Position numbers and translations under genes: made by a program
Notes under the pieces: model-generated
Told to the model about the DNA's origin: nothing
Seen by the model: only the letters and a program-made list of their open reading frames with translations
The model's database searches: none
Source: Pseudoxanthomonas beigongshangi
Lineage (GTDB): Bacteria; Pseudomonadota; Gammaproteobacteria; Xanthomonadales; Xanthomonadaceae
Direction of reading: 5' to 3'
NCBI RefSeq assembly: GCF_016820515.1
Contig: NZ_JADHDV010000005.1
Location: 124,001-188,000, forward strand
Length of the DNA stretch: 64,000 bases
Shown: one piece after another, positions 1 to 64,000 of the stretch
Layout: each line of letters begins with the position of its first letter
How positions within the stretch are numbered: position 1 is the stretch's first letter

Positions 1-77
1 CGACCCGGCCGGATCCGATCGGGGCGATGTCCGGCTGAACCGCTGTGGCCGGGCCGGGAATCGTCGATAATTCGCGC

Positions 78-797
78 ATGACCACCCGCCTCAACAAGCA
101 CATCGCCGAAACCGGCTTCTGTTCCCGCCGCGAGGCCGACCGCCTGATCGCCGAGCGCCGCGTCACCGTCAATGGCCGGCCCGCGGGCGTGGGCGCGGTG
201 GTCGGCGAGGACGACGAGGTCCGGGTGGACGGCCAGCCGCTGAAGGCGCGCACGGTGAAGGCTGGCAAGCGCAGGCATGTCTACATCGCGCTGAACAAGC
301 CGGTCGGCGTCACCTGCACCACCGAGGGTTCGGTGAAGGGGAATATCGTCGACTTCGTCGGCCACGAACAGCGCATCTTCCCGATCGGCCGCCTGGACAA
401 GGATTCCGAAGGGCTGATCCTGATGACCAGCAACGGCGACATCGTCAACCAGATCCTGCGCGCGGAGAATCGCCACGAGAAGGAATACCTGGTGGCGGTG
501 AACAAGCCGGTCACCGACGAGTTCCTGCGCGGGATGGCGCGCGGCGTGCGCATCCACGGGCAGATGACCCTGCCGTGCCGGACCAGCCGGATCGCCAAGT
601 TCGGCTTCCGCATCATCCTCACCCAGGGCTTGAACCGGCAGATCCGGCTGATGTCGGCCGAGTTCGGCTACCGGGTCACCCAGTTGCGCCGCGTGCGCAT
701 CGACAACCTCAAGCTGGGCGCGCTCAAGCCCGGCCAGTGGCGCAACCTGACCGACGCCGAATTGCGCGGATTGTTGCCGCAGCACCAGGACTGGTAG
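78..797 (+). CDS. rluF: 23S rRNA pseudouridine synthase, RluF type
   Basis: Converts a uridine of 23S rRNA (U2604 in the E. coli RluF enzyme) to pseudouridine. Of the 239 residues, the first 50 form an S4 RNA-binding domain (MTTRLNKHIAETGFCSRREADRLI), followed by the RsuA/RluB/E/F-type catalytic domain. The catalytic aspartate lies in the GRLDKDSEGLILMT motif near residue 110, and NRQIRLM and the following residues match the family C-terminal motif. An in-frame GTG at 45 would add 11 residues, but the S4 domain starts normally at the ATG at 78. It is probably co-transcribed with the ATPase that begins 5 bases after its stop. RluF rather than RluB/E is chosen from the short length and the ALNKPVGVTCTTE region. 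Confidence 0.88.
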   Translation: MTTRLNKHIAETGFCSRREADRLIAERRVTVNGRPAGVGAVVGEDDEVRVDGQPLKARTVKAGKRRHVYIALNKPVGVTCTTEGSVKGNIVDFVGHEQRIFPIGRLDKDSEGLILMTSNGDIVNQILRAENRHEKEYLVAVNKPVTDEFLRGMARGVRIHGQMTLPCRTSRIAKFGFRIILTQGLNRQIRLMSAEFGYRVTQLRRVRIDNLKLGALKPGQWRNLTDAELRGLLPQHQDW

Positions 798-802
798 CCG
801 CC

Positions 803-1963
803 GTGCTGCGCACGCTGGCCATCGGCAACTACCGTTCGCTGCGCGAACTGGAGATGCCGATGGCGCGGCTCAACCTGATCACCGGCGCCAACGGCAGCGG
901 CAAGTCCAATCTCTATCGCGCGCTGCGCCTGCTGGCCGAGACCGCGCAGGGCGGGGTGGTGCGCGCGCTGGCGCGGGAAGGCGGCCTGCCGTCAGTGCTG
1001 TGGGCGGGGCCGGAACAGTTCAGTGCCGGCATGCGCCGCGGCGAGGTGCCGGTGCAGGGTGGACCGCGACAGGCGCCGGTGGCGCTGCGGCTGGGATTCG
1101 CCGGCGAGGACTTCGGCTATGCCATCGATCTGGGACTGCCGGTTCCGTCGATGTCGGCGTTCGCGCTGGATCCGGAAATCAAGCGCGAGGTGATCTGGAG
1201 CGGGCCGTTCCTGCGCGAGGCCAACGCGCTGGTGGATCGTCGCGGGCCGATGGCGCGGATCCGCGAAGGGCGTGGATGGCGGGTCGTGGCCGAACACCTG
1301 ACCCCGTTCGAAAGCCTGTTCACCCAGATCGCCGATCCGGTCAGCGCGCCGGAAGTGCTGGACCTGCGCGAGCGGATTCGCGGCTGGCGCTTCTACGATC
1401 ATTTCCGCACCGACGCCGAAGCGCCGGCGCGGCTGCCGCAGTTGGGCACCCGCACGCCGGTACTGAGCCACGACGGCCACGATCTGGCGGCGGCCTGGCA
1501 GACCATCCGCGAGATCGGCGATCGCGCGGCGCTGGATGCGGCGGTCGAGGATGCCTTTCCCGGCGCGCAGGTGGAGGTGGACGTCCGCGACGGACGGTTC
1601 CAGCTGGTTTTCGCCCAGCACGGCCTGCTGCGGCCGCTGTCGGCGGCCGAACTGTCCGACGGCACCCTGCGCTACCTGCTGTGGATCGCGGCCCTGCACA
1701 CGCCGCGCCCGCCGCCGCTGATGGTGCTCAACGAGCCGGAGACCAGCCTGCATCCGGACCTGCTGCCGGCGCTGGCGCGGCTGATCGCGCAGGCGGCGCA
1801 ACGTGGTCAGGTGTGGGTGGTGTCGCACGCTTCGCGGCTGATCGCCGCGCTGGAGGAACACGAGGACTGCCACACGGTCCAGCTTGAAAAGGCGCTGGGC
1901 CAGACCGGCGTGGCGGGGCAGGGCCTGCTGGCCCGGCCGGCCTGGCACTGGCCCGAGCGCTGA
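803..1963 (+). CDS. AAA family ATPase, RecF/SMC-like (AAA_21 type)
   Basis: Predicted ABC-type ATPase of the RecF/OLD-like group found in many bacteria as a stand-alone protein. It is 386 residues with a GTG start. Residues 2-30 hold LAIGNYRSLRELEM and a Walker A GANGSGKSN. The signature-like SDGTLRYLLWIAAL comes near residue 290, the Walker B segment LMVLNEPETSLHPDLLPAL near residue 310, and a D/H-loop VVSHASRLI follows. No nuclease (TOPRIM) domain is visible, so this is an ATPase alone, not a complete OLD nuclease. It follows rluF by 5 bases and is probably in its operon. The substrate is unknown. Similar proteins are often left unnamed or labelled COG4637, and a DNA repair or defence role is possible but unsupported here. 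Confidence 0.8.
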   Translation: MLRTLAIGNYRSLRELEMPMARLNLITGANGSGKSNLYRALRLLAETAQGGVVRALAREGGLPSVLWAGPEQFSAGMRRGEVPVQGGPRQAPVALRLGFAGEDFGYAIDLGLPVPSMSAFALDPEIKREVIWSGPFLREANALVDRRGPMARIREGRGWRVVAEHLTPFESLFTQIADPVSAPEVLDLRERIRGWRFYDHFRTDAEAPARLPQLGTRTPVLSHDGHDLAAAWQTIREIGDRAALDAAVEDAFPGAQVEVDVRDGRFQLVFAQHGLLRPLSAAELSDGTLRYLLWIAALHTPRPPPLMVLNEPETSLHPDLLPALARLIAQAAQRGQVWVVSHASRLIAALEEHEDCHTVQLEKALGQTGVAGQGLLARPAWHWPER

Positions 1964-2066
1964 ATACATGCGGCGCCGCTTGATCGCGATCAAGGTCGCG
2001 CCGGCGCGGACCCGATAACTTGGATGGGCCGGGATCCCACCGGCATCTTTCCCAAGGAGCCGCGCG

Positions 2067-2489
2067 ATGAAGATTCTGTTGGCCGTCGATGAAAGCGAGA
2101 CCGCGCTGCAGGTCGTCAAGCATGCCGCGCAGTTGGCCAAGCAACTGTCGGCGCCGCCGTCGATCGCCCTGGTCTATGTCAACCTGCCGCTGCCCAAGGC
2201 GGTGGCCAAGGAACTGGGCGTGGATGGCTCGGAAGCCTATTACGCCGACACCGCCGCGGCGGTGCTGCGCAAGGTGCGCGCGGCGATGAAGCGCAATCGC
2301 TTGCCATTCACCGAACACCGCGCGGTGGGGCCGGTGGCCGAGACCCTGGTGCGGCTGGCCAAGGCCGATCGCGCCGATCTGATCCTGATGGGCAGCCACG
2401 GTCGCGGCACCCTGAAGAGCCTGCTGCTGGGCTCCGTCGCCAGCAAGGTCATCGCCACCAGCCCGGTGCCTGTGATGGTGGTGCGCTGA
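2067..2489 (+). CDS. universal stress protein, UspA family
   Basis: Single-domain Usp of 140 residues. It starts MKILLAVDESETAL and carries the ATP-binding signature G-2x-G-9x-G-S near the C-terminus (GSHGRGTLKSLLLGS), ending in VPVMVVR. The ATP-binding motif puts it in the nucleotide-binding UspFG/MJ0577-like class and not the UspA class that lacks ATP. A ribosome site AAGGAG sits 8 bases before the ATG. It is monocistronic: a hairpin lies 75 bases downstream and the next gene is convergent. The physiological role cannot be read from the sequence; the family is induced by starvation, oxygen or membrane stress. Confidence 0.9.
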   Translation: MKILLAVDESETALQVVKHAAQLAKQLSAPPSIALVYVNLPLPKAVAKELGVDGSEAYYADTAAAVLRKVRAAMKRNRLPFTEHRAVGPVAETLVRLAKADRADLILMGSHGRGTLKSLLLGSVASKVIATSPVPVMVVR

Positions 2490-2565
2490 CGGTTCGTTCG
2501 GCCTGCGCCTTGCTGGCGTGTCTGAATGATCCTTCCGGGCGAGTGACCCGAAAGAGCAAATCTCC

Positions 2566-2588
2566 GGTCACCTGCTTCGCAGGTGACC
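2566..2588. terminator. hairpin between convergent genes
   Basis: A perfect 10-bp stem GGTCACCTGC / GCAGGTGACC with a TTC loop lies between the convergent usp and DMT genes. There is no clear U-tract on either side, so it is a candidate terminator or transcript-end hairpin, not a textbook intrinsic terminator. Confidence 0.5.
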
Positions 2589-2631
2589 GCCCCCCTTGAA
2601 AAAGGGCGCTATCGAACGCAAAGGCGGCTGC

Positions 2632-3588
2632 TCAATCCACCAGGTTCGTGGCCTCGGAAGTTCCGAGCACTTCCGGGTGATGCACCACGCCGGTGGCCTT
2701 GCGCCGTTCCAGCAGCGGATGCAGGAACACGGCGGCCAGGATGATCGCCACGCCCAGATAGAACAGCGGGGTCAGCTCGCGCTGTTCGCCCAGCAGCACG
2801 ATGGCCAGCAGGATCGCGTAGATCGGTTCCAGGTTCGTCACCAGTTGCACGCCGTAGGCGGTCAGGTGGCGCAGCGCCACCAGCGACAGCGCGAATGGCA
2901 GCAGCGTGCACAGCAGCGACAGGGCGACCAGATAGGCGCCGTCGCGCAGGCCAGGCACCACCAGCAAATCACCGGCGAAGGCGGGGAACAGCAGCGGCAT
3001 CAGCGGTGCCAGCGCGGTCAGCAGCAAGGTGCCCGCACCGAGTTCCAGCGCGGTCACGGTGAGCGGATCCGCGTGTTCGACCAGGCGTTTGTTGAGCGAG
3101 CCGAACAGCGCCACGAACAGGGCCGACACCGCGCCCACCGCGACGCCCAGGCGCATGCCGTCCGGCACGCCGCCGACCACCAGCGCCACGCCGGGCAGCA
3201 CGGCCACGCCGAACGCGAGTTCGCGCGCGGAGAACGGACGCCGCGCCAGCCACGGTTCCAGCACCGAAGTGAACGCCGGCGCCAGCGCGATGCAGGTTGC
3301 CGCCACCGAGGCGTTGGCCAGCTTGATCGCGCCGTAGAAGGTCAGCCAGTGCAGCGCCACCAGCGCGCCGATACCGGCGTAGGCCAGCATCAATCGCGGC
3401 GACATGGCGCGCAGGCCGCGCCAGACCCGCGGCAGCAGCGCCAGCGCGACCACCACCAGCAACATGCGCCACCACACCAGCGGCAGCGCCGGCAAGGTGA
3501 TGAGCTTGCCGAGGATGGCGGTGAAGCCCCACAGCAGCACGCAGAAGTGGATTTGCAGTTGCGCTCTGGCGTGCGGGGTCATCGGCAT
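2632..3588 (-). CDS. DMT superfamily transporter, EamA domain
   Basis: Inner-membrane drug/metabolite transporter of 318 residues with ten predicted membrane segments made of two EamA repeats. The first begins at QIHFCVLLWGFTAILGKLI and the second at about residue 150 (MRLGVAVGAVSALFVALFGSLNKRL). The second repeat ends with the typical EPIYAILLAIVLLGEQ followed by GVAIILAAVFL. The start is ATG 3588, or two codons later at 3582; the open frame runs further upstream, but that part lacks membrane character and overlaps the divergent TfoX-like gene's region. The substrate is unknown; relatives export amino acids and metabolites. It is one of three DMT exporters in the window. Confidence 0.85.
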   Translation of the reverse strand: MPMTPHARAQLQIHFCVLLWGFTAILGKLITLPALPLVWWRMLLVVVALALLPRVWRGLRAMSPRLMLAYAGIGALVALHWLTFYGAIKLANASVAATCIALAPAFTSVLEPWLARRPFSARELAFGVAVLPGVALVVGGVPDGMRLGVAVGAVSALFVALFGSLNKRLVEHADPLTVTALELGAGTLLLTALAPLMPLLFPAFAGDLLVVPGLRDGAYLVALSLLCTLLPFALSLVALRHLTAYGVQLVTNLEPIYAILLAIVLLGEQRELTPLFYLGVAIILAAVFLHPLLERRKATGVVHHPEVLGTSEATNLVD

Positions 3589-3654
3589 GCGCGTATTGTG
3601 GCCGAAGCGGCGCGCACTGGCGACGCCGCCACGCCCGGGTCCGCACGAGGCACC

Positions 3655-3996
3655 ATGCACGCGCATCACGAATTCGCTGAACACCTGCGCGAGCTGCTGG
3701 CCGGCGTGGGCGCGGTGCGGCTGCGGCCGATGTTCGGCGGCCTTGGCGTCTACCTGGACGACTGCATGTTCGGCCTGATCATGGACGAAACCCTGTACCT
3801 GAAGACCGATCCGGCCAGCGTCGACGCGTTCCGCGACGCCGGCGGCGAACCTTTCGTCTATCGGCCGGTGCGGGACGGCCATGTGCCCGGCTACTGGACG
3901 CCCCCGGCCGAGGCACTGGAGTCGGCGGCGGCGATGCGGCCGTGGGCGCAGCGGGCGCTGGAGGCCGCGCGACGACGGCCCGCCCGAAGACGCTGA
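3655..3996 (+). CDS. TfoX N-terminal domain protein
   Basis: A 113-residue stand-alone TfoX/Sxy N-terminal domain. HLRELLAGVGAVRLRPMFGGLGVYLDDCMFGLI at residues 9-41 is the family hallmark (MFGG followed by a GLI/LYLKTD segment), and the protein ends in a basic tail. The full-length TfoX/Sxy protein activates competence genes, but N-domain-only proteins are widespread with no proven role. It is divergent from the DMT gene (67 bases between starts), so the two share a promoter region. No membrane segment or signal peptide is seen. Confidence 0.8.
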   Translation: MHAHHEFAEHLRELLAGVGAVRLRPMFGGLGVYLDDCMFGLIMDETLYLKTDPASVDAFRDAGGEPFVYRPVRDGHVPGYWTPPAEALESAAAMRPWAQRALEAARRRPARRR

Positions 3997-4034
3997 TCCC
4001 CAGCCGGCGGACTTTTGCCCACATCACCCCCGCC

Positions 4035-4062
4035 AGCCCCCTCCCCGCAAGCGGGGAGGGCT
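4035..4062. repeat. GC-rich palindrome in the 3997-4234 gap
   Basis: AGCCC-CCTCCCCGC followed by GCGGGGAGGGCT forms a long stem with a two-base loop. A similar C-tract/G-tract palindrome lies at 21207-21230. This looks like a dispersed intergenic hairpin repeat. The rest of the gap holds nothing I recognise. Confidence 0.5.
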
Positions 4063-4234
4063 GGGGTGGGCGCAACCGAGGTCGATACCCTCTGACAACC
4101 CAACAACAATCCGAAGCCCGCATCCTTCATCCACGGACAGGCCCGCGCTCCCAGCCCGCAAACGCACGGCAAGCCGCACAGTTCCGCCCGGTTTTATGAC
4201 AGGCTGTCGCCCGTCTCCCGATACCACTTCGCCG

Positions 4235-4882
4235 ATGGAACCTGGCCCGACCCCGAAAGGACGCGCGTTCGCCGCTATCGTCGCGGTGGTCTCGGCGGCA
4301 TCCGTGGTGCTGCAGTACCTGCTTCTGCTCGAGTTGACCCGCGACAATGTCGGGGTGGCGCTGGGCACGCTGCGCTTCCTCAGCTACTTCACCATCCTCA
4401 GCAACCTGGGCGTGATCGCGGTGTGCGTGACCGCGCTGCGCGGTGCCGACGGATTCTTTTCGCGGCCGCGCGTGCGTGGCGCCATCGCGCTGTACATCGG
4501 CGTGACCGGGCTGATCTACCTGTTGATCCTGCGCCACCTGTGGCAGCCGCAGGGACTGCAATGGTGGGCCGACACCGGCCTGCACTACGCCACCCCGCTG
4601 CTGTATGTCGGGTGGTGGTTGGCGGCCGCGCCGCATGGCCGCTTGAACCTGCGCGACGCGGTGGCCTGGCTGCTGTTCCCGCTGCTGTATCTGGCGTGGG
4701 TGCTGCTGCGCGGCGCCTGGCTGGGCGAGTACCCGTATCCGTTCATCGATGCCGGCAAGCTGGGCTACGCCCGCACCGCGATCAACGCGACCGGCATCCT
4801 GGTCGTCTTCCTGCTGCTGGGCGGCATCCTGCTGGCCCTGGATCGCCTGCTGTCGCGACGCCGGCACGCCCCGAATCCCTGA
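4235..4882 (+). CDS. Pr6Pr family membrane protein
   Basis: A 215-residue integral membrane protein with about six hydrophobic segments: residues 9-28, 40-62, 75-95, 108-128, 140-158 and 185-205. The pattern GTLRFLSYFTILSNLGVIAVCV near residue 38, GLHYATPLLYVGWW near 115 and YPYPFIDAGKLGYARTAINATGI near 170 matches the Pr6Pr family, which is named for six transmembrane helices and is related to FAR-17a/AIG1-like proteins. Function is unknown. An in-frame ATG at 4196 would add 13 residues; 4235 is preferred because it directly precedes the hydrophobic core. It stands alone, followed by REP elements. Confidence 0.75.
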   Translation: MEPGPTPKGRAFAAIVAVVSAASVVLQYLLLLELTRDNVGVALGTLRFLSYFTILSNLGVIAVCVTALRGADGFFSRPRVRGAIALYIGVTGLIYLLILRHLWQPQGLQWWADTGLHYATPLLYVGWWLAAAPHGRLNLRDAVAWLLFPLLYLAWVLLRGAWLGEYPYPFIDAGKLGYARTAINATGILVVFLLLGGILLALDRLLSRRRHAPNP

Positions 4883-4961
4883 AATCCCTTGCAGGTGCGA
4901 TGGAAGCCGCGACCGCATCACTCCAGGTGGCTACGGACGGACAACAAGCGAAGGCAAAAGC

Positions 4962-5091
4962 TCGCGACTCATGTCGCTCCCACAGGATGGGAAATCGCCC
5001 ATCCCCGCCCTTGTGGGAGCGATGTGAGTCGCGATGCTCCTGGCTTTTGAGTTGACCCTTCGAAAGGGTCGCGACTTACGTCGCTCCTACA
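4962..5091. repeat. REP cluster: three SMAG-like palindromes
   Basis: Three copies of the dispersed palindrome: 4962-4984 (reversed), 5011-5034 (forward) and 5069-5091 (reversed). The first two have the GTGG head, the third GTAG. Each carries GCGAC/T-GTNA-GTCGC, a five-base-pair stem closed by a GTNA tetraloop. A second short inverted repeat, GACCCTT-CGA-AAGGGTC, lies at 5054-5070. The array fills the gap between the Pr6Pr gene and the MFS gene (4883-5182). Confidence 0.85.
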
Positions 5092-5182
5092 GGAGGGGCG
5101 TGTTTCCGTCCTTGGGGTGGCGGTGGACGAGGGGCCGCCGGGCATGCCATGTTCGCCGCCTTCGGCGAACGCGGGACCGCGC

Positions 5183-6466
5183 ATGACTTCCATCGAAGGG
5201 CAGCATCACCGGGCGTTCAACCGGCAGGACGGCAAGACGCTCGGGCTGGCCGCGCTCGGTGGCGCGCTGGAGTTCTATGACTTCGTGGTGTTCGTGTTCT
5301 TCACCCGCGTCCTGGGTGAGCTGTTCTTCCCGCCGGGCACCGAGCCGTGGCTGGCGCAGTTGCAGGTGTATGGCATTTTCGCCGCCGGTTACCTGGCGCG
5401 TCCGCTGGGCGGCATCGTGATGGCGCATTTCGGCGATCGCGGCGGGCGCAAGCGCATGTTCACCCTCAGCGTGCTGCTGATGGCGGTGCCGACCCTGCTG
5501 ATCGGCCTGCTGCCGACCTATGCGCAGATTGGCCTGTTGGCGCCGCTGCTGCTGTTGCTGTTGCGCATCGTGCAGGGCATCGCGGTGGGCGGCGAGGTGC
5601 CGGGCGCGTGGGTGTTCGTGGCCGAGCACGTGCCGGCGCGACACGTGGGCTTCGCTTGTGCCAGCCTGACCGCCGGACTCACCGCCGGCATCCTGATCGG
5701 TTCGCTGCTGGCGGCCTGGATCAATACGACGATGACCCCGGCCGAGGTCGCCGGCGGCTGGTGGCGGCTGCCGTTCCTGCTTGGCGGTGCGTTCGGCCTG
5801 TTCGCGGTGTTCCTGCGCCGCTGGCTACAGGAGACGCCGGTGTTCGTGGAGATGCGCGCGCGCCGGCAGCTGGCGGAGGGTTTGCCGGTACGGCAGGCGC
5901 TGGCCGGACACGCGGGCGCGGTGCTGCGTTCGATGCTGGCGTCCTGGCTGCTGACCGCCGCGATCGTGGTGGGCGTGCTGCTCACGCCCAACCTGGTGCA
6001 GTCCTCGTTCGGACTGCCGCCGGCATTGGCGTTCCAGGGGGGCAGCGTGGCGACGGCCGCGCTGATCTTCGGTTGCCTGGCGGCGGGCTGGGCGGTGGAC
6101 CGCTTCGGCGTGGCGGCCACGCTGCTGGTCGGATCGCTCGCGCTGGCCGCGTCGATCTATGCGCTGTACCTGCCGCTGGCGGCGGGGGATGCCTCGCAGT
6201 TCGTGCCGCGCTATGCGCTGACCGGTTTCTGCATCGGCGTGGTCGGCGCGGTGCCGGCGTTGATGATCGCGGCGTTCCCGCCGGCGGTGCGGTTCTCCGG
6301 CGTGTCGTTTTCCTACAACGTCGCGTATGCGCTGTTCGGTGGCCTGACCCCACCGCTGGTGGCCTACCTGTCCACCCATCTGGGCAAGACCGCGCCGGCG
6401 CACTACGTGGCCTTCGCCTGCGGCATCGGCGTGCTGGTGGCGCTGCTGTCCATGCGGCGCGGTTGA
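5183..6466 (+). CDS. MFS transporter, metabolite:H+ symporter (MHS) family
   Basis: A 427-residue major facilitator with twelve predicted membrane helices. MHS-family signs are GGALEFYDFVVFVFFTRVLGELFFP in helix 1, ARPLGGIVMAHFGDRGGRKRMF between helices 2 and 3 (the MFS motif A), and LRIVQGIAVGGEVPGAWVFVAEHVP in helix 4. The relatives ProP, KgtP and ShiA take up proline/betaine, alpha-ketoglutarate or shikimate with protons; the substrate cannot be told here. ATG 5183 is chosen over an upstream in-frame start at 5117, since it lies nearer the first helix and leaves the REP region non-coding. It is monocistronic, with REP elements on both sides. Confidence 0.85.
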   Translation: MTSIEGQHHRAFNRQDGKTLGLAALGGALEFYDFVVFVFFTRVLGELFFPPGTEPWLAQLQVYGIFAAGYLARPLGGIVMAHFGDRGGRKRMFTLSVLLMAVPTLLIGLLPTYAQIGLLAPLLLLLLRIVQGIAVGGEVPGAWVFVAEHVPARHVGFACASLTAGLTAGILIGSLLAAWINTTMTPAEVAGGWWRLPFLLGGAFGLFAVFLRRWLQETPVFVEMRARRQLAEGLPVRQALAGHAGAVLRSMLASWLLTAAIVVGVLLTPNLVQSSFGLPPALAFQGGSVATAALIFGCLAAGWAVDRFGVAATLLVGSLALAASIYALYLPLAAGDASQFVPRYALTGFCIGVVGAVPALMIAAFPPAVRFSGVSFSYNVAYALFGGLTPPLVAYLSTHLGKTAPAHYVAFACGIGVLVALLSMRRG

Positions 6467-6471
6467 CCTTC

Positions 6472-6530
6472 TTGTGGGAGCGACGTAAGTCGCGAATCGG
6501 TGAGTATCGCGACTTACGTCGCTCCCACAG
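6472..6530. repeat. REP pair in inverted orientation
   Basis: Two GTGG-headed palindromes face each other, at 6472-6494 forward and 6507-6530 reversed, both with the loop GTAA. They can fold individually or as one long hairpin. They lie between two convergent genes (MFS and DUF72) and may act as a transcript end. Confidence 0.85.
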
Positions 6531-6544
6531 GTTGCAAGACGGTG

Positions 6545-7363
6545 CTACAGCCGCTCGATCAGCGCCATCGCGGCGGCGGGGTTGCGCTCCTTGGCGGCGC
6601 TGATGAAGTAGACGAACACGTCGCGCGGCGCATCGCCGGAGCGGGGCGCTTCGACGTGCGGCAGGTCGGCGGGATCGCCGCCTTCGGCCCATTGCCGGGC
6701 GCGCTTGGCCCAGGCATCCAGTTCCGCGTCCGGATAGCCGCTGGCGATGTCGCTTTGGGTGCCCATCAGCCGCGCGTAGACGAAGTCGGCGGTGAGGTCG
6801 GCGAAGCGCGGATAGTCCGGCGAATCGGTGAACACCGTCGCCATGCCATGGCGACGGGCGAGGGCGAGGAAGTCCGGGGTGATGAAGGCCGGATCGCGCA
6901 CGTCCAGCACATGGCGCAGGCGCCGGCCGGCGGCCTCGCGCGGCAGCAGGTCCAGGAACGCGGCGAAGTCGTCGGCCTCGAGCTTGCGCCCGGCCTCGAA
7001 CTGCCACACCAGCGGGCCGAGCTTGTCCTTGAGTTCGGCGATGCCGCCGATGAAATCCTCCACCTGCACCCGGGTCTTCGCCAGCACCCGCGATTGCACG
7101 ATCCGCTTGGGCGCCTTGGCCGAGAACAGGAAGCCGTCGGGGGTCTCGTCGCGCCACTTGGCGTAGGTCGCCGGCTGCTGCGCGCCGTAGTAGGTGCCGT
7201 TGATCTCGATGGCGTTGACGTGGCGGCTGGCGAACTCCAGTTCGCGCCGCTGGACCAGGCCGGCGGGATAGAAATTGTTGCGCCAGGGCGCGAACACCCA
7301 GCCACCGATGCCGACCCGGATGGCCTGGGGGGCGCCGTGGGCGCCGGAGAACAGATCAGTCAT
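6545..7363 (-). CDS. DUF72 family protein, YecE-like
   Basis: A 272-residue soluble protein of the YecE/DUF72 family, predicted TIM-barrel. Visible family landmarks are RVGIGGWVFAPWRNNFYP near residue 15, EINGTYYGAQQPATYAKW near residue 52, FLFSAKAPKRIVQ, GPLVWQFEAGRKLE and VFTDSPDYPR. The function is unknown in the family; a link to the nucleotide-sugar or aldolase fold has only been proposed from structure. It ends next to a REP pair. The VOC gene upstream on the same strand ends 17 bases before its start, so the two are probably co-transcribed. Confidence 0.85.
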   Translation of the reverse strand: MTDLFSGAHGAPQAIRVGIGGWVFAPWRNNFYPAGLVQRRELEFASRHVNAIEINGTYYGAQQPATYAKWRDETPDGFLFSAKAPKRIVQSRVLAKTRVQVEDFIGGIAELKDKLGPLVWQFEAGRKLEADDFAAFLDLLPREAAGRRLRHVLDVRDPAFITPDFLALARRHGMATVFTDSPDYPRFADLTADFVYARLMGTQSDIASGYPDAELDAWAKRARQWAEGGDPADLPHVEAPRSGDAPRDVFVYFISAAKERNPAAAMALIERL

Positions 7364-7380
7364 GCGGGCAGCCGGTCCGG

Positions 7381-7806
7381 TCAGGTCTTCCAGGGATCAT
7401 AGCTGCCGAACCACCACAGATGACCCTCCGGATCCTTGCACGCATAGCCGCGCCCGCCGTAGTCCTGATCCGCCAGTTCGATGACGATCTCGGCGCCGGC
7501 GGCCTTGGCCCGAGCGTAGTGGGCGTCGGCGTTGGCGACGATCACGCAGGGGCTCTGGGTCTCGCGCCCGCCGGCATCGCCGGGCTGGACGATATGCCGC
7601 CCCCATTCGCCGCCGCCGGAGGCGGAGCCGAGCATGATCATGCCGTTGCCAAAGGTGAGCTGGGCGTGGTGGACGGTGTCGCCGTCGGCGTAGACCGCCT
7701 GGCGCTCGAACCCGAACGCCTCGCACAGCCAGTCGATGGCGGCGCGGGCGTCGCGATAGCGCAGGCAGGGGATGATGGTCGAGGTGGTGGAGGCTGCCAG
7801 GCTCAT
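7381..7806 (-). CDS. VOC (glyoxalase/bleomycin resistance) family protein
   Basis: A 141-residue single VOC domain with paired beta-alpha-beta-beta-beta modules. It starts TIIPCLRYRDARAAIDWLCEAFGFE, has HHAQLTFGNGMIMLGSA in the middle, and ends YACKDPEGHLWWFGSYDPW, the usual DPEGxxW ending. Metal-binding candidates are the histidine in HHAQL and the glutamate in DPEG. Relatives are PhnB-like proteins, glyoxalases and dioxygenases, and the substrate is not inferable. The start at 7806 is the first methionine with the domain directly behind it. It is followed closely by the YecE-like gene and lies divergent from lpxR. Confidence 0.82.
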   Translation of the reverse strand: MSLAASTTSTIIPCLRYRDARAAIDWLCEAFGFERQAVYADGDTVHHAQLTFGNGMIMLGSASGGGEWGRHIVQPGDAGGRETQSPCVIVANADAHYARAKAAGAEIVIELADQDYGGRGYACKDPEGHLWWFGSYDPWKT

Positions 7807-7950
7807 GCGGTGCTCCGGGGACAAGGGGCGACCGGCAGGATAGTCCGTGCCGCCGGGACCCCTGTGAAAGCATTCAGTTTGCGTTATCGTGTCGCCGTCC
7901 CGGACGCCCCCACCCATCGCCCGGTCTCCCTCCCGTACCGGAACTCCCCC

Positions 7951-8985
7951 ATGCGCTCGACAGGAACCCTCCTGCTGGCTGCGATGGCACTGTGCAGCTT
8001 CTCCGCCGCCGCCCGCGACTATTGCAACGAATCCACCGATCTTCCGCCCACGGTCAACTTCCGGGTCGACAACGATCTGTTCGGCCACCAGGACCAGGGC
8101 TACAGCAACGGCGTGATGCTCACGCTGGTCTCGCCCAACCTCAAGGATTACACCGACGATCCCTGCCTGCCGCGGTTGGCCCGCTGGATCAACCGCCATC
8201 TGGACGCGCTGACGCCGGAAGGCTTCGAGCAGCAGAACATGGTGGTCAGCTTCGCGCACGGCATCTTCACTCCGACCGATCCGACCCGTCGCGACGTGAT
8301 TCCCGATGACCGACCGTATGCCGGCGTGTTGCTGGCGAGCCTGGGCTACAACGCCCGCAATGGCGACCACCTGCGCACCACCCAGTTGCAGTTCGGCATC
8401 GTCGGCCCGTCCGCGCTGGGCAAGCAGGTGCAGAACGAGGTCCACAAGATCACCGGCGGCGACAAGTTCGAGGGCTGGGACAACCAGCTGCGGGACGAGC
8501 CGGTGTTCCGCATCGTGCACGAGCGCATGCGCCGGTTCGCCCCGGAACAGGAAGGCATCTGGAGCTGGGACGCGGTCGGCCACTACGGCGGCACGCTCGG
8601 CACGCTGACCACCTATGCCAATGTCGGTGGCGAAGTGCGTTTCGGCCGTTACCTGCCCAACGATTTCGGCAGCACGCCGCTGCGGCCGGCGGGCGAGAAC
8701 ACCGCGCCGACCGGCAGCCGGATTCCACCGGACGTGCTGGGCTTCCACATGTTCCTGACCACCGACGCACGCTGGGTGCTGCGCGACATCACCCTGGACG
8801 GCAACACCTTCAAGGACAGCCACAGCGTGGACAAGCGGGCCTTCGTCGGCGAGTACGGCTATGGTCTGGCCTTCATGTACGGTCGCTGGAAATTCGCGTT
8901 GGCCCGCTACCACAGTACCCGCGAGTTCGACGGGCAGAAGGAACGGCCGGTGTTCGGCAGTTTCACCATCAGCCGCACCTTCTGA
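7951..8985 (+). CDS. lpxR: LpxR-type lipid A 3'-O-deacylase (DUF2219)
   Basis: A 344-residue outer-membrane beta-barrel with a signal peptide of about 21 residues (hydrophobic [15 protein letters not shown]). LpxR removes the 3'-acyloxyacyl chain of lipid A in the outer leaflet and is calcium dependent. Landmarks are [21 protein letters not shown] near residue 38, containing the conserved Asn/Asp and the small-residue motif, [14 protein letters not shown] near residue 118, [20 protein letters not shown] near residue 165 with the conserved His, and a C-terminal aromatic (SRTF) typical of BAM substrates. It runs in the same direction as rraA, 20 bases downstream. Family assignment is strong; activity is inferred. 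Confidence 0.85.
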
Positions 8986-9005
8986 GCAGCGCCACGGAGA
9001 CAGCG

Positions 9006-9482
9006 ATGGACTGGACCACGCCGGATCTCTGCGACACCCACCCCGAGGTACAGGTCGCCGAGCCGCTGTTCCGTGGATTCGGCGGCCGGGTGGCTTTCCA
9101 TGGCGCCATCGCCACGGTGCGCTGCCACGAGGACAATTCGCGGGTGCGCGAACTGGCCGGCACGCCGGGGCAGGGACGGGTGATGGTGGTGGATGGCGGC
9201 GGCTCGCTGCGCCGCGCGCTGCTGGGCGATCAGATCGCGGCGACCGCGGCGCGCAATGGCTGGACCGGATTCCTGATCCACGGCGCGGTGCGTGATGTCG
9301 AGGTGCTGGCGCAACTGGATCTGGGCGTGCAGGCGCTGGCCGCGCACCCGATGAAGACCGAGAAGCGCGGCCTGGGCGAAGTGGATGTGCCGGTGCGCTT
9401 TGCCGGCGTCGATTTCCATCCCGGCCACTGGCTGTACGCGGATGCCAATGGCGTGATTGTCAGTGCGCGGAAGTTGGTATGA
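9006..9482 (+). CDS. rraA: RraA family protein (ribonuclease E activity regulator type)
   Basis: A 158-residue RraA-type protein. It begins [23 protein letters not shown], as in RraA orthologues, and contains [41 protein letters not shown]. In E. coli, RraA binds RNase E and slows RNA decay; related proteins are HMG/CHA aldolases. The GDQ and GAVRD motifs are shared by both, but the length and N-terminus fit RraA and not the longer aldolases. It follows lpxR by 20 bases. The gap behind it contains a REP pair. Confidence 0.85.
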
Positions 9483-9501
9483 GCGCGTGCAGGCGCCCCC
9501 C

Positions 9502-9566
9502 TGTGGGAGCGACGTAAGTCGCGATTCTTTGAAATGAAGGGTTCGCGACTTACGTCGCTCCCACAG
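9502..9566. repeat. REP pair in inverted orientation
   Basis: Forward GTGG-headed palindrome 9502-9524 and reversed partner 9543-9566, both with loop GTAA, lie between the convergent rraA and DUF885 genes. Confidence 0.85.
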
Positions 9567-9628
9567 GGACGATCATCGGTTTCCCGAGAGAAAGGGGCGG
9601 AAGGAAAACCCCTCCCGCCCGCCATCGA

Positions 9629-11437
9629 TCACTGGATCGGTTCGTCCAGCATCAGTTCGCGCACGAAACGCACCGGCGGTGCGCCGTAGGACAGCACCTG
9701 GTCGTGGTAGGCCTTGGCGTTGAACTTGTCGCCGAGCTTGGCTTCCATCGCCTTGCGCAGATCGAAATGCTCCTGCGCGCCGACGAAATAGGTCGGCAGC
9801 TGCGCCGAGCTGAGCTGCGCACGGGTCCACTTGCCGGCGGCCTCGCGTTCCTGCTGGAAAGTCTGCCGGACCATCAGGTCCATCGCCTGTTCGCGGCTCC
9901 AGCCGTCCACGTGCACGCCCTGATCGAGGATGGCGTTGCCAATGGTGCGCAGGTAGAACTTCAGCTGCACCAGCCGGAACAGCGGATCGTTGTCCAGGTA
10001 ACCGGCGTCGGCCATCATCCGCTCGGTGTAGACCGCCCAGCCTTCGGCGAACAGGCCCGAACGCAGCACCGCGCGCAGGGTCGAGGGGAACTTGGCCGAA
10101 TGCCAGCCTTCCAGATAGTGCCCCGGCGTGCCTTCGTGGATGCTCAGCAGGTGGATCATCCGGCTGTTGTATTCGCGCAGGAACGAGTCGACCTGCGCCT
10201 GGCTCCAGTCTTCCGGAATCGGCGAGATCGCGTAGAAGGTCTTGAGGTTCTTGTCCAACGGACCCGGCGAATCGCAGTACGCCACCGCCACGCCACGCTG
10301 GAATTCCGGCATCGGGATGATATCGACCGGCGCGTCCGGCAGGGTCACCAGATCCTTGGCGCGGACGAAGTCGGTGGCCGACTTCAGCGCGGCCTCGGCA
10401 TCGGGCACGACCTTGTCGCGTGCCGGGCGCTCGGCATAGGCCAGTTCCAGCGCCGCCTCGATGGCCTTCTGCTGCTGCTCGTCGCTGGGCGAGGCCGGCA
10501 GCGCGGGCGCACCCGGCTTGTCCTTCAGCACCTGCTGCGCGATCGCGTACATCTCGCCACGCACACGCTTGAGCTCACCCTCGGCGCGCTGCTTGATCTC
10601 CGCGCGCGACAGCGAGGAGAGCAGGGCGAACTTGAGCTTCTGGTCGTAAATCTTCTCGCCGACCCGGAAATCGCCCTTGGCGTTGGGCACCAGGGTCTTG
10701 TCCAGCCATTGCTGGTGTTCCTCCACTGCCTTCTTCAGGGTCCCGGTGGCCGCGGCCAGTCGCTGCTGCTCGGCTTCCGGCAGTTCCTTCGCGTGCGGGG
10801 TGATGAAGCTGTCGACGATGCTGAGGATGCCGGCGTTCTGCTTGGCGACCGTCTCGGCGTGGATCTTCGGCACCCGCGCCGGATCCAGGTTGGCGCGGGC
10901 CTGCGCCAGCAGGGTCGGGATTTTCTCCATGCGGTCGATCGCCGACTTCAGGCGATCCGGCAGCGGCGCGAACTCGCGCGCCATCAGGTTGTACAGGGCG
11001 CCACCGGCCAGGCCGCTGTAGACCTGCGGATCCCAGGCCCAGGACTGCAGGGTCTCGTTGCCCCAGGCGTCGTATTCCAGCTGGTTGCGCAGGATCGCCG
11101 CGTCCACCTGGTTCTCGCGGGACAGCTTCGAAACATCCATCGCGCCCAGTTCGGCCAGCATCTTGCGGCTGAACTCCAGGCTCTTCTTCCGGCCTTCGGC
11201 GCTCAGGTCGTCGATCTCGCTGTCGTAGCGGTGTTCGCCAATCTGGGTGGCGCTGACCGGCGACAGTTGCAGCCAGCCTTCGAGCGCTCGCTTGGACAGG
11301 TCGGCGAAACGCGCGTCGGCCTGCGCGTCAGCCGCGGCGGCCGTGGCCGCGGGGGCATCGCCGGGGGCGGGTGCATCGGTCTTCTGGCAGGCGGCCAGGC
11401 TGGTCAGGAGGGCAAGGGCAAGCAGGCTGTGGCGCAT
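9629..11437 (-). CDS. DUF885 family lipoprotein, putative metallopeptidase
   Basis: About 602 residues. The N-terminus MRHSLLALALLTSLAAC ends in a lipobox (LAAC), so it is an envelope lipoprotein, followed by a low-complexity Ala/Pro/Asp linker. The body is DUF885, with a zinc-like motif HEGTPGHYLEGW near residue 430 and the downstream FAEGWAVYTERMM, which together give the His/His/Glu ligands proposed for this clan. The peptide-bond specificity is unknown. The ATG at 11437 is preferred (GAGA six bases before it); ATGs at 11443 and 11461 are in frame. It stands divergent from the GFA gene. Confidence 0.85.
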   Translation of the reverse strand: MRHSLLALALLTSLAACQKTDAPAPGDAPAATAAAADAQADARFADLSKRALEGWLQLSPVSATQIGEHRYDSEIDDLSAEGRKKSLEFSRKMLAELGAMDVSKLSRENQVDAAILRNQLEYDAWGNETLQSWAWDPQVYSGLAGGALYNLMAREFAPLPDRLKSAIDRMEKIPTLLAQARANLDPARVPKIHAETVAKQNAGILSIVDSFITPHAKELPEAEQQRLAAATGTLKKAVEEHQQWLDKTLVPNAKGDFRVGEKIYDQKLKFALLSSLSRAEIKQRAEGELKRVRGEMYAIAQQVLKDKPGAPALPASPSDEQQQKAIEAALELAYAERPARDKVVPDAEAALKSATDFVRAKDLVTLPDAPVDIIPMPEFQRGVAVAYCDSPGPLDKNLKTFYAISPIPEDWSQAQVDSFLREYNSRMIHLLSIHEGTPGHYLEGWHSAKFPSTLRAVLRSGLFAEGWAVYTERMMADAGYLDNDPLFRLVQLKFYLRTIGNAILDQGVHVDGWSREQAMDLMVRQTFQQEREAAGKWTRAQLSSAQLPTYFVGAQEHFDLRKAMEAKLGDKFNAKAYHDQVLSYGAPPVRFVRELMLDEPIQ

Positions 11438-11559
11438 CGACATTCTCGCGGCAGTGCACAAAGGACGGGGCCGACACCTTAGCCGCTGGGCCGCCCCGCC
11501 GCATCTGCCATTCGATTACCCTTGTGGCTCCGATGCCCACCAGCAGGAGCAAACGAAAG

Positions 11560-11907
11560 ATGAAACACCAGGGAAGTTGCCATTGCGGCCGCATCGCGTT
11601 CGAGGTGGAAGGCGACATCGCCGAGGTCTACGACTGCAATTGTTCGATGTGCCGCCGCCGCGGCGGGCTGCTGTGGTTCGGACCGCGGTCCGCGTTCCAG
11701 CTGACCCGCGGGGAAGGCGACGTGGGCACCTACACCTTCAACAAGCACGCCATCCAGCACCGCTTCTGCCCGAACTGCGGCATCGCCGTCTACGGCGAGG
11801 GTGACAACCCGAAGAGCGGGCCGATGATCGCCATCAACGTGCGCTGCCTGCCCGATGTGGAGCTAGCGACGCTGAAAGTGGTGCCGATCGACGGCGCGAG
11901 CTTCTGA
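11560..11907 (+). CDS. GFA family zinc protein
   Basis: A 115-residue glutathione-dependent formaldehyde-activating (Gfa/CENP-V) fold. The zinc ligands are clear: GSCHCG at residues 5-10, CNCSMC near residue 28 and FCPNCG near residue 72. In Gfa itself the enzyme catalyses S-hydroxymethyl-glutathione formation, but most family members have unknown substrates. It starts at ATG 11560 after CAGCAGGAGC. It is the first gene of a run with the DUF4349 lipoprotein, which begins 8 bases after its stop. Confidence 0.85.
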   Translation: MKHQGSCHCGRIAFEVEGDIAEVYDCNCSMCRRRGGLLWFGPRSAFQLTRGEGDVGTYTFNKHAIQHRFCPNCGIAVYGEGDNPKSGPMIAINVRCLPDVELATLKVVPIDGASF

Positions 11908-11915
11908 GGACGCCC

Positions 11916-12701
11916 ATGATCACCGGCAAACCTGTCCTGCGCGTGGGCGCGGGAGCAATGCTGGCGCTGCTGCTTGCGGCCGGATGCGCGCGCCACGAAA
12001 GTGGCGCCGCCGCCGCGCCGGCATCCGCCGTGCGCAATTCCGACGGCGCGATGCTGGCGTACGAACACGACGTGGAAATCCTGCTGGAGGAGAAGGCGAT
12101 TCCCGACCGCCTCAAGGCCAGCCAGCAGGCCTGCGGCAGCGGCAAGTTCGGCCAATGCAGCGTGCTGGAGGTCAGCCAGCAGGGAGGCGACCATCCGCGC
12201 GCCAGCCTGACCGTGCGCATCGTTCCGGAGGGCGTGGAGCCTTTCATCGCGCAGGCGGCGAAGGGCGCAGACATCGGCAGCCGCAATACCCGGGCGGAGG
12301 ATCTGGCGCGGGCGGTCGGCGACAACCACCTGCTGCAGGACCGGCTTGGCCGCGAGCGCGAGCGCCTGCTCGAATTCCAGCAGCGCCGCGATCTGGCGGT
12401 GGCCGACATGATCGCGTTGTCGCAGCAGTTGGCCCAGGTCGAGGCGCAGTTGCAGGCGGCGCAGCAGGAAGGCGCGCAGCATCGCCATCGCATCGACACC
12501 CAGCGCGTGACCCTCGGACTCGTCCCGCCCGGCGGGCAGAGCGGGCGCGGCGAGATCCGCCAGGCGCTGCGCGATTTCACCGCTACCCTGTCCACCGGCA
12601 CCGCGTGGACGATCCGGGCGGTGGCGTTCCTGATCCCGGTCGGGCTGGTGCTGTGGGTGCTGATCAGCCTGGTGCGGCGCTGGCGGCGCAGGAAAGCCTG
12701 A
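11916..12701 (+). CDS. DUF4349-like membrane lipoprotein
   Basis: A 261-residue envelope protein. Residues 1-24 are a lipoprotein signal (ALLLAAGC). A periplasmic domain follows, with SLTVRIVPEGVEPFI and SRNTRAEDLARAVGDNHLLQDRL, then a coiled-coil of about 55 residues (RERERLLEFQQRRDLAVADMIAL onward). A C-terminal membrane helix (AVAFLIPVGLVLWVLISLV) with a basic cytoplasmic end comes last. This layout, including the short Thr-rich ending before the helix, is that of DUF4349. The lipid anchor plus a C-terminal helix would tether both ends in the inner membrane. Function is unknown; it lies between the GFA and DUF2785 genes. Confidence 0.7.
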   Translation: MITGKPVLRVGAGAMLALLLAAGCARHESGAAAAPASAVRNSDGAMLAYEHDVEILLEEKAIPDRLKASQQACGSGKFGQCSVLEVSQQGGDHPRASLTVRIVPEGVEPFIAQAAKGADIGSRNTRAEDLARAVGDNHLLQDRLGRERERLLEFQQRRDLAVADMIALSQQLAQVEAQLQAAQQEGAQHRHRIDTQRVTLGLVPPGGQSGRGEIRQALRDFTATLSTGTAWTIRAVAFLIPVGLVLWVLISLVRRWRRRKA

Positions 12702-12744
12702 TCGGAGCCTCGCTTCGCCTTTCATCTTTCACGGAGAACCGGAC

Positions 12745-13629
12745 ATGTGGCATCGCATCGCGTTGACGGCAGCATTCCTCTTGTCCACGCCGGCCTGGGC
12801 CGGCTGCCCGCCGGAAGGCACGGACGCGGCGTCGCTTCGGCTGCTGAAAGAGCAGAAGTTCGCGATGGAGGACGCGGCCGCGCGCGATGCGCTGGCGATC
12901 GGGCTGGTCGATTGCCTGTCCGATCCCGATCCCGAAGTCCGCGACGGCATCGCCTACGAGGCGATCACGACGTGGTTGCGCGGCGACCAGTTGGCCGAAC
13001 CGGTGCGCCGGCAACTGCTGGAGCGGCTGTACGCGCAACTGGATGGCAAGGATCCCGAAGGCTTCACCCATCCGTTCGCGGCGCTGATGCTGTCCGAGGT
13101 CGCGCGCACGGATCGCCTGCAACCCTGGTTGAGCGCGGACGAGCGCGCCGACATGGTCAAGCGCGCGACCCGCTACCTGGCCTCGGTGAACGACTATCGC
13201 GGATTCGACGCGAAGGAAGGCTGGCGCCATGGCGTGGCGCACGGCGCCGACTGGCTGCTGCAACTGGCGTCCAACGATCAGGTCAATCGCGATCAGGTCG
13301 AACAGATCCTGGCGGCGCTCACCTTGCAGATCGTGCCCGAGCAACCGCATGCCTACGTGTTCGGCGAACCCGGGCGGTTGGCCCGGCCGGTGATCTTCAT
13401 CGCCCGTCGTGGCGTACTGAGCGATGCGGAATGGCAGGCCTGGTTCACCGGCCTGCCGCAGCGCCTGGGCAATCAGGAGCAGGCGTATCGCGACGTCGCC
13501 TGGCTGGCGCGCCGGCATGATCTGATCGCCTTCCTCGGCAGTTTTTACCTGGAAGCGGATCAGTCCGCCGATGCGAAGGTGCAGGCGCTCAAGCCGGCAG
13601 TGGTGGCGGGGATCAAGGCGGTGCCGTGA
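12745..13629 (+). CDS. DUF2785 family exported protein
   Basis: A 294-residue predicted periplasmic protein with a signal peptide (MWHRIALTAAFLLSTPAWAG) and ribosome site CGGAGA 7 bases before the ATG. The mature part is all-alpha. DPDPEVRDGIAYEAITTWLRG, HPFAALMLSEVAR, GFDAKEGWRHGVAHGADWLLQLA and QEQAYRDVAWLARRHDL match DUF2785, a repeat-like helical domain of unknown role. The HGVAHGADW segment with two histidines is the most conserved looking patch. It is probably the last gene of the run that starts with the GFA gene. No catalytic assignment is possible. Confidence 0.72.
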   Translation: MWHRIALTAAFLLSTPAWAGCPPEGTDAASLRLLKEQKFAMEDAAARDALAIGLVDCLSDPDPEVRDGIAYEAITTWLRGDQLAEPVRRQLLERLYAQLDGKDPEGFTHPFAALMLSEVARTDRLQPWLSADERADMVKRATRYLASVNDYRGFDAKEGWRHGVAHGADWLLQLASNDQVNRDQVEQILAALTLQIVPEQPHAYVFGEPGRLARPVIFIARRGVLSDAEWQAWFTGLPQRLGNQEQAYRDVAWLARRHDLIAFLGSFYLEADQSADAKVQALKPAVVAGIKAVP

Positions 13630-13807
13630 AGGCGGCGTGAGTTCGCCAAGCCGGTCGCGATCAGGTTGTGAGGTACGCCGCGCCGGTGCGGTAGCGCGGG
13701 TTACGTTCTCGCGTGGAAACGGTTTTGTCTCTGGTCGCTCATGCGGACCCGGGCGTAGATTCGGGCAGGCGCGCAACGCGCTTCCATACGCCAACCGGGG
13801 ATCGCCT

Positions 13808-16219
13808 ATGCAACGGAACCGTCTGTCCTTCTTCGTGCGTTGTTCCCTGGTGTTGATGGCGGCCACGCAGGGCGTCGCCGCACAGGACGCCACCACGCAG
13901 CAGCAGGCGCAGCCGGACGCCGGACAGACGGAAGCGACCACCCTGGATCAGGTCACCGTGCTCGGCTCGCGCCGGGTGGTGCGCAGTTCGGATACGCAGT
14001 CGCCGGTGCCGGTGGACGTGATCCCGATGGCGCAGGCGGCAGAGCAGGGCGCCCAGTTCGACCTCGCCCAGACCCTGCAATACACCGCACCCTCGCTGAT
14101 TTCCACGCGCCAGACCGGCGCCGACGGCGCCGACCTGATCGACGGCGCCGCATTGCGCGGGCTGGGTTCGGATCAGACCCTTGTGCTGGTCAACGGCAAG
14201 CGCCGGCACACGGTGTCGCTGGTGAACATCTACGGCGCGCGCGATCGCGGCAACACCGGCACCGACCTGAACTCTTTGCCGATGCTGGCCATCGACCGGG
14301 TCGAGGTGCTGCGCGACGGCGCGGCCGCCCAGTATGGTTCCGACGCGATTGCCGGGGTGATGAACATCGCCCTGAAGCGTCGTCCCGGTTGCGAGGCGAT
14401 CGCCGGCTGGGGCCAATACTCGCGTGGCGACGGCGAGAACTGGATCGCTTCGGCCTACTGCGGCCTGGCCCTGTCCAACGGCGGCCACTTCGCGGTGACC
14501 GGCGAATGGCAGGACCGGGATCGCTCCAACCGCGCCACCGCCGAGAATCCGCTGCGCATCATCGGCGACAGCCAGGTCAAGAACAAAACCCTCTACCTCA
14601 ACGGCGATCTTCCGCTGACCGAATCCGCCGAGTTCTACTTCACCGCCGGCATGCAGGATCGCGATGCGTCATCGGCGGCGTTCGCGCGCGAGGGCATCGG
14701 TTCGGAGGACATTCCCTCGCGCAATTCGGCGGCGATGTATCCGGACGGCTTCGTGCCCTTCATCAACGGCGATCTGCAGGATCGCTACAGCATCGCCGGC
14801 CTGCGCGGCGACATCGGCCAGTGGCATTGGGATGTCTCGCACACCTACGGTTACAACGAACTGCGCTACACCATCGACCATACCCTCAACGCGTCCATCG
14901 CCAACCAGGATCTTCTCAATGGCGGCGCCGGCATCAGCCCCAGCCGCTTCGACGCCGGCGGTTTCTCGTTCAAGCAGAAGACCATCAACGCGGACGTGTC
15001 GCGCTACTTCGACAACGTGTTGCACGGCCTCAACCTGGCCTTCGGCGCCGAGCACCGGCGCGAGGACTACCGTATCCGCGCGGGCGAACCGGGTTCCTAT
15101 CTCGACGTGGACGGCGCGGGCGAGGGCGGCAATCCGGGCAGCCAGGGTTTTCCGGGATTCCAGCCGGGCGACGTGACCGACAAGCATCGCGACAGCTGGG
15201 CCGCGTACGCCGACGTGGAAATCGACTTCACCGAGCGCTTGATGCTCGGCCTGGCCGCGCGCTACGAGGACTACAGCGATTTCGGCAACACCCTCAACGG
15301 CAAGCTGGCGATGGCTTTCCGGATGAGCGACGCGTTCCTGTTGCGCGGCTCGGTGAGCACCGGCTTCCGTGCGCCCTCGCTGCAACAGAAATATTTCTCC
15401 TCCACCATCACCGATTTCATCAGCGGCGAACCGGTGGACGTGGTGATCGCGCCCAATGGCGGTGCGCTCGCCAACCTGGCCGGGATTCCCGCGCTGAAGG
15501 AGGAAACCTCGCGCGGCGGCACCCTGGGCTTCACCTGGTCGCCGACCGCGGCGGTCTCGATGACCCTGGATGCCTACCGCATCGAGATCGACGACCGGGT
15601 GGTGCTGAGCGGCGAGTTCGACACCAGCGATCCGGTCATCGGCGCGGCGCTGGAGGCGCTGGACGTGGGCCTGGCGCGCTTCTTCTTCAATTCGGTGGAC
15701 ACCCGCACCACCGGCGTGGATCTGACCCTGTCGTGGGAGGCGCAGGCGGGCGCGGGCAAGCTCAGCACCTACCTGGCCGCCAACTACAGCAAGACCGAGG
15801 TGACCCAGGTGCATACGCCGCCGGCGCTCGCCGGTCGGGAGGAGGTGTTGCTGTCGCCGCGGGATCGCCTGTTCGTGGAAAACGGCGCGCCGCGCAACAA
15901 GGCGGTGCTCGGATTCGACTACGCGCTGGATCGCTGGGACTTCGGCATGAAGATCATCCACTTCGGCTCGCAGACGCTGGGCACGTTCTCCGGCCCGCCG
16001 GTGCCGGACCAGCATTACAAGGCCAAGACCTCGGCGGACCTGAGCATCACCTACAGCTTCACCGACAACGCCAAGTTGACCCTTGGCGGCGCCAACGTGT
16101 TCGACGTGTTTCCGACCCGGCAGGATCCCAACGAGACCGACAACGGCCACATCTACGAGAGCGTGCAGTTCGGTCTGAACGGCGCGTCCTATTTCGCGCG
16201 CTTCTGGTATCGCTTCTGA
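13808..16219 (+). CDS. TonB-dependent outer-membrane receptor
   Basis: An 803-residue receptor with signal peptide ending near GVAAQDA. The TonB-box region TLDQVTVLGSRR lies at residues 44-55 and the plug domain at about 60-180 (PVPVDVIPMAQAAEQ, ALRGLGSDQTLVLVNGKRRH, LPMLAIDRVEVLRDGAAAQYGSDAIAGVMNI). A 22-strand barrel follows, ending FARFWYRF with the terminal aromatic. The barrel motif LLRGSVSTGFRAPSLQQ near residue 515 belongs to the large Xanthomonadaceae receptor group for siderophores, plant sugars or peptides; the substrate is unknown. No STN domain or sigma/anti-sigma pair is nearby, and the convergent LysR gene lies 21 bases away. Confidence 0.9.
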   Translation: MQRNRLSFFVRCSLVLMAATQGVAAQDATTQQQAQPDAGQTEATTLDQVTVLGSRRVVRSSDTQSPVPVDVIPMAQAAEQGAQFDLAQTLQYTAPSLISTRQTGADGADLIDGAALRGLGSDQTLVLVNGKRRHTVSLVNIYGARDRGNTGTDLNSLPMLAIDRVEVLRDGAAAQYGSDAIAGVMNIALKRRPGCEAIAGWGQYSRGDGENWIASAYCGLALSNGGHFAVTGEWQDRDRSNRATAENPLRIIGDSQVKNKTLYLNGDLPLTESAEFYFTAGMQDRDASSAAFAREGIGSEDIPSRNSAAMYPDGFVPFINGDLQDRYSIAGLRGDIGQWHWDVSHTYGYNELRYTIDHTLNASIANQDLLNGGAGISPSRFDAGGFSFKQKTINADVSRYFDNVLHGLNLAFGAEHRREDYRIRAGEPGSYLDVDGAGEGGNPGSQGFPGFQPGDVTDKHRDSWAAYADVEIDFTERLMLGLAARYEDYSDFGNTLNGKLAMAFRMSDAFLLRGSVSTGFRAPSLQQKYFSSTITDFISGEPVDVVIAPNGGALANLAGIPALKEETSRGGTLGFTWSPTAAVSMTLDAYRIEIDDRVVLSGEFDTSDPVIGAALEALDVGLARFFFNSVDTRTTGVDLTLSWEAQAGAGKLSTYLAANYSKTEVTQVHTPPALAGREEVLLSPRDRLFVENGAPRNKAVLGFDYALDRWDFGMKIIHFGSQTLGTFSGPPVPDQHYKAKTSADLSITYSFTDNAKLTLGGANVFDVFPTRQDPNETDNGHIYESVQFGLNGASYFARFWYRF

Positions 16220-16240
16220 GCCGGAACGGGCGGGTGGATT

Positions 16241-17167
16241 TCAGCGTCCCAGCAAATCCGCCGGAATCGGCGGCAACGGCGTGCGCTCGTCCTCGGCCTC
16301 GGCCTTCAGCCAGTCGATGAAGGCCAGCGCGGCCGGACGCGGCGCCTTGTGCGAGGGATGCACCACGTAATAGGCGAAGCGCGCCTTCAACGACGGGCCG
16401 GGCAGGCGGATGAGTTCGTAGCGTTGCAGGTAAGGCTGCGCGATGACCCTGCGCGCCAGCGCCGCGCCCACGCCGTAGACGCTGGCGCGCATCACGTCGG
16501 TGCTGTCGCTGAAACTGTGCATCTCCGGCAGTCGCAGGCCGCGCACGCCGGCCGCGCGGAACCAGTCGCGCCAACCCTGCAGGGCCAGATCGGTGACCAG
16601 CGGCAGGCGGGCGATGTCGCGCGGCGTCCTCACCGCCTCGACACCGGGCAGGCCCGGCGAGGCGACCGGGAACAGTTCGTCGTCCATCAGGTGCTGCGCG
16701 GTCAGACCCTGCCACTGGCCCGGACCGTGGCGGATGCCCAGGTCGGGGCCGCCCTCGTCGAAGCGGGTGAGCGCGGTGCCGGTGTCCAGTTGCAGGCGGA
16801 TATGCGGATGCAGGGCGGTGAAGCGCGGCAGCCGCGGCACCAGCCAGCAATAGGCCAGCGAGTGCAGGGTGGTCACCCGCAGCACCGAAACACCGTCCGC
16901 ATGGCGCAGGTTGGCCGCGACTCCCTCGATGTCGGTCAGCGCGGCGGTGGCCGCGTCCGCCAGTTGCCGGCCCTCCTGGGTCAGCTTGACCCCGCGCGCG
17001 TGGCGCTGGAACAGGGCCACGCCCAGCAATGATTCCAGTTTGCGGATGTGGTGGCTGACCGCGCTGGCGGTCAGGTGCAGTTCCTCCGCGGCATGGGCGA
17101 AATTCTGGTGCCGGGCGGCGGCGGCGAACACGCCCAGGGCGGGCAGCAGGGCGGGGCGCAGATTCAT
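16241..17167 (-). CDS. LysR family transcriptional regulator, GcvA-like
   Basis: A 308-residue LTTR. Residues 1-65 are the winged HTH (LGVFAAAARHQNFAHAAEELHLTASAVSHHIRKLESLLG), the rest the periplasmic-binding-type effector domain. The HTH wording SAVSHHI with LFQRHARGVKLT is that of the GcvA/AmpR branch. It is divergent from the DMT exporter at 17326, and the 158-bp shared region is the obvious target. This arrangement suggests it controls that exporter. Effector unknown. Confidence 0.87.
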   Translation of the reverse strand: MNLRPALLPALGVFAAAARHQNFAHAAEELHLTASAVSHHIRKLESLLGVALFQRHARGVKLTQEGRQLADAATAALTDIEGVAANLRHADGVSVLRVTTLHSLAYCWLVPRLPRFTALHPHIRLQLDTGTALTRFDEGGPDLGIRHGPGQWQGLTAQHLMDDELFPVASPGLPGVEAVRTPRDIARLPLVTDLALQGWRDWFRAAGVRGLRLPEMHSFSDSTDVMRASVYGVGAALARRVIAQPYLQRYELIRLPGPSLKARFAYYVVHPSHKAPRPAALAFIDWLKAEAEDERTPLPPIPADLLGR

Positions 17168-17176
17168 GGGGAGACA

Positions 17177-17206
17177 TTAACCAGATTTGTGGCTCGCCCG
17201 CATAAT
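17177..17206 (+). promoter_or_regulatory. possible promoter for the DMT gene
   Basis: TTAACC at 17177-17182 and CATAAT at 17201-17206 are separated by 18 bases, in the region between the divergent LysR and DMT genes. The AT-rich block just before the LysR start is also where an LTTR site would be expected. This is a weak match only. Confidence 0.3.
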
Positions 17207-17325
17207 ATGCGCTTGTGGGCCTTGTGGCGCGCGCCAGAATGGCCGAGACACAAAACAGGTGAACGGCGATGGCGGGCAACGGCGCGGTGGCGGATGCGGG
17301 CAAGGCGGATTCGCTGGGAGGCGGG

Positions 17326-18186
17326 ATGACACGTGACTGGCGAACCCCAATCGAACTGCTGGTCCTGGGCGCCATCTGGGGCAGCTCGTTCCTGTTCATG
17401 CGCATCGCGGCCGAGCCCTTCGGCGCGTTCGCGCTGGTGGATATCCGGCTGACCCTGGGCGCGCTGGTGCTGCTGCCGTTCCTGTGGCGCGACCGCGCGG
17501 TGTTCACCCGCGCGATGTGGCCGAAGCTGGCGATCATCGGGCTGATCAACTCGGCCATCCCGTTCCTGCTGTTCGCCTGGGCCGCGCAGCGTTCGCCGGC
17601 CGCCATCGGTGCGATCTGCAACGCGATGACGGTGCTGTTCGCCGCGCTGATCGGCTTCCTGTTCTTCGGCGAAAAGATCGGTACCCGCCGTGCCATCGCG
17701 CTGCTGGTCGGCTTTGGCGGCGTGGTGCTGCTGGCGACCAGCAAGGCCGGCGGCATCAGCGTCGGCATGGCGGTGGTCGCAGGCTCGACCGCGGCGCTGC
17801 TGTACGGCGTGGGCGTCAACCTGGTCCGCCGTCACCTGGGCGGCATTCCGCCAGCGGCCGCGGCCGCGGCCACACTGGGTTGCTCGGCGCTGCTGCTGGC
17901 GCCGTTCGCCGCCACCCACTGGCCGACGAACGCCATCTCGCCGCTGGCCTGGGGCAGCGCGATCGCGATTGGCGTGCTCTGCACCGGCTATGCCTTCCTG
18001 CTGTACTACCGCCTGATCCAGCGCATCGGCGCCGCCCGCGCGGCGACCGTGACCTACCTGGTGCCGCTGTTCGGCGCGGCCTTCGCCTGGCTGTTCCTGG
18101 GCGAGCCGGTGACCCCGGCGATGCTGGCCGCCGGCCTGCTGATCCTGGGCAGCGTCGCCTTCAGCCAGCGGGCGCCGAAGCCATGA
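17326..18186 (+). CDS. DMT superfamily exporter, EamA domain
   Basis: A 286-residue inner-membrane exporter with ten helices in two EamA repeats. The first is WRTPIELLVLGAIWGSSFLFMRI, with the classic W-G-S-S/N signature, and the second begins near GGISVGMAVVAGSTAALLYG and ends TYLVPLFGAAFAWLFLGEPVTPAMLAAGLLILGSVA. GGGAGG at 17315-17320 supports ATG 17326; an upstream ATG at 17269 would add a hydrophilic leader. The substrate is unknown. It is divergent from a LysR regulator and overlaps the following 80-aa gene by 4 bases (ATGA), so the two are translationally coupled. Confidence 0.87.
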   Translation: MTRDWRTPIELLVLGAIWGSSFLFMRIAAEPFGAFALVDIRLTLGALVLLPFLWRDRAVFTRAMWPKLAIIGLINSAIPFLLFAWAAQRSPAAIGAICNAMTVLFAALIGFLFFGEKIGTRRAIALLVGFGGVVLLATSKAGGISVGMAVVAGSTAALLYGVGVNLVRRHLGGIPPAAAAAATLGCSALLLAPFAATHWPTNAISPLAWGSAIAIGVLCTGYAFLLYYRLIQRIGAARAATVTYLVPLFGAAFAWLFLGEPVTPAMLAAGLLILGSVAFSQRAPKP

Positions 18187-18425
18187 ACGACATCGCGGCG
18201 GCCGCGCAGAAGCGGGTGGTGTTCGATTTCGAGATCGACTTCAGCAATGGCGGTGGCCTGCAAGGGCAGGACTTCCGCCTGGATTTGCACGGCGACGACA
18301 TCGAAGACGCCGCGCTGGCCGACTACATCGTGCGCGACCTGCGCCTGCTGATGGTCGGCGCGGTGCGCATCCGCAACAAGCGCATCATCCGGGAAGCGCA
18401 CAAACGGACCGAAGGCGACGCCTGA
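18183..18425 (+). CDS. 80-aa conserved-looking protein, coupled to the DMT gene
   Basis: A small soluble acidic-then-basic protein: MNDIAAAAQKRVVFDFEIDF, then a glycine-rich NGGGLQGQDFRLDLHGDDIEDAALADYIVRDLRLLMVG, then KRIIREAHKR. Its start overlaps the DMT stop (ATGA), which is a strong sign of co-translation. No signal peptide, helix anchor or cysteine is present. I do not recognise the family with certainty; similar short proteins have been seen next to cyclase/kynurenine-formamidase genes, but I cannot confirm that here. The first half reads as two beta strands and the DIEDAALADYIVRDLRLLM part as a helix. Confidence 0.65.
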   Translation: MNDIAAAAQKRVVFDFEIDFSNGGGLQGQDFRLDLHGDDIEDAALADYIVRDLRLLMVGAVRIRNKRIIREAHKRTEGDA

Positions 18426-18492
18426 ACCCTGGCCTGACCGTTTCGCTCGCGCCGACGTACACTGCTGGCGGATTCGGTTTCCGGGACATGCG

Positions 18493-19239
18493 ATGAAACG
18501 TTGGCTGGCAGGGGGATGGACGGTGCTCGCGCTCGCTTCGCTGGCGCAGGTGCCGGCGAACGCGCAGGACGGGAAGGAAACGAGCGCGCGGGCGGCCGCT
18601 TCACCGGCCGTGGCGCCAAGCGCGCCCTTGAACCCGGAACAGGTCGCCTCGGTTCCGCTCAGGCAGGCGCTGACCGACTGGCCGCAACTGGCGCGCTACC
18701 GCGAGGACAACGCGGCGCTGCCGCCACCGGCACCCGGCGAACAGCGCGTGGTGTTCTACGGCGACTCGATCACCGATGGCTGGGGACGCGTGGACGGCAC
18801 CGTGTTCTTTCCCGGCAAGCCCTACGTCAATCGCGGCATCTCCGGGCAGACCACCGCGCAGATGCTGGTGCGGTTCCGCCAGGATGTAATCGCCCTGAAG
18901 CCGGCCGTCGTCGTCATCCTCGCCGGCACCAACGACATCGCCGGCAACACCGGCCCGGCCACGCTGGACATGATCGAGGACAACCTGCGCTCGATGGCCG
19001 AACTGGCGCGCGCCAACGGCATCCGCGTCGTGCTGGCCTCGGTGCTGCCGGTCAGCGACTATCCGTGGCAACCGGGCCTGCATCCGGCCGGCAAGGTCCG
19101 CGATCTCAACGCCTGGATGCGTGGCTACGCGCGCGACACCGGCGCGGTCTACCTCGACTATCACGGCGCGATGAGCAATGCCGAAGGTGGACTGGACGCC
19201 CGCCTGGCGGCGGACGGCGTGCATCCGACTCTTCTGTGA
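18493..19239 (+). CDS. SGNH/GDSL hydrolase, C-terminally truncated
   Basis: A 248-residue exported SGNH esterase (signal peptide MKRWLAGG..ANAQ). Catalytic blocks are GDSITDGWG (Ser), NRGISGQTTAQML (Gly), VVVILAGTNDIAGN (Asn) and ADGVHP (Asp/His) near residue 243. The protein stops at LL* three residues after the catalytic HP. Homologues continue for about 25-30 more residues (typically a helix beginning NxxGYxxM). Sequence after the stop is AT-richer and unrelated, so the 3' end seems to have been replaced. Whether the protein is active is uncertain: the catalytic residues remain but the last helix is lost. It may be a recent pseudogene. Confidence 0.72.
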   Translation: MKRWLAGGWTVLALASLAQVPANAQDGKETSARAAASPAVAPSAPLNPEQVASVPLRQALTDWPQLARYREDNAALPPPAPGEQRVVFYGDSITDGWGRVDGTVFFPGKPYVNRGISGQTTAQMLVRFRQDVIALKPAVVVILAGTNDIAGNTGPATLDMIEDNLRSMAELARANGIRVVLASVLPVSDYPWQPGLHPAGKVRDLNAWMRGYARDTGAVYLDYHGAMSNAEGGLDARLAADGVHPTLL

Positions 19240-19285
19240 GTTCAGGCGGCTCCAGCTAGAGCGACAGCAGATTTTTCTGAACTCA
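19237..19285. repeat. inverted repeat at the end of the truncated SGNH gene
   Basis: TGAGTTCAG at 19237-19245 and CTGAACTCA at 19277-19285 are perfect 9-base inverted repeats, and the left copy begins inside the stop codon of the truncated gene. The intervening 31 bases contain ATTTTT and are AT-rich compared with the surrounding coding DNA. This could be a small insertion scar or a hairpin. No flanking target duplication is visible. Confidence 0.5.
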
Positions 19286-19326
19286 GATACGCGGGAAACC
19301 CGATGTTTGATTACGGCACCCAAAGG

Positions 19327-20733
19327 TCAGGCAAACAGACCGTCGCTGGCGACCAGCACTTCACTGCGCTCGGCCGCCTTTTCCACCGCCGCGCGCAGCA
19401 TCGCCGGCGCCACGTAGGTGCGGTGCACGCGGTCAATCAGGGCCAGGTAGACGTGGCCGAACGGGTTGCTGCAACGGACGCGGGTGCCGAGGCTGATGTC
19501 GATGCGATCGTCGGACACGATCCGCACACCCACGCAGGAGCGGAATACCAGATGGCGATCGTCCGCGCCCAGCACCACTTCGGCGAGGCGGTCGCCCTGT
19601 ATCACCTGCTGCGCCAGCACCGGGAAGCGATCCAGGAACAACCGATCACGCTGCGGCGACAGCAGCGATGACACCGGGCAGCCCAGCGGCGAGGTGCGCA
19701 GCCGCAGCGGCCTGACCAGCACGTTGCGCAGTGTCATCAGCGCGCTGACGCCCGCGGGCCGATGCTGCAGGAAACCGTCCAGCACGTCGGCCAGCACCCG
19801 CGACGCGCGCAGGCCCATGAATCCCTCTCCACGCACGCTCAGCACGAAGGTGTCCTGATGGTGGAATTCACCCGCGAGTTCCTCGCGCAGCAGCGAGTGC
19901 GGGAGAGGTTCCGCCAGCGCGCTCACGCGCGGACCGCGTCCGGCGATGTAGCCGCGCGCATGCCGCCAGCGGGATATCGCGCCGCGCAGGTTGCCCAGCA
20001 CACCACGCACCCGCGCGCACAGGCGTTGCCGGGAACTGCCGGGCGCGGCGTCGAAGGCCAGCGCGACGGTGGGAATGGCGGCGGCGTCCGGCATGTCTTC
20101 CAGCAACGCAAGCACCGCATCCGGCAGCAGCTCTGTCAGCGAAGCGAGGTTGGCGTCGCCGCTGAGCACGCGATCGCGTTCGGCCTGCGGCAAGGGACCA
20201 CCCAGTTCGTCGGTGTGGCAGGACAGCGCGAAGAACACCGGGTGGGTGGAACCGGCGTGCGGCGCGGCGAACTGATGCCAGGCGCCGTCGCCGAAGCGGA
20301 CGGTGAACAGGCTGTCCGGCGGCAGCCGCACATGGTGCAGCGCGTCGATGAAGCTGTGCGGATCGGCGGCGATCTGCGCGTCGGAGGCGGTGGAGAAGCG
20401 CAGCAGCGCGCCCGCGCTGCCGGTGACCGCGGTGAAAACCCGGTGGCCGGCGTGGCGGTGGAAGGGATGGCCCTGCGGACCCACCGCGAAGGTATAGAGC
20501 GCGGTGGCGTCGCCCTTGTCGAAATCGGTACCGGCCAGCTTGGTCGAGGGTTCGTCGAGTTCGTCGATGAAATGGGGATGGGCGCGCTGGCGCGCGGTGG
20601 CTTCGGCATACATGCGGTCACCGGCGCCGTGACCGAGCTGCGCGATCAGGAACACCTCCACCGGAAGTCCTCCCGTGCGCGAGCGGATGCGCGCATGGGG
20701 AAAGGTGGCGACCGGTTCGGTGGTGCTGGCCAT
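19327..20733 (-). CDS. cupin-like domain fused to DUF2867
   Basis: A 468-residue protein, unsignalled. Residues about 75-180 look like a cupin: GPQGHPFHRHAGHRVFTAVTGSAG gives an H-x-H metal pair (His92, His94), with His153 in DGAWHQF as a third candidate. From about residue 260 the protein continues with a DUF2867-like region (HHQDTFVLSVRGEGFMGLRASRVLADVL, then FPVLAQQVIQGDRLAEVVLGADDRHLVFRSCVGV, ending NPFGHVYLALIDRVHRTYVAPAMLRAAV). The reaction is unknown; DUF2867 proteins are START-like in fold, so ligand binding is likely. It is the second gene of an operon with the ArsR regulator (36 bases apart), whose operator lies upstream. It is probably expressed when a small molecule or metal releases ArsR. 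Confidence 0.78.
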   Translation of the reverse strand: MASTTEPVATFPHARIRSRTGGLPVEVFLIAQLGHGAGDRMYAEATARQRAHPHFIDELDEPSTKLAGTDFDKGDATALYTFAVGPQGHPFHRHAGHRVFTAVTGSAGALLRFSTASDAQIAADPHSFIDALHHVRLPPDSLFTVRFGDGAWHQFAAPHAGSTHPVFFALSCHTDELGGPLPQAERDRVLSGDANLASLTELLPDAVLALLEDMPDAAAIPTVALAFDAAPGSSRQRLCARVRGVLGNLRGAISRWRHARGYIAGRGPRVSALAEPLPHSLLREELAGEFHHQDTFVLSVRGEGFMGLRASRVLADVLDGFLQHRPAGVSALMTLRNVLVRPLRLRTSPLGCPVSSLLSPQRDRLFLDRFPVLAQQVIQGDRLAEVVLGADDRHLVFRSCVGVRIVSDDRIDISLGTRVRCSNPFGHVYLALIDRVHRTYVAPAMLRAAVEKAAERSEVLVASDGLFA

Positions 20734-20769
20734 GGTGTGGAATCCTGTCGTGCTGCGGGCGAGGGGAAC

Positions 20770-21084
20770 TCAGCGGGCCTTGGCGGTGCGCCGGCGCGCT
20801 TCGCGTTTTAGCGGCCCGGCGGTGGGGCAGATCTCGAAGGCGAAGCCGGTGAGGGTATTGACCAGGCTGTCCGGCACCAGCCGGTAGAACACGTACTGGC
20901 CTCGCCGCTCGCTGCTGACCAGCCCGGCGTTCTCGAGTACCGACAGATGCCGCGAGATGGCCGGGGCGCTCATCTCGAAGCGCTCGGCAATCTCGCCGGC
21001 GGTCAGTTCCTGCGCGGACAGGTAGGCGAGGATTTCCCGGCGGGGGCGGGAAGCCAGCGCTTCGAAGATGCGGTCGACGGCCAT
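20770..21084 (-). CDS. ArsR/SmtB family regulator (SdpR-like)
   Basis: A 104-residue winged-helix repressor: AVDRIFEALASRPRREILAYLSAQELTAGEIAERFEMSAPAISRHLSVLENAGLVSSERRGQYVFYRLVPDSL, the normal ArsR helix-turn-helix and wing. The usual metal-site cysteines (CVC in the alpha-3 helix) are absent. One lone cysteine remains in EICPTAGP, so a metal may not be the signal. The C-terminus is rich in Arg/Lys. A perfect 11-base inverted repeat lies immediately upstream of its start, so autoregulation is highly likely. It forms an operon with the cupin-DUF2867 gene. Confidence 0.88.
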   Translation of the reverse strand: MAVDRIFEALASRPRREILAYLSAQELTAGEIAERFEMSAPAISRHLSVLENAGLVSSERRGQYVFYRLVPDSLVNTLTGFAFEICPTAGPLKREARRRTAKAR

Positions 21085-21090
21085 GTAATG

Positions 21091-21145
21091 ATTTAACCAA
21101 TTAACGTATTGGTTAAATATCGGGCGCGCCCACCGGCATTGTCAA
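21091..21145 (-). promoter_or_regulatory. promoter and operator of the ArsR/cupin-DUF2867 operon
   Basis: Reading on the minus strand: a -35 TTGACA (21140-21145), 18 bases, then a -10-like GATATT (21116-21121). Immediately downstream is a perfect inverted repeat, ATTTAACCAAT-6-ATTGGTTAAAT (21091-21101 and 21108-21118). The repeat overlaps the -10 and ends 6 bases from the ArsR ATG. A dimer bound here would block polymerase, as is normal for ArsR-type repressors. Confidence 0.85.
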
Positions 21146-21206
21146 GCCCGCTCCCGGCCGTTGGTCGGAATGCAGGCGCGGCGGTGCTCCCTCCCTGAAA
21201 TGCAAA

Positions 21207-21230
21207 CCCCCTCTCCGGGAGGGAGAGGGG
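21207..21230. repeat. C-tract/G-tract palindrome
   Basis: CCCCCTCTCC-GGGA-GGGAGAGGGG forms a 10-base stem between the ArsR operon and the PPIase gene. It resembles the element at 4035-4062 and may be the same intergenic repeat class. Confidence 0.5.
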
Positions 21231-21267
21231 CCGTCGGCCGGCGGCGCGAGCCGGCGCCGGAGAAACG

Positions 21268-22182
21268 TCAGCCCTGCTTCGGTGCGCGCACCGGCAGCGG
21301 CACGTTGCACAGGTCGATGTGGCCGGCCGGCCGCACGTACCAGGCATCGCGGCGGTTGCGGCGCGCCTCGGTGGCGTCGGCGAAGGTCTTCGAATCGGTG
21401 CGCAGCAGCTGCAGCGCGGTGCGCTCGGCTTCCGGCACGTCGCTGGCGAGGCGGATCGCCTTGATCGGCGTGTAGTCGGCGGGCTTGTCGTACATGCCCA
21501 TCGGATCCGGGCCGCGCTTGATCACGCTCAGCAGTTCCATCCCCTTCACCACCCGGCCGACCACGGTGATGTTGCGGTCCAACTGGCGCGGCGACTGGCC
21601 GATCACCACGTACAGTTCGGTGGCGTTGCTGCTGTCCGGCGCGGTGTCGCGGCCGGCGCCGAGGGTGCCGTAGCAATGCGCCATCCAGGCCTGGCCGGTG
21701 GCCGGATCGCGTCCGGCCTGGAAGCCGTCGACGAAACCGACCTGCGGCGCCCAGCCGTCGGCGTCGGGCAGGCGATCGAAGCGCAGCCCTTCGGCCTTGC
21801 GCTCGAACTCCGCCGGCAGCTTGGCCTTGGCGCTGCCGATCGACTTGCGCTTGGCTTCGTCCTCGGTCGGATCACCGAACTGCACCACCCAGTTGTCCTG
21901 CGAGCGGTAGATGTTGAGGCCGTTCCAGAAGCCCTCGTGCGCCAGCGTGCGGATGTTGCCGACATGCTCGGGCGCGAATGCCGGCGCCAGCTCGATGATC
22001 ACCCGGCCGCTTTCCAGCTCCATGTACAGCGTGTTGGCCGGATCCAGGGTCCGCCAGTCGCCGGCCGGCGACGCGTCGAGGATTTCCTGGGCGCTGCGGT
22101 ACTTGGCCGGTTCGGCGGCCGACAGCGGCAGGGCGGCGGCCAGCGCCACGGCGGAGGCCAGCAGGGTGGTGCGCAGGGACAT
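21268..22182 (-). CDS. exported cyclophilin-type peptidyl-prolyl isomerase
   Basis: A 304-residue periplasmic protein: signal peptide of 22 residues ([17 protein letters not shown]), then a cyclophilin fold. Recognised parts are [53 protein letters not shown] near residues 53-110, [35 protein letters not shown] near 200-245, and a C-terminal extension with [54 protein letters not shown]. The core is longer than E. coli PpiA because of inserts, which fits the variant cyclophilins of Xanthomonadaceae. The role is proline isomerisation in envelope protein folding. Start is ATG 22182; a longer in-frame ATG at 22224 lacks a signal-like sequence. Confidence 0.82.
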
Positions 22183-22248
22183 GGGCGATGCGTTCCGGTG
22201 ATGGGATGGCCGGATTCTACGCACAGTCGGCGCTTCGTCGCGCGCGGC

Positions 22249-22521
22249 CTACTTGAAGTAGCTGCGCAGCATGCCGGCCAGGGCCTCGGCTTCGGCCTGC
22301 CGGGTGCCGGCGTCGTCTTCGGCGACGAGGTGCTCGTGCAGGTGATCGTCGAGCAGGGCCAGCATCAGCGATTGCGCCGCGCCGCGCACGGCGGCCGCCT
22401 GGGTCAATACCGCGAGGCAGTCGGTGCTTTCGGCGATGGCCTTGTCGAGCGCTTCCACCTGCCCCTTGAGGCGACGGACGCGGGTCTGCAGGCGGCTGCG
22501 ATCACGGCTGATATGCGACAT
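22249..22521 (-). CDS. dmeR: RcnR/CsoR-family metal-sensing repressor, DmeR-like
   Basis: A 90-residue all-helical DUF156 protein. The four residues that bind Ni/Co in RcnR are all here at the expected numbers: His3, Cys35, His60 and His64. FrmR and CsoR differ at positions 3 or 64, so this is an RcnR-type nickel/cobalt sensor by pattern. It is divergent from a DmeF-type exporter, and the palindrome TATACCCCCGGGGGGTATA between them is a typical operator of this family. With metal bound, the repressor should release the promoter and allow efflux. Confidence 0.88.
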   Translation of the reverse strand: MSHISRDRSRLQTRVRRLKGQVEALDKAIAESTDCLAVLTQAAAVRGAAQSLMLALLDDHLHEHLVAEDDAGTRQAEAEALAGMLRSYFK

Positions 22522-22529
22522 GGAACGAA

Positions 22530-22548
22530 TATACCCCCGGGGGGTATA
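22530..22548. promoter_or_regulatory. operator between dmeR and dmeF
   Basis: TATACCCCCGGGGGGTATA is a 19-base palindrome with one odd central base, the form expected for RcnR/CsoR-family repressors (AT flanks around G/C tracts). It lies 8 bases before the dmeR start and 36 before the dmeF start, so one site could control both directions. Confidence 0.85.
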
Positions 22549-22584
22549 GAATGCGAGTGCTTCCCTCGTCCCCATTCCGCCACC

Positions 22585-23604
22585 ATGACCCTGTCAGCCG
22601 CCGCCGCCGCCCGTCGCCACGAACACGTCTTCGATGAAGGCAACCCGCTGGCCGAACGCAACACCCGCCGCGCGGTGCTGTTGACCGCGGCGATGATGGT
22701 GGTGGAGATCGCCGGCGGCTGGTACTTCAACTCGATGGCGCTGCTGGCCGATGGCTGGCACATGAGTTCGCACGCGCTGGCGCTGGGACTGTCGGTGTTC
22801 GCCTACCGGTTCGCGCGCCGCCATGCGCAGGACCACCGCTTCGCGTTCGGCACCTGGAAGGTTGAAGTGCTGGGGGGCTACACCAGTGCGATCCTGCTGC
22901 TCGGCGTGGCCGCGCTGATGGCGATCCAGTCGGTCGAACGCCTGATCCATCCGGTGGCGATCCATTACCGCGAGGCCATCGTCATCGCGGTCGTCGGCCT
23001 GGGCGTGAACCTGCTCTGCGCCTGGTGGCTGAAAGACGGACACGCGCACCACCACCACGGGCATGCTCATGCGCACGATCACGGGGATCACCATCACGGT
23101 CACGCTGGACATCACCACGCAGCGCGCGCGCATGACGGGCACTCCCATGGCCACCACGTGCATCCCGGCCATCACGATCTGAATCTGCGCGCCGCCTACC
23201 TGCACGTCGTCGCCGATGCCGCCACCTCGGTGCTGGCGATCGTCGCGCTGGCGGCGGGCTGGATCTGGGGCGCGCGCTGGATGGATTCGGTGATGGGACT
23301 GATCGGATCGGCGCTGGTGCTGAGCTGGGCCTGGGGCCTGCTGCGCGCGAGTGGGCGGGTGCTGCTGGACGCGGAGATGGATGCGCCGGTGGTGGAGGAG
23401 ATCCGCGAGGTGATCGCGGCCGAACCCGATACCGAAATCACCGACCTGCATGTCTGGCGGGTTGGCCGGGACAAGTACGCCTGCGAGGTGGCGCTGGTCG
23501 CCGCGCGGCCGCATTCGCCGGATCACTACCGGCGTGCGTTGCAGGTGCACGAGGAACTGGTCCACGTCACCGTCGAGGTGCATGAGGCGCATCCGCCGGG
23601 TTGA
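22585..23604 (+). CDS. dmeF: DmeF-type cation diffusion facilitator (Co/Ni efflux)
   Basis: A 339-residue inner-membrane CDF with six helices. Helix 2 reads LLADGWHMSSHALALGLSVFAYRFAR, the DmeF form of the metal-site motif. The loop between helices 4 and 5 (residues about 152-200) is a run of histidines (roughly 25 in 50 residues, DGHAHHHHGHAHAHDHG-type). Helix 5 has HVVADAATSVLAIVAL. A C-terminal cytoplasmic domain follows (EIREVIAAEPDTEITDLHVWRVGRDKYACEVALVAA). The DmeRF pair exports Co2+ and Ni2+ in alpha- and gammaproteobacteria. Expression is probably set by the divergent dmeR and the palindrome between them. Confidence 0.9.
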   Translation: MTLSAAAAARRHEHVFDEGNPLAERNTRRAVLLTAAMMVVEIAGGWYFNSMALLADGWHMSSHALALGLSVFAYRFARRHAQDHRFAFGTWKVEVLGGYTSAILLLGVAALMAIQSVERLIHPVAIHYREAIVIAVVGLGVNLLCAWWLKDGHAHHHHGHAHAHDHGDHHHGHAGHHHAARAHDGHSHGHHVHPGHHDLNLRAAYLHVVADAATSVLAIVALAAGWIWGARWMDSVMGLIGSALVLSWAWGLLRASGRVLLDAEMDAPVVEEIREVIAAEPDTEITDLHVWRVGRDKYACEVALVAARPHSPDHYRRALQVHEELVHVTVEVHEAHPPG

Positions 23605-23710
23605 GGGAGGCGGGGCACGCCGGCGCCAGGTATTCCCCTGATCGCGCGTCTCAACCGGCGCGACCGCGCTGCGGACAATCGGCCTCCACGCGACGACGGG
23701 GACATGGCCG

Positions 23711-24052
23711 ATGCAGGATCGATGGGATTGGAGTGTGGCGCGGGCCTACGCGCCGACGGCGGCGGCGCTGGCCGCCGCGTTCGTGGCTTCGCTGGCGGTA
23801 TCGCAGGCGCGGGCGCAACCCGTGTCGGCCGCCACGCCGGCCGGCTGGGACTGGACGCCCTATGCGCTGTTCGTCCTGGCCGGGGCGCTGGGGCTCTGGA
23901 CGACCGCCCGCCTGTGGAGGACGCGGCGGACCGCCGATCTGCTGTGCCGCTGTGGCGGGCTGCTGGGCCCGGAGCGCCCGGGACGCGGCGGGGAACTGCG
24001 CTGCGTCTGCCGCGCCTGCGGCCGGAGCTGGCGGCGCCGCGGCCGCGTTTGA
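23711..24052 (+). CDS. small membrane protein with C-terminal zinc-ribbon-like cysteines
   Basis: A 113-residue protein with two hydrophobic segments (residues 13-35 and 50-67), each followed by basic residues. It ends with CRCGGLLGPERPGRGGELRCVCRACGRSW, a CxC-x16-CxCxxC cysteine pattern like a small zinc ribbon. The stop is immediately followed by the PadR gene's upstream region. Other frames in this segment have open reading too, so existence is plausible but not certain. No family is recognised; a membrane-tethered redox or RNA-binding ribbon is speculation. Confidence 0.5.
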   Translation: MQDRWDWSVARAYAPTAAALAAAFVASLAVSQARAQPVSAATPAGWDWTPYALFVLAGALGLWTTARLWRTRRTADLLCRCGGLLGPERPGRGGELRCVCRACGRSWRRRGRV

Positions 24053-24129
24053 ACGACGTCATCACCGCTGCCGGCCACGCGGATGCTTGCTGGCCGGGTG
24101 GTGAGGCCGGTCATCCGGCCCAGTGACTA

Positions 24130-24148
24130 ATAGCACATTCGCTATAGT
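24130..24148 (+). promoter_or_regulatory. possible PadR promoter and dyad
   Basis: ATAGC-6-GCTAT (24130-24134 and 24141-24145) is a small dyad, and TATAGT at 24143-24148 is a good -10. A third ATAGC follows at 24160. The dyad overlaps the -10, so autoregulation by the PadR protein just downstream is possible. No good -35 was seen. Confidence 0.35.
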
Positions 24149-24198
24149 CAACTTCGCAATAGCATCGTCTCCACGCTAGTCCCCCGGAGACCGCCAAG

Positions 24199-24561
24199 GT
24201 GGAAGCCGATACCTACCTGAAGAAGTTCCAGAAGGAGCTGAGCGCCGGTACGGTGTCGCTCGCCCTGCTGGCCGTGCTGGCCCAGGCCGGCGAACCGATG
24301 TACGGCTACCTGATCGCCAAGCAGCTCGAACGCGTCGGCGACGGTGTGCTCAGCGGCAAGCAGAGCGCGCTGTATCCGGTGCTGCGCAACCTGGAGGGCG
24401 CCGGCCTGCTCGACAGCTTCGTCGAGCCTTCCATCGCCGGTCCGCCGCGACGCTACTACCGCATCACCGAGGCAGGGCGGGAGACCCTGCAGACCTGGGC
24501 GGCCGCCTGGCGCGCCACCCGTGATTCCGTCGATTCCGTCCTGTCGGGGATAACCGCATGA
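24199..24561 (+). CDS. PadR family transcriptional regulator
   Basis: A 120-residue PadR-N winged helix with GTG start: TVSLALLAVLAQAGEPMYGYLIAKQLERVGDGVLSGKQSALYPVLRNLEGAGLLDSFVEP, the wording of PadR (YGYxI with LYPxLxxLExxGLL). A short C-terminal helix follows. It overlaps the downstream gene by 4 bases (ATGA). A PadR followed by a HAAS-domain membrane protein is a common bacterial pair controlling envelope or antibiotic responses, so the partner is likely its target. Confidence 0.9.
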   Translation: MEADTYLKKFQKELSAGTVSLALLAVLAQAGEPMYGYLIAKQLERVGDGVLSGKQSALYPVLRNLEGAGLLDSFVEPSIAGPPRRYYRITEAGRETLQTWAAAWRATRDSVDSVLSGITA

Positions 24562-25469
24562 ACACCACCACCACGCCGCGTCTTCCCACTTCCATCCCCG
24601 AATACCTGGAGCAGTTGCGGGCCGCGCTGGCCGGCGCGGATCCGGCGCTGATCCAGGACGCCCTGTACGACGCCGAGGAGTACCTGCGTTCGGAACTGGC
24701 CGAGCAAGCCGGCAAGAGCGAGGCCGAGGTGATCGCCTCGGTGGCCGGCAGCTACGGCGCACCCGAGGAGGTCGCCGACATCTATCGCGAGACCGAAGTG
24801 ACGGTGACCCGCGCGCTCAAGCCGCCGGCGCCGCCGAAGCGCCGCTCGGCGATTGGACGCTTCTTCGGCGTGGCGGCGGATCCGCGCACCTATGGCGCGC
24901 TGTTCTACATGCTGCTGTCGCTGGCGACCGGCGTCTTCTACTTCACCTGGGTGGTCACCGGTGCCAGCCTGTCGGTCGGCCTGCTGATCCTGATCATCGG
25001 CATCCCGCTGCTGATGCTGTTCCTGGCCTCGGTGCGGGTGCTGTCACTGGTGGAGGGCCGCATCGTCGAAGCGCTGCTGGGCGAACGCATGCCGCGCCGA
25101 CCGCTGTACACCCAGCGCGACAAGCCCTGGCTGACCCGGATCAAGGAGATGTTCACCGACGGCGGCACCTGGACGGCGATGCTGTACTTCCTGCTGATGC
25201 AACCGCTGGGCGTGCTGTACTTCAGCGTGGCGGTGACCCTGCTGAGCCTGTCGCTGGGCCTGGCCGCCGCGCCGCTGGCGCTACTGCTGCCGCACGCCGG
25301 CATCTGGTTCGACGACTGGAGCCTGGCCTACGACGCGCCCTGGCTGCTGCCCTTCGTCTGCGCGTCCGGCGTGCTGCTGCTGTTCGCCACCCTGCATCTG
25401 GCGCGCGGCGTGGGCAAGGTGCACGGCTGGCTCGCCAAGCAGTTGCTGGTGCGCACGCCGGTGGTGTGA
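24558..25469 (+). CDS. HAAS-domain sensor membrane protein
   Basis: A 303-residue protein overlapping PadR. Residues 13-80 form a helical HAAS-like domain (PTSIPEYLEQLRAALAGADPALIQDALYDAEEYLRSELAEQAGKSEAEVIASVAGSYGAPEEVADIY). The remainder has four or five membrane helices in the putative sensor domain pattern: YMLLSLATGVFYFTWVVTGASLSVGLLILIIGIPLLMLFLASVRVLSLVEGRIVEALLGERMPRR, then a repeat of this at YFLLMQPLGVLYFSVAVTLLSLSLGLAAAPLALLL. Function is probably signal input to or from PadR. A terminator follows directly. Confidence 0.82.
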   Translation: MNTTTTPRLPTSIPEYLEQLRAALAGADPALIQDALYDAEEYLRSELAEQAGKSEAEVIASVAGSYGAPEEVADIYRETEVTVTRALKPPAPPKRRSAIGRFFGVAADPRTYGALFYMLLSLATGVFYFTWVVTGASLSVGLLILIIGIPLLMLFLASVRVLSLVEGRIVEALLGERMPRRPLYTQRDKPWLTRIKEMFTDGGTWTAMLYFLLMQPLGVLYFSVAVTLLSLSLGLAAAPLALLLPHAGIWFDDWSLAYDAPWLLPFVCASGVLLLFATLHLARGVGKVHGWLAKQLLVRTPVV

Positions 25470-25501
25470 GCCCACCCGGTTCCTGCCGCAAATGCAGAAA
25501 G

Positions 25502-25529
25502 GGGCCCGCATCGCGCGGGCCCTTTTTTT
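25502..25529 (+). terminator. intrinsic terminator
   Basis: GGGCCCGC / GCGCGGGCCC hairpin followed by seven T residues. It ends the PadR-HAAS operon and may also work for the convergent prolyl oligopeptidase gene on the minus strand. Confidence 0.9.
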
Positions 25530-25551
25530 CGGTCGAATGCGGCGCGCGCTG

Positions 25552-27696
25552 TCAGTTCGCGGGCATCAGCCGGTCAATCAGGAAACTCATCCGCAGCGCC
25601 ATCAGTTCCGGATTGCGCAGGGCATCGCTGACCCCATGTCCACCTTCCTCGTCCTCGTAGAAGTAGGTGGTGGCGCCGGCATCGGCCAGCCGGTGGGCGA
25701 GCTTGCGCGCATGGCCGGGACCGACCCGGTTGTCCTCGGTCGAGATGGTGACCAGGAACGGCGGATAGCGCGTGCCCGGGCGGACATTCTGGTACGGCGA
25801 ATACTTGAGCATCGCGGCGAGCTGTTCCGGCACGTCGGGGTTGCCGTACTCGTTCATCCATGCCGCACCCATGCCCATGTGGCGCATCCGCACCAGATCG
25901 GTCAGCGGCACGTCGCTGACCACCGCCGCGAACAGGTCCGGCCGCTGCGTGCCCAGCGTCGCGGTGAGCAGGCCGCCGTTGGACATGCCGAAGATGCCGA
26001 TCCGGTCCGGCGCGGTGAAGCCGCTGCGGATCAGGTGCTCGGTGACGGCGATGAAATCGTCGTACGAGTTCTGCCGCTTCTCGCGGATCGCGGCGGTGTG
26101 CCAGGCCGCGCCGCGCTCGCCGCCACCGCGCATCGCCGGAATCGCCAGCGAACCGCCGCGTTCCAGCCACAGTTTCAGGGCCGGACCACCGACGATGGCG
26201 TCGAAGTAACCCGGACGCACCGAGATGCCGAAGGCGCCGTAGCCGGTCATCAGCAGCGGCTGGGGGCCGGGCTTGGGATGGCGCGGTTTCAGCAGGAAAT
26301 AGTCGACCGAGGTGCCGTCGCGCGAGGTGGCCGAACCGATTTCGGTGGTGAAACCGGCGCCGTCCATCAGCACCGGATCCTGGGCCAGCAGGCGCCGCGG
26401 CTCATCGTCGCGCAGCAGGTACTGGCTGCGGGGGGTGACGAAACCGGCGACCGAGATTGCCAGTTCGCGGCGGTCACGCTCGTCCGCGCGCAGGCTCACG
26501 GTGTCGCCGGCCGCCACGTCCAATACCTTGCGGGTGGTCCAGCGGCCATCGCCGTCGTCGTCGCGCGCGGCGACCACGCGCTGGCGCAAGTGCTGGTTGA
26601 TGATCAGGAACACTTCGTCGCGCGTGGCCGCCAGCCCGCCGAAGCCGGCATCGACAAACTCGTCCGCCGCCGGCACGTATACCGCCGACACGCGCTTGCC
26701 TTCCGGCGTGGCGGGATCCGCGTCATAGGCGATCACGGTTTCGGCGCGATACGGCTGGCCCTCGATGGTCGCGTCCTTGGCCAGTTGGACCACGATGTGG
26801 CGCGCGGAGGTCGCCAGCACGCCGAACGGCTTGATCGCCTGCGGCAGCGGCAACGTGCGGGACGCGCCGCTGGCATCGACCAGGCTGACTTCGAAGGTCG
26901 AATAGTCGATCGCGCGGGTCAGTACGGCCTGCACGCGGTCGGTTCCGACGGTGGTGGCCTGCACGATCGCATCGCCCGGCTGGCCCTGGAACGCCGGCTT
27001 CACGTCCGCCAGCGCCTGGCCGCGCTTCCACAGGCCGAACGCGGCCGGCCAGCCGGCCAGCGATTTCGGCTGATCGCCCAGCGTGTGGCCGACCAGCACT
27101 TGATCCGCGCTCATCCACTCGGCGAACGCGCGCGACTTGCCGACCCGGAAGCCGCCATCGACGAAGCGCGCGGTGGCGAGATCGAATTCGCGGATTTCCA
27201 CCTCGTCGCCACCACCGGGCGAGAGCCGCAGCAGGCAGCGCGCGTACTCCGGCGCCAGGCAACTGGAGCCGAAGCTGTAGACCTGCAGTTCGAACGGAAT
27301 GCCTTCGCGCTTGCGCAACTCGGCCACGTCCAGCACGATCTTCCACTCGCCGGCCACGCCTTGCGCGTCGCGTGCGGCGGTCTGCAGCAGGCCATAGGGA
27401 TGCGCGGCGTCGCGATACAGGCGCACCGCGCGTTCGCCCAGCAGGTACTGGTCCGGTTCGGCCGGCGCCTGCGCCAGCGCCGAGCCGAGTTCGCGGCTGA
27501 CGGTGGCATGCGAGGGTAGCGCGCCCAGGCGCGCGCGCGCCTGGGCGGTGGCCTGGCGGGCCCAGGCCAAGGCCTGGGCCCCGTGCGGATCTTCCAGCCA
27601 TTGCAGCGCGTCGGCATCGGCGGCGCGGGATGCCGCGGGCAGGCAAAGCGCGAGGCCCAGCGCGAGCGCGGGCAGCATTCGTTGCGTGAACGTCAT
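25552..27696 (-). CDS. secreted prolyl oligopeptidase, S9 family
   Basis: A 714-residue serine peptidase exported by signal peptide (MLPALALGLALCLPAASRA). The N-terminus LQWLEDPHGAQALAWARQATAQARARL is the prolyl-oligopeptidase start. A beta-propeller follows, then an alpha/beta-hydrolase domain. Catalytic serine sits in GIFGMSNGGLL, aspartate probably in TEDNRVGP and histidine in EEGGHGVSDAL. It cleaves after proline in short peptides. It is the last gene after two TonB receptors and lies 47 bases behind the second, so it is probably made in the periplasm to cut an imported peptide. Whether it acts like the lasso-peptide isopeptidase AtxE, which is in the same fold family, is open. Confidence 0.87.
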   Translation of the reverse strand: MTFTQRMLPALALGLALCLPAASRAADADALQWLEDPHGAQALAWARQATAQARARLGALPSHATVSRELGSALAQAPAEPDQYLLGERAVRLYRDAAHPYGLLQTAARDAQGVAGEWKIVLDVAELRKREGIPFELQVYSFGSSCLAPEYARCLLRLSPGGGDEVEIREFDLATARFVDGGFRVGKSRAFAEWMSADQVLVGHTLGDQPKSLAGWPAAFGLWKRGQALADVKPAFQGQPGDAIVQATTVGTDRVQAVLTRAIDYSTFEVSLVDASGASRTLPLPQAIKPFGVLATSARHIVVQLAKDATIEGQPYRAETVIAYDADPATPEGKRVSAVYVPAADEFVDAGFGGLAATRDEVFLIINQHLRQRVVAARDDDGDGRWTTRKVLDVAAGDTVSLRADERDRRELAISVAGFVTPRSQYLLRDDEPRRLLAQDPVLMDGAGFTTEIGSATSRDGTSVDYFLLKPRHPKPGPQPLLMTGYGAFGISVRPGYFDAIVGGPALKLWLERGGSLAIPAMRGGGERGAAWHTAAIREKRQNSYDDFIAVTEHLIRSGFTAPDRIGIFGMSNGGLLTATLGTQRPDLFAAVVSDVPLTDLVRMRHMGMGAAWMNEYGNPDVPEQLAAMLKYSPYQNVRPGTRYPPFLVTISTEDNRVGPGHARKLAHRLADAGATTYFYEDEEGGHGVSDALRNPELMALRMSFLIDRLMPAN

Positions 27697-27743
27697 GGGA
27701 TCGGATCTCCGGTGAGCGAGTGTGTGATGGGGAATGGGGCGCA

Positions 27744-29882
27744 TCAATAGTCGTAGCGGAACAACACGCCGAAGGTGCGCGGCTGCGGGCGATTGGATGC
27801 ACCGAGTCGGATCAGATTTCCGTCCGAATCGAACTCGCTCGCGCCGCGCGCGTTGATCGCGCCGTCCTCGTCGGTCAGGTTGTTGCCATACAGGTACACG
27901 CCCCAGCCGGCGGGCGATTCCAGGCCGATGCGCGCGCCGGCCAGGGTCAGGGCGTCGCCCGGCGTGCCGGCGGTCAGCGCGGTTTCGCGCGCGGAGTCGT
28001 GGTGCACGTTGACCGAGGCCACGCCGCGCAGGTTCGCGCCGACGTCCCAGTTGTAGGCGGCCGAGGCATTCAGGCTGGTTTTGGGTACGTTGTAGACCGC
28101 GGTGCCGCGATGCAACGGCGTGCCGGGCACGTCGGCCGAGTAGGTCGCATCGACCCAACTGCCTCCGAACTGCAGGGTCAACGCGCGGACCGGGTTGTAG
28201 GTCACGCTCAGTTCGACACCCTTGTTGCGGGTGCCGTCGGAGTTGGTCAGGCCGTTGATCTCCGGCGTGATCGGCACGCGCACCGCGACGCCCTCCCAGT
28301 CGCTGTAGAAGACCGCGCCTTCCAGCAGCAACTTGCCATCGGCCAGCACCGACTTGGCGCCCAGTTCGTAGGTCCAGATCGAGTCGGCGGAGATCTGCGA
28401 GGGCAGGTCCACACCGTACTGTTCGGCCAGCTTGATGGATCCGATCGGCTGCAACTGTCCGGAACGGAATCCGCGCGCGGCCGAGGCATAGAAGGTAGTG
28501 CTGTCCGACGGCTTGTAGGACAGGCTCAAGCGCGGATTCCAGCTGTCGAAGGTGGCGTTGAGCGTGGACACGCTGCCATCGGAAGCCGCGTCGGCGGCGT
28601 CCACCTTGTCCTTGAAGTAGCGCAGGCCGGCGGTCACCGCCCAGGCCGGATTGGGCAGCTTGAGCGTGGCCTCGCCGAAGATCGCGTGGGCGTCGTTGGT
28701 CTGGCGCGAGTTGCTGGTCACGATGCCGGGAATGTCCAGCACATCCGCGCGTTCGGCCTTGCGCAGGTAATAGCCGACCGTCCAGTCCAGCCGGTGCTCG
28801 CCGGTCGAGGCCCAGCGCAGTTCGTGGGTGCGCACGCCGATGTCGATCGCCGCGTCCAGCGGAATGCCTGCCGCCAGCTCGCCGGTCTGCGGATAGCTGA
28901 GGTTGCCGTCGGAGAAGGTGTAGACGATCTGCGAGGCGTCCAGTTCGTAGGTGCTGGTCAGGCTGGCCGAGTCCCATTCGTTGTGGCTGGCCAGGAACGA
29001 GTTGTTGGTGCCGTCGTCGTAGGCGCTGTTGCTGGCGGCCTCGGAATCGGAGCGGTACTTCCAGTAGGCGAGATCGATGTTCCAGCGCTCGGTCGGTGCG
29101 AAGCGGACCTTGGCGCGCCAGGTGCGGATGTCGTTGTCGTTGACGTTCTTCGCGCCGGTGTTGGTGTTGTCGATCCAGCCGGGCGTGCGCTCGTCGGTGA
29201 TGGCCAGGCGCAGGGCCAGGCGATCGTCCACCAGCGGGATGTTCACGTAGGCCTTGGCGCCGCGGCCATCGCCGCCGCCGCTCACGCGCGAACCATCCAG
29301 TTCCACCCCGGCGCCGAAACGGTTGAATTCCGGCTTGCGGGTGAGGATGCGCACTGTGCCGCCCATCGATCCCTCGCCGAACAGCGTGCCCTGCGGACCC
29401 TTGAGGATTTCCACCCGGTCGATGTCGAAGGATCGCGTGTCCGGATACCAGGGCACGGTCACGCCGGTGAACGGCGTCTCGTCGACGTAGTAACCATTGT
29501 CGTTGCCGCCCAGCGAACTGGAAACGCCACGGATCTGCACCTGGGTGAAGGCACCGCCGGTGTCGATGGAGGAAGCGCCAGGGGTGATGTTGATGACGTC
29601 CACCACGTTGCGCAGGCCCATCGCATCGATCTGCTCGCCGGTCACCGCGGTGATGGCAATCGGCACGTCGATCTGGCGCTCGTCGCGCTTGCGCGCGGTG
29701 ACCGTGACCGCGCCCAGATCGACGGCATCGGAGGCTTGCGCCGACGCCTGCCCATCGGGCGTTGCGGTGGCCTGCTGGGCATGGACAGGCGCGCCGATCA
29801 GCGACAGCAGGATCGCGGCGGCCAGATGGTTGCGGATCGGAGAAACGGGACGCGACGTGACACGTGGCTTCGTGGACGACAT
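27744..29882 (-). CDS. TonB-dependent receptor without STN domain
   Basis: A 712-residue outer-membrane receptor with a long signal peptide ending VHAQQATA. A TonB-box-like region lies at residues 54-62 (VDLGAVTVTARKRDE) and the plug at about 70-185, containing VQIRGVSSSLGGNDNGYYVDETPFTGVTVPWYPDTRSFDIDRVEILKGPQGTLFGEGSMGGTVRILT. A barrel ending with RTFGVLFRYDY follows. The plug wording is almost the same as in the STN receptor at 30019-32349, including the SSLGGNDNGYY stretch. The two are duplicates that differ mainly in whether they carry STN and in barrel loops. An ECF-type promoter match precedes it, and the prolyl oligopeptidase gene follows. Confidence 0.9.
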   Translation of the reverse strand: MSSTKPRVTSRPVSPIRNHLAAAILLSLIGAPVHAQQATATPDGQASAQASDAVDLGAVTVTARKRDERQIDVPIAITAVTGEQIDAMGLRNVVDVINITPGASSIDTGGAFTQVQIRGVSSSLGGNDNGYYVDETPFTGVTVPWYPDTRSFDIDRVEILKGPQGTLFGEGSMGGTVRILTRKPEFNRFGAGVELDGSRVSGGGDGRGAKAYVNIPLVDDRLALRLAITDERTPGWIDNTNTGAKNVNDNDIRTWRAKVRFAPTERWNIDLAYWKYRSDSEAASNSAYDDGTNNSFLASHNEWDSASLTSTYELDASQIVYTFSDGNLSYPQTGELAAGIPLDAAIDIGVRTHELRWASTGEHRLDWTVGYYLRKAERADVLDIPGIVTSNSRQTNDAHAIFGEATLKLPNPAWAVTAGLRYFKDKVDAADAASDGSVSTLNATFDSWNPRLSLSYKPSDSTTFYASAARGFRSGQLQPIGSIKLAEQYGVDLPSQISADSIWTYELGAKSVLADGKLLLEGAVFYSDWEGVAVRVPITPEINGLTNSDGTRNKGVELSVTYNPVRALTLQFGGSWVDATYSADVPGTPLHRGTAVYNVPKTSLNASAAYNWDVGANLRGVASVNVHHDSARETALTAGTPGDALTLAGARIGLESPAGWGVYLYGNNLTDEDGAINARGASEFDSDGNLIRLGASNRPQPRTFGVLFRYDY

Positions 29883-29961
29883 GGATGGACTCCGGTTGAT
29901 GACGGTCGGAAGGCCGGCATGCGCGGATATCCCCCCGCGCCCGCCGGTCACTCGATGCCAT

Positions 29962-29989
29962 GACGAACCGGTGCAACAAAAGTGAAATG
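29962..29989 (-). promoter_or_regulatory. ECF-sigma promoter before the second receptor
   Basis: Minus-strand CATTTCACTTT and, after a further 11 bases, TTCGTC make a 28-base site whose two ends and spacing match the site upstream of the sigma-factor gene (34074-34101). In ECF promoters the second block is the -10 (CGTC). The ATG of the receptor is about 80 bases downstream. Confidence 0.75.
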
Positions 29990-30018
29990 GGCACGGCGCG
30001 CAGGCGCCGGCGGCAGGA

Positions 30019-32349
30019 TCAGAAGCGGTAGTGCAGTTCCATGCCGTAGCTGCGAGGACGCAGGCGGGTGGCATTGCCGTACGGGGCGCGGCCATCCACC
30101 GCGCCCTGTTCGTCGAGCAGGTTGTCCGCGTACAGATAGCTGCTCCATCCGCGCGCGGACTCCAGGCCCAGGCGCAGGCCCAGATCCAGGATCGCGTCGC
30201 CTTCGTCGCCTTCGACCAGGCCGGTCTGGCGGCGCGAGTGGTAGCTGGCGCGGCTGGCCGCGGTCAGGTTCATGTCCGGTCCAACCGGCCAGGCATAGGT
30301 GGCGGTGCCCGAGAGACTGGTGCGGGGCACGTTGTAGATCTGGGTGCCACGGCGCAGCGGCGTGCCCGGCACGTCGGCGGCATAGTGGGCGTCCAGCCAG
30401 GTCGCGCCCAATTCCAGCCGCAGTTGCGCCGCGGGCGCGTAGCTCATCCCCAGTTCCACGCCCCGCACGATCGCGCCGTTCGAATTGATCAACCCGTTGT
30501 GGGTGCCGTCGATCGGAACCCGCACCGGCAGATCATGCCAACGGGTGTGGAACGCAGCGCCCTGCACCAGCAGGCGGCCACCGGCGGTGATCTGCTTGAG
30601 TCCGATTTCGTAGGACACCAGCGAATCGGGTGGCAGCGTGGAGGGCAGGGTGATCCCGGCGGCGAGCGCGGCGGCCTGCGAGTCGGCCGGCTGCAACTGA
30701 CCCGAGCGGAATCCGCCGGCGACGCTGGCATAAACCGTGCGTTGATCCGAGAACCGCCGGTTGACGCTCATCCGCGGCGTGAGCCGATGGAAGGTCGAGC
30801 GCAGGCGCGTGTCGCGTGTCGAGGACAGTGCCGTTCCGTTGACCTCGTCGGTGAAGTAGCGCAATCCGGCGGTGGTCGACCAGGCGGAATCCCGGGGTGT
30901 CAGCGTGAGTTCGCCGAACAATGCGTCCGCACGGTTGGACTGCCGGGCCACCGCGTATTCGCCATCGACGAACAGCGCATCGCGACGCAGTGCTTCGCGA
31001 TGCGAATAGCCGACGATCCACTCCAGCGGGCCGGCACCGTGCGAGCTCCAGCGCAGCTCCGTGCTGTCCACGTCGATGTCGAGGGTTCCCCGGAGCGTGG
31101 ACGTCGGCGTGAGCATCCCGTCGATCACGTATTCGAGCCGGGCATCCGACACCACCAGCAACAGCCGCGAGGCGGGCAGTTCCAGGCTGCTGTTGATGCT
31201 GTTGGCGCGCCAGCGGGACCGCGTGTCCTGATAGGCGTTGGTCTGCAGGACATCGGTGGCCGCGTAGCCGCCGCCCTCGGCAAGGGTGGTGGAACCGATG
31301 TGGCTGAAATCGGTCATCCAGGTGTCGCTGGCCGACCAGCGCAGGCGCGCGCGCCGGGTGGTGACGCGCTGCGGATTGATGTCGCGCCCGCCGTCGGGCG
31401 TGTCCACCCAGCCGGCCAGCGTTTCGCGGGTGGCGACCAGGCGCAGGCCGAGCCTGTCCGGCACCAGCGGCAGGTTGGCCATCGCCTTACCCATGCCGCC
31501 GTCGGCGCCGCCTTCGGTGCTGGACGCTCCCACTTGCACAGCGGCGGAAAACCGATCCAGTTCCGGCGCGCGGGTGAGGATGCGCACGGTGCCGCCCATC
31601 GAGCCTTCGCCGAACAGCGTGCCCTGTGGGCCCTTCAACACTTCCACCCGTTCCAGATCGAACGCGCGCGTGTCCGGATGCCACGGCACGGTGACGCCGG
31701 TGAAGGGAATGTCGTCCAGGTAGTAGCCGTTGTCGTTGCCGCCCAATGAGCTGGAGATGCCGCGGATCTGCACCTGGGTGAAGGCGGCGCCGGCGTCGAC
31801 CGCGGCCACGCCGGGCGTCAGCCGCAGTACGTCGGTGGCGTTCTGCAGGCCCAGCGCCTCGATGCGTTCACCCGCGTGCACCGACAATCCCATCGGCACG
31901 TCCATCCAGCGCTCGTCGCGCTTGCGCGCCGACACCACCAGCGGCGCCAGGGTACGGGTGGGCGCGACCAGCGCGATCGGCTGCGGCGCGGGTTGTTCCG
32001 CGCGTGCCGGTGCGCGCGGCGACACGGTGATCACCCCGCCTTCCACGCTGAAAGCGTAGCCACTGCCTTCCAGCAGGCGTTCCAGCGCCGCCTCCACCGT
32101 CATTACCCCGCTGACCCCGGGGCTGCGGCGCGCGCCACCCAGATCACCGACGGCCGCCAGCGGCAGGCCGGCTTGCTGTGAAAAGCTCAGCAGGGCCTCG
32201 TCCAGCGGTTGCGCGGGAATACGGAAGGCCACGCGTGGCGAGGGCGCCGCCCACGCCGACAGGCAGAAGCCCAGCCACAGCAGCGCCAGTCCGCCCCGCC
32301 GCCGCCAGCCGGAAAGCTCCGTCCACCACGCCGGCGCCGGAGGGCGCAT
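30019..32349 (-). CDS. TonB-dependent receptor with N-terminal STN signalling domain
   Basis: A 776-residue FecA-type receptor. Signal peptide LALLWLGFCLSAWA is followed by an STN domain at about residues 38-105: RVAFRIPAQPLDEALLSFSQQAGLPLAAVGDLGGARRSPGVSGVMTVEAALERLLEGSGYAFSVEGGVITV. Plug and barrel come next (GISSSLGGNDNGYYLDDIPFTGVTVPW, VEVLKGPQGTLFGEGSMGGTVRILT), ending RSYGMELHYRF. STN passes the loaded state through TonB/ExbBD to the inner-membrane FecR. ATG 32349 is chosen because it starts a proper signal; a TTG at 32385 would extend it. It is third in the sigma/anti-sigma operon. Iron source is the classical substrate, but the presence of a prolyl oligopeptidase nearby makes a peptide or peptide-siderophore plausible. 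Confidence 0.9.
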   Translation of the reverse strand: MRPPAPAWWTELSGWRRRGGLALLWLGFCLSAWAAPSPRVAFRIPAQPLDEALLSFSQQAGLPLAAVGDLGGARRSPGVSGVMTVEAALERLLEGSGYAFSVEGGVITVSPRAPARAEQPAPQPIALVAPTRTLAPLVVSARKRDERWMDVPMGLSVHAGERIEALGLQNATDVLRLTPGVAAVDAGAAFTQVQIRGISSSLGGNDNGYYLDDIPFTGVTVPWHPDTRAFDLERVEVLKGPQGTLFGEGSMGGTVRILTRAPELDRFSAAVQVGASSTEGGADGGMGKAMANLPLVPDRLGLRLVATRETLAGWVDTPDGGRDINPQRVTTRRARLRWSASDTWMTDFSHIGSTTLAEGGGYAATDVLQTNAYQDTRSRWRANSINSSLELPASRLLLVVSDARLEYVIDGMLTPTSTLRGTLDIDVDSTELRWSSHGAGPLEWIVGYSHREALRRDALFVDGEYAVARQSNRADALFGELTLTPRDSAWSTTAGLRYFTDEVNGTALSSTRDTRLRSTFHRLTPRMSVNRRFSDQRTVYASVAGGFRSGQLQPADSQAAALAAGITLPSTLPPDSLVSYEIGLKQITAGGRLLVQGAAFHTRWHDLPVRVPIDGTHNGLINSNGAIVRGVELGMSYAPAAQLRLELGATWLDAHYAADVPGTPLRRGTQIYNVPRTSLSGTATYAWPVGPDMNLTAASRASYHSRRQTGLVEGDEGDAILDLGLRLGLESARGWSSYLYADNLLDEQGAVDGRAPYGNATRLRPRSYGMELHYRF

Positions 32350-32400
32350 GCAATGGCGGACGGTGGCGGCAACGGCGGCTGGCAAGGACTGTGTTCCGGA

Positions 32401-33492
32401 TCAGGGAGCGCCGTCTCCGGGAGGCACCGCGGGACGCTTCACCGGATTGTTCTGCGGTTCGTCGCTGGACAGCAAGATCTCGCCTTCGCTGCGCCGGACG
32501 TCCAGGTGCAGCGCCTTGGCCAGGCCGTCGATCCAGCGGTCGATGCTGGCAACCTCCCAGCGCCCGGTGACCTTGAGTTGCCCCAGGGCGGGATCCTGCA
32601 GGCGGATCGGGACGCGCGAATATCGGTTGAGATCGGTGATCACGCTGTCCAGCGGTTCGCCCTGGTAGACCACGGCGCCTTGCCGCCACGCAGTGGCGAG
32701 CGGCGCGTTGACGGCCTGCGGGGGCTGCAGGCCATTGGCGAGGCTGTAGCGGATCCGCTGGTTGCCGGTGGCCAGGTAGCGGCGAACATGCCCGTCCCCG
32801 GCTGCGCTGACCTGGACGCGGCCTTCGTCGACCACCACCGTCACTTCGCGATCGCCATGTTCGGCCACGCTGAAGCGGGTACCCAGCGCCTGGCTGAGGA
32901 CGCCTTTGGCATCGACCACGAACGGCCGATCAGGCGCGTGCGCGACCTGGAAGTAAGCGCGGCCGTTGCGCAGTTCGATGTCGCGCCGGTCAGGGTGGTA
33001 GCGGACGCTGACTTCGGACGCCGCATCCAGTTCCAGGATCGAACCGTCGGCGAGGGTGATCTGGCGGCGTTCGCCGATGCCGGTGGCGAAGGACTGCGAC
33101 GGGTCTTCCGGTGCACCGCGCGGGATCAGGAACCAGGCGAGCGTCACGGCCAACGCCACGCAGGCGGCGCTGGCCCATGCCCAGCCGCGACGCGAGCGGC
33201 GACGCAAGGGCCGGGCCGGCGCCGTGACGGGAGGCGCGGACTGGGACGGGGAGGTCGCGGGCTGGACGCTGCGCGCGGCCCGCGCGCGCAACACGGTGTC
33301 CGAATCCAGCGTTCCCGCCGCTTCCCACAACGCGGCCAGATCGTCGAAGGCCGCGGCGTTGGCCGGCGAGGCCATCCAGTCGCACCAGGCTTCCAGTTCC
33401 TTCGACGGCACATCCTCTTCCTGCATGCGAAGCAGCCAGTGGCCGGCCTCGCGCAGGGCCGTCTTGCGCGGCTCCGTGGATGTCGGGTTCAT
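32401..33492 (-). CDS. fecR: FecR-like sigma regulator (anti-sigma)
   Basis: A 363-residue inner-membrane protein. The cytoplasmic part (residues 1-95) starts with a FecR-type DUF4880 domain (REAGHWLLRMQEEDVPSKELEAWCDWMASPANAAAFDDLAALWEAA). One membrane helix at about 103-123 follows (WASAACVALAVTLAWFLIP). A periplasmic FecR domain comes next (GERRQITLADGSILELDAASEVSVRYHPDRRDIELRNGRAYFQVAHAPDRPFVVDAKG), then a C-terminal STN-like/DUF4974 part (PLDSVITDLNRYSRVPIRLQDPALGQLKVTGRW). It is expected to receive the signal from the STN receptor and control the sigma factor it overlaps by 4 bases. Confidence 0.92.
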   Translation of the reverse strand: MNPTSTEPRKTALREAGHWLLRMQEEDVPSKELEAWCDWMASPANAAAFDDLAALWEAAGTLDSDTVLRARAARSVQPATSPSQSAPPVTAPARPLRRRSRRGWAWASAACVALAVTLAWFLIPRGAPEDPSQSFATGIGERRQITLADGSILELDAASEVSVRYHPDRRDIELRNGRAYFQVAHAPDRPFVVDAKGVLSQALGTRFSVAEHGDREVTVVVDEGRVQVSAAGDGHVRRYLATGNQRIRYSLANGLQPPQAVNAPLATAWRQGAVVYQGEPLDSVITDLNRYSRVPIRLQDPALGQLKVTGRWEVASIDRWIDGLAKALHLDVRRSEGEILLSSDEPQNNPVKRPAVPPGDGAP

Positions 33493-34064
33493 GATTGTTC
33501 TTCCTCCCACTCGTCCGTGATGCCGTCCAGGCGTTCCTGGCAGTACGTCAGTGCGCGCGCCACATGGATGCGGACCATGCGCTCGGTCAGGCCCAGTACG
33601 CCTGCCGCATCGGCAAAGCTCAATTGTTGCACCCTCACCAGCCGGAAGGCCTCGGCGCAGTTGTACGGCAGCTCCGCCAGCAGGGCGGGCAGCCGTTCCA
33701 CCAGTTGCGCCGCGTTGGCGGAGCGTTCCGGACTGGTGCCCGGATCCGGCCACAGGTCCACGCCGTCCGGCGCGGGCTGCTCGGTATGGGCGCGGCGGCG
33801 CAGCAGGTCGGTTGCCAGGTTCTGCGCGATCCGGAACAGGTAGGCCCGGTGGAAACTGATGGTGGTTTCGTTGCCCAGGTTCAGCAGCTTGGCATAGGCC
33901 TCCTGCGCGACCTCCCAGGCGTCGTCGTAGGAGCCCAGCCGCAACTGCAGCATGCGCACCAGCGACTGGTTGAAGTCGCGGACCAGATCCTCGGCGGAGG
34001 CGCGCGCGCCGGCCCCGTCGGGGACCGGTGCGCCGGGAGGCAACTTGTTTCTGGATTCAGCCAT
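33489..34064 (-). CDS. fecI: ECF sigma factor, FecI type
   Basis: A 191-residue RNA polymerase sigma factor. Region 2 is EDLVRDFNQSLVRMLQLRLGSYDDAWEVAQEAYAKLLNL plus HRAYLFRIAQNLATDLLRRRAHTE. Region 4 is LPALLAELPYNCAEAFRLVRVQQLSFADAAGVLGLTERMVRIHVARALTYCQERL, a FecI-like region-4 HTH. No anti-sigma or ECF41-like C-tail is present. Its stop overlaps the fecR start (ATGA). The promoter-like site at 34074-34101 ends about 9 bases before the chosen ATG, so the sigma gene may be driven by its own factor and the mRNA may be almost leaderless. Confidence 0.9.
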   Translation of the reverse strand: MAESRNKLPPGAPVPDGAGARASAEDLVRDFNQSLVRMLQLRLGSYDDAWEVAQEAYAKLLNLGNETTISFHRAYLFRIAQNLATDLLRRRAHTEQPAPDGVDLWPDPGTSPERSANAAQLVERLPALLAELPYNCAEAFRLVRVQQLSFADAAGVLGLTERMVRIHVARALTYCQERLDGITDEWEEEQS

Positions 34065-34073
34065 GCCGGTAGA

Positions 34074-34101
34074 GACGAAGCGGGGAGTCGAAAGTGAAAT
34101 G
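34074..34101 (-). promoter_or_regulatory. ECF-sigma promoter before fecI
   Basis: Minus-strand CATTTCACTTT, 11 bases, TTCGTC. The first 11 and last 6 of the 28 bases are identical to the site at 29962-29989. Equal spacing and identical outer blocks with an unconserved middle are what a -35/-10 pair shows. Autoregulation of fecI is the simple reading. Confidence 0.75.
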
Positions 34102-34495
34102 CCCGGTCCTGGCGGCTGTCCCGGCCCGGCCGCACGAGGCCGGGACAAGCATAGCGGGTGGTCGCGGGCCGGCGCCGTTCACGTACCCGCGGTCCTGGTC
34201 CCGGGTGATGGCGCATGGCGGTTCCGGAGGCGGGTTGACCGGCGGTGATGGTGGAAGCGGAGGTTTCCCCGCCACGGCATCGATGCATCGCGCACCAACG
34301 GTGGCATCGGGATCGGAAAGCAGCGAAGGTCGCCGGGATTCCGCGCCGGCGCCCGCGCGGCGGTGTGTGACGCATCCTGCACATCCCTGAATGCAGCCAT
34401 CCGCCAACTTGGGGCATGGTTAACAGAAGCCGCGTGCGGGAATGTCTACGGTGTCGGCGCGGTCTTCCGCCGCGAACATCATGGAGATGATTGTT
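34102..34495. other. 394-base gap upstream of fecI
   Basis: Between the ECF promoter and the small secreted protein gene. It is GC-rich and non-coding by my reading: no convincing signal peptide, domain or ribosome site in any frame. GGAGA at 34484-34488 belongs to the downstream gene. I see no RNA motif I recognise. Confidence 0.4.
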
Positions 34496-34714
34496 ATGGC
34501 TCGTAACCGTGTTCTTGCAGTAGCGGCTTCGCTGGGATTCCTGGCGCTGGTGTCCTTCAACGCGGCAGCCGGTTGGCAGGGGACGTGGCACTACTACGAC
34601 GAGGAAGGCGTGCTGGTGGGTTCGTGGACCGCCGGATGCGGCGCCGCCGATGGACGCTGGGGCGTGGTCACCGACAACAAGGTTTTCATACAGGGGTGCC
34701 GCGACGAGAGTTGA
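34496..34714 (+). CDS. 72-aa secreted protein, resembles DUF6289-type
   Basis: A small exported protein: signal peptide MARNRVLAVAASLGFLALVSFNAAA, then GWQGTWHYYDEEGVLVGSWTAGCG, GRWGVVTDNKVFIQGCRDES. It is rich in Trp/Gly with two cysteines that may pair. The start is set by GGAGA 8 bases before ATG 34496; in-frame upstream starts from 34442 lack a leader. The general pattern (Tyr-Tyr-Asp, G-x-V-x-G, two or four Cys) recalls short proteins labelled DUF6289, but this is recollection only. It is divergent from the ECF sigma operon. A good intrinsic terminator follows immediately, supporting a real single gene. Confidence 0.68.
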   Translation: MARNRVLAVAASLGFLALVSFNAAAGWQGTWHYYDEEGVLVGSWTAGCGAADGRWGVVTDNKVFIQGCRDES

Positions 34715-34725
34715 CGGCAGCAGCA

Positions 34726-34750
34726 AAAAGCCCCGCTCGCGCGGGGCTTT
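34726..34750 (+). terminator. intrinsic terminator of the small secreted gene
   Basis: AAAGCCCCGC-TCGC-GCGGGGCTTT hairpin 12 bases after the stop; the A/T flanks let it work in both directions, also for the convergent PHB depolymerase gene. Confidence 0.88.
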
Positions 34751-34780
34751 CTGTTTGCAGGCGAGTGGTCGCGCGGGGGA

Positions 34781-36031
34781 TCAGTCGGCGTACCTGGCGA
34801 TGAAGTCGCGCACCTGCGGATACACCTTGTCGCGCCAGCGGCGGCCGCTGAAGATGCCGTAGTGGCCGGCGCCTTCAACCGTGATGTGCGCATGCCGCGC
34901 CTTGGGGATGCCGGTGCACAGGTCGTGCGCGGCGGCGGTCTGGCCCAGCCCGGAGATGTCGTCCAGTTCGCCTTCGATGCTCAGCAGCGCGGTCTTCCTG
35001 ATCGCGGCCGGATTGACCAGTTCGCCGTTGACCTTCCACTTGCCGCGCGGCAGCAGGAATTCCTGGAACACCACCCGGATCGTGTCGAGGTAGTACTCGG
35101 CCGGCATGTCCAGCACCGCGTTGTATTCGTCGTAGAAGCGGCGATGCGATTCGGCGTCCTGCAGGTCGCCCTTGACCAGGTTGGCGTAGAAATCCCAGTG
35201 CGACATGAAATGGCGGCTGGGATTCATCGCGATGAAGCCGGCGTGCTGCAGGAAGCCCGGATACACCGACCGGCCCTGGCCGGGATAGGGCATCGGCACG
35301 CTGTGGATGACGTTGTTCTCGAACCACGACAGCGGGTTGCGCGTGGCCAGGCTGTTGACCTCGGTCGGGCTGCGGCGCGCATCGATCGGACCGCCCATCA
35401 TCACCAGCGAACGCGGCGTGGCTTCGCCGCGCGCGGCCATGAGCGACACTGCCGCCAGCACCGGCACGGTCGGCTGGCAAACGCTGATGACGTTGAGGTT
35501 GTCGGCGCCGATGTGGCGAATGAACTCCTCCACGTAGGCGACGTAGTCGTCCAGGCTGAAGGCGCCCTCGGACGTCGGCACCATGCGCGCGTCGACCCAG
35601 TCGGTCACGTAGACCTTGTGATCGCGCAGCAGGGTGCGCACGGTGTCGCGCAGCAGGGTGGCGTGATGGCCGGACAGCGGCGCGACCACCAGCACCACCG
35701 GATCATCCTTCAGCGCCTTGATGCTGTCGGCGTCGTCGGTGTAGCGCTTGAAGCGCAGCAGCCGGCAGAACGGCTTCTTGATGATTTCCTGCTCCACCAC
35801 CGGCACGGTGCGGCCCTCGACTTCCACCTCGTGGATGTCCCAGGCCGGCTTCTCGTAGTCCTTGCCGATGCGGTAGATCAGTTCGTTGCCGGCGGCGATG
35901 CGCTCGGCGCCGGGCAGGTTGGACAGCCAGCTGCCGGGCGCGGAAAAGATGCGCGCGTTGGCTTCGGCCATGTAGGCGAGCGGCGCCATCCAGGCACGGC
36001 CAAGTTCATGCCACTGGTACAGGAGAGTCAT
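34781..36031 (-). CDS. phaZ: intracellular poly(3-hydroxybutyrate) depolymerase, PhaZ
   Basis: A 416-residue cytoplasmic PHB depolymerase. It begins MTLLYQWHELGRAWMAPLAYMAEANARIF, typical for the family. An alpha/beta hydrolase core has the nucleophile in VISVCQPTVP near residue 186 (a cysteine, as in PhaZ1-type and not a Ser lipase box). The C-terminal part VKGDLQDAESHRRFYDEYNAVLDMPAEYYLDTIRVVFQEFLLPRGKW with GELDDISGLGQT and AGHYGIFSG supplies the expected Asp/His. It degrades stored polyhydroxyalkanoate to 3-hydroxybutyrate units. No PHA synthase is visible in the window. Start is ATG 36031, since the upstream in-frame start has no extra domain. Confidence 0.88.
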   Translation of the reverse strand: MTLLYQWHELGRAWMAPLAYMAEANARIFSAPGSWLSNLPGAERIAAGNELIYRIGKDYEKPAWDIHEVEVEGRTVPVVEQEIIKKPFCRLLRFKRYTDDADSIKALKDDPVVLVVAPLSGHHATLLRDTVRTLLRDHKVYVTDWVDARMVPTSEGAFSLDDYVAYVEEFIRHIGADNLNVISVCQPTVPVLAAVSLMAARGEATPRSLVMMGGPIDARRSPTEVNSLATRNPLSWFENNVIHSVPMPYPGQGRSVYPGFLQHAGFIAMNPSRHFMSHWDFYANLVKGDLQDAESHRRFYDEYNAVLDMPAEYYLDTIRVVFQEFLLPRGKWKVNGELVNPAAIRKTALLSIEGELDDISGLGQTAAAHDLCTGIPKARHAHITVEGAGHYGIFSGRRWRDKVYPQVRDFIARYAD

Positions 36032-36111
36032 GGGCAACGGGAATCCCGGATTTGGTGCAGTCTGCTGCGGCGCAGCATAACGCAATCCGGGACCACCCGG
36101 AATCGGCCTGT

Positions 36112-36708
36112 TCAGCCAGCGCCCGGGATCTCCAGCGCGGCGGTTTCCGCGGCCAGGGCGGGCGCCAGCCAGCAGTGCGAGCCCACCGCGCGCAGGCCGG
36201 CGGCCTCGAACTGGCGGCGGTACCAGCGGCCCGGGCGCGACTGGAAGCCGTCGTGGTCGCCTTCGTATTCATCCTCGCGGGTGAAGGTTTCCAGGAAGGC
36301 CACGCCGCCGCACAGTTCCGCCAGCCCCGGCAGGCCGCGGCGCAGATCGCGCGTGGGCAGGTAATGCATCACGTCGGCGCAGACCAGCAGATCCACCGGC
36401 GGGCAGGGGCGCAGGTATTCGAAATCGGCGAACGTGGCCAGGTGCAGGTTGCGGCTGCGCCCGTAGCGGGCAATCGCGTACTCGCTGCTGTCGAAGCCCA
36501 GATAGCGCAGGCGCGGGCGCAGCTTCAGCAGCGGCGCGCGCCAGGGGCCTTCGCCACAGCCGATGTCCAGCACGGTGCGGATCGGGCGCTCCAGGTAGTA
36601 CTCGGCGGTGGCCACCGCCAGCGCCACCTTGCGCGCGAGGCGTTGCGGTCCGCCGATCTCGCCGTCGCGATACCAGCGCTGGAAATAATGGGCGTCGTAC
36701 TTCTTCAT
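36112..36708 (-). CDS. class I SAM-dependent methyltransferase
   Basis: A 198-residue methyltransferase. The SAM-binding motif I is TVLDIGCGEGPWRAPLL near residue 45, motif II RLRYLGFDSSEYAIARYG, and the acidic motif IV PPVDLLVCADVMHYLP. Target unknown. Its start is 144 bases from the divergent HemJ-like gene; no ribosome site stands out. The upstream in-frame extension (to about 37173) overlaps the HemJ-like gene antisense and is not supported. Confidence 0.8.
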   Translation of the reverse strand: MKKYDAHYFQRWYRDGEIGGPQRLARKVALAVATAEYYLERPIRTVLDIGCGEGPWRAPLLKLRPRLRYLGFDSSEYAIARYGRSRNLHLATFADFEYLRPCPPVDLLVCADVMHYLPTRDLRRGLPGLAELCGGVAFLETFTREDEYEGDHDGFQSRPGRWYRRQFEAAGLRAVGSHCWLAPALAAETAALEIPGAG

Positions 36709-36852
36709 CGGAATGGAAACCTCGGCAAGCTCATCGGCAAGGATCCCGGTTTGCGAGGCGGAGTAAAAGGGGCGGCGATGGTGTTTCGGTTGGACAGCGG
36801 TCCGCGTGATGGCGGAGAATCCGCGCACCCTTCGCCCGCACCGGAGTCCCGC

Positions 36853-37314
36853 GTGGACAAAGCCAGCCTCTACTTCTGGGTCAAGACCTTCCACCTCGTG
36901 TTCGTGATCGCGTGGATGGCGACGGTGTTCTACCTGCCGCGCATCCTGGTCAATCTCGCCGAGACGACGGGACAGCCGGACGTGCAGGCGCGGCTGCTGC
37001 TGATGGGACGCAAGCTGTACCGCTTCGGCCACAACATGTTCGGCCTGGCGGTGATCCTGGGCCTGGTGCTGTGGCTGGGTTACAAGGTGATTCCGGGCTT
37101 TCCGACGATGGCCGCGCCCGGCGCCGGCTGGCTGCACGCCAAGCTGACCCTGGTGGTGCTGGTGCTGGCCCACTTCATCATTGCGGGCCGCTGGCTCAAG
37201 GGCGTGGAGAAGGGCCGCACGCTGCCGTCCTCCTTCACCCTGCGCCTGTTCAACGAAGCACCGGTGATCGTCCTGATCGGCATCGTCTGGCTGGTGCTGG
37301 CCAAGCCGTTCTGA
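36853..37314 (+). CDS. HemJ-like membrane protein (UPF0093/CopD-type)
   Basis: A 153-residue protein with four membrane helices and GTG start. It begins KASLYFWVKTFHLVFVIAWMATVFYLPRILVNLAE: the first histidine (His11) with WMATVFYLPRI is the HemJ signature. The second helix contains LYRFGHNMFGLAVILGLVLW, the third WLHAKLTLVVLVLAHFI, and the last PVIVLIGIVWLVLAKPF. HemJ oxidises protoporphyrinogen IX in heme synthesis in bacteria that lack HemY/HemG. It is slightly longer than usual (about 140-150). Assignment is reasonable, but UPF0093 and CopD-domain proteins are related. REP-rich tandem array follows. Confidence 0.75.
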   Translation: MDKASLYFWVKTFHLVFVIAWMATVFYLPRILVNLAETTGQPDVQARLLLMGRKLYRFGHNMFGLAVILGLVLWLGYKVIPGFPTMAAPGAGWLHAKLTLVVLVLAHFIIAGRWLKGVEKGRTLPSSFTLRLFNEAPVIVLIGIVWLVLAKPF

Positions 37315-37330
37315 ATCAAGGGCGTCGCAG

Positions 37331-38097
37331 GCTTCAGCGCTCCCACCTTGTGGGAGCGACGTCAGTCGCGATTCGCGATGCCCGTCGATTCATTCCAAAA
37401 GCTCGCGACTCACGTCGCTCCCACAATCGGGATGCCTGTAGGAGCGACGTGAGTCGCGACCGGGAGAATTCCGCGCGCGTGCAGCCCAACGGTCGCGACT
37501 GACGTCGCTCCTACAAGGGAAATCAGCCCGGGCTTTCTGATTTGCGGTTCTTCTCGAAATCCGCCAGCTTCGGCAATTCCAAGGCTTCAGCGACGCCCAT
37601 ATTGTGGGAGCGACGTCAGTCGCGATTCGCGATGCCCGTCGATTCATTCCAAAAGCTCGCGACTCACGTCGCTCCCACAATCGGGATGTCTGTAGGAGCG
37701 ACGTGAGTCGCGACCGGGAGAATTCCACGCGCGTGCAGCCCAACGGTCGCGACTGACGTCGCTCCTACAAGGGAAATCAGCCCGGGCTTTCTGATTTGCG
37801 GCTCTTCTCGAAATCCGCGGGCTTCGGCAATTCCAGGGCTTCAGCGACACCCACTTGTGGGAGCGACGTCAGTCGCGATTCGCGATGCCCGTCGATTCAT
37901 TCCAAAAGCTCGCGACTCACGTCGCTCCCACAATCGGGATGTCTGTAGGAGCGACGTGAGTCGCGACCGGGAGAATTCCGCGAACGTGCAGCCCAACGGT
38001 CGCGACTGACGTCGCTCCTACAAGGGAAAACGCCCGGGCTTGGCCCGGGCGTTTCGGTTCATGGCTTCTTCTCGAAATCCGCTGGTTTCGGCAGTTC
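37331..38097. repeat. tandem array of about 253-bp units with four REPs each
   Basis: Three units begin with GCTTCAGCG at 37331, 37584 and 37838 (spacing 253 and 254). Each contains a GTGG-headed pair (forward then reversed), then a GTAG-headed pair, then a CCCGGGC hairpin. The first two also carry a degenerate copy of the phosphatase gene's 3' end (TCTTCTCGAAATCCG with TTCGGCAATTCC, at about 37550-37580 and 37803-37834), while in the third unit that segment is the real gene end. The unit therefore arose by duplicating the phosphatase terminus along with its downstream REPs. Copies have drifted by a few bases. Confidence 0.9.
38027..38053 (-). terminator. terminator of the phosphatase gene
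   Basis: CGCCCGGGC-TTG-GCCCGGGCG with A/T flanks. On the minus strand it reads as a hairpin followed by TTTT, five bases behind the phosphatase stop. Confidence 0.85.
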
Positions 38098-39762
38098 CAC
38101 CGGTACGCCGTCGGCGTTGCAGGTGTTGGCCGCGCACAGGCGCTGGCGCAGCTTCGGCGTGGACTGGACGATGAAGTGGTAGATGGTGTTCTGCTCGGCG
38201 GTGCCGCGCACCGCGTCGCTGCCCGGGCCGATGGCCCAGATGCCCACGTCCTCGCCGCCGTGCGATTCGGACTTCAGCGGCACCAGCGATTCCTGCAGGT
38301 AGTCCGGATGCTCGGTGTCCACGGCGGTCAGGTCGGGCCGGCCTTCGCTGGTCTCGACGTTGCTGGGCGCATGGATGAAGCGCTTCGGACCGGCCTTCTG
38401 CTGGTTGCTCTCGCCGGTGTAGCCGGGGCCGTTGGCGTAGCTGAGCGTGGTGAACGGCAGGCCGGTCTGGTCGCGCGCCAGATCGCCGGGCACGTCATCC
38501 TCGCCACCCTGGCCGCGGACCTTGCCCAGGATCGGGTTGCCGCGCACCGGATAGCCGACGAAGTTCAGCGTGTGCGAGTGATCGGCGGTGACCACGATCA
38601 GGGTGTCCTCGCGCGAGGTCGCATCCAGCGCGGCCTGCACGGCCTCGGACATGGCGATGGTCTCGTCGAGCGCGCGGAACGCGTTGCCGTAGTGGTTGGC
38701 GTGATCGATGCGCGCGCCTTCGACCATCAGCACGTAGCCGTCCTGGCTGCGCGACAGCGTGTGGATGGCGGCACGGGTCAGTTCGGCCAGCGAAGGCTCG
38801 CCGGTGTCGGTGCGCGAGCGGTCATGATCGAACTGCATGTGATCCGGCTCGAACAGGCCCAGCAGGCGCGGCGCGTCCTTGGCCGCTTCCAGTTGCTTGC
38901 GGTTCCACACGTACTGGCCGCCCGGATTGGCCTTCAGCCACTCGGCCGGCAGATCGCGTCCGTCGAGGCGTTCGCCGACCTTGTCGTCGTATTCCGGGTC
39001 GCGCTGCTCGGTGCTGGTGAATTCGGCGCGGCCGCCGCCCAGCGCCACGGTCGGTCCGTGGCCGAAGCGCGAGGAGGTCAACAGTTGCTGGGCGATGTCG
39101 CGGCATCCCTGTTCGACCGCGGCCTTGGGCAGGTCGGTGTCGTTTTCCCAGTTGCGATCCGGTACGTGCGCGTAGGTCGCCGCCGGGGTGGCGTGGGTCA
39201 GGCGCGCGGTACTGACGATGCCGGTGGCCAGGCCGGCGCTGTCGGCCAGTTCCAGCCAGGTGAGCGCGGCCTTGCCGAGGCTGTCGGCACAGTCGTCGCG
39301 GCGTCCGGCGCTGACGCCGATCGCGCCCATGTGGGTTTTCACGCCGGTGGTGATGGCGGTCATGGTGCCGGCCGAATCCGGCGTCTGCGAATCGGTGTTG
39401 TAGGTCTTGCTGAAGGCGGTGTGCGGGAAGCGCTCCCAGCTCAGCAGGTTCTCCTCGCCCGAACCGCCCTTGCGCTGGCCGTCGAGGATGCGCGCGGCGG
39501 CGACGGTGGTCAGGCTCATGCCGTCGCCAAGGAACAGGATGACGTTCTTCGCGCGTCCGTTCATGGCGCCGTTGGCGGCGGCGCGGGCGGCGCCGTTGCG
39601 ATACCACCAGGCCGGCGTCTCGCCGCCGGGATGGGCGACGACCGGGACATCGATGCGGGGTGCCGCCGTCGGGGCGGAGGAGGTCGCGGGCGTCGTGGCG
39701 CAGCCGGCGAGCAGGGTGGCGAGGGACATGCCCAGGACGGGCAGGACGGCGGTACGACGCAT
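38059..39762 (-). CDS. alkaline phosphatase, PhoA family lipoprotein
   Basis: A 567-residue phosphomonoesterase, exported as a lipoprotein (LGMSLATLLAGC, lipobox LAGC), residues about 20-60 being an Ala/Pro/Thr linker. The catalytic centre is TPDSAGTMTAITTG (the phosphorylated Ser next to Asp/Ala). Metal ligands are in KNVILFLGDGMS, YVLMVEGARIDHANHYGNA (Asp, His), TLIVVTADHSHT (Asp, His) and ESHGGEDVGIWA. Chain length and ending match the larger PhoA-type enzymes of Xanthomonadaceae. Start is ATG 39762, since the signal begins there. Regulation by phosphate is likely in the family, but no pho box was identified. The 3' end is copied in the tandem array downstream. Confidence 0.88.
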   Translation of the reverse strand: MRRTAVLPVLGMSLATLLAGCATTPATSSAPTAAPRIDVPVVAHPGGETPAWWYRNGAARAAANGAMNGRAKNVILFLGDGMSLTTVAAARILDGQRKGGSGEENLLSWERFPHTAFSKTYNTDSQTPDSAGTMTAITTGVKTHMGAIGVSAGRRDDCADSLGKAALTWLELADSAGLATGIVSTARLTHATPAATYAHVPDRNWENDTDLPKAAVEQGCRDIAQQLLTSSRFGHGPTVALGGGRAEFTSTEQRDPEYDDKVGERLDGRDLPAEWLKANPGGQYVWNRKQLEAAKDAPRLLGLFEPDHMQFDHDRSRTDTGEPSLAELTRAAIHTLSRSQDGYVLMVEGARIDHANHYGNAFRALDETIAMSEAVQAALDATSREDTLIVVTADHSHTLNFVGYPVRGNPILGKVRGQGGEDDVPGDLARDQTGLPFTTLSYANGPGYTGESNQQKAGPKRFIHAPSNVETSEGRPDLTAVDTEHPDYLQESLVPLKSESHGGEDVGIWAIGPGSDAVRGTAEQNTIYHFIVQSTPKLRQRLCAANTCNADGVPVELPKPADFEKKP

Positions 39763-39902
39763 CAGGGACTCCAGGCAAGGCAACGGGGCATTATGGCCCG
39801 GTGACAGTGTCCTGTTCATGACACGCGGCCTTTCCAGCCATGCCGTCGCGTATGGGACGGTGCTGGGCTATCGTTCGGGATTCCGTATTTTCAGGGCTGC
39901 CG

Positions 39903-41240
39903 ATGAAGCTGGTCTCCGCGTGGTTGAGGATCCCGTTCTGGCAACGGGTGGTCGGGGGCTTCGTGCTCGGCGCGTTGGCCGGCTGGTTGCTGGGACCCGC
40001 CGCCGACACCTGGTTCGGTCCGCTGGGCACGCTGTACGTCACCCTGATCAAGATGATCGCGGTGCCGCTGGTGTTCTTCGCGGTCATCAACGCGGTCTCC
40101 AGCCTGCATGGCCAGCAATCGGTCGCCGCGCTGGGCGGGCGGACCTTCCTGTGGTTCGTGGTCACCGCGGCGCTGGCGGTGGGCGTGGGCCTGGCGGTGG
40201 GCGTGATCGTCCAGCCGGGCGTGGGCGTGACCACGCTGCAGGTGGATCCCAACTACGTGCCCAAGGACGTGCCCAGTCCGATCAAGGTGCTGCTGGACGT
40301 GGTGCCGTCCAATCCGTTCCATGCGCTGACCGGCATCGGCACCACCAAGAACGCAGCGGGTGAAACCGTGCTGGCGGCGGGCAAGGGCTCGATCCTGCCG
40401 GTGATCTTCTTCGCCGCGCTGCTGGGCTTCGCGATGGTCAAGCTGGGCGATCGCGTGGCCGCGGCGCGCAAGCTGGCCGGCGAGAGCAGCGAAATCATGA
40501 TCCAGGTCACCCGCTTCGTGCTGGAAGTGACCCCGCTGGGCACCTTCGGCCTGATCGCCTCGCTGGTCGGCGCCTATGGCTTCGGCAAGCTGCTGCCGCT
40601 GGCGAGTTTCGTCGGTGCGCTGTACCTGGCCTGCGCCCTGCATATCGTGATCACCTACAGCCTGCTGCTGCTCAGCCATGGCCTGAACCCGTGGAAGTTC
40701 TTCCGAGGCGCGGCTTCGGCGATGCAGGTGGCATTCGTCAGTTCCTCCAGCTTCGCCTCGATGCCGGCGGCGATCCGCGCGGTCACCCACAACCTGGGCG
40801 TGGACAAGAACTACGCCTCGTTCGCGGTGCCGCTGGGCGCGAGCATCAAGATGGATGGCTGCGGCGCGATCTATCCGGCGCTGTGCGCGGTCTTCATCTC
40901 GCAATACACCGGGCATCCGCTCAGTGCGGACCAGTACTTCGTCGTGCTGATCGCCTCGGTGCTGGGCAGCTTCGGCACCGCCGGCGTGCCCGGCACCGCG
41001 GTGGTGATGGCCACGGTGGTGCTGACCGCGGCCGGCCTGCCGCTGGAAACCATCGGCTACCTGTACGCGATCGATCGCGTGCTCGACATGATGCGCACGA
41101 TGACCAACGTGACCGGGCAGATGGTGGTACCGGTACTGGTGGCCAAGGAAACCGGCCTGCTGGATCGCAACGTCTACGAGGCCGCGCCGACCAACCTCGG
41201 GCTGGAAGAGGGCGAGGGTTCCGATGAACGCGCCGTCTGA
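39903..41240 (+). CDS. dicarboxylate/amino acid:cation symporter (DAACS family)
   Basis: A 445-residue symporter of the GltP/DctA type with eight helices and re-entrant loops. Landmarks are TLYVTLIKMIAVPLVFFAVINAVSSL, the long helix FLWFVVTAALAVGVGLAVG, the serine-rich re-entrant loop VAFVSSSSFASMPAAIRAV and the final GSFGTAGVPGTAVVMATVVLTAAGLPLE with YAIDRVLDMMRTMTNVTGQ. It carries glutamate/aspartate or C4-dicarboxylates with H+ or Na+; the choice is not evident. The ending EGEGSDERAV overlaps the GNAT start (41224), so the two are co-expressed. It is divergent from the phosphatase. Confidence 0.9.
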   Translation: MKLVSAWLRIPFWQRVVGGFVLGALAGWLLGPAADTWFGPLGTLYVTLIKMIAVPLVFFAVINAVSSLHGQQSVAALGGRTFLWFVVTAALAVGVGLAVGVIVQPGVGVTTLQVDPNYVPKDVPSPIKVLLDVVPSNPFHALTGIGTTKNAAGETVLAAGKGSILPVIFFAALLGFAMVKLGDRVAAARKLAGESSEIMIQVTRFVLEVTPLGTFGLIASLVGAYGFGKLLPLASFVGALYLACALHIVITYSLLLLSHGLNPWKFFRGAASAMQVAFVSSSSFASMPAAIRAVTHNLGVDKNYASFAVPLGASIKMDGCGAIYPALCAVFISQYTGHPLSADQYFVVLIASVLGSFGTAGVPGTAVVMATVVLTAAGLPLETIGYLYAIDRVLDMMRTMTNVTGQMVVPVLVAKETGLLDRNVYEAAPTNLGLEEGEGSDERAV

Positions 41241-41649
41241 TCCCTACGTGCTGGTCGAGCGCTTCCCCGGCGTCGAGGATTTCCGTCGGCTGCGCGCGGT
41301 CGCCGGGCTGTCGCCGAAGTCGCAGGAGGCCGCCGAGCGCGGCCTGCCCAACACCCTCTACGGGGTGAGCCTCCTGCACGAGGGCCGCGCCATCGGCATG
41401 GGCCGGATCATCGGCGACGGCGGCCTGTCGTTCGTGGTGGTGGACATCGCGGTGGAGCCGGAACACCAGGGGCGCGGGCTGGGCAAGCGCATCATGAACG
41501 CGCTGGATGCCTGGCTGAAGGCCAACACTCTGGACAGCGCGCACGTCTCGCTGATCGCCGACGGCGAGGCGAAACATCTGTACGCGCAATACGGCTTCGC
41601 CGATGTCGGCCCCGCCTCGGTGGGCATGCACTACGTCGTCCGCCGCTGA
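41224..41649 (+). CDS. GNAT family N-acetyltransferase
   Basis: A 141-residue acetyltransferase: VVDIAVEPEHQGRGLGKRIMNALDAWLK gives the acetyl-CoA-binding motif (Q/RxxGxG/A), with VSLIADGEAKHLYAQYGFADVGP as the second half. It overlaps the 3' end of the DAACS symporter gene by 17 bases, a compact operon. Substrate unknown. The N-terminus (PYVLVERFPGVEDFRRLRAVAGL) is like the small GNATs that acetylate amines or peptides. Confidence 0.85.
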   Translation: MNAPSDPYVLVERFPGVEDFRRLRAVAGLSPKSQEAAERGLPNTLYGVSLLHEGRAIGMGRIIGDGGLSFVVVDIAVEPEHQGRGLGKRIMNALDAWLKANTLDSAHVSLIADGEAKHLYAQYGFADVGPASVGMHYVVRR

Positions 41650-41736
41650 GGCAAGCGGGCCCGGCCATGACTTCCGGGCCGGGGCGGGCGTGACAGGGCG
41701 GCGTAGGCTGCGGGGACTCTACTGGGGAGATTCCCG

Positions 41737-43110
41737 ATGCGCATCCGCACCGCCGCCGGTTTCGTGGCCGGCCTGCTGCTCGCGTTGCCGGCCATGGCGG
41801 CCGACACCGACCGCTGGACCGTCCCGGTCGCCGTCAAGAAACTCGACAACGGCCTGACCGTGGTCATCTCCGAGGATCACAGCTCGCCGGTGGTTGGCGT
41901 GAGCGTGGTCTACCATGTCGGTATGCGCCTGGAGCCGCGCAACCGCACCGGCTTCGCCCATCTGTTCGAACATCTGATGTTCCAGGGCACGCCGAACGCG
42001 AAGAAGGGCGTGTTCGACAGCGTCATCACCGGCGGCGGCGGCAACAACAACGGTTCCACCCGCGCCGACTTCACCAACTACATCGAGACCGCGCCGGTGT
42101 CCTCGCTGGACGCGATCCTGTGGCTGGAAGCCGATCGCATGAAGACCCTGGACTTCAACGCCGAGACGCTGAAGAACCAGCAGGACGTGGTGAAGGAGGA
42201 AATCCGCGTCAACGTGAAGAACCAGCCCTACGGCGGTTTCATGTGGATCGACATCGGCCAGCAGGCGTTCCAGAAGTGGGAGAACAACCACGACGGCTAC
42301 GGCAGCTTCGAGGATCTGGAGAACGCCAGCCTGGAGGACGTCAAGGCGTTCCACCGTGACTACTACGGCCCCAACAACGCGGTGCTGGCGATCGCCGGCG
42401 ACGTCACCCCGGAGCAGGGCTTCGCGCTGGCGCAGAAGTACTTCGGCGCCATTCCCGCGCGCGCCACCCCGGCCGCGCCGGACTACAAGGAAGGCCTGAA
42501 CACGCAGGAAAAGCGCGTGCAGCAGAGCGACGCGCTGGCGCAGGTGCCGGCGATCGCCGCGGCCTGGAAGATGCCGGATCGCGGCAGCCGCGATCAGGCG
42601 CCGATGGCGGTGCTGGGCGCGCTGCTCGCCAACGGCGACGCCTCGCGGCTGTACCAGGGCCTGGTCAAGGGCCGCGAACTCGCGATCAACGTGGAATCGC
42701 TGTACGGCCTGACCAGCGAATGGGAATACGACGGCCCCACGCTGTTCACCGTGTTCGCGCTGTACAAGCCGACTACCGATGCCGACGCGGTGCTCAAGGG
42801 CATCGACGAGGAAATCGCACGCATCGCGCGCGAAGGCGCCGATGACGCGACCCTGGCGCGCATCAAGACCCAGTTGCTGGCCGATTGGTACAACGGCCTG
42901 GAAATGTTCCTGAATCGCGCCGACACCCTGGCCAAGCTGCAGACGCTGTGGGGCGATGCCAACGTCGCCAACCAGATTCCCGGCCGGATCCAGAACGTCA
43001 CCTCCGAGGACGTCAAGCGCGTCGCCGCCACCTACCTGACCCCGGCCAACCGCACCGTCATCGACCGCAAGCCCGCGGCGATGCTGGCGCCGTCGGCGAA
43101 GAAGGAATGA
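41737..43110 (+). CDS. M16 zinc metallopeptidase, catalytic subunit
   Basis: A 457-residue exported peptidase (signal MRIRTAAGFVAGLLLALPAMA). Zinc motif HLFEHLMFQ (HxxEH) lies at about residue 73, with the third ligand Glu about 75 residues later (DAILWLEADRMKTL). Two M16 halves, peptidase and partner-type, span residues 27-220 and 230-457. It cuts peptides in the periplasm like pitrilysin. Its stop is 11 bases before the next gene, the inactive-type M16 partner, so they probably form the usual heterodimer. Confidence 0.88.
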   Translation: MRIRTAAGFVAGLLLALPAMAADTDRWTVPVAVKKLDNGLTVVISEDHSSPVVGVSVVYHVGMRLEPRNRTGFAHLFEHLMFQGTPNAKKGVFDSVITGGGGNNNGSTRADFTNYIETAPVSSLDAILWLEADRMKTLDFNAETLKNQQDVVKEEIRVNVKNQPYGGFMWIDIGQQAFQKWENNHDGYGSFEDLENASLEDVKAFHRDYYGPNNAVLAIAGDVTPEQGFALAQKYFGAIPARATPAAPDYKEGLNTQEKRVQQSDALAQVPAIAAAWKMPDRGSRDQAPMAVLGALLANGDASRLYQGLVKGRELAINVESLYGLTSEWEYDGPTLFTVFALYKPTTDADAVLKGIDEEIARIAREGADDATLARIKTQLLADWYNGLEMFLNRADTLAKLQTLWGDANVANQIPGRIQNVTSEDVKRVAATYLTPANRTVIDRKPAAMLAPSAKKE

Positions 43111-43121
43111 GGAGAATCCCG

Positions 43122-44537
43122 ATGAGCCTGCACAAGACTGCGATTGCCCTCGCCCTGACCACGTTGTTCGCCGGCGCGGCGCACGCCGCCGAGCCGGTGC
43201 TGCCGAAGGATCTGCCGCCGTACGCGCCGGACAAGCCGCTGCCGGTGCCGCAGATTGAAAAGAAGACGCTCGCCAACGGGCTGGAAGTGTGGGTGGTGCC
43301 GCGCGACGGTATCCCGCGCGTGGACTACGTGTTGGCAGTACGCAACGCCGGCCTGGCCGCGGATGCGCCGAACGCTTCCGGCTTCGCCAGCCTGTTCGCC
43401 GGCCTGCTGACCGAGGGCACCGCGCGCCGCGATTCGCGCGCCATCGCCGAAACCGCGCAGGGCTACGGCGGCAGCATCGGCGCCGGCGCCAGCAATGATG
43501 GCGTCACCGTGTACGCCGACGCGCTCGCCAGCCAGGCCGCGCCGATGCTGGACCTGCTGGCCGAGGTCGTGCGCGAGCCGACCTTCCCGGAAAACGAGGT
43601 CAAGCTGGCCCAGGCCAATGCGGCACAGCAGTTGAAGGCCAACGAGGCGCAGCCGTCGTTCCGCGCCAACCGCGCGATGCTGGCGGCGGTGTACGGCGAC
43701 CATCCGTATGCGCGCACCCAGCTCAGCGAAGCCGGCATCGCAGCACTTGCCACGCCCGCGCTGCGCGCGGAGCACGCGCGCCGCTTCCATCCGGATCGCA
43801 GCCTGCTGGTGATCACCGGCAGGGTCACGCCCGCGCAAGGTTTCGCGATGGCGGAGAAGGCATTCGGCAACTGGAAGGGCACCGGTGGTGAAGTGGCGGA
43901 TACCGTGGCTCCCGCGCGTACCGCCACGCCGAAGTTCGTGCTGCTTCAACGTGACGGCAGCGTGCAGTCCACCCTGCGCATCGGCCAGCCGGCGCTCGCC
44001 GCCACCGATCCGGACTACATCCCGTTGCAGCTCACCCGCATCGTGCTGGGCGGTGGTTTCAGCAGCCGGGTCAACCTCAACCTGCGCGAGGAGAAGGGCT
44101 ACACCTATGGCGCTGGCACGCGCCTGTCGGCTTCCCGCGCGGGCGGTGACCTGGTCTCGCAGGCCGACGTGCGCAACGAGGTCACCGGCGCCTCGCTGAA
44201 GGAGTTCTTCGGCGAATTCGATCGCCTGCGCAACGAACCGGTACCGGCCAGGGAACTGGACGACACCAAGCGCTACATCGCCGGCGACTATGTCCTCAGC
44301 AACCAGCTGCAGGGCGCGGTCGCGGGCACGCTGGCGAAGAATTGGCTGATCGGCCTGCCGTCGGATTTTCTGGGCCAGTACGTGCCGCGCCTGCGCCAGG
44401 TGGATGCGGCCAAGGTGCAGGCGGTGGCGAAACAGTATTTCGACCCGAAGCGGCAGTCGATCATCGTGGTCGGTGATGGCAAGGTGATCGCCGAGCAGCT
44501 CAAGCCCTACGGTACGTTCCAGACCTCGCAGAAGTAA
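43122..44537 (+). CDS. M16 peptidase-like partner, HxxEH lost
   Basis: A 471-residue exported protein of the M16 fold (signal peptide, AHAAEPVLPKD). In place of the zinc motif there is GFASLFAGLLTEGTARRDS, so the active site is gone. It retains the partner-type GFSSRVNLNLREEKGYTYGAGT (R/Y motif) near residue 310, which completes the active site of the catalytic partner upstream. ATG 43122 has GAGGAG in front; an ATG at 43107 overlaps the previous stop and is less likely. A strong terminator follows. Confidence 0.87.
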   Translation: MSLHKTAIALALTTLFAGAAHAAEPVLPKDLPPYAPDKPLPVPQIEKKTLANGLEVWVVPRDGIPRVDYVLAVRNAGLAADAPNASGFASLFAGLLTEGTARRDSRAIAETAQGYGGSIGAGASNDGVTVYADALASQAAPMLDLLAEVVREPTFPENEVKLAQANAAQQLKANEAQPSFRANRAMLAAVYGDHPYARTQLSEAGIAALATPALRAEHARRFHPDRSLLVITGRVTPAQGFAMAEKAFGNWKGTGGEVADTVAPARTATPKFVLLQRDGSVQSTLRIGQPALAATDPDYIPLQLTRIVLGGGFSSRVNLNLREEKGYTYGAGTRLSASRAGGDLVSQADVRNEVTGASLKEFFGEFDRLRNEPVPARELDDTKRYIAGDYVLSNQLQGAVAGTLAKNWLIGLPSDFLGQYVPRLRQVDAAKVQAVAKQYFDPKRQSIIVVGDGKVIAEQLKPYGTFQTSQK

Positions 44538-44566
44538 TCCGCAGGACCGCAACTCCCTGTCATTCG

Positions 44567-44593
44567 AAGCCGGCGTCCGCGCCGGCTTTTTTT
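44567..44593 (+). terminator. intrinsic terminator of the M16 pair
   Basis: AAGCCGGCG-TCC-GCGCCGGCTT followed by T7, 30 bases behind the second M16 gene. Confidence 0.92.
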
Positions 44594-44659
44594 ATCGGCG
44601 TCCCTGTGCCGGTCCGGTAGCGACTGGCGTATCTTTGCCACTCCCCCGAGGAGAAGCCC

Positions 44660-45154
44660 ATGAGCGGCGAACAGCGCGAACTGAACTTCCGTTTCCTGGC
44701 CCAGCCGACCGACGTCAATTACGGCGGAAAGGTGCACGGTGGCATCGTGATGAAGTGGATCGACCAGGTCGGCTATGCCGCGGCGGTGGGCTGGAGCGGC
44801 CATTACAGCGTGACCGTGGCGGTGGGCGGCATCCGCTTCGTCGCACCGATCCGCACCAGCGATCTGGTGACGGTGTCGGCCAAGCTGGTCTACACCGGCA
44901 CCAGCAGCATGCACTTCGCGGTCGACGTGCGCGCCCGCGACCCGATGGGTGGCGAATCGCGGCTGTGCACGCACTGCATCATCGTGTTCGTCGCCCTGGA
45001 CCAGGTCGAGGGCAAGCCGACCGCCGTGCCGGCCTGGAAGCCGGAAACGCCGGAGGACTGCCGCCTGGCCGAGTACGCGCTCAAGGTGATGGAACTGAGC
45101 AAGGGCATCGAGGAAACCGTCGCCCACTACCAGAGCGCGGGCGCGACGACCTGA
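44660..45154 (+). CDS. acyl-CoA thioesterase, hotdog fold (YciA-like)
   Basis: A 164-residue enzyme with one hotdog domain: VNYGGKVHGGIVMKWIDQVGYAAA (the conserved N/G-x-H-G-G-x-x-M-x-W-I-D at residues 22-36), YSVTVAVGGIRFVAPIRTSDLVTVSAKLVYTG, and DVRARDPMGGESRLCTHCIIVFVALD. The catalytic Asp in WIDQVG is in its usual place. It hydrolyses acyl-CoA to free acid and CoA. GAGGAG lies 5 bases before the ATG. REP elements follow its stop. Confidence 0.88.
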   Translation: MSGEQRELNFRFLAQPTDVNYGGKVHGGIVMKWIDQVGYAAAVGWSGHYSVTVAVGGIRFVAPIRTSDLVTVSAKLVYTGTSSMHFAVDVRARDPMGGESRLCTHCIIVFVALDQVEGKPTAVPAWKPETPEDCRLAEYALKVMELSKGIEETVAHYQSAGATT

Positions 45155-45167
45155 GGCGCGGCTTCCT

Positions 45168-45428
45168 CTGTAGGAGCGACGTAAGTCGCGACCGGGAGGA
45201 TGATAGGCGCGCGGCAACAGGCGGGAGGGCCGCCCCATGTGGTGGACAACGCGCAAAAGGCTCGCGACTCACGTCGCTCCTACAAGGAGATCCCAGGAAC
45301 CGCCTATTGTGGGAGCGACGTGAGTCGCGACGAGGTCGGTCGGGACGTCCGGAAATCTGCCGTCGATCCGACAAGCTCATTTCTGATGAGGGGCAAACAA
45401 AAAGCTCGCGACTCACGTCGCTCCCACA
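45168..45428. repeat. REP cluster, two matched pairs
   Basis: Four REPs: 45168-45191 and 45262-45284 form a GTAG-type pair (GTAGGAG facing CTCCTAC). 45307-45330 and 45404-45428 form a GTGG-type pair (GTGGGAG facing CTCCCAC). Both are forward/reversed. They fill the 45155-45487 gap. A 3-4 base difference in loops (GTAA, GTGA) shows drift. Confidence 0.88.
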
Positions 45429-45487
45429 TCCGCATTGCGTATTCGAAGGTTGGGTCGAGACGCGCGCAACGGGCGTCCCGGAGCCGC

Positions 45488-46207
45488 TTACATCGCGACG
45501 CGGCGGGCCTGCATGAAGCGGGGCGCCCAATAGCCGGTGGTCAGGCTGTCCACGCGGACGTCCTTGCCGGTGCTGGGGGAATGCAGGAAGCGGCCTTCGC
45601 CGACGTAGATGCCGACGTGGTTGATCCGGCCCTTGCGGCCGAAGAAAACCAGGTCGCCCTGCTGGAGTTCGTCGCGGCTGGCGATCATCTGGCCGTTGGC
45701 TTGCGAGGCCATGTCGCGGGACACGCGCGGCAGTTCGATGCCCAGCGCGGTGCGGAATACGTAACCGACCAGCCCGCTGCAATCGAAACCACTGTCCGGC
45801 GAGGTGCCGCCCCAGCGGTAGGGCGTGCCCATCAGGGTCAGGGCACGCTTGAGCACGGCCTGGATCTTGCCGCCCTCGTCCTTGACCACGCCGTCCTTGC
45901 TCAAGTCGTAGCCGGCCAGCAGGCGGCTGAGGTCGCCGGCCACCATGGTGGACCGGTCCAGCAGCGGCAGGCTGTCGCTGGCCGCCAGGCGGGGCAGGAG
46001 GGCGGTGAGGGTTGCGGTGGCGGCTTCGGCCGCCTTTTCCTTGATGCTGAACGAGGCCGGCTTGGTGGCAACGGCTTCCGGGGCATTGACCGCCGCGGCG
46101 GCTTCCACGACGTCGGTCTCCACCGCATCGGCGCCCGGCGGATGCTGCTGCGCCCACGCGGGGATGCTCGCGGCGGCCAGCAGCACCAGGGAAAGGAAAC
46201 GGTTCAC
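45488..46207 (-). CDS. NlpC/P60 family endopeptidase (C40), secreted
   Basis: A 239-residue peptidoglycan hydrolase. Signal peptide [19 protein letters not shown] is followed by a helical region (residues 30-110). The C40 domain has the catalytic Cys in [13 protein letters not shown], a His in [20 protein letters not shown] and the remaining polar residue in the same block. It cuts gamma-D-Glu-mDAP type bonds in the cell wall. A GTG start at 46207 is chosen at the signal; an in-frame GTG at 46267 would add 20 residues. An AT-rich segment at 46320-46355 probably carries its promoter. The next gene upstream, on the same strand, is a paralogue. Confidence 0.85.
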   Translation of the reverse strand: [239 protein letters not shown]

Positions 46208-46383
46208 GCCCCGCGGGGTGCGGTGGGTGGCGGCGGGCTGGCCTGGCGGCAGGTCGTCGGTCGTCACGCGGGGTCGGGGAAAATGCGAAGCGGCAATAGT
46301 GCCGTCATATCGCCTCGATTTGGTTTACAAATCGTTATTTATTCGTTAATTATGTCGGGCCTGGGTCACAGAAATGGCCGGAC

Positions 46384-46944
46384 TCAGTGCAAAACCCGTT
46401 TGGCGCCGGTGTAATGGTCGCGCCAGTAGCTGCCATCCAGATGGTCCAGCCGGACCGTCCCTCCGGTACTGGGGGCATGCACGAAGCGGCCTTCGCCCAC
46501 ATAGATGCCGACGTGGCTGACGCTGCCGCGGTTGCCGAAAAACACCAGATCGGCCGGCGCCAGCCGGCGCGGCTCGATGCGCGGACCCTGCACCTTGGCC
46601 AGTTCGCCGGAAGTGCGGGGCAGCTTCAGGTCCAGCATGTCGCGGAAAACGTAGGCCACCAGTCCACTGCAGTCGAAGCCGGATTCGGGGGTATTGCCGC
46701 CGTAGCGATAGGGCGTGCCGACCAGGCCGATGGCCCGCATCAGCACCGCATTGGCCGCCGCCGGGTCCTCGGCCTCGACCCGTGGCCACTCCCGGACCGG
46801 GGGCGGGGCGGGGCGGCGGACGGTTTCCTTGCCGCCGCCGCAGCCGGCCAGCAGGGCGGCCAGCAGCACGGCGACCACGACCGTTGCGCGGGAGGCCGCG
46901 GGTGGCGGCAGGCGGTCCAAGCCGGGATAATGCACGGTCTTCAT
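46384..46944 (-). CDS. NlpC/P60 family lipoprotein endopeptidase (C40)
   Basis: A 186-residue peptidoglycan hydrolase anchored as a lipoprotein ([17 protein letters not shown]). The C40 domain: [30 protein letters not shown] (Cys near residue 93), [27 protein letters not shown] (His). It is shorter than the first C40 gene downstream because the helical N-terminal region is missing; the catalytic parts are close paralogues. It is divergent from slyD, whose start lies 81 bases away. Related proteins include E. coli Spr/MepS. Confidence 0.87.
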   Translation of the reverse strand: [186 protein letters not shown]

Positions 46945-47025
46945 TGCGGCGCATCTTCGCCCGCAATCCACCTGGCCGACAAGCCACCACGCCTGCCGCC
47001 GGCAGCCCCTATTCCAGAGTCCCGA

Positions 47026-47505
47026 ATGAAAATCGCAAAAGACAGCGTCGTCCGTTTCCACTACACCGTCTCCGAAGTCGGCCAGGAGCCGCTGGAGAGC
47101 TCGAAGGACCGCGAGCCGCTCGCCATCCTGATCGGCCACGGCAATATCATCCCGGGTCTGGAGAACGCGATGCAGGACCGTGAAGCCGGCGAGAGCTTCA
47201 GCGTGGACGTGACCGCCGCCGAAGCCTATGGCGAGCGTCGCGACGGGCTGAGCCAGCGCGTGCCCAAGAAGCACTTCGGCACCCAGAAGCTCGTGCCGGG
47301 CCAGCAGGTCGTGCTGAACACCAATTTCGGCCCGCGCGCGGTGACCATCCAGAAGATCGGCATGAGCGTGGTCGACGTCGACCTGAACCATCCGATGGCG
47401 GGCAAGGATCTGCATTTCGACGTCGAAATCGTCGAGGTGCGCGAAGCCTCGCCGGAAGAGGTCGAGCACGGCCACGTGCACGGTGACGATGGCCATCACC
47501 ACTGA
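47026..47505 (+). CDS. slyD: FKBP-type peptidyl-prolyl isomerase SlyD
   Basis: A 159-residue cytoplasmic isomerase/chaperone. FKBP core: MKIAKDSVVRFHYTVSE, ILIGHGNIIPGLENAMQDREAGESFSVDVTAAEAYGERRDG; the insert-in-flap (IF) domain: RVPKKHFGTQKLVPGQQVVLNT, then NHPMAGKDLHFDVEIVEVREA. It ends with a short His-rich tail (EHGHVHGDDGHHH) that binds nickel or other metals, less extended than E. coli SlyD. It helps metalloenzyme maturation and folding. A terminator follows. Confidence 0.92.
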   Translation: MKIAKDSVVRFHYTVSEVGQEPLESSKDREPLAILIGHGNIIPGLENAMQDREAGESFSVDVTAAEAYGERRDGLSQRVPKKHFGTQKLVPGQQVVLNTNFGPRAVTIQKIGMSVVDVDLNHPMAGKDLHFDVEIVEVREASPEEVEHGHVHGDDGHHH

Positions 47506-47535
47506 GCGGACGCACTTTCCCGCGATGCAAAAAGA

Positions 47536-47559
47536 AACGGCCCGCGCGAGCGGGCCGTT
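47536..47559. terminator. bidirectional terminator
   Basis: AACGGCCCGC-GCGA-GCGGGCCGTT between convergent slyD and RidA genes, with A-rich left flank and T/C-rich right flank. Confidence 0.85.
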
Positions 47560-47596
47560 CTCGTTTCCGTGTCCGGCGTGTCCGCGTTCTTTCCGC

Positions 47597-48100
47597 TCAG
47601 GGCGCGCGCGGGGCACCGCCGTCGGACTCCGGAATGACCGCGATGGCGTCCACCTCGATGCGGACGCCGGGCTGGAACAGCGCCTGCACCCCGACCAGCG
47701 CGCTGGCGGGCGGCCGCTTCGGGTCGATCCAGCGATCCCGCACCTTGCGGATGGCCGGCAACTGCGCGGGATCGAAGTCGCGGATGTACAGCGTCAGCCG
47801 AGCCACGTGGGAGAAATCGCTGCCGGCCGCGCGCAGGGTGGCGTCCAGGTTGCGCATGACCTGTTCCAGCTGATCCTCCAGCGAACCTTCGACCAGACTG
47901 CCGTCCGCGCGCAACGGCACGTGGCCGGACAGCAGCAACAGCTTGCCGCCATCGACGCGCATGGCCTGCGAGACATTGGGAATGGTGGCGCCGGGCGGGT
48001 TGACGGGGTGCAGCAGCGCACCATCCGGCGTGCCGGCGAACACGGGCAGACCGGGACCGGCCAGCAACAGGGCGGCAAGTCGCAGGCGGAAGGGCGTCAT
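47597..48100 (-). CDS. RidA/YjgF family protein with signal peptide
   Basis: A 167-residue RidA-fold protein. A signal peptide (MTPFRLRLAALLLAGPGLPVFAG) is unusual for this mostly cytoplasmic family. Core landmarks are VSQAMRVDGGKLLLLSGHVPLRADGSLVEGSLEDQLEQVMRNLDATLRAAG, HVARLTLYIRDFDP and the conserved Arg/Glu in RIEVDAIAVIPE. RidA deaminates reactive enamines in the cytoplasm; a periplasmic version must do something else or act on exported metabolites. It is convergent with slyD and divergent from a DUF418 gene. Confidence 0.83.
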   Translation of the reverse strand: MTPFRLRLAALLLAGPGLPVFAGTPDGALLHPVNPPGATIPNVSQAMRVDGGKLLLLSGHVPLRADGSLVEGSLEDQLEQVMRNLDATLRAAGSDFSHVARLTLYIRDFDPAQLPAIRKVRDRWIDPKRPPASALVGVQALFQPGVRIEVDAIAVIPESDGGAPRAP

Positions 48101-48259
48101 GGCGGGTTTCTCCGAAGGCGTTGCGGCGGGGAACGGCGGCGGGACGGACGCGGGAGGCAGCGCGATGGGCGCGAGGTTACACCCGCTTCCGTTCCGGCGG
48201 ATGGCTGGCCGGGAAGCGTCAACATGCTTTAATGCGCCACGATTCCAGGGAGCAAGGAC

Positions 48260-49534
48260 ATGGGCGCCATATCGTCGAATCCGGACGCACCGCTGCGGCC
48301 CGTCGCCGCCAGCGAACGCATCGAGATCATGGATGTGCTGCGCGGCTTCGCGCTGGTGGGCATCCTGCTGATGAACATCGAGGGCATGGCCGGCCCGCTG
48401 TTCCAGTCGTTCTCCGGGCTCGACCCGGCATTGACCGGCGCGGACCGTACCGCCGATGCGCTCATCTACATCCTGGTGCAGGGCAAGTTCTACACCCTGT
48501 TCTCGCTGCTGTTCGGCATGGGCTTCGCGGTGATGTCGACCCGCGCCGAGGCGCGTGGGCAACCGTTCGCGGGCGTGTATTGGCGGCGCAGCCTGGTGCT
48601 GCTGGTCATCGGCGTGATCCATGGCCTGCTGATCTGGTCGGGCGACATCCTGTTGATGTACGCGCTGTTGTCGTTTTTCCTGCTGGCGTTCCGCAACGTG
48701 CCCGCCAAGTGGCTGCCCTGGATCGCGGGCCTGACCTACCTGGCGTCGTCGGGAATGATGCTGCTGCTGGGACTGGTGGGATCGGCGATGCAGATGGACC
48801 CGGCCGCGGGCGCCAACTGGAACAGCGAAATGGCGAAGGCGGGCGCGGAGATGAACGCGATGCTGGAAGCCCAGCGCAGCGCCTACGGCTCGGGCACCTA
48901 CCTGGAAGCCGTCATCCAGCGCGCCAGGGACGTCGGCTTCATGCTCAGCAACCTGCTGTTCATCGGGCCCACGGTGTTCGGCATGTTCCTGTTCGGCACG
49001 TGGTTCGTGAAGAGCGGCGCCATCGCCGCGCCGGATCGTTTTCCGCGCCTGTTCGCGTTCCTGCGCTGGGGCGCGCTGCCGCTGGGATTGGCCCTGATGC
49101 TGCTGTCGTTCTGGATGGAGCCCACTGCGGATTTCAACAACATCAACCTGCACGCGTCGCTGGCGTTCGTGGCCAGTTCCGTCGGCAGCGTGCTGATGGC
49201 GTTCGGCTACGTGGGCTGGATCGTGAAGGGCGTGCAGTCGGCGGCGACCGCGCCGCTGCTGCACTGGCTGGCGCCGGCCGGCCGGATGGCGCTGAGCAAC
49301 TACCTGATGCAATCGATCGTGTGCACGCTGATCTTCAACGGCTACGGACTCGGTTACCTGGATCAGTTGCCGCGTGCGTGGCAGGTGGTGTTCGTGTTCA
49401 CACTGTTCCTGATCCAGGTGCTGTACAGCCGCTGGTGGCTGGCGCGGTTCCGGTTCGGTCCGGCGGAGTGGGTCTGGCGCTCGCTGACCTACCTGCGGCC
49501 ACAGCCGATGCGCGCCAGCCCCGCATCCGCCTGA
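48260..49534 (+). CDS. DUF418 family membrane protein
   Basis: A 424-residue integral membrane protein, 8-10 helices. Family signs: RIEIMDVLRGFALVGILLMNIEGM (D-x-x-R-G-F-A-L-x-G-I-L-x-x-N), FYTLFSLLFGMGFAVMSTRAEARGQPF, GLLIWSGDILLMYALLSFF, and the C-terminal LLHWLAPAGRMALSNYLMQSIVCTLIFNGYGLGY. The family is of unknown function, related to acyltransferase-3-like exporters. Start ATG 48260 follows GGAGCAAGG. A paralogue sits at 54243-55709. Confidence 0.85.
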   Translation: MGAISSNPDAPLRPVAASERIEIMDVLRGFALVGILLMNIEGMAGPLFQSFSGLDPALTGADRTADALIYILVQGKFYTLFSLLFGMGFAVMSTRAEARGQPFAGVYWRRSLVLLVIGVIHGLLIWSGDILLMYALLSFFLLAFRNVPAKWLPWIAGLTYLASSGMMLLLGLVGSAMQMDPAAGANWNSEMAKAGAEMNAMLEAQRSAYGSGTYLEAVIQRARDVGFMLSNLLFIGPTVFGMFLFGTWFVKSGAIAAPDRFPRLFAFLRWGALPLGLALMLLSFWMEPTADFNNINLHASLAFVASSVGSVLMAFGYVGWIVKGVQSAATAPLLHWLAPAGRMALSNYLMQSIVCTLIFNGYGLGYLDQLPRAWQVVFVFTLFLIQVLYSRWWLARFRFGPAEWVWRSLTYLRPQPMRASPASA

Positions 49535-49551
49535 GGGTGGCTCCGGACAAG

Positions 49552-49578
49552 AAAACGGCCCGCTCGCGCGGGCCGTTT
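49552..49578. terminator. bidirectional terminator
   Basis: AAAACGGCCCGC-TCG-CGCGGGCCGTTTCC then T6 on the plus strand, between convergent DUF418 and M4 genes. Confidence 0.88.
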
Positions 49579-49605
49579 CCTTTTTTGCAGCGTTGACGAA
49601 ACCGC

Positions 49606-51210
49606 TCAGTTGACGCTGACCGCGCTCCACGCACGCGCCACCGCGTTGTACTGCGCCGAGCCGGCGCCGTACAGGTCGCTGGCCGCGTTGAGCGTGGCGG
49701 TGCGGGCCTGCGGATAGGTGGTGTTGGAGGTCATGTACACGGTCAGGGCGCGGTACCAGATGCGCTGGGCGGCATCGCGACCGATGCCGGTCACGCCGGT
49801 ATCGCCGTTGCAGACCAGTTGGCTGGCGGTGTAGCTGAAGCCGGCCGGCGAAACCGCGCCTTCCGCGAGCAGGTAGAAGAAATGGTTGGCCGGACCGGAC
49901 GAGTAGTGCGGATCCACACCGGCGAAGCCCGCCGCCGGATAGCAGTTGTAGGAACGGCCAGCGTCCGCGTCGCCGGGACGGAACATGTAGCGCAGCGCCT
50001 TCTTGCCGTCCGGGTTGCTGCGGTAGATCTTCTCGCCGATCAGGTAATCGCCCGGGTCGTTGGCGTTGTTGATGTAGTACTCGACCATCGTGCCCATGAT
50101 GTCCGAGGCCGCCTCGTTGAGACCGCCGGCGTCACCGGAGTAGGCCAGGTTGGAGGTGGCTTCGGTCACGCCGTGGGTCATCTCGTGGCCGGCCACGTCG
50201 ATCGACACCACCGGGTACCAGGTCGAGGTGCCCAGGCCGTAGGCCATGAACTTGTACGGCGCGCCGTACCAGCCCGCGTTGCCGCCGGTGGCCGGGCCGC
50301 CGCCGCCGCGGAAGGTGACGTTGACGATGCTCTTCACGCCGACGCCATCGTTGTAGATGCCGTTGCGGCCAAAGGTGTTCTTGTAATAGTCCCAGGTCGC
50401 GGCCACGCCGAAGTGCGCGTCGGAAGCCTCGCTGGCCACCTGCGACTCGGTGTTGTTGCCCCAGTTATTGTCGGCGTCGGTCATGATCGCGGCCGTGCTG
50501 TAGACGCGGCTGATCTCCTTGCCCAGGCCGTCGCGGGTATTGCCGCCGCCACGGGTGGGATCCACCATCTGGTAGCCGCCGCTGATCGAATTGGTGGTGA
50601 TGGCCACGTCGCCCAGGAACAGGGTCTGGCCGGTGCCGACCGCCGCCGCGGTATGGATGATGTTCCAGTGATCCAGCACCTTGCCGCTGTGCGCGTCGAC
50701 GAAATAGCGCATGTCGGCCTCGCCCTGGCTGTCGGACACGCCACGTACCCGCACCTCGTAGGCGAGCACCGGCTGCGCGCCGCGCGCATAGATCACCAGG
50801 CCCTGGCTGCCGATGTCGTCGATCTGGCCCTTGAAGTCGGCGCCGGCCGAGATCACCGCGGCATCGGCATCGATGCCGGCCTTGAGTGCCGGGCGACCGT
50901 TGCCGCGCAGGGTGAGGCTGGTGGATTTGAGCTTTCCATTCCTGGAGTGAATCACCACGTCGCCGCCGATGACGGGCAGTCCCTTGTAGCGGCGATCGAG
51001 GCGCACGTGCTCCGTGCCGTCGCGATCGACGATAACATCGCGGGCGACGAACTCGTCGCCGTCGCTGCTCTTCAGCGCGGCCGCATGGCCGACGGCCAGG
51101 CCCTTGGCGCGGCTGGCGGCGGGCGTCTGGTCGGCGTTGGCGGCGTAGAGCGGAGAGGTGACGAGGATGGCGGCGATGGCCGTGGTGATGACGCTGATCT
51201 TCCGTTGCAT
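49606..51210 (-). CDS. secreted M4 (thermolysin-like) metalloprotease
   Basis: A 534-residue extracellular protease: signal peptide (KISVITTAIAAILVTSPLYA), FTP/PepSY propeptide at about residues 45-195, and the catalytic domain from about 230. The zinc site is DVAGHEMTHGVTEATSNLAYSGDAGGLNEAASDIMG (HExxH ... GxxNExxSD) near residue 350. DPHYSSGPANHFFYLLAEG carries the catalytic His. It ends in the domain, without a PPC extension. It degrades protein outside the cell. Its promoter region holds a perfect palindrome, suggesting regulation. Start ATG 51210; upstream in-frame codons lack signal character. Confidence 0.9.
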   Translation of the reverse strand: MQRKISVITTAIAAILVTSPLYAANADQTPAASRAKGLAVGHAAALKSSDGDEFVARDVIVDRDGTEHVRLDRRYKGLPVIGGDVVIHSRNGKLKSTSLTLRGNGRPALKAGIDADAAVISAGADFKGQIDDIGSQGLVIYARGAQPVLAYEVRVRGVSDSQGEADMRYFVDAHSGKVLDHWNIIHTAAAVGTGQTLFLGDVAITTNSISGGYQMVDPTRGGGNTRDGLGKEISRVYSTAAIMTDADNNWGNNTESQVASEASDAHFGVAATWDYYKNTFGRNGIYNDGVGVKSIVNVTFRGGGGPATGGNAGWYGAPYKFMAYGLGTSTWYPVVSIDVAGHEMTHGVTEATSNLAYSGDAGGLNEAASDIMGTMVEYYINNANDPGDYLIGEKIYRSNPDGKKALRYMFRPGDADAGRSYNCYPAAGFAGVDPHYSSGPANHFFYLLAEGAVSPAGFSYTASQLVCNGDTGVTGIGRDAAQRIWYRALTVYMTSNTTYPQARTATLNAASDLYGAGSAQYNAVARAWSAVSVN

Positions 51211-51335
51211 TGCTTGCTGACCCCTGTGATGTGTGGATGTGGGTGTTGCGACAGCAGGATTCGGAACAGGATCGGAAGCGGTGGGGCGCGTTCCATCGCG
51301 CGGTAGCGGACACGACCGGCGATGTCCCAACGATG

Positions 51336-51359
51336 TTGTCCCGGGACAATTGGTGTCAA
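51336..51359 (-). promoter_or_regulatory. M4 protease promoter with palindromic operator
   Basis: Minus-strand TTGACA at 51354-51359 is a perfect -35. The palindrome TTGTCCCGGGACAA (51336-51349) fills nearly the whole 17-base spacer behind it; the -10 that follows is weak (ACATCG or CATCGT). A palindrome in the spacer is a common operator position. It lies about 125 bases before the M4 start. Confidence 0.6.
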
Positions 51360-51413
51360 TAGAAACCATGTGAAGAAAGACAGAGAATGACCGTTACCTT
51401 CCACGGATTACGC

Positions 51414-51419
51414 TTGACA
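51414..51419 (+). promoter_or_regulatory. -35 for the FAD oxidoreductase gene
   Basis: TTGACA in the plus orientation, with a possible -10 (TCCGTA at 17 bases or TATGGA at 21 bases). If used, transcription starts after 51442, which supports a start codon at 51487 or 51514 and not at 51442. Confidence 0.35.
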
Positions 51420-51486
51420 TGTCCACACTGCTTGTCTCCGTATGGAACGCCGGGTCGTCGGTGGGGACATATGCGTGCGCGCGGCG

Positions 51487-52761
51487 ATGGCCGATGAACG
51501 GGACGCACGCCTGATGCATCGCAATGACGACGTTCTGGTCCTGGGAGCCGGCGCGATCGGGCTGTCCACCGCGCTGGCCTTGCTGGAAGCCGGGCGGACG
51601 GTGCAGGTGCTGGAAGCGGGCGAGGTGGGCGCCGGTGCCTCGCACGGCAACTGCGGCACCATCACGCCCAGCCACGCGCCGCCGCTGGCCGCGCCGGGCG
51701 TGGTGCGGCAGGCGCTGCGCTGGATGCTGACGCCGGACGCGCCGCTGTACCTGAAACCGCGCGTGGATCCCGCGCTGTGGCGTTGGCTGCTGCGGTTCGC
51801 CGCGCGCTGCAATCCACGCGACTGGCGCGAGAGCACGCACGCACGCGCGGCCATCCTCGATGATTCGCGCGCCCGCCTGGTGACCTGGGTCGAACGCTAC
51901 GCGTTGCGCTGCGAGTTCCAGGAAGAAGGGCTGGACTACGTGTTCCGCGATCCGCGTAATTTCGAGCGCTACGTGCGCGAATGTCAGGCGCTGCGGGAAT
52001 TCGGCATCGACAGCGAAATCATTGCCGGCGCCGAGTACGAAGCCCGGGAACCGGCCATGCGCGAAGGCGTCGCCGGCGCGATCCGGTTCCCCGACGACGC
52101 CCGTCTGCGTCCGGATCGCTACGTCGCCGAACTCGCGCGCGCCGTGCGCGAACGTGGCGGGGTGATCGAAACAGGGTGCCGCGTGCTCGGTTTCGACGAG
52201 GCGCGCGACGGCGTGCGCGTGCACACCGCGCGCGGAACGCGGCAGTGCCGTGAAGCGGTGTTCGCGCTCGGCGCGTGGACGCCGGAATTCGCTCGCCGGC
52301 TCGGCCTGTCGATTCCCATCCAGCCAGGCAAGGGCTACTCGGTGACCTACAGCCGTCCGGAGCGGGTGCCTAAGCGCCCACTGGTGCTGAAAGACCGTTC
52401 GGTCTGCGTGACCGTCTGGGACAGCGGCTTCCGCCTCGGCAGCACGATGGAATTTTCCGGCTACGACGACCGCCTCAATGAAGTCCGGCTGGCCGCGCTG
52501 GAGCGCGGCGCGCGCGAGTTCCTGCGCAATCCGGTGGGCGAGGTGGTGCAGGAGCGCTGGTGCGGCTGGCGACCAATGACCTGGGACGATCTGCCGCTGC
52601 TGGGTCGGGTTCCCCGCCATGAACGGCTCTGGCTGGCCGCCGGCCACGGCATGCTCGGCATCAGCATGAGCGCCGCCACCGGCCAGTTGATGTCCGACCT
52701 GATCACCGGCCGGCCGCCGGCCATCGATCCCCTTCCTTATCGACCGGAGCGTTTTTCATGA
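51487..52761 (+). CDS. FAD-dependent D-amino acid oxidase/dehydrogenase-type (DAO family)
   Basis: About 424 residues. The FAD-binding Rossmann motif VLVLGAGAIGLSTALALLEAGRTVQVLEAGEVGAGASHGNCGTI is near residue 15, with the DadA-like GNCGTI ending. Middle parts RWLLRFAARCNPRDW and ARLRPDRYVAELARAVRERGGVIETGCRV are typical of DadA/glycine-oxidase relatives. The C-terminus has WCGWRPMTWDDLPLLGRVPRHERLWLAAGHGMLGISMSAATGQLMSDLI. Start is at 51487 or 51514 (M-H-R-N-D). Its last codons overlap the gor start by 4 bases (ATGA). It oxidises an amino acid or amine; the substrate is not clear. Confidence 0.82.
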   Translation: MADERDARLMHRNDDVLVLGAGAIGLSTALALLEAGRTVQVLEAGEVGAGASHGNCGTITPSHAPPLAAPGVVRQALRWMLTPDAPLYLKPRVDPALWRWLLRFAARCNPRDWRESTHARAAILDDSRARLVTWVERYALRCEFQEEGLDYVFRDPRNFERYVRECQALREFGIDSEIIAGAEYEAREPAMREGVAGAIRFPDDARLRPDRYVAELARAVRERGGVIETGCRVLGFDEARDGVRVHTARGTRQCREAVFALGAWTPEFARRLGLSIPIQPGKGYSVTYSRPERVPKRPLVLKDRSVCVTVWDSGFRLGSTMEFSGYDDRLNEVRLAALERGAREFLRNPVGEVVQERWCGWRPMTWDDLPLLGRVPRHERLWLAAGHGMLGISMSAATGQLMSDLITGRPPAIDPLPYRPERFS

Positions 52762-54119
52762 AGCCGCAGACCGACTTCGACCTGATCGTGATAGGCGGTG
52801 GTTCCGGCGGGCTTGCCGGCGCTTTCCGCGCCGCGGCCCATGGCGCGCGGGTGGCGTTGCTGGAACCGGCGGATCTGGGCGGCACCTGTGTCAACGTCGG
52901 CTGCGTGCCGAAGAAGGCGATGTGGCTGGCCGCCGACACCGCCCAGCGCATCGCGCTGGCCGCGCAACTGGGATTCAAGCTGGAATCGCAGCCGCTCGAC
53001 TGGCGCGAGTTCATCGTCCATCGCCAGCGCTACATCGCCGGCATCCATACCAGCTACCGCAAGCGGCTGGACGAAAGCGGCATCGTCTGGATGCCCTGTC
53101 GCGGCCAACTGGTCGACGCGCATACCGTGGAGAACAGCGACGGCGCGCGACTGCGGGGCGAGCGCATCCTGCTCGCGACCGGCGGCCGCCCGCGCCGTCC
53201 GCCGGTGCCCGGCGCCGAACTGGGCCTGGTGTCCGACGACTTCTTCCAGCTCTGCGATCCGCCGGCGCGGGTCGCGTTGATCGGCGGCGGCTACATCGCG
53301 GTGGAACTGGGCGGCGTGCTGCAGGCGCTGGGCAGCCAGGTGGAACTGTTCGTGCGTGGCCAGCGCCTGCTGGAGGGATTCGATCACGAGCTGGCCGCGG
53401 ATCTGCTGGAGGACAATCGCCAGCATGGCCTGCGCGCGCACTTCGGCCACGCGCTGGCGGAACTGCGGCCGGCCGGTGACGGCAAGGTAGTGCTGGTCGA
53501 CGCGAACGGCGAACGCAGTGATCCCTTCGACAAGGTGTTCTTCGCCACCGGCCGAGTACCCAGCACCGCCAGCCTGGGCCTGGAGAATGCCGGCGTGGAA
53601 GTGGATGCGCGCGGTTACGTGCGGGTCGACGAATGGCAGGACACCACCATGGCGAACATCCACGCGGTGGGCGACGTGACCGCCGGACCCGCGCTGACGC
53701 CGGTGGCGATCGCCGCCGCGCGCCGGCTGATGGATCGCCTGTACGGTGGCAAGCCGGAGTCGCGGCTGGAGTTCCGCGATATCGCCACGGTGGTGTTTTC
53801 GCATCCGCCCATCGGCAAGGTCGGCATGACCGAGCAAGAGGCCCGGGCGAGCTTCGGTGACGCTGCCGTACGGGTCTACCGGGCACGCTTCCGCCCGATG
53901 CTGCATGCGCTGGCCGATTCGCCGCAGCGCAGCCTGTTCAAGCTGGTGTGCGTGGGCGAGGAAGAAAAGGTGGTCGGCCTGCATCTGCTGGGGGAGGGCG
54001 TCGACGAGATCCTGCAGGGCTTCGCGGTGGCGATCCGGCGCGGCATCACCCGGCGGGATCTGGAAGACACCGTGGCGATCCATCCGACCTCGGCCGAGGA
54101 AGTGGTGCTGCTGCGCTGA
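52758..54119 (+). CDS. gor: glutathione reductase-type flavoprotein
   Basis: A 453-residue pyridine nucleotide-disulfide oxidoreductase. FAD motif DLIVIGGGSGGLAGAFRAAAHGARVALLE; redox pair in GGTCVNVGCVPKKAMW (Cys-x4-Cys); second Rossmann GGGYIAVELGGVLQALG; FAD-binding NIHAVGDVTAGPALTPVAI; C-terminal HPTSAEE with the catalytic His. Sequence is closest to bacterial glutathione reductase. In the NADPH-binding loop, VRGQRLLEGFD keeps the first arginine but the residue six positions on is Glu; in E. coli GR it is Arg. It overlaps the DAO gene and is expressed with it. Confidence 0.87.
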   Translation: MKPQTDFDLIVIGGGSGGLAGAFRAAAHGARVALLEPADLGGTCVNVGCVPKKAMWLAADTAQRIALAAQLGFKLESQPLDWREFIVHRQRYIAGIHTSYRKRLDESGIVWMPCRGQLVDAHTVENSDGARLRGERILLATGGRPRRPPVPGAELGLVSDDFFQLCDPPARVALIGGGYIAVELGGVLQALGSQVELFVRGQRLLEGFDHELAADLLEDNRQHGLRAHFGHALAELRPAGDGKVVLVDANGERSDPFDKVFFATGRVPSTASLGLENAGVEVDARGYVRVDEWQDTTMANIHAVGDVTAGPALTPVAIAAARRLMDRLYGGKPESRLEFRDIATVVFSHPPIGKVGMTEQEARASFGDAAVRVYRARFRPMLHALADSPQRSLFKLVCVGEEEKVVGLHLLGEGVDEILQGFAVAIRRGITRRDLEDTVAIHPTSAEEVVLLR

Positions 54120-54242
54120 AGGGTCCATCGGGTCGAAGTCGCCGATCCGACCGGCGGCGGGCCGTGCCGACAGTTGGGTGACCTCCGGCACCTGAGAGGT
54201 GCGGGTGCCGGCGCTATGGTGCGCCGACACAGGAGAGCCGCC

Positions 54243-55709
54243 ATGCACCAGGACGTTTCCGTCACCGCCGCAACGCCCGGGCAAGCCGGTGCCGCGCTGG
54301 AGCCCGTCGATGCCGGCGAACGCATCGCCGCCCTCGACATCATTCGCGGCTTCGCCCTGATCGGCATCTTCCTGATGAACATCGAGTGGTTCACCCGCCC
54401 GATCAGCGAACTGGGCCGGGGCATCGACCCGTCGCTGCACGGCATCAATTACGCGGTGAGCTGGCTGGTGTACGTATTCGTGCAGGGCAAGTTCTGGACT
54501 TTGTTCTCGCTGCTGTTCGGCATCGGCTTCGCGGTGATGCTCGGGCGCGCGGAGACGCGCGGACGCCCGTTCCTGGCGCCGTACCTGCGCCGCATCCTGG
54601 GCCTGCTGCTGTTCGGCAGCGCGCATTTCGTCCTGATCTGGACTGGCGACATCCTGCACAACTACGCCATCACCGCGTTGGCGCTGCTGCTGGTGGTCAC
54701 CCGCAACTGGAAGCTCTGGCTGGGCCTGCTGGTGTCCTTCGCGGTGATGGCGGTGGCGTTGAAGTCCGACGCCGTGGTCGGGGCGCTGATACTGCTGGTG
54801 CTGGTCGGCGTGATGATGTTCTTCCTGCATCGCGGCAGCGTGGCGCGCTACTGGAAGTGGGGCGTGACCCTGTACTCGCTGATGTTCGTGCTGGGCTTGA
54901 TCGGCGCCGGCGTGACCGCGGTGTATCCGCAGATCCGCTCCCCGGAAACCGCCGAGCAGGCGGCCAAGCGCCAGGAACGCCTGGCCGAGCGCGCGAAGGA
55001 ACGGGTCGAGGAAATCCGCATCGACAGCCGCGGCAGCTACGCCGAGGCGGTCCGCTACCGTGCCGACAAGTTCGCCGAGGACATGCCGCAGGCCGCCGGA
55101 CTGAGTTTCATGGCGCTGCCGATGTTCATGATCGGATTCTGGTTCGTCCGTTCCGGCGTGGTTGCGCGGTTGCGCGAACACGCGGCACTGTTCCGGCGGC
55201 TGGCGGCGTGGACCCTGCCGATCGGCATGGCGATCACCCTGCTGAGCGTGTGGCTGGTGCCGAGCTTCCCCGGCGACGGCCTGGGCGGGCGCGATCCGGC
55301 GCGGATGGCCGCGATGTCGCTGTTCCAGCTCGGCGCGCTGCTGCTATGCCTGGGCTACTTCTCGGGCATGGTCCTGCTGCTGGGCACGCGCGCCGCCCGC
55401 TGGCTGGCGCCGCTGGGCTTCGCGGGCCGGATGGCGCTGACCAACTACATCGGCGCATCGATGATCAGCACGTTGTTCTTCTTCGGCTATGGCCTGGGTT
55501 ACTGGGGGCAGTTGTCCCGCCCCGGCCAGATGGCGTTCGTGGCGGTGGTGTTCGCCCTGCAGGTCGCCTTCAGCTGGCTGTGGCTGCGCCATTTCCGCTA
55601 CGGACCGCTGGAATGGGCGTGGCGCGCGCTGACCTATTGGCACCTGCCCCCCATGCGCCGGAGGCCGGATGTCGCGGCGGCGACGGATGGAACGGTGCAT
55701 CCGGCCTGA
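54243..55709 (+). CDS. DUF418 family membrane protein, paralogue with charged insert
   Basis: A 488-residue membrane protein. N-terminal block RIAALDIIRGFALIGIFLMNIEWF and VQGKFWTLFSLLFGIGFAVMLGRAETRGRPF match the DUF418 family and the gene at 48260. Compared with that protein, it has an extra charged segment (about residues 235-290, AEQAAKRQERLAERAKERVEEIRIDSRGSYAEAVRYRADKF) likely to form a soluble coiled domain. The C-terminus WLAPLGFAGRMALTNYIGASMISTLFFFGYGLGYWGQL is again shared. Function unknown. ATG 54243 is after GAGAG; an upstream in-frame ATG at 54174 adds a non-family leader. Confidence 0.85.
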   Translation: MHQDVSVTAATPGQAGAALEPVDAGERIAALDIIRGFALIGIFLMNIEWFTRPISELGRGIDPSLHGINYAVSWLVYVFVQGKFWTLFSLLFGIGFAVMLGRAETRGRPFLAPYLRRILGLLLFGSAHFVLIWTGDILHNYAITALALLLVVTRNWKLWLGLLVSFAVMAVALKSDAVVGALILLVLVGVMMFFLHRGSVARYWKWGVTLYSLMFVLGLIGAGVTAVYPQIRSPETAEQAAKRQERLAERAKERVEEIRIDSRGSYAEAVRYRADKFAEDMPQAAGLSFMALPMFMIGFWFVRSGVVARLREHAALFRRLAAWTLPIGMAITLLSVWLVPSFPGDGLGGRDPARMAAMSLFQLGALLLCLGYFSGMVLLLGTRAARWLAPLGFAGRMALTNYIGASMISTLFFFGYGLGYWGQLSRPGQMAFVAVVFALQVAFSWLWLRHFRYGPLEWAWRALTYWHLPPMRRRPDVAAATDGTVHPA

Positions 55710-55820
55710 GCCGACCGGCCTGGTCAAATCGCGCCGGGTTTAGAATGCGCGCATGGTTGAGCGCATTTCCCCCCACGCGTCACGCCTTCCTTGCTTCCGC
55801 GCCGCCGCGCCCGCTCTCCG

Positions 55821-56801
55821 ATGAGCAGGGTCGGGCAGGACGACGAGGCACAGCAGGACGAATCCGCCAGCGCGGTACTGGATCCGGAGGCGGCGCCTTC
55901 CGGCGCCGCCGCGCCGCGCCCGCTGCTGGGTGGGTTCGCGCTGGCCGCGTTGGGCGCCATCGCCTTTTCCGGCAAGGCCATCATCGTCAAACTCGGCTAC
56001 CGGCACGGCGTGGATGCGATCACGCTGCTGGCGCTGCGCATGCTGGTCGCGCTTCCGTTCTTCCTGCTGATGGGGGCCTGGGCCGCGCGCCGCGCCGAAC
56101 CGCTGGCGCGGGGTGACGGGCTGAAGATCATCGGCCTGGGTTTCTTCGGCTATTACCTCGCCAGTTTCCTCGACTTCGCCGGGCTGGCCTACATCACCGC
56201 CACCCTGGAACGGCTGATCCTGTACCTCACCCCGACCCTGGTACTGGCGATCGGCCTGCTGGTGTTCCGTCGCCGCGCCAGCCGCGCGCAACTGGTGGCG
56301 CTGGTGATCAGCTATGCGGGCGTAGTGCTGGCGTTCGGCCACGACTGGTCGCTGGGCGGTGGCAACATCGCGCTGGGCAGCCTGCTGGTGTTCGGCAGCG
56401 CGCTGGCCTATGCGATCTATCTGGTCGGCAGTGGCGAGATGGTGCGCCGGGTCGGCGCGGTGCGCCTGACCGCCTACGCCAGCAGCGTGGCCAGCGTGCT
56501 GTGCATCGGCCAGTTCCTGCTGCTGCGGCCGCCGGCGGATCTGCTGGCGGTACCGGCGACGGTGTGGTGGCTTTCGCTGCTCAACGGCACCGTCTGCACG
56601 GTGCTGCCGGTACTGATGGTGATGATGGCGGTATCGCGCATCGGTTCGGCGCTGGCCGCGCAGATCGGCATGATCGGTCCGGTCTCGACCATTGTCCTGA
56701 GCCTGTTGCTGCTGGGCGAGCCGATGGGGCCGTGGCAGGTCGCCGGCACCGTGCTGGTGATGTCCGGCGTGTTCGTGGTCTCGCGGCAGAAGGCCGCATG
56801 A
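55821..56801 (+). CDS. DMT superfamily transporter, EamA domain
   Basis: A 326-residue ten-helix exporter with a hydrophilic, acidic N-tail of 35 residues. First EamA repeat GGFALAALGAIAFSGKAIIVKLGYRHGVDAITLLALRMLVALPFF, second from LGSLLVFGSALAYAIYLVGSGEMVRRVG to the end VSTIVLSLLLLGEPMGPWQVAGTVLVMSGVFVV. Start could be ATG 55821 or a UTG/CTG slightly upstream; ATG 55791 lies in an Arg-rich stretch and is unlikely. It is followed by an MFS exporter in the same direction with 60 bases between, so a two-gene transport unit is possible. Confidence 0.83.
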   Translation: MSRVGQDDEAQQDESASAVLDPEAAPSGAAAPRPLLGGFALAALGAIAFSGKAIIVKLGYRHGVDAITLLALRMLVALPFFLLMGAWAARRAEPLARGDGLKIIGLGFFGYYLASFLDFAGLAYITATLERLILYLTPTLVLAIGLLVFRRRASRAQLVALVISYAGVVLAFGHDWSLGGGNIALGSLLVFGSALAYAIYLVGSGEMVRRVGAVRLTAYASSVASVLCIGQFLLLRPPADLLAVPATVWWLSLLNGTVCTVLPVLMVMMAVSRIGSALAAQIGMIGPVSTIVLSLLLLGEPMGPWQVAGTVLVMSGVFVVSRQKAA

Positions 56802-56861
56802 GGCGCGGATGCGGCCACGGCCTTCATCCTTCCGCCGGACCGGCGCGGGCACAATGAACGC

Positions 56862-58289
56862 ATGAACGCCTCCGGCCCGCCGACACCCGACACCGCCCTT
56901 CGGCCGTTGCTGTGGCTGGTGGCGGCCGGGGTGTTCATGCAGATGCTGGACAGCACCATCGTCAACACGGCCCTGCCGGCGATGGCGCGTGATCTCGCGC
57001 AGTCGCCGCTGCGCATGCAGGCCGTGGTGGTCGCCTACGCACTGACCGTGGCGATGCTGATTCCGGCTTCGGGTTGGCTGGCGGATCATTTCGGCACCAA
57101 GCGGATCTTCATCGCCGCGGTGACCCTGTTCACCCTGGGCTCGCTGGCCTGCGCATTCTCGCAGAACCTGCCGCAACTGGTGGCCTCGCGCGTGCTGCAG
57201 GGCATTGGCGGGGCGATGTTGCTGCCGGTGGGACGATTGGCGGTGCTGCGCGCGGTGCCGCGCAAGGATTTCCTGGCGGCAATGAGCTTCGTCACCGTGC
57301 CGGGCCTGATCGGGCCACTGATCGGCCCCACGCTCGGCGGCTGGCTGGTGGAAGTCGCCTCCTGGCACTGGATCTTCCTGATCAACCTGCCACTGGGCGT
57401 GCTGGGCACCGTGGCGGCGCTGCGCTGGATGCCGGACCTGCGTGGTCCGCGGGTGCGTTTCGACGCGCTCGGCTACGTGCTGCTGGCATTCGGCATGGTG
57501 GCGGTGTCGCTGTCGCTGGACAGCCTGTCCGACCACGCCGGGAGCCGCGGCGCGATGGTGGTGCTGCTGGTGTTCGGACTGGCCGGGCTGGTGGCCTACT
57601 GGCTGCACGCCGCGCGCGCCCCGCGGCCACTGTTCCCGCTGGCGCTGTTCCGGGTGCCGAGCTTCAGCATCGGCCTGCTGGGCAACCTGTTCTCGCGCAT
57701 GGGCAGCAGCGGCATGCCGTTCCTGATTCCGTTGATGCTGCAGGTCGGCCTGGGCTTCTCGCCGATGTCGGCGGGCATGCTGATGATCCCGGCCGCGCTG
57801 GCCGGCATGTTCTCCAAGCGCATCGTGGTGCCGCTGGTGCAGCGGTTGGGCTATCGCAAGGTGCTGGTCGGCAACACTGTGCTGGTGGGGCTGGCGATGG
57901 CCAGCTTCGCGCTGATATCGGCCGACCAGCCGCTGTGGCTGCACCTGCTGCATTTCGCCATCTTCGGCGCGGTCAACTCGCTGCAGTTCACCGCCATGAA
58001 CACCCTGGCCCTGCGTGATCTCGACGGCGATCTGGCCAGCAGCGGCAACAGCCTGCTGTCGATGACAATGATGCTGGCGATGAGTATCGGCGTTGCGCTG
58101 GCGGGCAGCCTGCTGGGCGTGTTCGGCAATATCGTCCTGCATCCCCTGCAGGGCCAGGCACTGTCGGCCTTCCGCTGGACCTTCGTCTGCGTGGGTCTGA
58201 TCACGATGGCGTCGGCGGCGATTTTCGCCCAGCTGCAACCGACCCACCGCATCCCGCCATCCAGCGTGAAACGCGCCGACCCGGGCTGA
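56862..58289 (+). CDS. MFS drug exporter, DHA2 family (MdtD-like)
   Basis: A 475-residue 14-helix exporter. The start LLWLVAAGVFMQMLDSTIVNTALPAMARDL with motif D1 (LDSTIVNTALPA) and GWLADHFGTKRIFIAAVTLFTLGSLACA (motif A) are those of the EmrB/QacA group. RVLQGIGGAMLLPVGRLAVLR and VPGLIGPLIGPTLGGWLVE form motif C/B, followed by SWHWIFLINLPLG. It exports drugs or metabolites with protons. No membrane-fusion (EmrA-like) partner is adjacent, which fits MdtD-like stand-alone types. Confidence 0.87.
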   Translation: MNASGPPTPDTALRPLLWLVAAGVFMQMLDSTIVNTALPAMARDLAQSPLRMQAVVVAYALTVAMLIPASGWLADHFGTKRIFIAAVTLFTLGSLACAFSQNLPQLVASRVLQGIGGAMLLPVGRLAVLRAVPRKDFLAAMSFVTVPGLIGPLIGPTLGGWLVEVASWHWIFLINLPLGVLGTVAALRWMPDLRGPRVRFDALGYVLLAFGMVAVSLSLDSLSDHAGSRGAMVVLLVFGLAGLVAYWLHAARAPRPLFPLALFRVPSFSIGLLGNLFSRMGSSGMPFLIPLMLQVGLGFSPMSAGMLMIPAALAGMFSKRIVVPLVQRLGYRKVLVGNTVLVGLAMASFALISADQPLWLHLLHFAIFGAVNSLQFTAMNTLALRDLDGDLASSGNSLLSMTMMLAMSIGVALAGSLLGVFGNIVLHPLQGQALSAFRWTFVCVGLITMASAAIFAQLQPTHRIPPSSVKRADPG

Positions 58290-58295
58290 GCCTCG

Positions 58296-59429
58296 TCAGG
58301 TCTCCGCCGTCGGCATGCTCGCGTCGGCCAACCAGTCCACCACCGCCTGCAACGCGTCCAGCCGGCCTTCGCCGGCATTGCGACGATCGCGGTAGATCGC
58401 CAACTGCCGATGCGCGCTGGTGCCGTGCTGGAGGATCTTCCACAGTTGTTCGAACGCTTCTCCTGCCGCCAACGCGACGATGTCCTCTTCCAGTACCTGC
58501 TGCAGGTTGCGGAGCATTTCTCGCACCGGCACCAGTCGGCCGCTGGCCAGATCGATCAGGCCGGCGTCATAGCCGTGGCGCTGTGCCCGCCACAGGTTTT
58601 CCGCGATGATCGCCTGCACGCCGGCGTCCAGGCCGGCGTGCCGCTCCGGATGGTGTTCGAGGTGCCGGACCAGGCAGCGGAACAGCTGCGCCAGCGCCAG
58701 CGCGTCATCGGCATCGGTGCAGCAATCCGGCACCCGCAACTCGAGGGTGGGAAAGCGCAGGGAAGGGCGGATCGCCCACCACAGGAAACTGGCGTCCTCG
58801 ATGGTGCCGGATTGCACCATCCGCGCCACGTAACGGTCGTAGGCGGCCTGGTTGGCGAACAGCGGCGGCAGGCCGGTGCGCGGGATTTCCTGGTAGGCGG
58901 TCTGGCGGTAGCCCATCAACCCGGTGGGATGGCCCATCCAGAACGGCGAGGAGGTGCTGACCGCCAGCAGCAGCGGCATGAAGGGTTGCAGGCGCCGCAG
59001 CAGGTCGATGCGCGCGGAGGTGTCGGCCGGTTGCACGTGCACGTGCAGCCCGCAGACCAGATTGCGATGGCCCAGCATCTGCAGCTGCTCCATCACCCGG
59101 TCGTAGTGCGGCTTGTCGGTGCTGCGCTGATCGCGCCACAGGCCCATGGGATGCGTGCCTGCGGCGAGGATGGCCAGGCCATGCTCGGCTGCGACGGCGC
59201 CAACCGTGCGGCGCAGGTGGTGAAGATCGCGTCGTGCCTCGTGCGGATCGTGGTGGACGTTGGTCTGCACCTCCACCTGGGTCTGCAGCAGCTCGCTGCC
59301 CACGCGATCGCCCAACGCCTCGTGGCAACGGTCGAAGAACGCCCGCGGCATGTGCCGCAGGCGCCGACGATTGCGACGGACCAGGAAGTATTCCTCTTCG
59401 AGTCCGAAGGTGTAGGGATGTGATTGCAC
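58296..59429 (-). CDS. ybdK: glutamate-cysteine ligase-like carboxylate-amine ligase, YbdK
   Basis: A 377-residue GCS2-family enzyme. It starts QSHPYTFGLEEEYFLVRRNRR (the G-x-E-x-E-F ligand motif) with a GTG codon, and shows ELLQTQVEVQTNVHHD, AAGTHPMGLWRDQ, CGLHVHVQPAD and SPFWMGHPTGLMGYRQTAYQEIPRTGLPP, then LRFPTLELRVPDCCTDADDALALAQLFR. YbdK has weak glutamate-cysteine ligase activity in E. coli; the true substrate is unclear. A hairpin at 59494-59521 lies upstream. It is convergent with the MFS gene, 6 bases apart. Confidence 0.88.
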   Translation of the reverse strand: MQSHPYTFGLEEEYFLVRRNRRRLRHMPRAFFDRCHEALGDRVGSELLQTQVEVQTNVHHDPHEARRDLHHLRRTVGAVAAEHGLAILAAGTHPMGLWRDQRSTDKPHYDRVMEQLQMLGHRNLVCGLHVHVQPADTSARIDLLRRLQPFMPLLLAVSTSSPFWMGHPTGLMGYRQTAYQEIPRTGLPPLFANQAAYDRYVARMVQSGTIEDASFLWWAIRPSLRFPTLELRVPDCCTDADDALALAQLFRCLVRHLEHHPERHAGLDAGVQAIIAENLWRAQRHGYDAGLIDLASGRLVPVREMLRNLQQVLEEDIVALAAGEAFEQLWKILQHGTSAHRQLAIYRDRRNAGEGRLDALQAVVDWLADASMPTAET

Positions 59430-59493
59430 GCGTGGCCTGTCCTGGAAGGAGCAGGTCGTTTATCGCATTGCCGGGGTAAACGTATTGTTCAGG

Positions 59494-59521
59494 GCCGCGT
59501 CGCCGATGACGGCGACGCGGC
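59494..59521. terminator. hairpin between S9 peptidase and ybdK
   Basis: GCCGCGTCGCC-6-GGCGACGCGGC, a perfect 11-bp stem 13 bases behind the S9 peptidase stop on the minus strand. There is no T-run after it. Candidate transcript end. Confidence 0.5.
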
Positions 59522-59534
59522 GTGAAGGCTCAGC

Positions 59535-61487
59535 TCACTTGCCCAGGTGCTTGGCCAGGAACACTTCCATGCGCCGGTACAACTCGGCGCGATTCTCCGG
59601 CTTGTAGAAACCATGGCCTTCGCCGCCGACGACCAGCGTTTCCACGGGAGTACCCTGTTTCTTGAACGCGTTTTCCAGCGCGTTGAACTGGTCCATCGGT
59701 ACGCGCTGATCCAGGCGACCCTGCACCAGCATCACCGGGATCTTGATCTTGTCGACATTGCGGGCGGGCGAGTTGGCGGCCAACGTGGCGGGATCGTCAC
59801 CCAGGACGCGATCGAGGTAGCGGCGTCCGGATTTGGTGCCCTGGATATCGCCTTCCTTGTGCATGACCAGCAGATCATAGACGCCCACATACCCGATGGC
59901 GCACTTGTACAGTTCCGGATACCGGATCGGGTTCATCAACGCGGCATAACCGCCGAAGCTGGCACCGTACGTGCAGATGCGATCGGGGTCGGCGAGCTTG
60001 TTGTCGATCGCCCAACGCACGCCGTCGGCGATGTCGTCCATCATCTTGCCGCCCCATTCGCGGTAGCCCAGCTGCTCGAACGCTTCACCACGTCCACCCG
60101 AGCCACGAAAGTTGACCTGCAACACCGCATAGCCGCGACTGGCTAGGAACTGCACGTCGTCGTCGAACGTCCAACTGTCGTACACGTCGTAAGGGCCGCC
60201 ATGGGCCATGACAACCAGCGGCTGCGGACCCGTGGCGCCCACCTTGGCGGTGTAGAAGCCGAACAACTTCAGACCGTCCTTTGTCTTGAACTCGAAAGGC
60301 CGCATGGGGGCCATCTGCTCGGGCTTGATCCAGGCGCGCACCTGGCTGATCATTTGGACCTTGCCTGCACTGCGGTCCAGTACGTAGTAGCTCCCCGGGT
60401 GCCGGTCCGACCAAGTAGTGAACAGAACTTTCTGGTTGTCGCGGCTGAAGTCGAGAATGCTGACCATCTGGCCGGGGAATGCCTTGAGCAGACCCGCATG
60501 CAGCTTGGCCCACTCGGAAGTGTTGTCCAGATAGCGGATGGATGGCTTGTCCGAATCGAAGATGACACCGAAGGGGACGCCATCATGGCCGCCATACAAC
60601 AGTCGGGTCACGGCTGCGTCGTCACGACCGATCAGCAGATCGCGCGTGCCGCTGGTGAAGTCGACTTTATATAGTTGTGCGGGCTCGCGCTTATCGGAAA
60701 TCAATGCGTATGCGGTGTTGTTGTCCTTGTCGAAAGTTAGGCCATACATCGTGTACCCGGCTAGGCTCTTCGGCACGGCTTGCCAGTCTCCTTCCGCAGC
60801 GGGGCGATAGTGGAGGACGGGTAAGTCGTTGGGGCTTCTGGTGATACGCAGGCGTGGCTTGCCATCCCGGTCGTAGTAGAAGTTGGCCGGTCGGGATGAA
60901 CGCTCGATTTCCTGACGGCTGCCAGTCCGGGTATTGACTTTGTAGATAACGGTTGGAGATTCTTCGCCGCAGACGCTCGACCAACAGGTGAAATCCACCA
61001 GCACGCTGCCGGGTTCATTTTCCAGTATGTGGTCGATGTCGGCGAAGCCCTGGTCCTTGCGGCGACCTGTGCGGGCACCGTCGTCCTTGACGTAAGCAAA
61101 CAGGGTTTCCTGGGTCTTGCCACGAACGTCCGATGAAAGCAGTTCGCCATAGCTGTAGGGGCGCGCGTGCAAAGCTTCCATCTTGGCGCGCGACACGACG
61201 ATCTGGTCGTCATCACTCCATATGGGATCCGAGACGTGTTGCTGTGGGCCGAACCGCAGCACCTGCACGTTGCCACTGCCATCGAGAGGAACGATCTGCA
61301 GCTGCGTTTCCAGGCCATCTTCAGTGGGTACCGCCATGGCAACATATTTGCCACTGGGCGACAGTGATACGGCGCTTACGGTGCCGTGTCGGGCGAAATC
61401 TTCCACCGTGACTGATTGTGCAGACGCACTCGTTACCCACAGGGCGCACACCAGTGCAGCCCACTTCAATCCATTTGATGCGTACAC
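59535..61487 (-). CDS. exported S9 family peptidase (acylaminoacyl/prolyl oligopeptidase type)
   Basis: A 650-residue serine peptidase with signal peptide (VYASNGLKWAALVCALWVTSASAQ). The start is GTG 61487 with GGAGGA right before it. A beta-propeller of about residues 35-400 is followed by a hydrolase domain: VMAHGGPYDVYDSW, nucleophile ICTYGASFGGYAAL near residue 490, aspartate LVQGRLDQRVPMDQ, histidine VGGEGHGFYKPEN. It removes acyl-amino acids or dipeptides from peptides in the periplasm. GC content falls in its N-terminal half (about 60590-61400), where AT-rich codons appear, unlike the neighbours. Confidence 0.86.
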   Translation of the reverse strand: MYASNGLKWAALVCALWVTSASAQSVTVEDFARHGTVSAVSLSPSGKYVAMAVPTEDGLETQLQIVPLDGSGNVQVLRFGPQQHVSDPIWSDDDQIVVSRAKMEALHARPYSYGELLSSDVRGKTQETLFAYVKDDGARTGRRKDQGFADIDHILENEPGSVLVDFTCWSSVCGEESPTVIYKVNTRTGSRQEIERSSRPANFYYDRDGKPRLRITRSPNDLPVLHYRPAAEGDWQAVPKSLAGYTMYGLTFDKDNNTAYALISDKREPAQLYKVDFTSGTRDLLIGRDDAAVTRLLYGGHDGVPFGVIFDSDKPSIRYLDNTSEWAKLHAGLLKAFPGQMVSILDFSRDNQKVLFTTWSDRHPGSYYVLDRSAGKVQMISQVRAWIKPEQMAPMRPFEFKTKDGLKLFGFYTAKVGATGPQPLVVMAHGGPYDVYDSWTFDDDVQFLASRGYAVLQVNFRGSGGRGEAFEQLGYREWGGKMMDDIADGVRWAIDNKLADPDRICTYGASFGGYAALMNPIRYPELYKCAIGYVGVYDLLVMHKEGDIQGTKSGRRYLDRVLGDDPATLAANSPARNVDKIKIPVMLVQGRLDQRVPMDQFNALENAFKKQGTPVETLVVGGEGHGFYKPENRAELYRRMEVFLAKHLGK

Positions 61488-61799
61488 GGTTCCTCCCCAG
61501 GAACTTGTGCGGGTGTGCGCGGATGGTGCCACTCCGATGGGTAGCTTGTCACCGGGCGGTGCATCAGGGGACGGGGAGGACGACCCCGAACAGGCCAGTG
61601 TGAAATGTTCGCAGGGCGATCAGGCGTCGGGCGATGCGAGTAGCGCCTTCAGGGTTTAGGTCTCCAACTGCCCACGCTGCCAGCGTGGGACGCGGCGAAG
61701 CATCCGGAATCAGCCGTCGAGCCAAAGCCATGCCCTGGGGGCATGGCTGGCGCGGGTGGCACCGCCGTCGCCACGGCCGCCGGCGGTGGGTCGCCGTGA
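61488..61799. other. 312-base gap with two hairpins
   Basis: Between the S9 peptidase start and the parE stop. It holds an AT-richer probable promoter near 61490-61520 and two clear hairpins: CCCACGCT-3-AGCGTGGG at 61671-61689 and AGCCATGCC-5-GGCATGGCT at 61726-61748. The second lies about 50 bases behind the parE stop and may end that transcript. No T-run is present. Confidence 0.45.
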
Positions 61800-63689
61800 T
61801 CAGACTTCCAGCGAAGCCAGATCTCCCTTGGTCTCCAACCAGCTCTTCCGCTCGCCCGCGCGCTTTTTCGCCAGCAGCATGTCCATCAGCGAATGGGTCT
61901 GGTCGCCGTCTTCGACGGTCAACTGGACCAGCCGGCGGGTGTCCGGGTGGATGGTTGACTCGCGCAGCTGCGAGGCATTCATTTCGCCCAGGCCCTTGAA
62001 GCGGGTGACGTTGACCGCGCCCTTGATCTTCTCGCGCTGGATCTTCTCCAGCAGCAGGCGCTTTTCTTCCTCGTCCAGGGCGTAGAACACCTGCTTGCCC
62101 ACGTCCACGCGGAACAGCGGCGGCATCGCCACGAACACGTGGCCGGCCTGCACCAGCGCCGGGAAATGGCGCAGGAACAGCGCGCTGAGCAGGGTCGCGA
62201 TGTGCAGGCCGTCGGAGTCCGCGTCCGCCAGGATCACCACCTTGCCGTAGCGCAGGCCGGAGATGTCTTCCTTGCCCGGGTCGCAACCGATGGCCACGGC
62301 CAGGTCGTGCACTTCCTGCGAGGCCAGCACGCTGCCGGAAGCGACCTCCCAGGTGTTCAGGATCTTGCCGCGCAGCGGCAGGATCGCCTGGAAGTCCTTG
62401 TCGCGTGCCTGCTTGGCGCTGCCGCCGGCCGAATCGCCTTCGACCAGGAACAACTCGGTCCGCGACAGGTCCTGGCTGATGCAGTCGGCCAGCTTGCCGG
62501 GCAGGGCCGGACCCTGGGTGACCTTCTTGCGCACGACCTGCTTTTCGGTCTTCAGCCGCGCGGCGGCACGCTCGATGGCGATCTGGGCGATGCGTTCGCC
62601 CAGGTCGACGTGCTGGTTCAGCCACAGGCTGAAAGCGTCGTGGGCGGCGCCCTCGATGAAACCGGCGGCCTGGCGCGAGCTCAGGCGTTCCTTGGTCTGG
62701 CCGCTGAACTGCGGGTCGGTCATCTTCAGCGACAGCACGAAGGCCACCCGATCCCAGACGTCCTCCGGGGCCAGCTTGACCCCGCGCGGCAGCAGGTTGC
62801 GGAAGTCGCAGAACTCGCGCAGCGCATCGGTCAGGCCGCTGCGCAGGCCGTTGACGTGGGTGCCGTGCTGGGCGGTGGGAATCAGGTTGACGTAGCTTTC
62901 CTGGACCAGTTCGCCGTCCGGCACCCAGGCCACGGCCCAGTCGACGATCTCGGTGTCCTTCTTCAGCTGGCCGACGAACAGCTCCGGTGGCAGCAGCTCG
63001 CGGCCCTGCATCTCGCCCTTGAGGTAATCGCGCAGGCCGTCCTCGTAATGCCAGGCATCGCGCTCGCCGGTGGCCTCGTCGTACAGCTTGACGGTCAGGC
63101 CCGGGCACAGCACCGCCTTGGCGCGCAGCAGGTGGCGCAAGGCGCGCGCGTTGAACTTGGGCGTGTCGAAGTACTTGGCGTCCGGCCAGAAGCGCAGGCG
63201 GGTGCCGGTGTTCTTCTTGCCGACCGTGCCGACGGCCTCCAGCTTCGAGGCAGCGTCGCCGTCGCGGAATTCCATCCGGTACTCGTTGCCTTCACGCTTG
63301 ATGAAGATCTCGACCTTCTTCGACAGCGCATTGACCACGCTCACGCCGACGCCGTGCAGGCCACCGCTGAAGGTGTAGTTGCGGTTGCTGAACTTGCCGC
63401 CCGCGTGCAGGCGGGTGAGGATGAGTTCGACGCCCGGGATCTTCTCTTCCGGGTGGATGTCCACCGGCATGCCGCGGCCGTCGTCGCTGACCTCGCAACT
63501 GCCGTCCTTGTACAGGGTGACCTCGATCTCGCCGGCGTGGCCGGCCAGCGCCTCGTCCACGGAGTTGTCGATGACTTCCTGCGCCAGATGGTTCGGGCGC
63601 GCGGTGTCGGTGTACATGCCCGGGCGGCGCTTGACCGGATCCAGGCCGGAAAGGACTTCGATGTCGGCGGCGTTGTAGCGACTGCTCAT
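61800..63689 (-). CDS. parE: DNA topoisomerase IV subunit B
   Basis: A 629-residue ATPase subunit of topoisomerase IV. GHKL ATP site: VIDNSVDEALAGHAGEIEV, SDDGRGMPVDIHPEEKIPGVELILTRLHAGGKF and SGGLHGVGVSVVNALS. Transducer and TOPRIM follow: ELFLVEGDSAGGSAKQ, KVVILADADSDGLHIATLL, then RFKGLGEMNASQLRESTIHPDTRRL. The length equals E. coli ParE (630); GyrB would be about 800 in gammaproteobacteria, with an extra insert. It acts with ParC to decatenate chromosomes. Quinolone-resistance regions look ordinary. It is divergent from the partial gene at the window edge. Confidence 0.93.
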   Translation of the reverse strand: MSSRYNAADIEVLSGLDPVKRRPGMYTDTARPNHLAQEVIDNSVDEALAGHAGEIEVTLYKDGSCEVSDDGRGMPVDIHPEEKIPGVELILTRLHAGGKFSNRNYTFSGGLHGVGVSVVNALSKKVEIFIKREGNEYRMEFRDGDAASKLEAVGTVGKKNTGTRLRFWPDAKYFDTPKFNARALRHLLRAKAVLCPGLTVKLYDEATGERDAWHYEDGLRDYLKGEMQGRELLPPELFVGQLKKDTEIVDWAVAWVPDGELVQESYVNLIPTAQHGTHVNGLRSGLTDALREFCDFRNLLPRGVKLAPEDVWDRVAFVLSLKMTDPQFSGQTKERLSSRQAAGFIEGAAHDAFSLWLNQHVDLGERIAQIAIERAAARLKTEKQVVRKKVTQGPALPGKLADCISQDLSRTELFLVEGDSAGGSAKQARDKDFQAILPLRGKILNTWEVASGSVLASQEVHDLAVAIGCDPGKEDISGLRYGKVVILADADSDGLHIATLLSALFLRHFPALVQAGHVFVAMPPLFRVDVGKQVFYALDEEEKRLLLEKIQREKIKGAVNVTRFKGLGEMNASQLRESTIHPDTRRLVQLTVEDGDQTHSLMDMLLAKKRAGERKSWLETKGDLASLEV

Positions 63690-63934
63690 GTTCGGTGGTC
63701 GGATGCTCGTGTGTCGGGGCGCGGCAGGGAGGCCGGCCAGGCGATAGGCCCGGGCGGCTGCGCATCGGGAACGTGTCGGTCCCGCGATGCGGCGAGACGC
63801 GAAGTGTGCGGCCAGCGCGCCGTTTTTGCACGTTCAGGAGCGGGCGAGCGCCAATGCGGTATCGTGCGCGCGTCAGTTGAGTGCCGCCGTTCCGGCCCCC
63901 ATCTGGCGATGCAACGAGTGAATGGAGACGAGCC

Positions 63935-64000
63935 ATGAAACCGCGCAAGCTGTTGATCCTCACCCTGGCCGCCGTGACGGCCGCCGCCGCCGGCCTGGCG
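63935..64000 (+). CDS. partial gene for an exported protein, cut by the window end
   Basis: The first 22 codons are visible (MKPRKLLILTLAAVTAAAAGLA), a normal signal peptide with GGAGACG before the ATG. The product is unknown because the rest lies beyond the window. Confidence 0.6.
   Translation, partial: MKPRKLLILTLAAVTAAAAGLA

Follow-up and report, generated by a model that had tools for sequence, protein, structure and literature searches.

The window, a stretch of 64,000 nucleotides from Pseudoxanthomonas beigongshangi, carries on its minus strand a five-gene locus with the components of a FecI/FecR/TonB-receptor surface-signalling system. A domain search identified an ECF sigma factor, an adjacent FecR and a receptor with an STN domain. 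Two further genes, for a receptor and a peptidase, lie behind these, and two putative promoters precede the sigma gene and the second receptor gene:

34074..34101, minus strand: putative promoter 1, before the sigma gene, CATTTCACTTT-CGACTCCCCGC-TTCGTC, with -35 core TTTCA and -10 core TCGTC
33489..34064, minus strand: FecI-type ECF sigma factor, 191 aa (Pfam Sigma70_r2 and Sigma70_r4_2)
32401..33492, minus strand: FecR-type anti-sigma factor/transducer, 363 aa (Pfam FecR and DUF4880; translation)
30019..32385, minus strand: TonB-dependent receptor with an N-terminal STN signalling domain (Pfam STN, Plug and barrel)
29962..29989, minus strand: putative promoter 2, before the second receptor gene, CATTTCACTTT-TGTTGCACCGG-TTCGTC
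27744..29882, minus strand: second TonB-dependent receptor, without STN domain (Pfam Plug and barrel)
25552..27696, minus strand: prolyl-oligopeptidase-family (S9) peptidase with an apparent signal peptide and Ser, Asp and His motifs (Pfam Peptidase_S9)

In the Pfam matches, the sigma factor comprises regions 2 and 4 only, as expected of an ECF sigma factor, and the translation of the FecR-type protein contains a hydrophobic segment. The second receptor is 47% identical to the STN receptor. The solved chain nearest to the peptidase is a post-proline cleaving enzyme, and the Ser, Asp and His motifs of the peptidase are kept in 9 orthologues. No intrinsic terminators were found in the region.

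With its prolyl-oligopeptidase-like peptidase, TonB-dependent receptor and FecI/FecR pair, this gene set recalls the astexin-type lasso-peptide isopeptidase clusters, in which a prolyl-oligopeptidase-like enzyme occurs together with a TonB-dependent transporter and a FecI/FecR pair (PMC9266682). Unlike lasso isopeptidases, however, the peptidase resembles post-proline cleaving enzymes. It scored 18.8 bits for the AtxE2-type lasso-peptide isopeptidase family, where the cut-off is 400, and this identity was rejected. The neighbouring genes that were read included no recognisable lasso precursor gene or maturation gene. On the evidence of the peptidase, the cargo of the locus is probably peptide-like.

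The two 28-base sites and their specificity

An earlier note on this DNA had described two minus-strand sites with common end blocks and a gap of 11 bases, which is exact at 34074-34101 and 29962-29989; its remark that the middle mostly differs also holds, with 6 of the 11 spacer positions differing between the two sites. At up to 3 mismatches, the chance expectation for such a match in the window is 0.02, and no shuffle produced two sites. The genome search that the note had proposed, with CATTTCACTTT-N11-TTCGTC over all 4.23 Mb, returned exact matches at these two positions. No other match has fewer than three mismatches, while a control search with the reversed pattern over the same sequence yielded zero.

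This pattern search of the own genome also gave three additional matches with 3 mismatches. One lies apparently inside a receptor gene beside another FecR and another inside long open frames, and neither was counted as a site. The remaining one, GATTTCCCTTT-N11-TTCGCC (L005 position 1501-1528; C67:111822-111849 in G000, the own genome), has open frames on the same strand that begin about 200-260 nt downstream; by its sequence it is a weak candidate for a third target and falls outside the consensus derived below. A third site that fits the consensus was not found in the own genome, and at none of its seven other FecR loci does a comparable site precede a sigma gene. The note was also correct in seeing no third copy before the STN receptor. 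This is understandable because the sigma gene and fecR share 4 bp and the STN receptor gene begins 15-51 bp past the fecR stop (with TTG at 32385 or ATG at 32349 as start), so that promoter 1 can serve all three genes.

When up to 1 mismatch was allowed, the 299 family genomes scanned gave seven matches, and the reversed control gave zero. Two each are in the own genome, in Pseudoxanthomonas sp. z9 and in G017, at the expected places, and one is in G286, which holds a decayed copy of the locus. The random genomic hits that the earlier note had named as evidence against its reading were thus absent from the 299 genomes at this threshold, and from the own genome at up to 2 mismatches. A degenerate consensus recovers both sites in each operon-carrying genome; across 11 genomes it gave four extra matches versus three in the control. 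As this consensus was built from the same sites, only the lack of extra sites is independent evidence there. The predicted regulon is the locus itself, whole or nearly so.

Two extra consensus matches, in G064 (C6:171550) and G306 (C4:1036800), are near-identical (RTTTCCGYTCCAGCTCAGGCCTTCGTT) and probably belong to one conserved gene. Similar motifs also occur beside more distant sigma factors. In genus g7, whose sigma factors are 37-40% identical, CATTTCAATTT-N11-AACGTC is found about 1.2 kb upstream of the sigma gene (L042-L046, at about position 890, or 297 in L046), and in G071 CGTTTCCGTTT-N11-TTCGTA is found about 480 nt before it (L041 position 1577). These may be related promoters of remoter FecI systems. 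The sigma relatives in G071 and genus g7 have 37-47% identity, and we kept their motifs, which lie at other distances, out of the evidence.

Conservation and history of the operon

Sigma orthologues, defined by at least 65% identity, are present in 7 of 38 genomes of the own genus (the own genome included) and in 5 of 52 genomes of a second genus; outside the family, none was found among 369 class-level genomes at E 1e-25. The nearest named relatives, and the only close ones in the contig scan, are Pseudoxanthomonas sp. z9 and the Pseudoxanthomonas MAG RX3. Complete operons of fecI, fecR, STN receptor, second receptor and peptidase occur in the own genus in the window, z9, G017, G300, G301 and G306, and in the second genus in G163, G693, G709 and G687. 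All nine distinct ones have both sites. The comparison of orthologous loci that the earlier note had called for thus places the site at both positions in every complete operon, in two genera of one family. The RX3 and G698 loci are cut by contig ends and have the first site.

For the analysis of the sites themselves, we left out z9, which is a near-copy, and counted the G286 remnant, which gave 12 sites before sigma genes and 9 before receptor genes. In 21/21 the spacer measures 11 bases, and a gap of 11 is the best fit at each of 20 sites tested outside the window (p ≤0.0015 against shuffles). Across the 21 sites the blocks are conserved while the spacer and flanks drift: the average information content reaches 1.56 bits in the first block and 1.76 bits in the second, compared with 0.61 bits in the spacer and 0.29-0.34 bits in the flanks. 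The resulting consensus is CRTTTCAnTTT-N11-TTCGTC. With TTTCA as putative -35 core and CGTC as putative -10 core, the two cores lie 17 nt apart, a separation that fits ECF geometry. When compared with the ECF elements AAC (-35) and CGT (-10), all sites contain CGT and none contains AAC, which FecI-like sigma factors need not use.

The remnant in G286 is a deletion scar (L071, C12:166139-166166 and some 200 bases past it). It retains promoter 1 and the first ~42 sigma codons, which run through a 4-base overlap (ACCT) into the final codons of the peptidase gene; nearly the whole five-gene operon is missing.

In a tree of the receptors, the STN and second receptors form two well-separated clades (100/100), so their duplication predates the divergence of these loci. 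Within both clades, G301 and G306 of the own genus group with G709 and G687 of the second genus (L068, L069, L085, L086). As the locus is, in addition, patchy within both genera, this grouping suggests that the whole operon was transferred between the genera together with its promoters.

The start of the sigma gene

The sigma ATG lies 8-10 nt past the -10 block in 12/12 orthologues, and 9 nt past it in the window. Transcription from such promoters usually starts 6-9 nt past the -10 element, which would place the 5' end of the mRNA at the ATG or within a few bases of it. Anti-Shine-Dalgarno pairing in the 20 nt before the sigma ATG is weak, between +1.2 and -2.5 kcal/mol in 11 of the 12 orthologues, and -5.0 kcal/mol in G163, so that most of them have no Shine-Dalgarno sequence there. 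At the likely start of the second receptor, a Shine-Dalgarno sequence is present (-5.8 to -7.4 kcal/mol) and the leader extends 56-96 nt past the -10 across the orthologues, 79 nt in the window. We predict from these distances and pairing energies that the sigma mRNA is leaderless or nearly so.

Since the sigma N-terminus varies, the start codon itself had to be inferred. The first 25-40 residues differ between orthologues and several of these offer in-frame alternative starts, which would also agree with sites that are sigma-dependent but a fecI translated from a downstream start, or from a longer mRNA that starts farther upstream, and thus not functionally leaderless. We think this rather unlikely, given the constancy of the ATG position. 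Moreover, RX3, G301 and G306 do not have an alternative start ahead of the conserved region, the G286 remnant retains the same ATG with a G301-like N-terminus, and a search upstream within the window gave no promoter of the sigma-70 type.

Proposed regulatory model and known FecI-type systems

The earlier note had read the sites as -35/-10 promoters of one sigma factor, and their exclusiveness, their conservation in two genera and their invariant spacing support this. We consider it highly likely that both are promoters of the adjacent FecI-type sigma factor and constitute its regulon entirely or nearly so, providing feedback and output, with a leaderless fecI and a peptide-like cargo. The STN receptor would bind an extracellular ligand and signal through FecR, which would activate the sigma factor; for this step we rely on homology to Fec. 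RNA polymerase with the sigma factor would then fire promoter 1, raising sigma factor, FecR and STN receptor in a positive feedback, with a transcript that would start at or a few bases before the ATG, so that fecI would be translated almost or entirely without a leader. The same holoenzyme would fire promoter 2 and produce, as output, the second, transport-only receptor, which would import a peptide or peptide-like cargo, and the periplasmic peptidase, which would cut it. A scan for sigma-70-type promoters identified no basal promoter that could start the loop.

We infer the recognition of both sites by the local FecI from their co-occurrence, and the own genome contains seven other FecR loci; the element might thus be an operator of another regulator, or the promoter of another sigma factor, that controls both units while the local FecI acts elsewhere. 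This is improbable, as non-palindromic blocks at a fixed distance of 11 bases, in constant orientation and close before a gene, resemble a promoter more than an operator. Further, the sites are confined to genomes that carry this sigma gene or its remnant and travel with it between genera, whereas other FecI/FecR loci do not have them. Shared ancestry could be invoked as well, because the two receptors are paralogous (47% identity) and the second site might be a functionless relic of a receptor duplicated along with its upstream region. We regard this as very improbable: the duplication is older than the divergence of the loci, the flanks of the two sites are not similar, the STN receptor is without a site of its own, and blocks and spacing have been kept while spacer sequence and flanks drifted.

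A simple consensus match for Fur boxes upstream of the 12 sigma genes gave best matches at 8-11 of 19 positions, none convincing. As every complete operon has the same site both before its sigma gene and before its output genes, the system appears to be autoregulated, unlike classical iron-type FecI. The fecIR genes of E. coli are Fur-repressed and not autoregulated (PMC9249621). The locus shares with E. coli FecI-FecR-FecA the ECF sigma factor, FecR and STN receptor, and a sigma factor that would fire a receptor-led output operon, but differs in that a site also precedes the sigma gene and the signalling receptor lies within the sigma operon. The output units differ too: a second receptor plus a peptidase here, the signalling receptor plus an ABC importer in E. 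coli.

HemI-HemR-HemAD of the related bacterium Stenotrophomonas maltophilia has the same FecIRA-like order of sigma factor, FecR and receptor, yet hemI is Fur-repressed and autoregulation was tested and found absent (PMC12772443), in contrast to the apparent autoregulation and absence of a convincing Fur box here. A surface-signalling system outside Fur control is also seen in VreA-VreI-VreR (PUMA3) of Pseudomonas aeruginosa; however, vreAIR is controlled by PhoB and VreI does not bind the promoter of its own operon (PMC4971064), whereas here the site lies before the operon of the sigma factor itself. In this respect the locus resembles autoregulated operons of ECF sigma and anti-sigma factors, with a promoter before the own operon and a CGT-type -10, but its -35 is TTTCA-like rather than AAC and its regulator is of the FecR type. 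In ECF sigma promoters, a CGT -10 is typical and an AAC -35 common, and FecI-like sigma factors are a named exception to ECF autoregulation (PMC8103513).

Beyond the earlier note, the sequence comparisons add a footprint in two genera, a seemingly closed regulon, a promoter-retaining deletion scar and the prediction of a leaderless sigma mRNA. We propose tentatively that the locus encodes a Fur-independent, self-amplifying FecI-type circuit dedicated to a peptide-like cargo, with the two neighbouring promoters as its whole regulon and a leaderless sigma mRNA. If true, the circuit could act as an all-or-none switch, and synthesis of the sigma factor would be independent of Shine-Dalgarno initiation. 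FecI-type sigma factors abound, and predicting their target promoters is difficult, since for the most part the class is considered to lack autoregulation. As an apparent exception to this rule, the locus supplies, for one FecI-type group, a sequence-defined promoter and a closed two-site regulon that are directly testable, and it draws attention to a pair of receptors and a peptidase that would handle its cargo.
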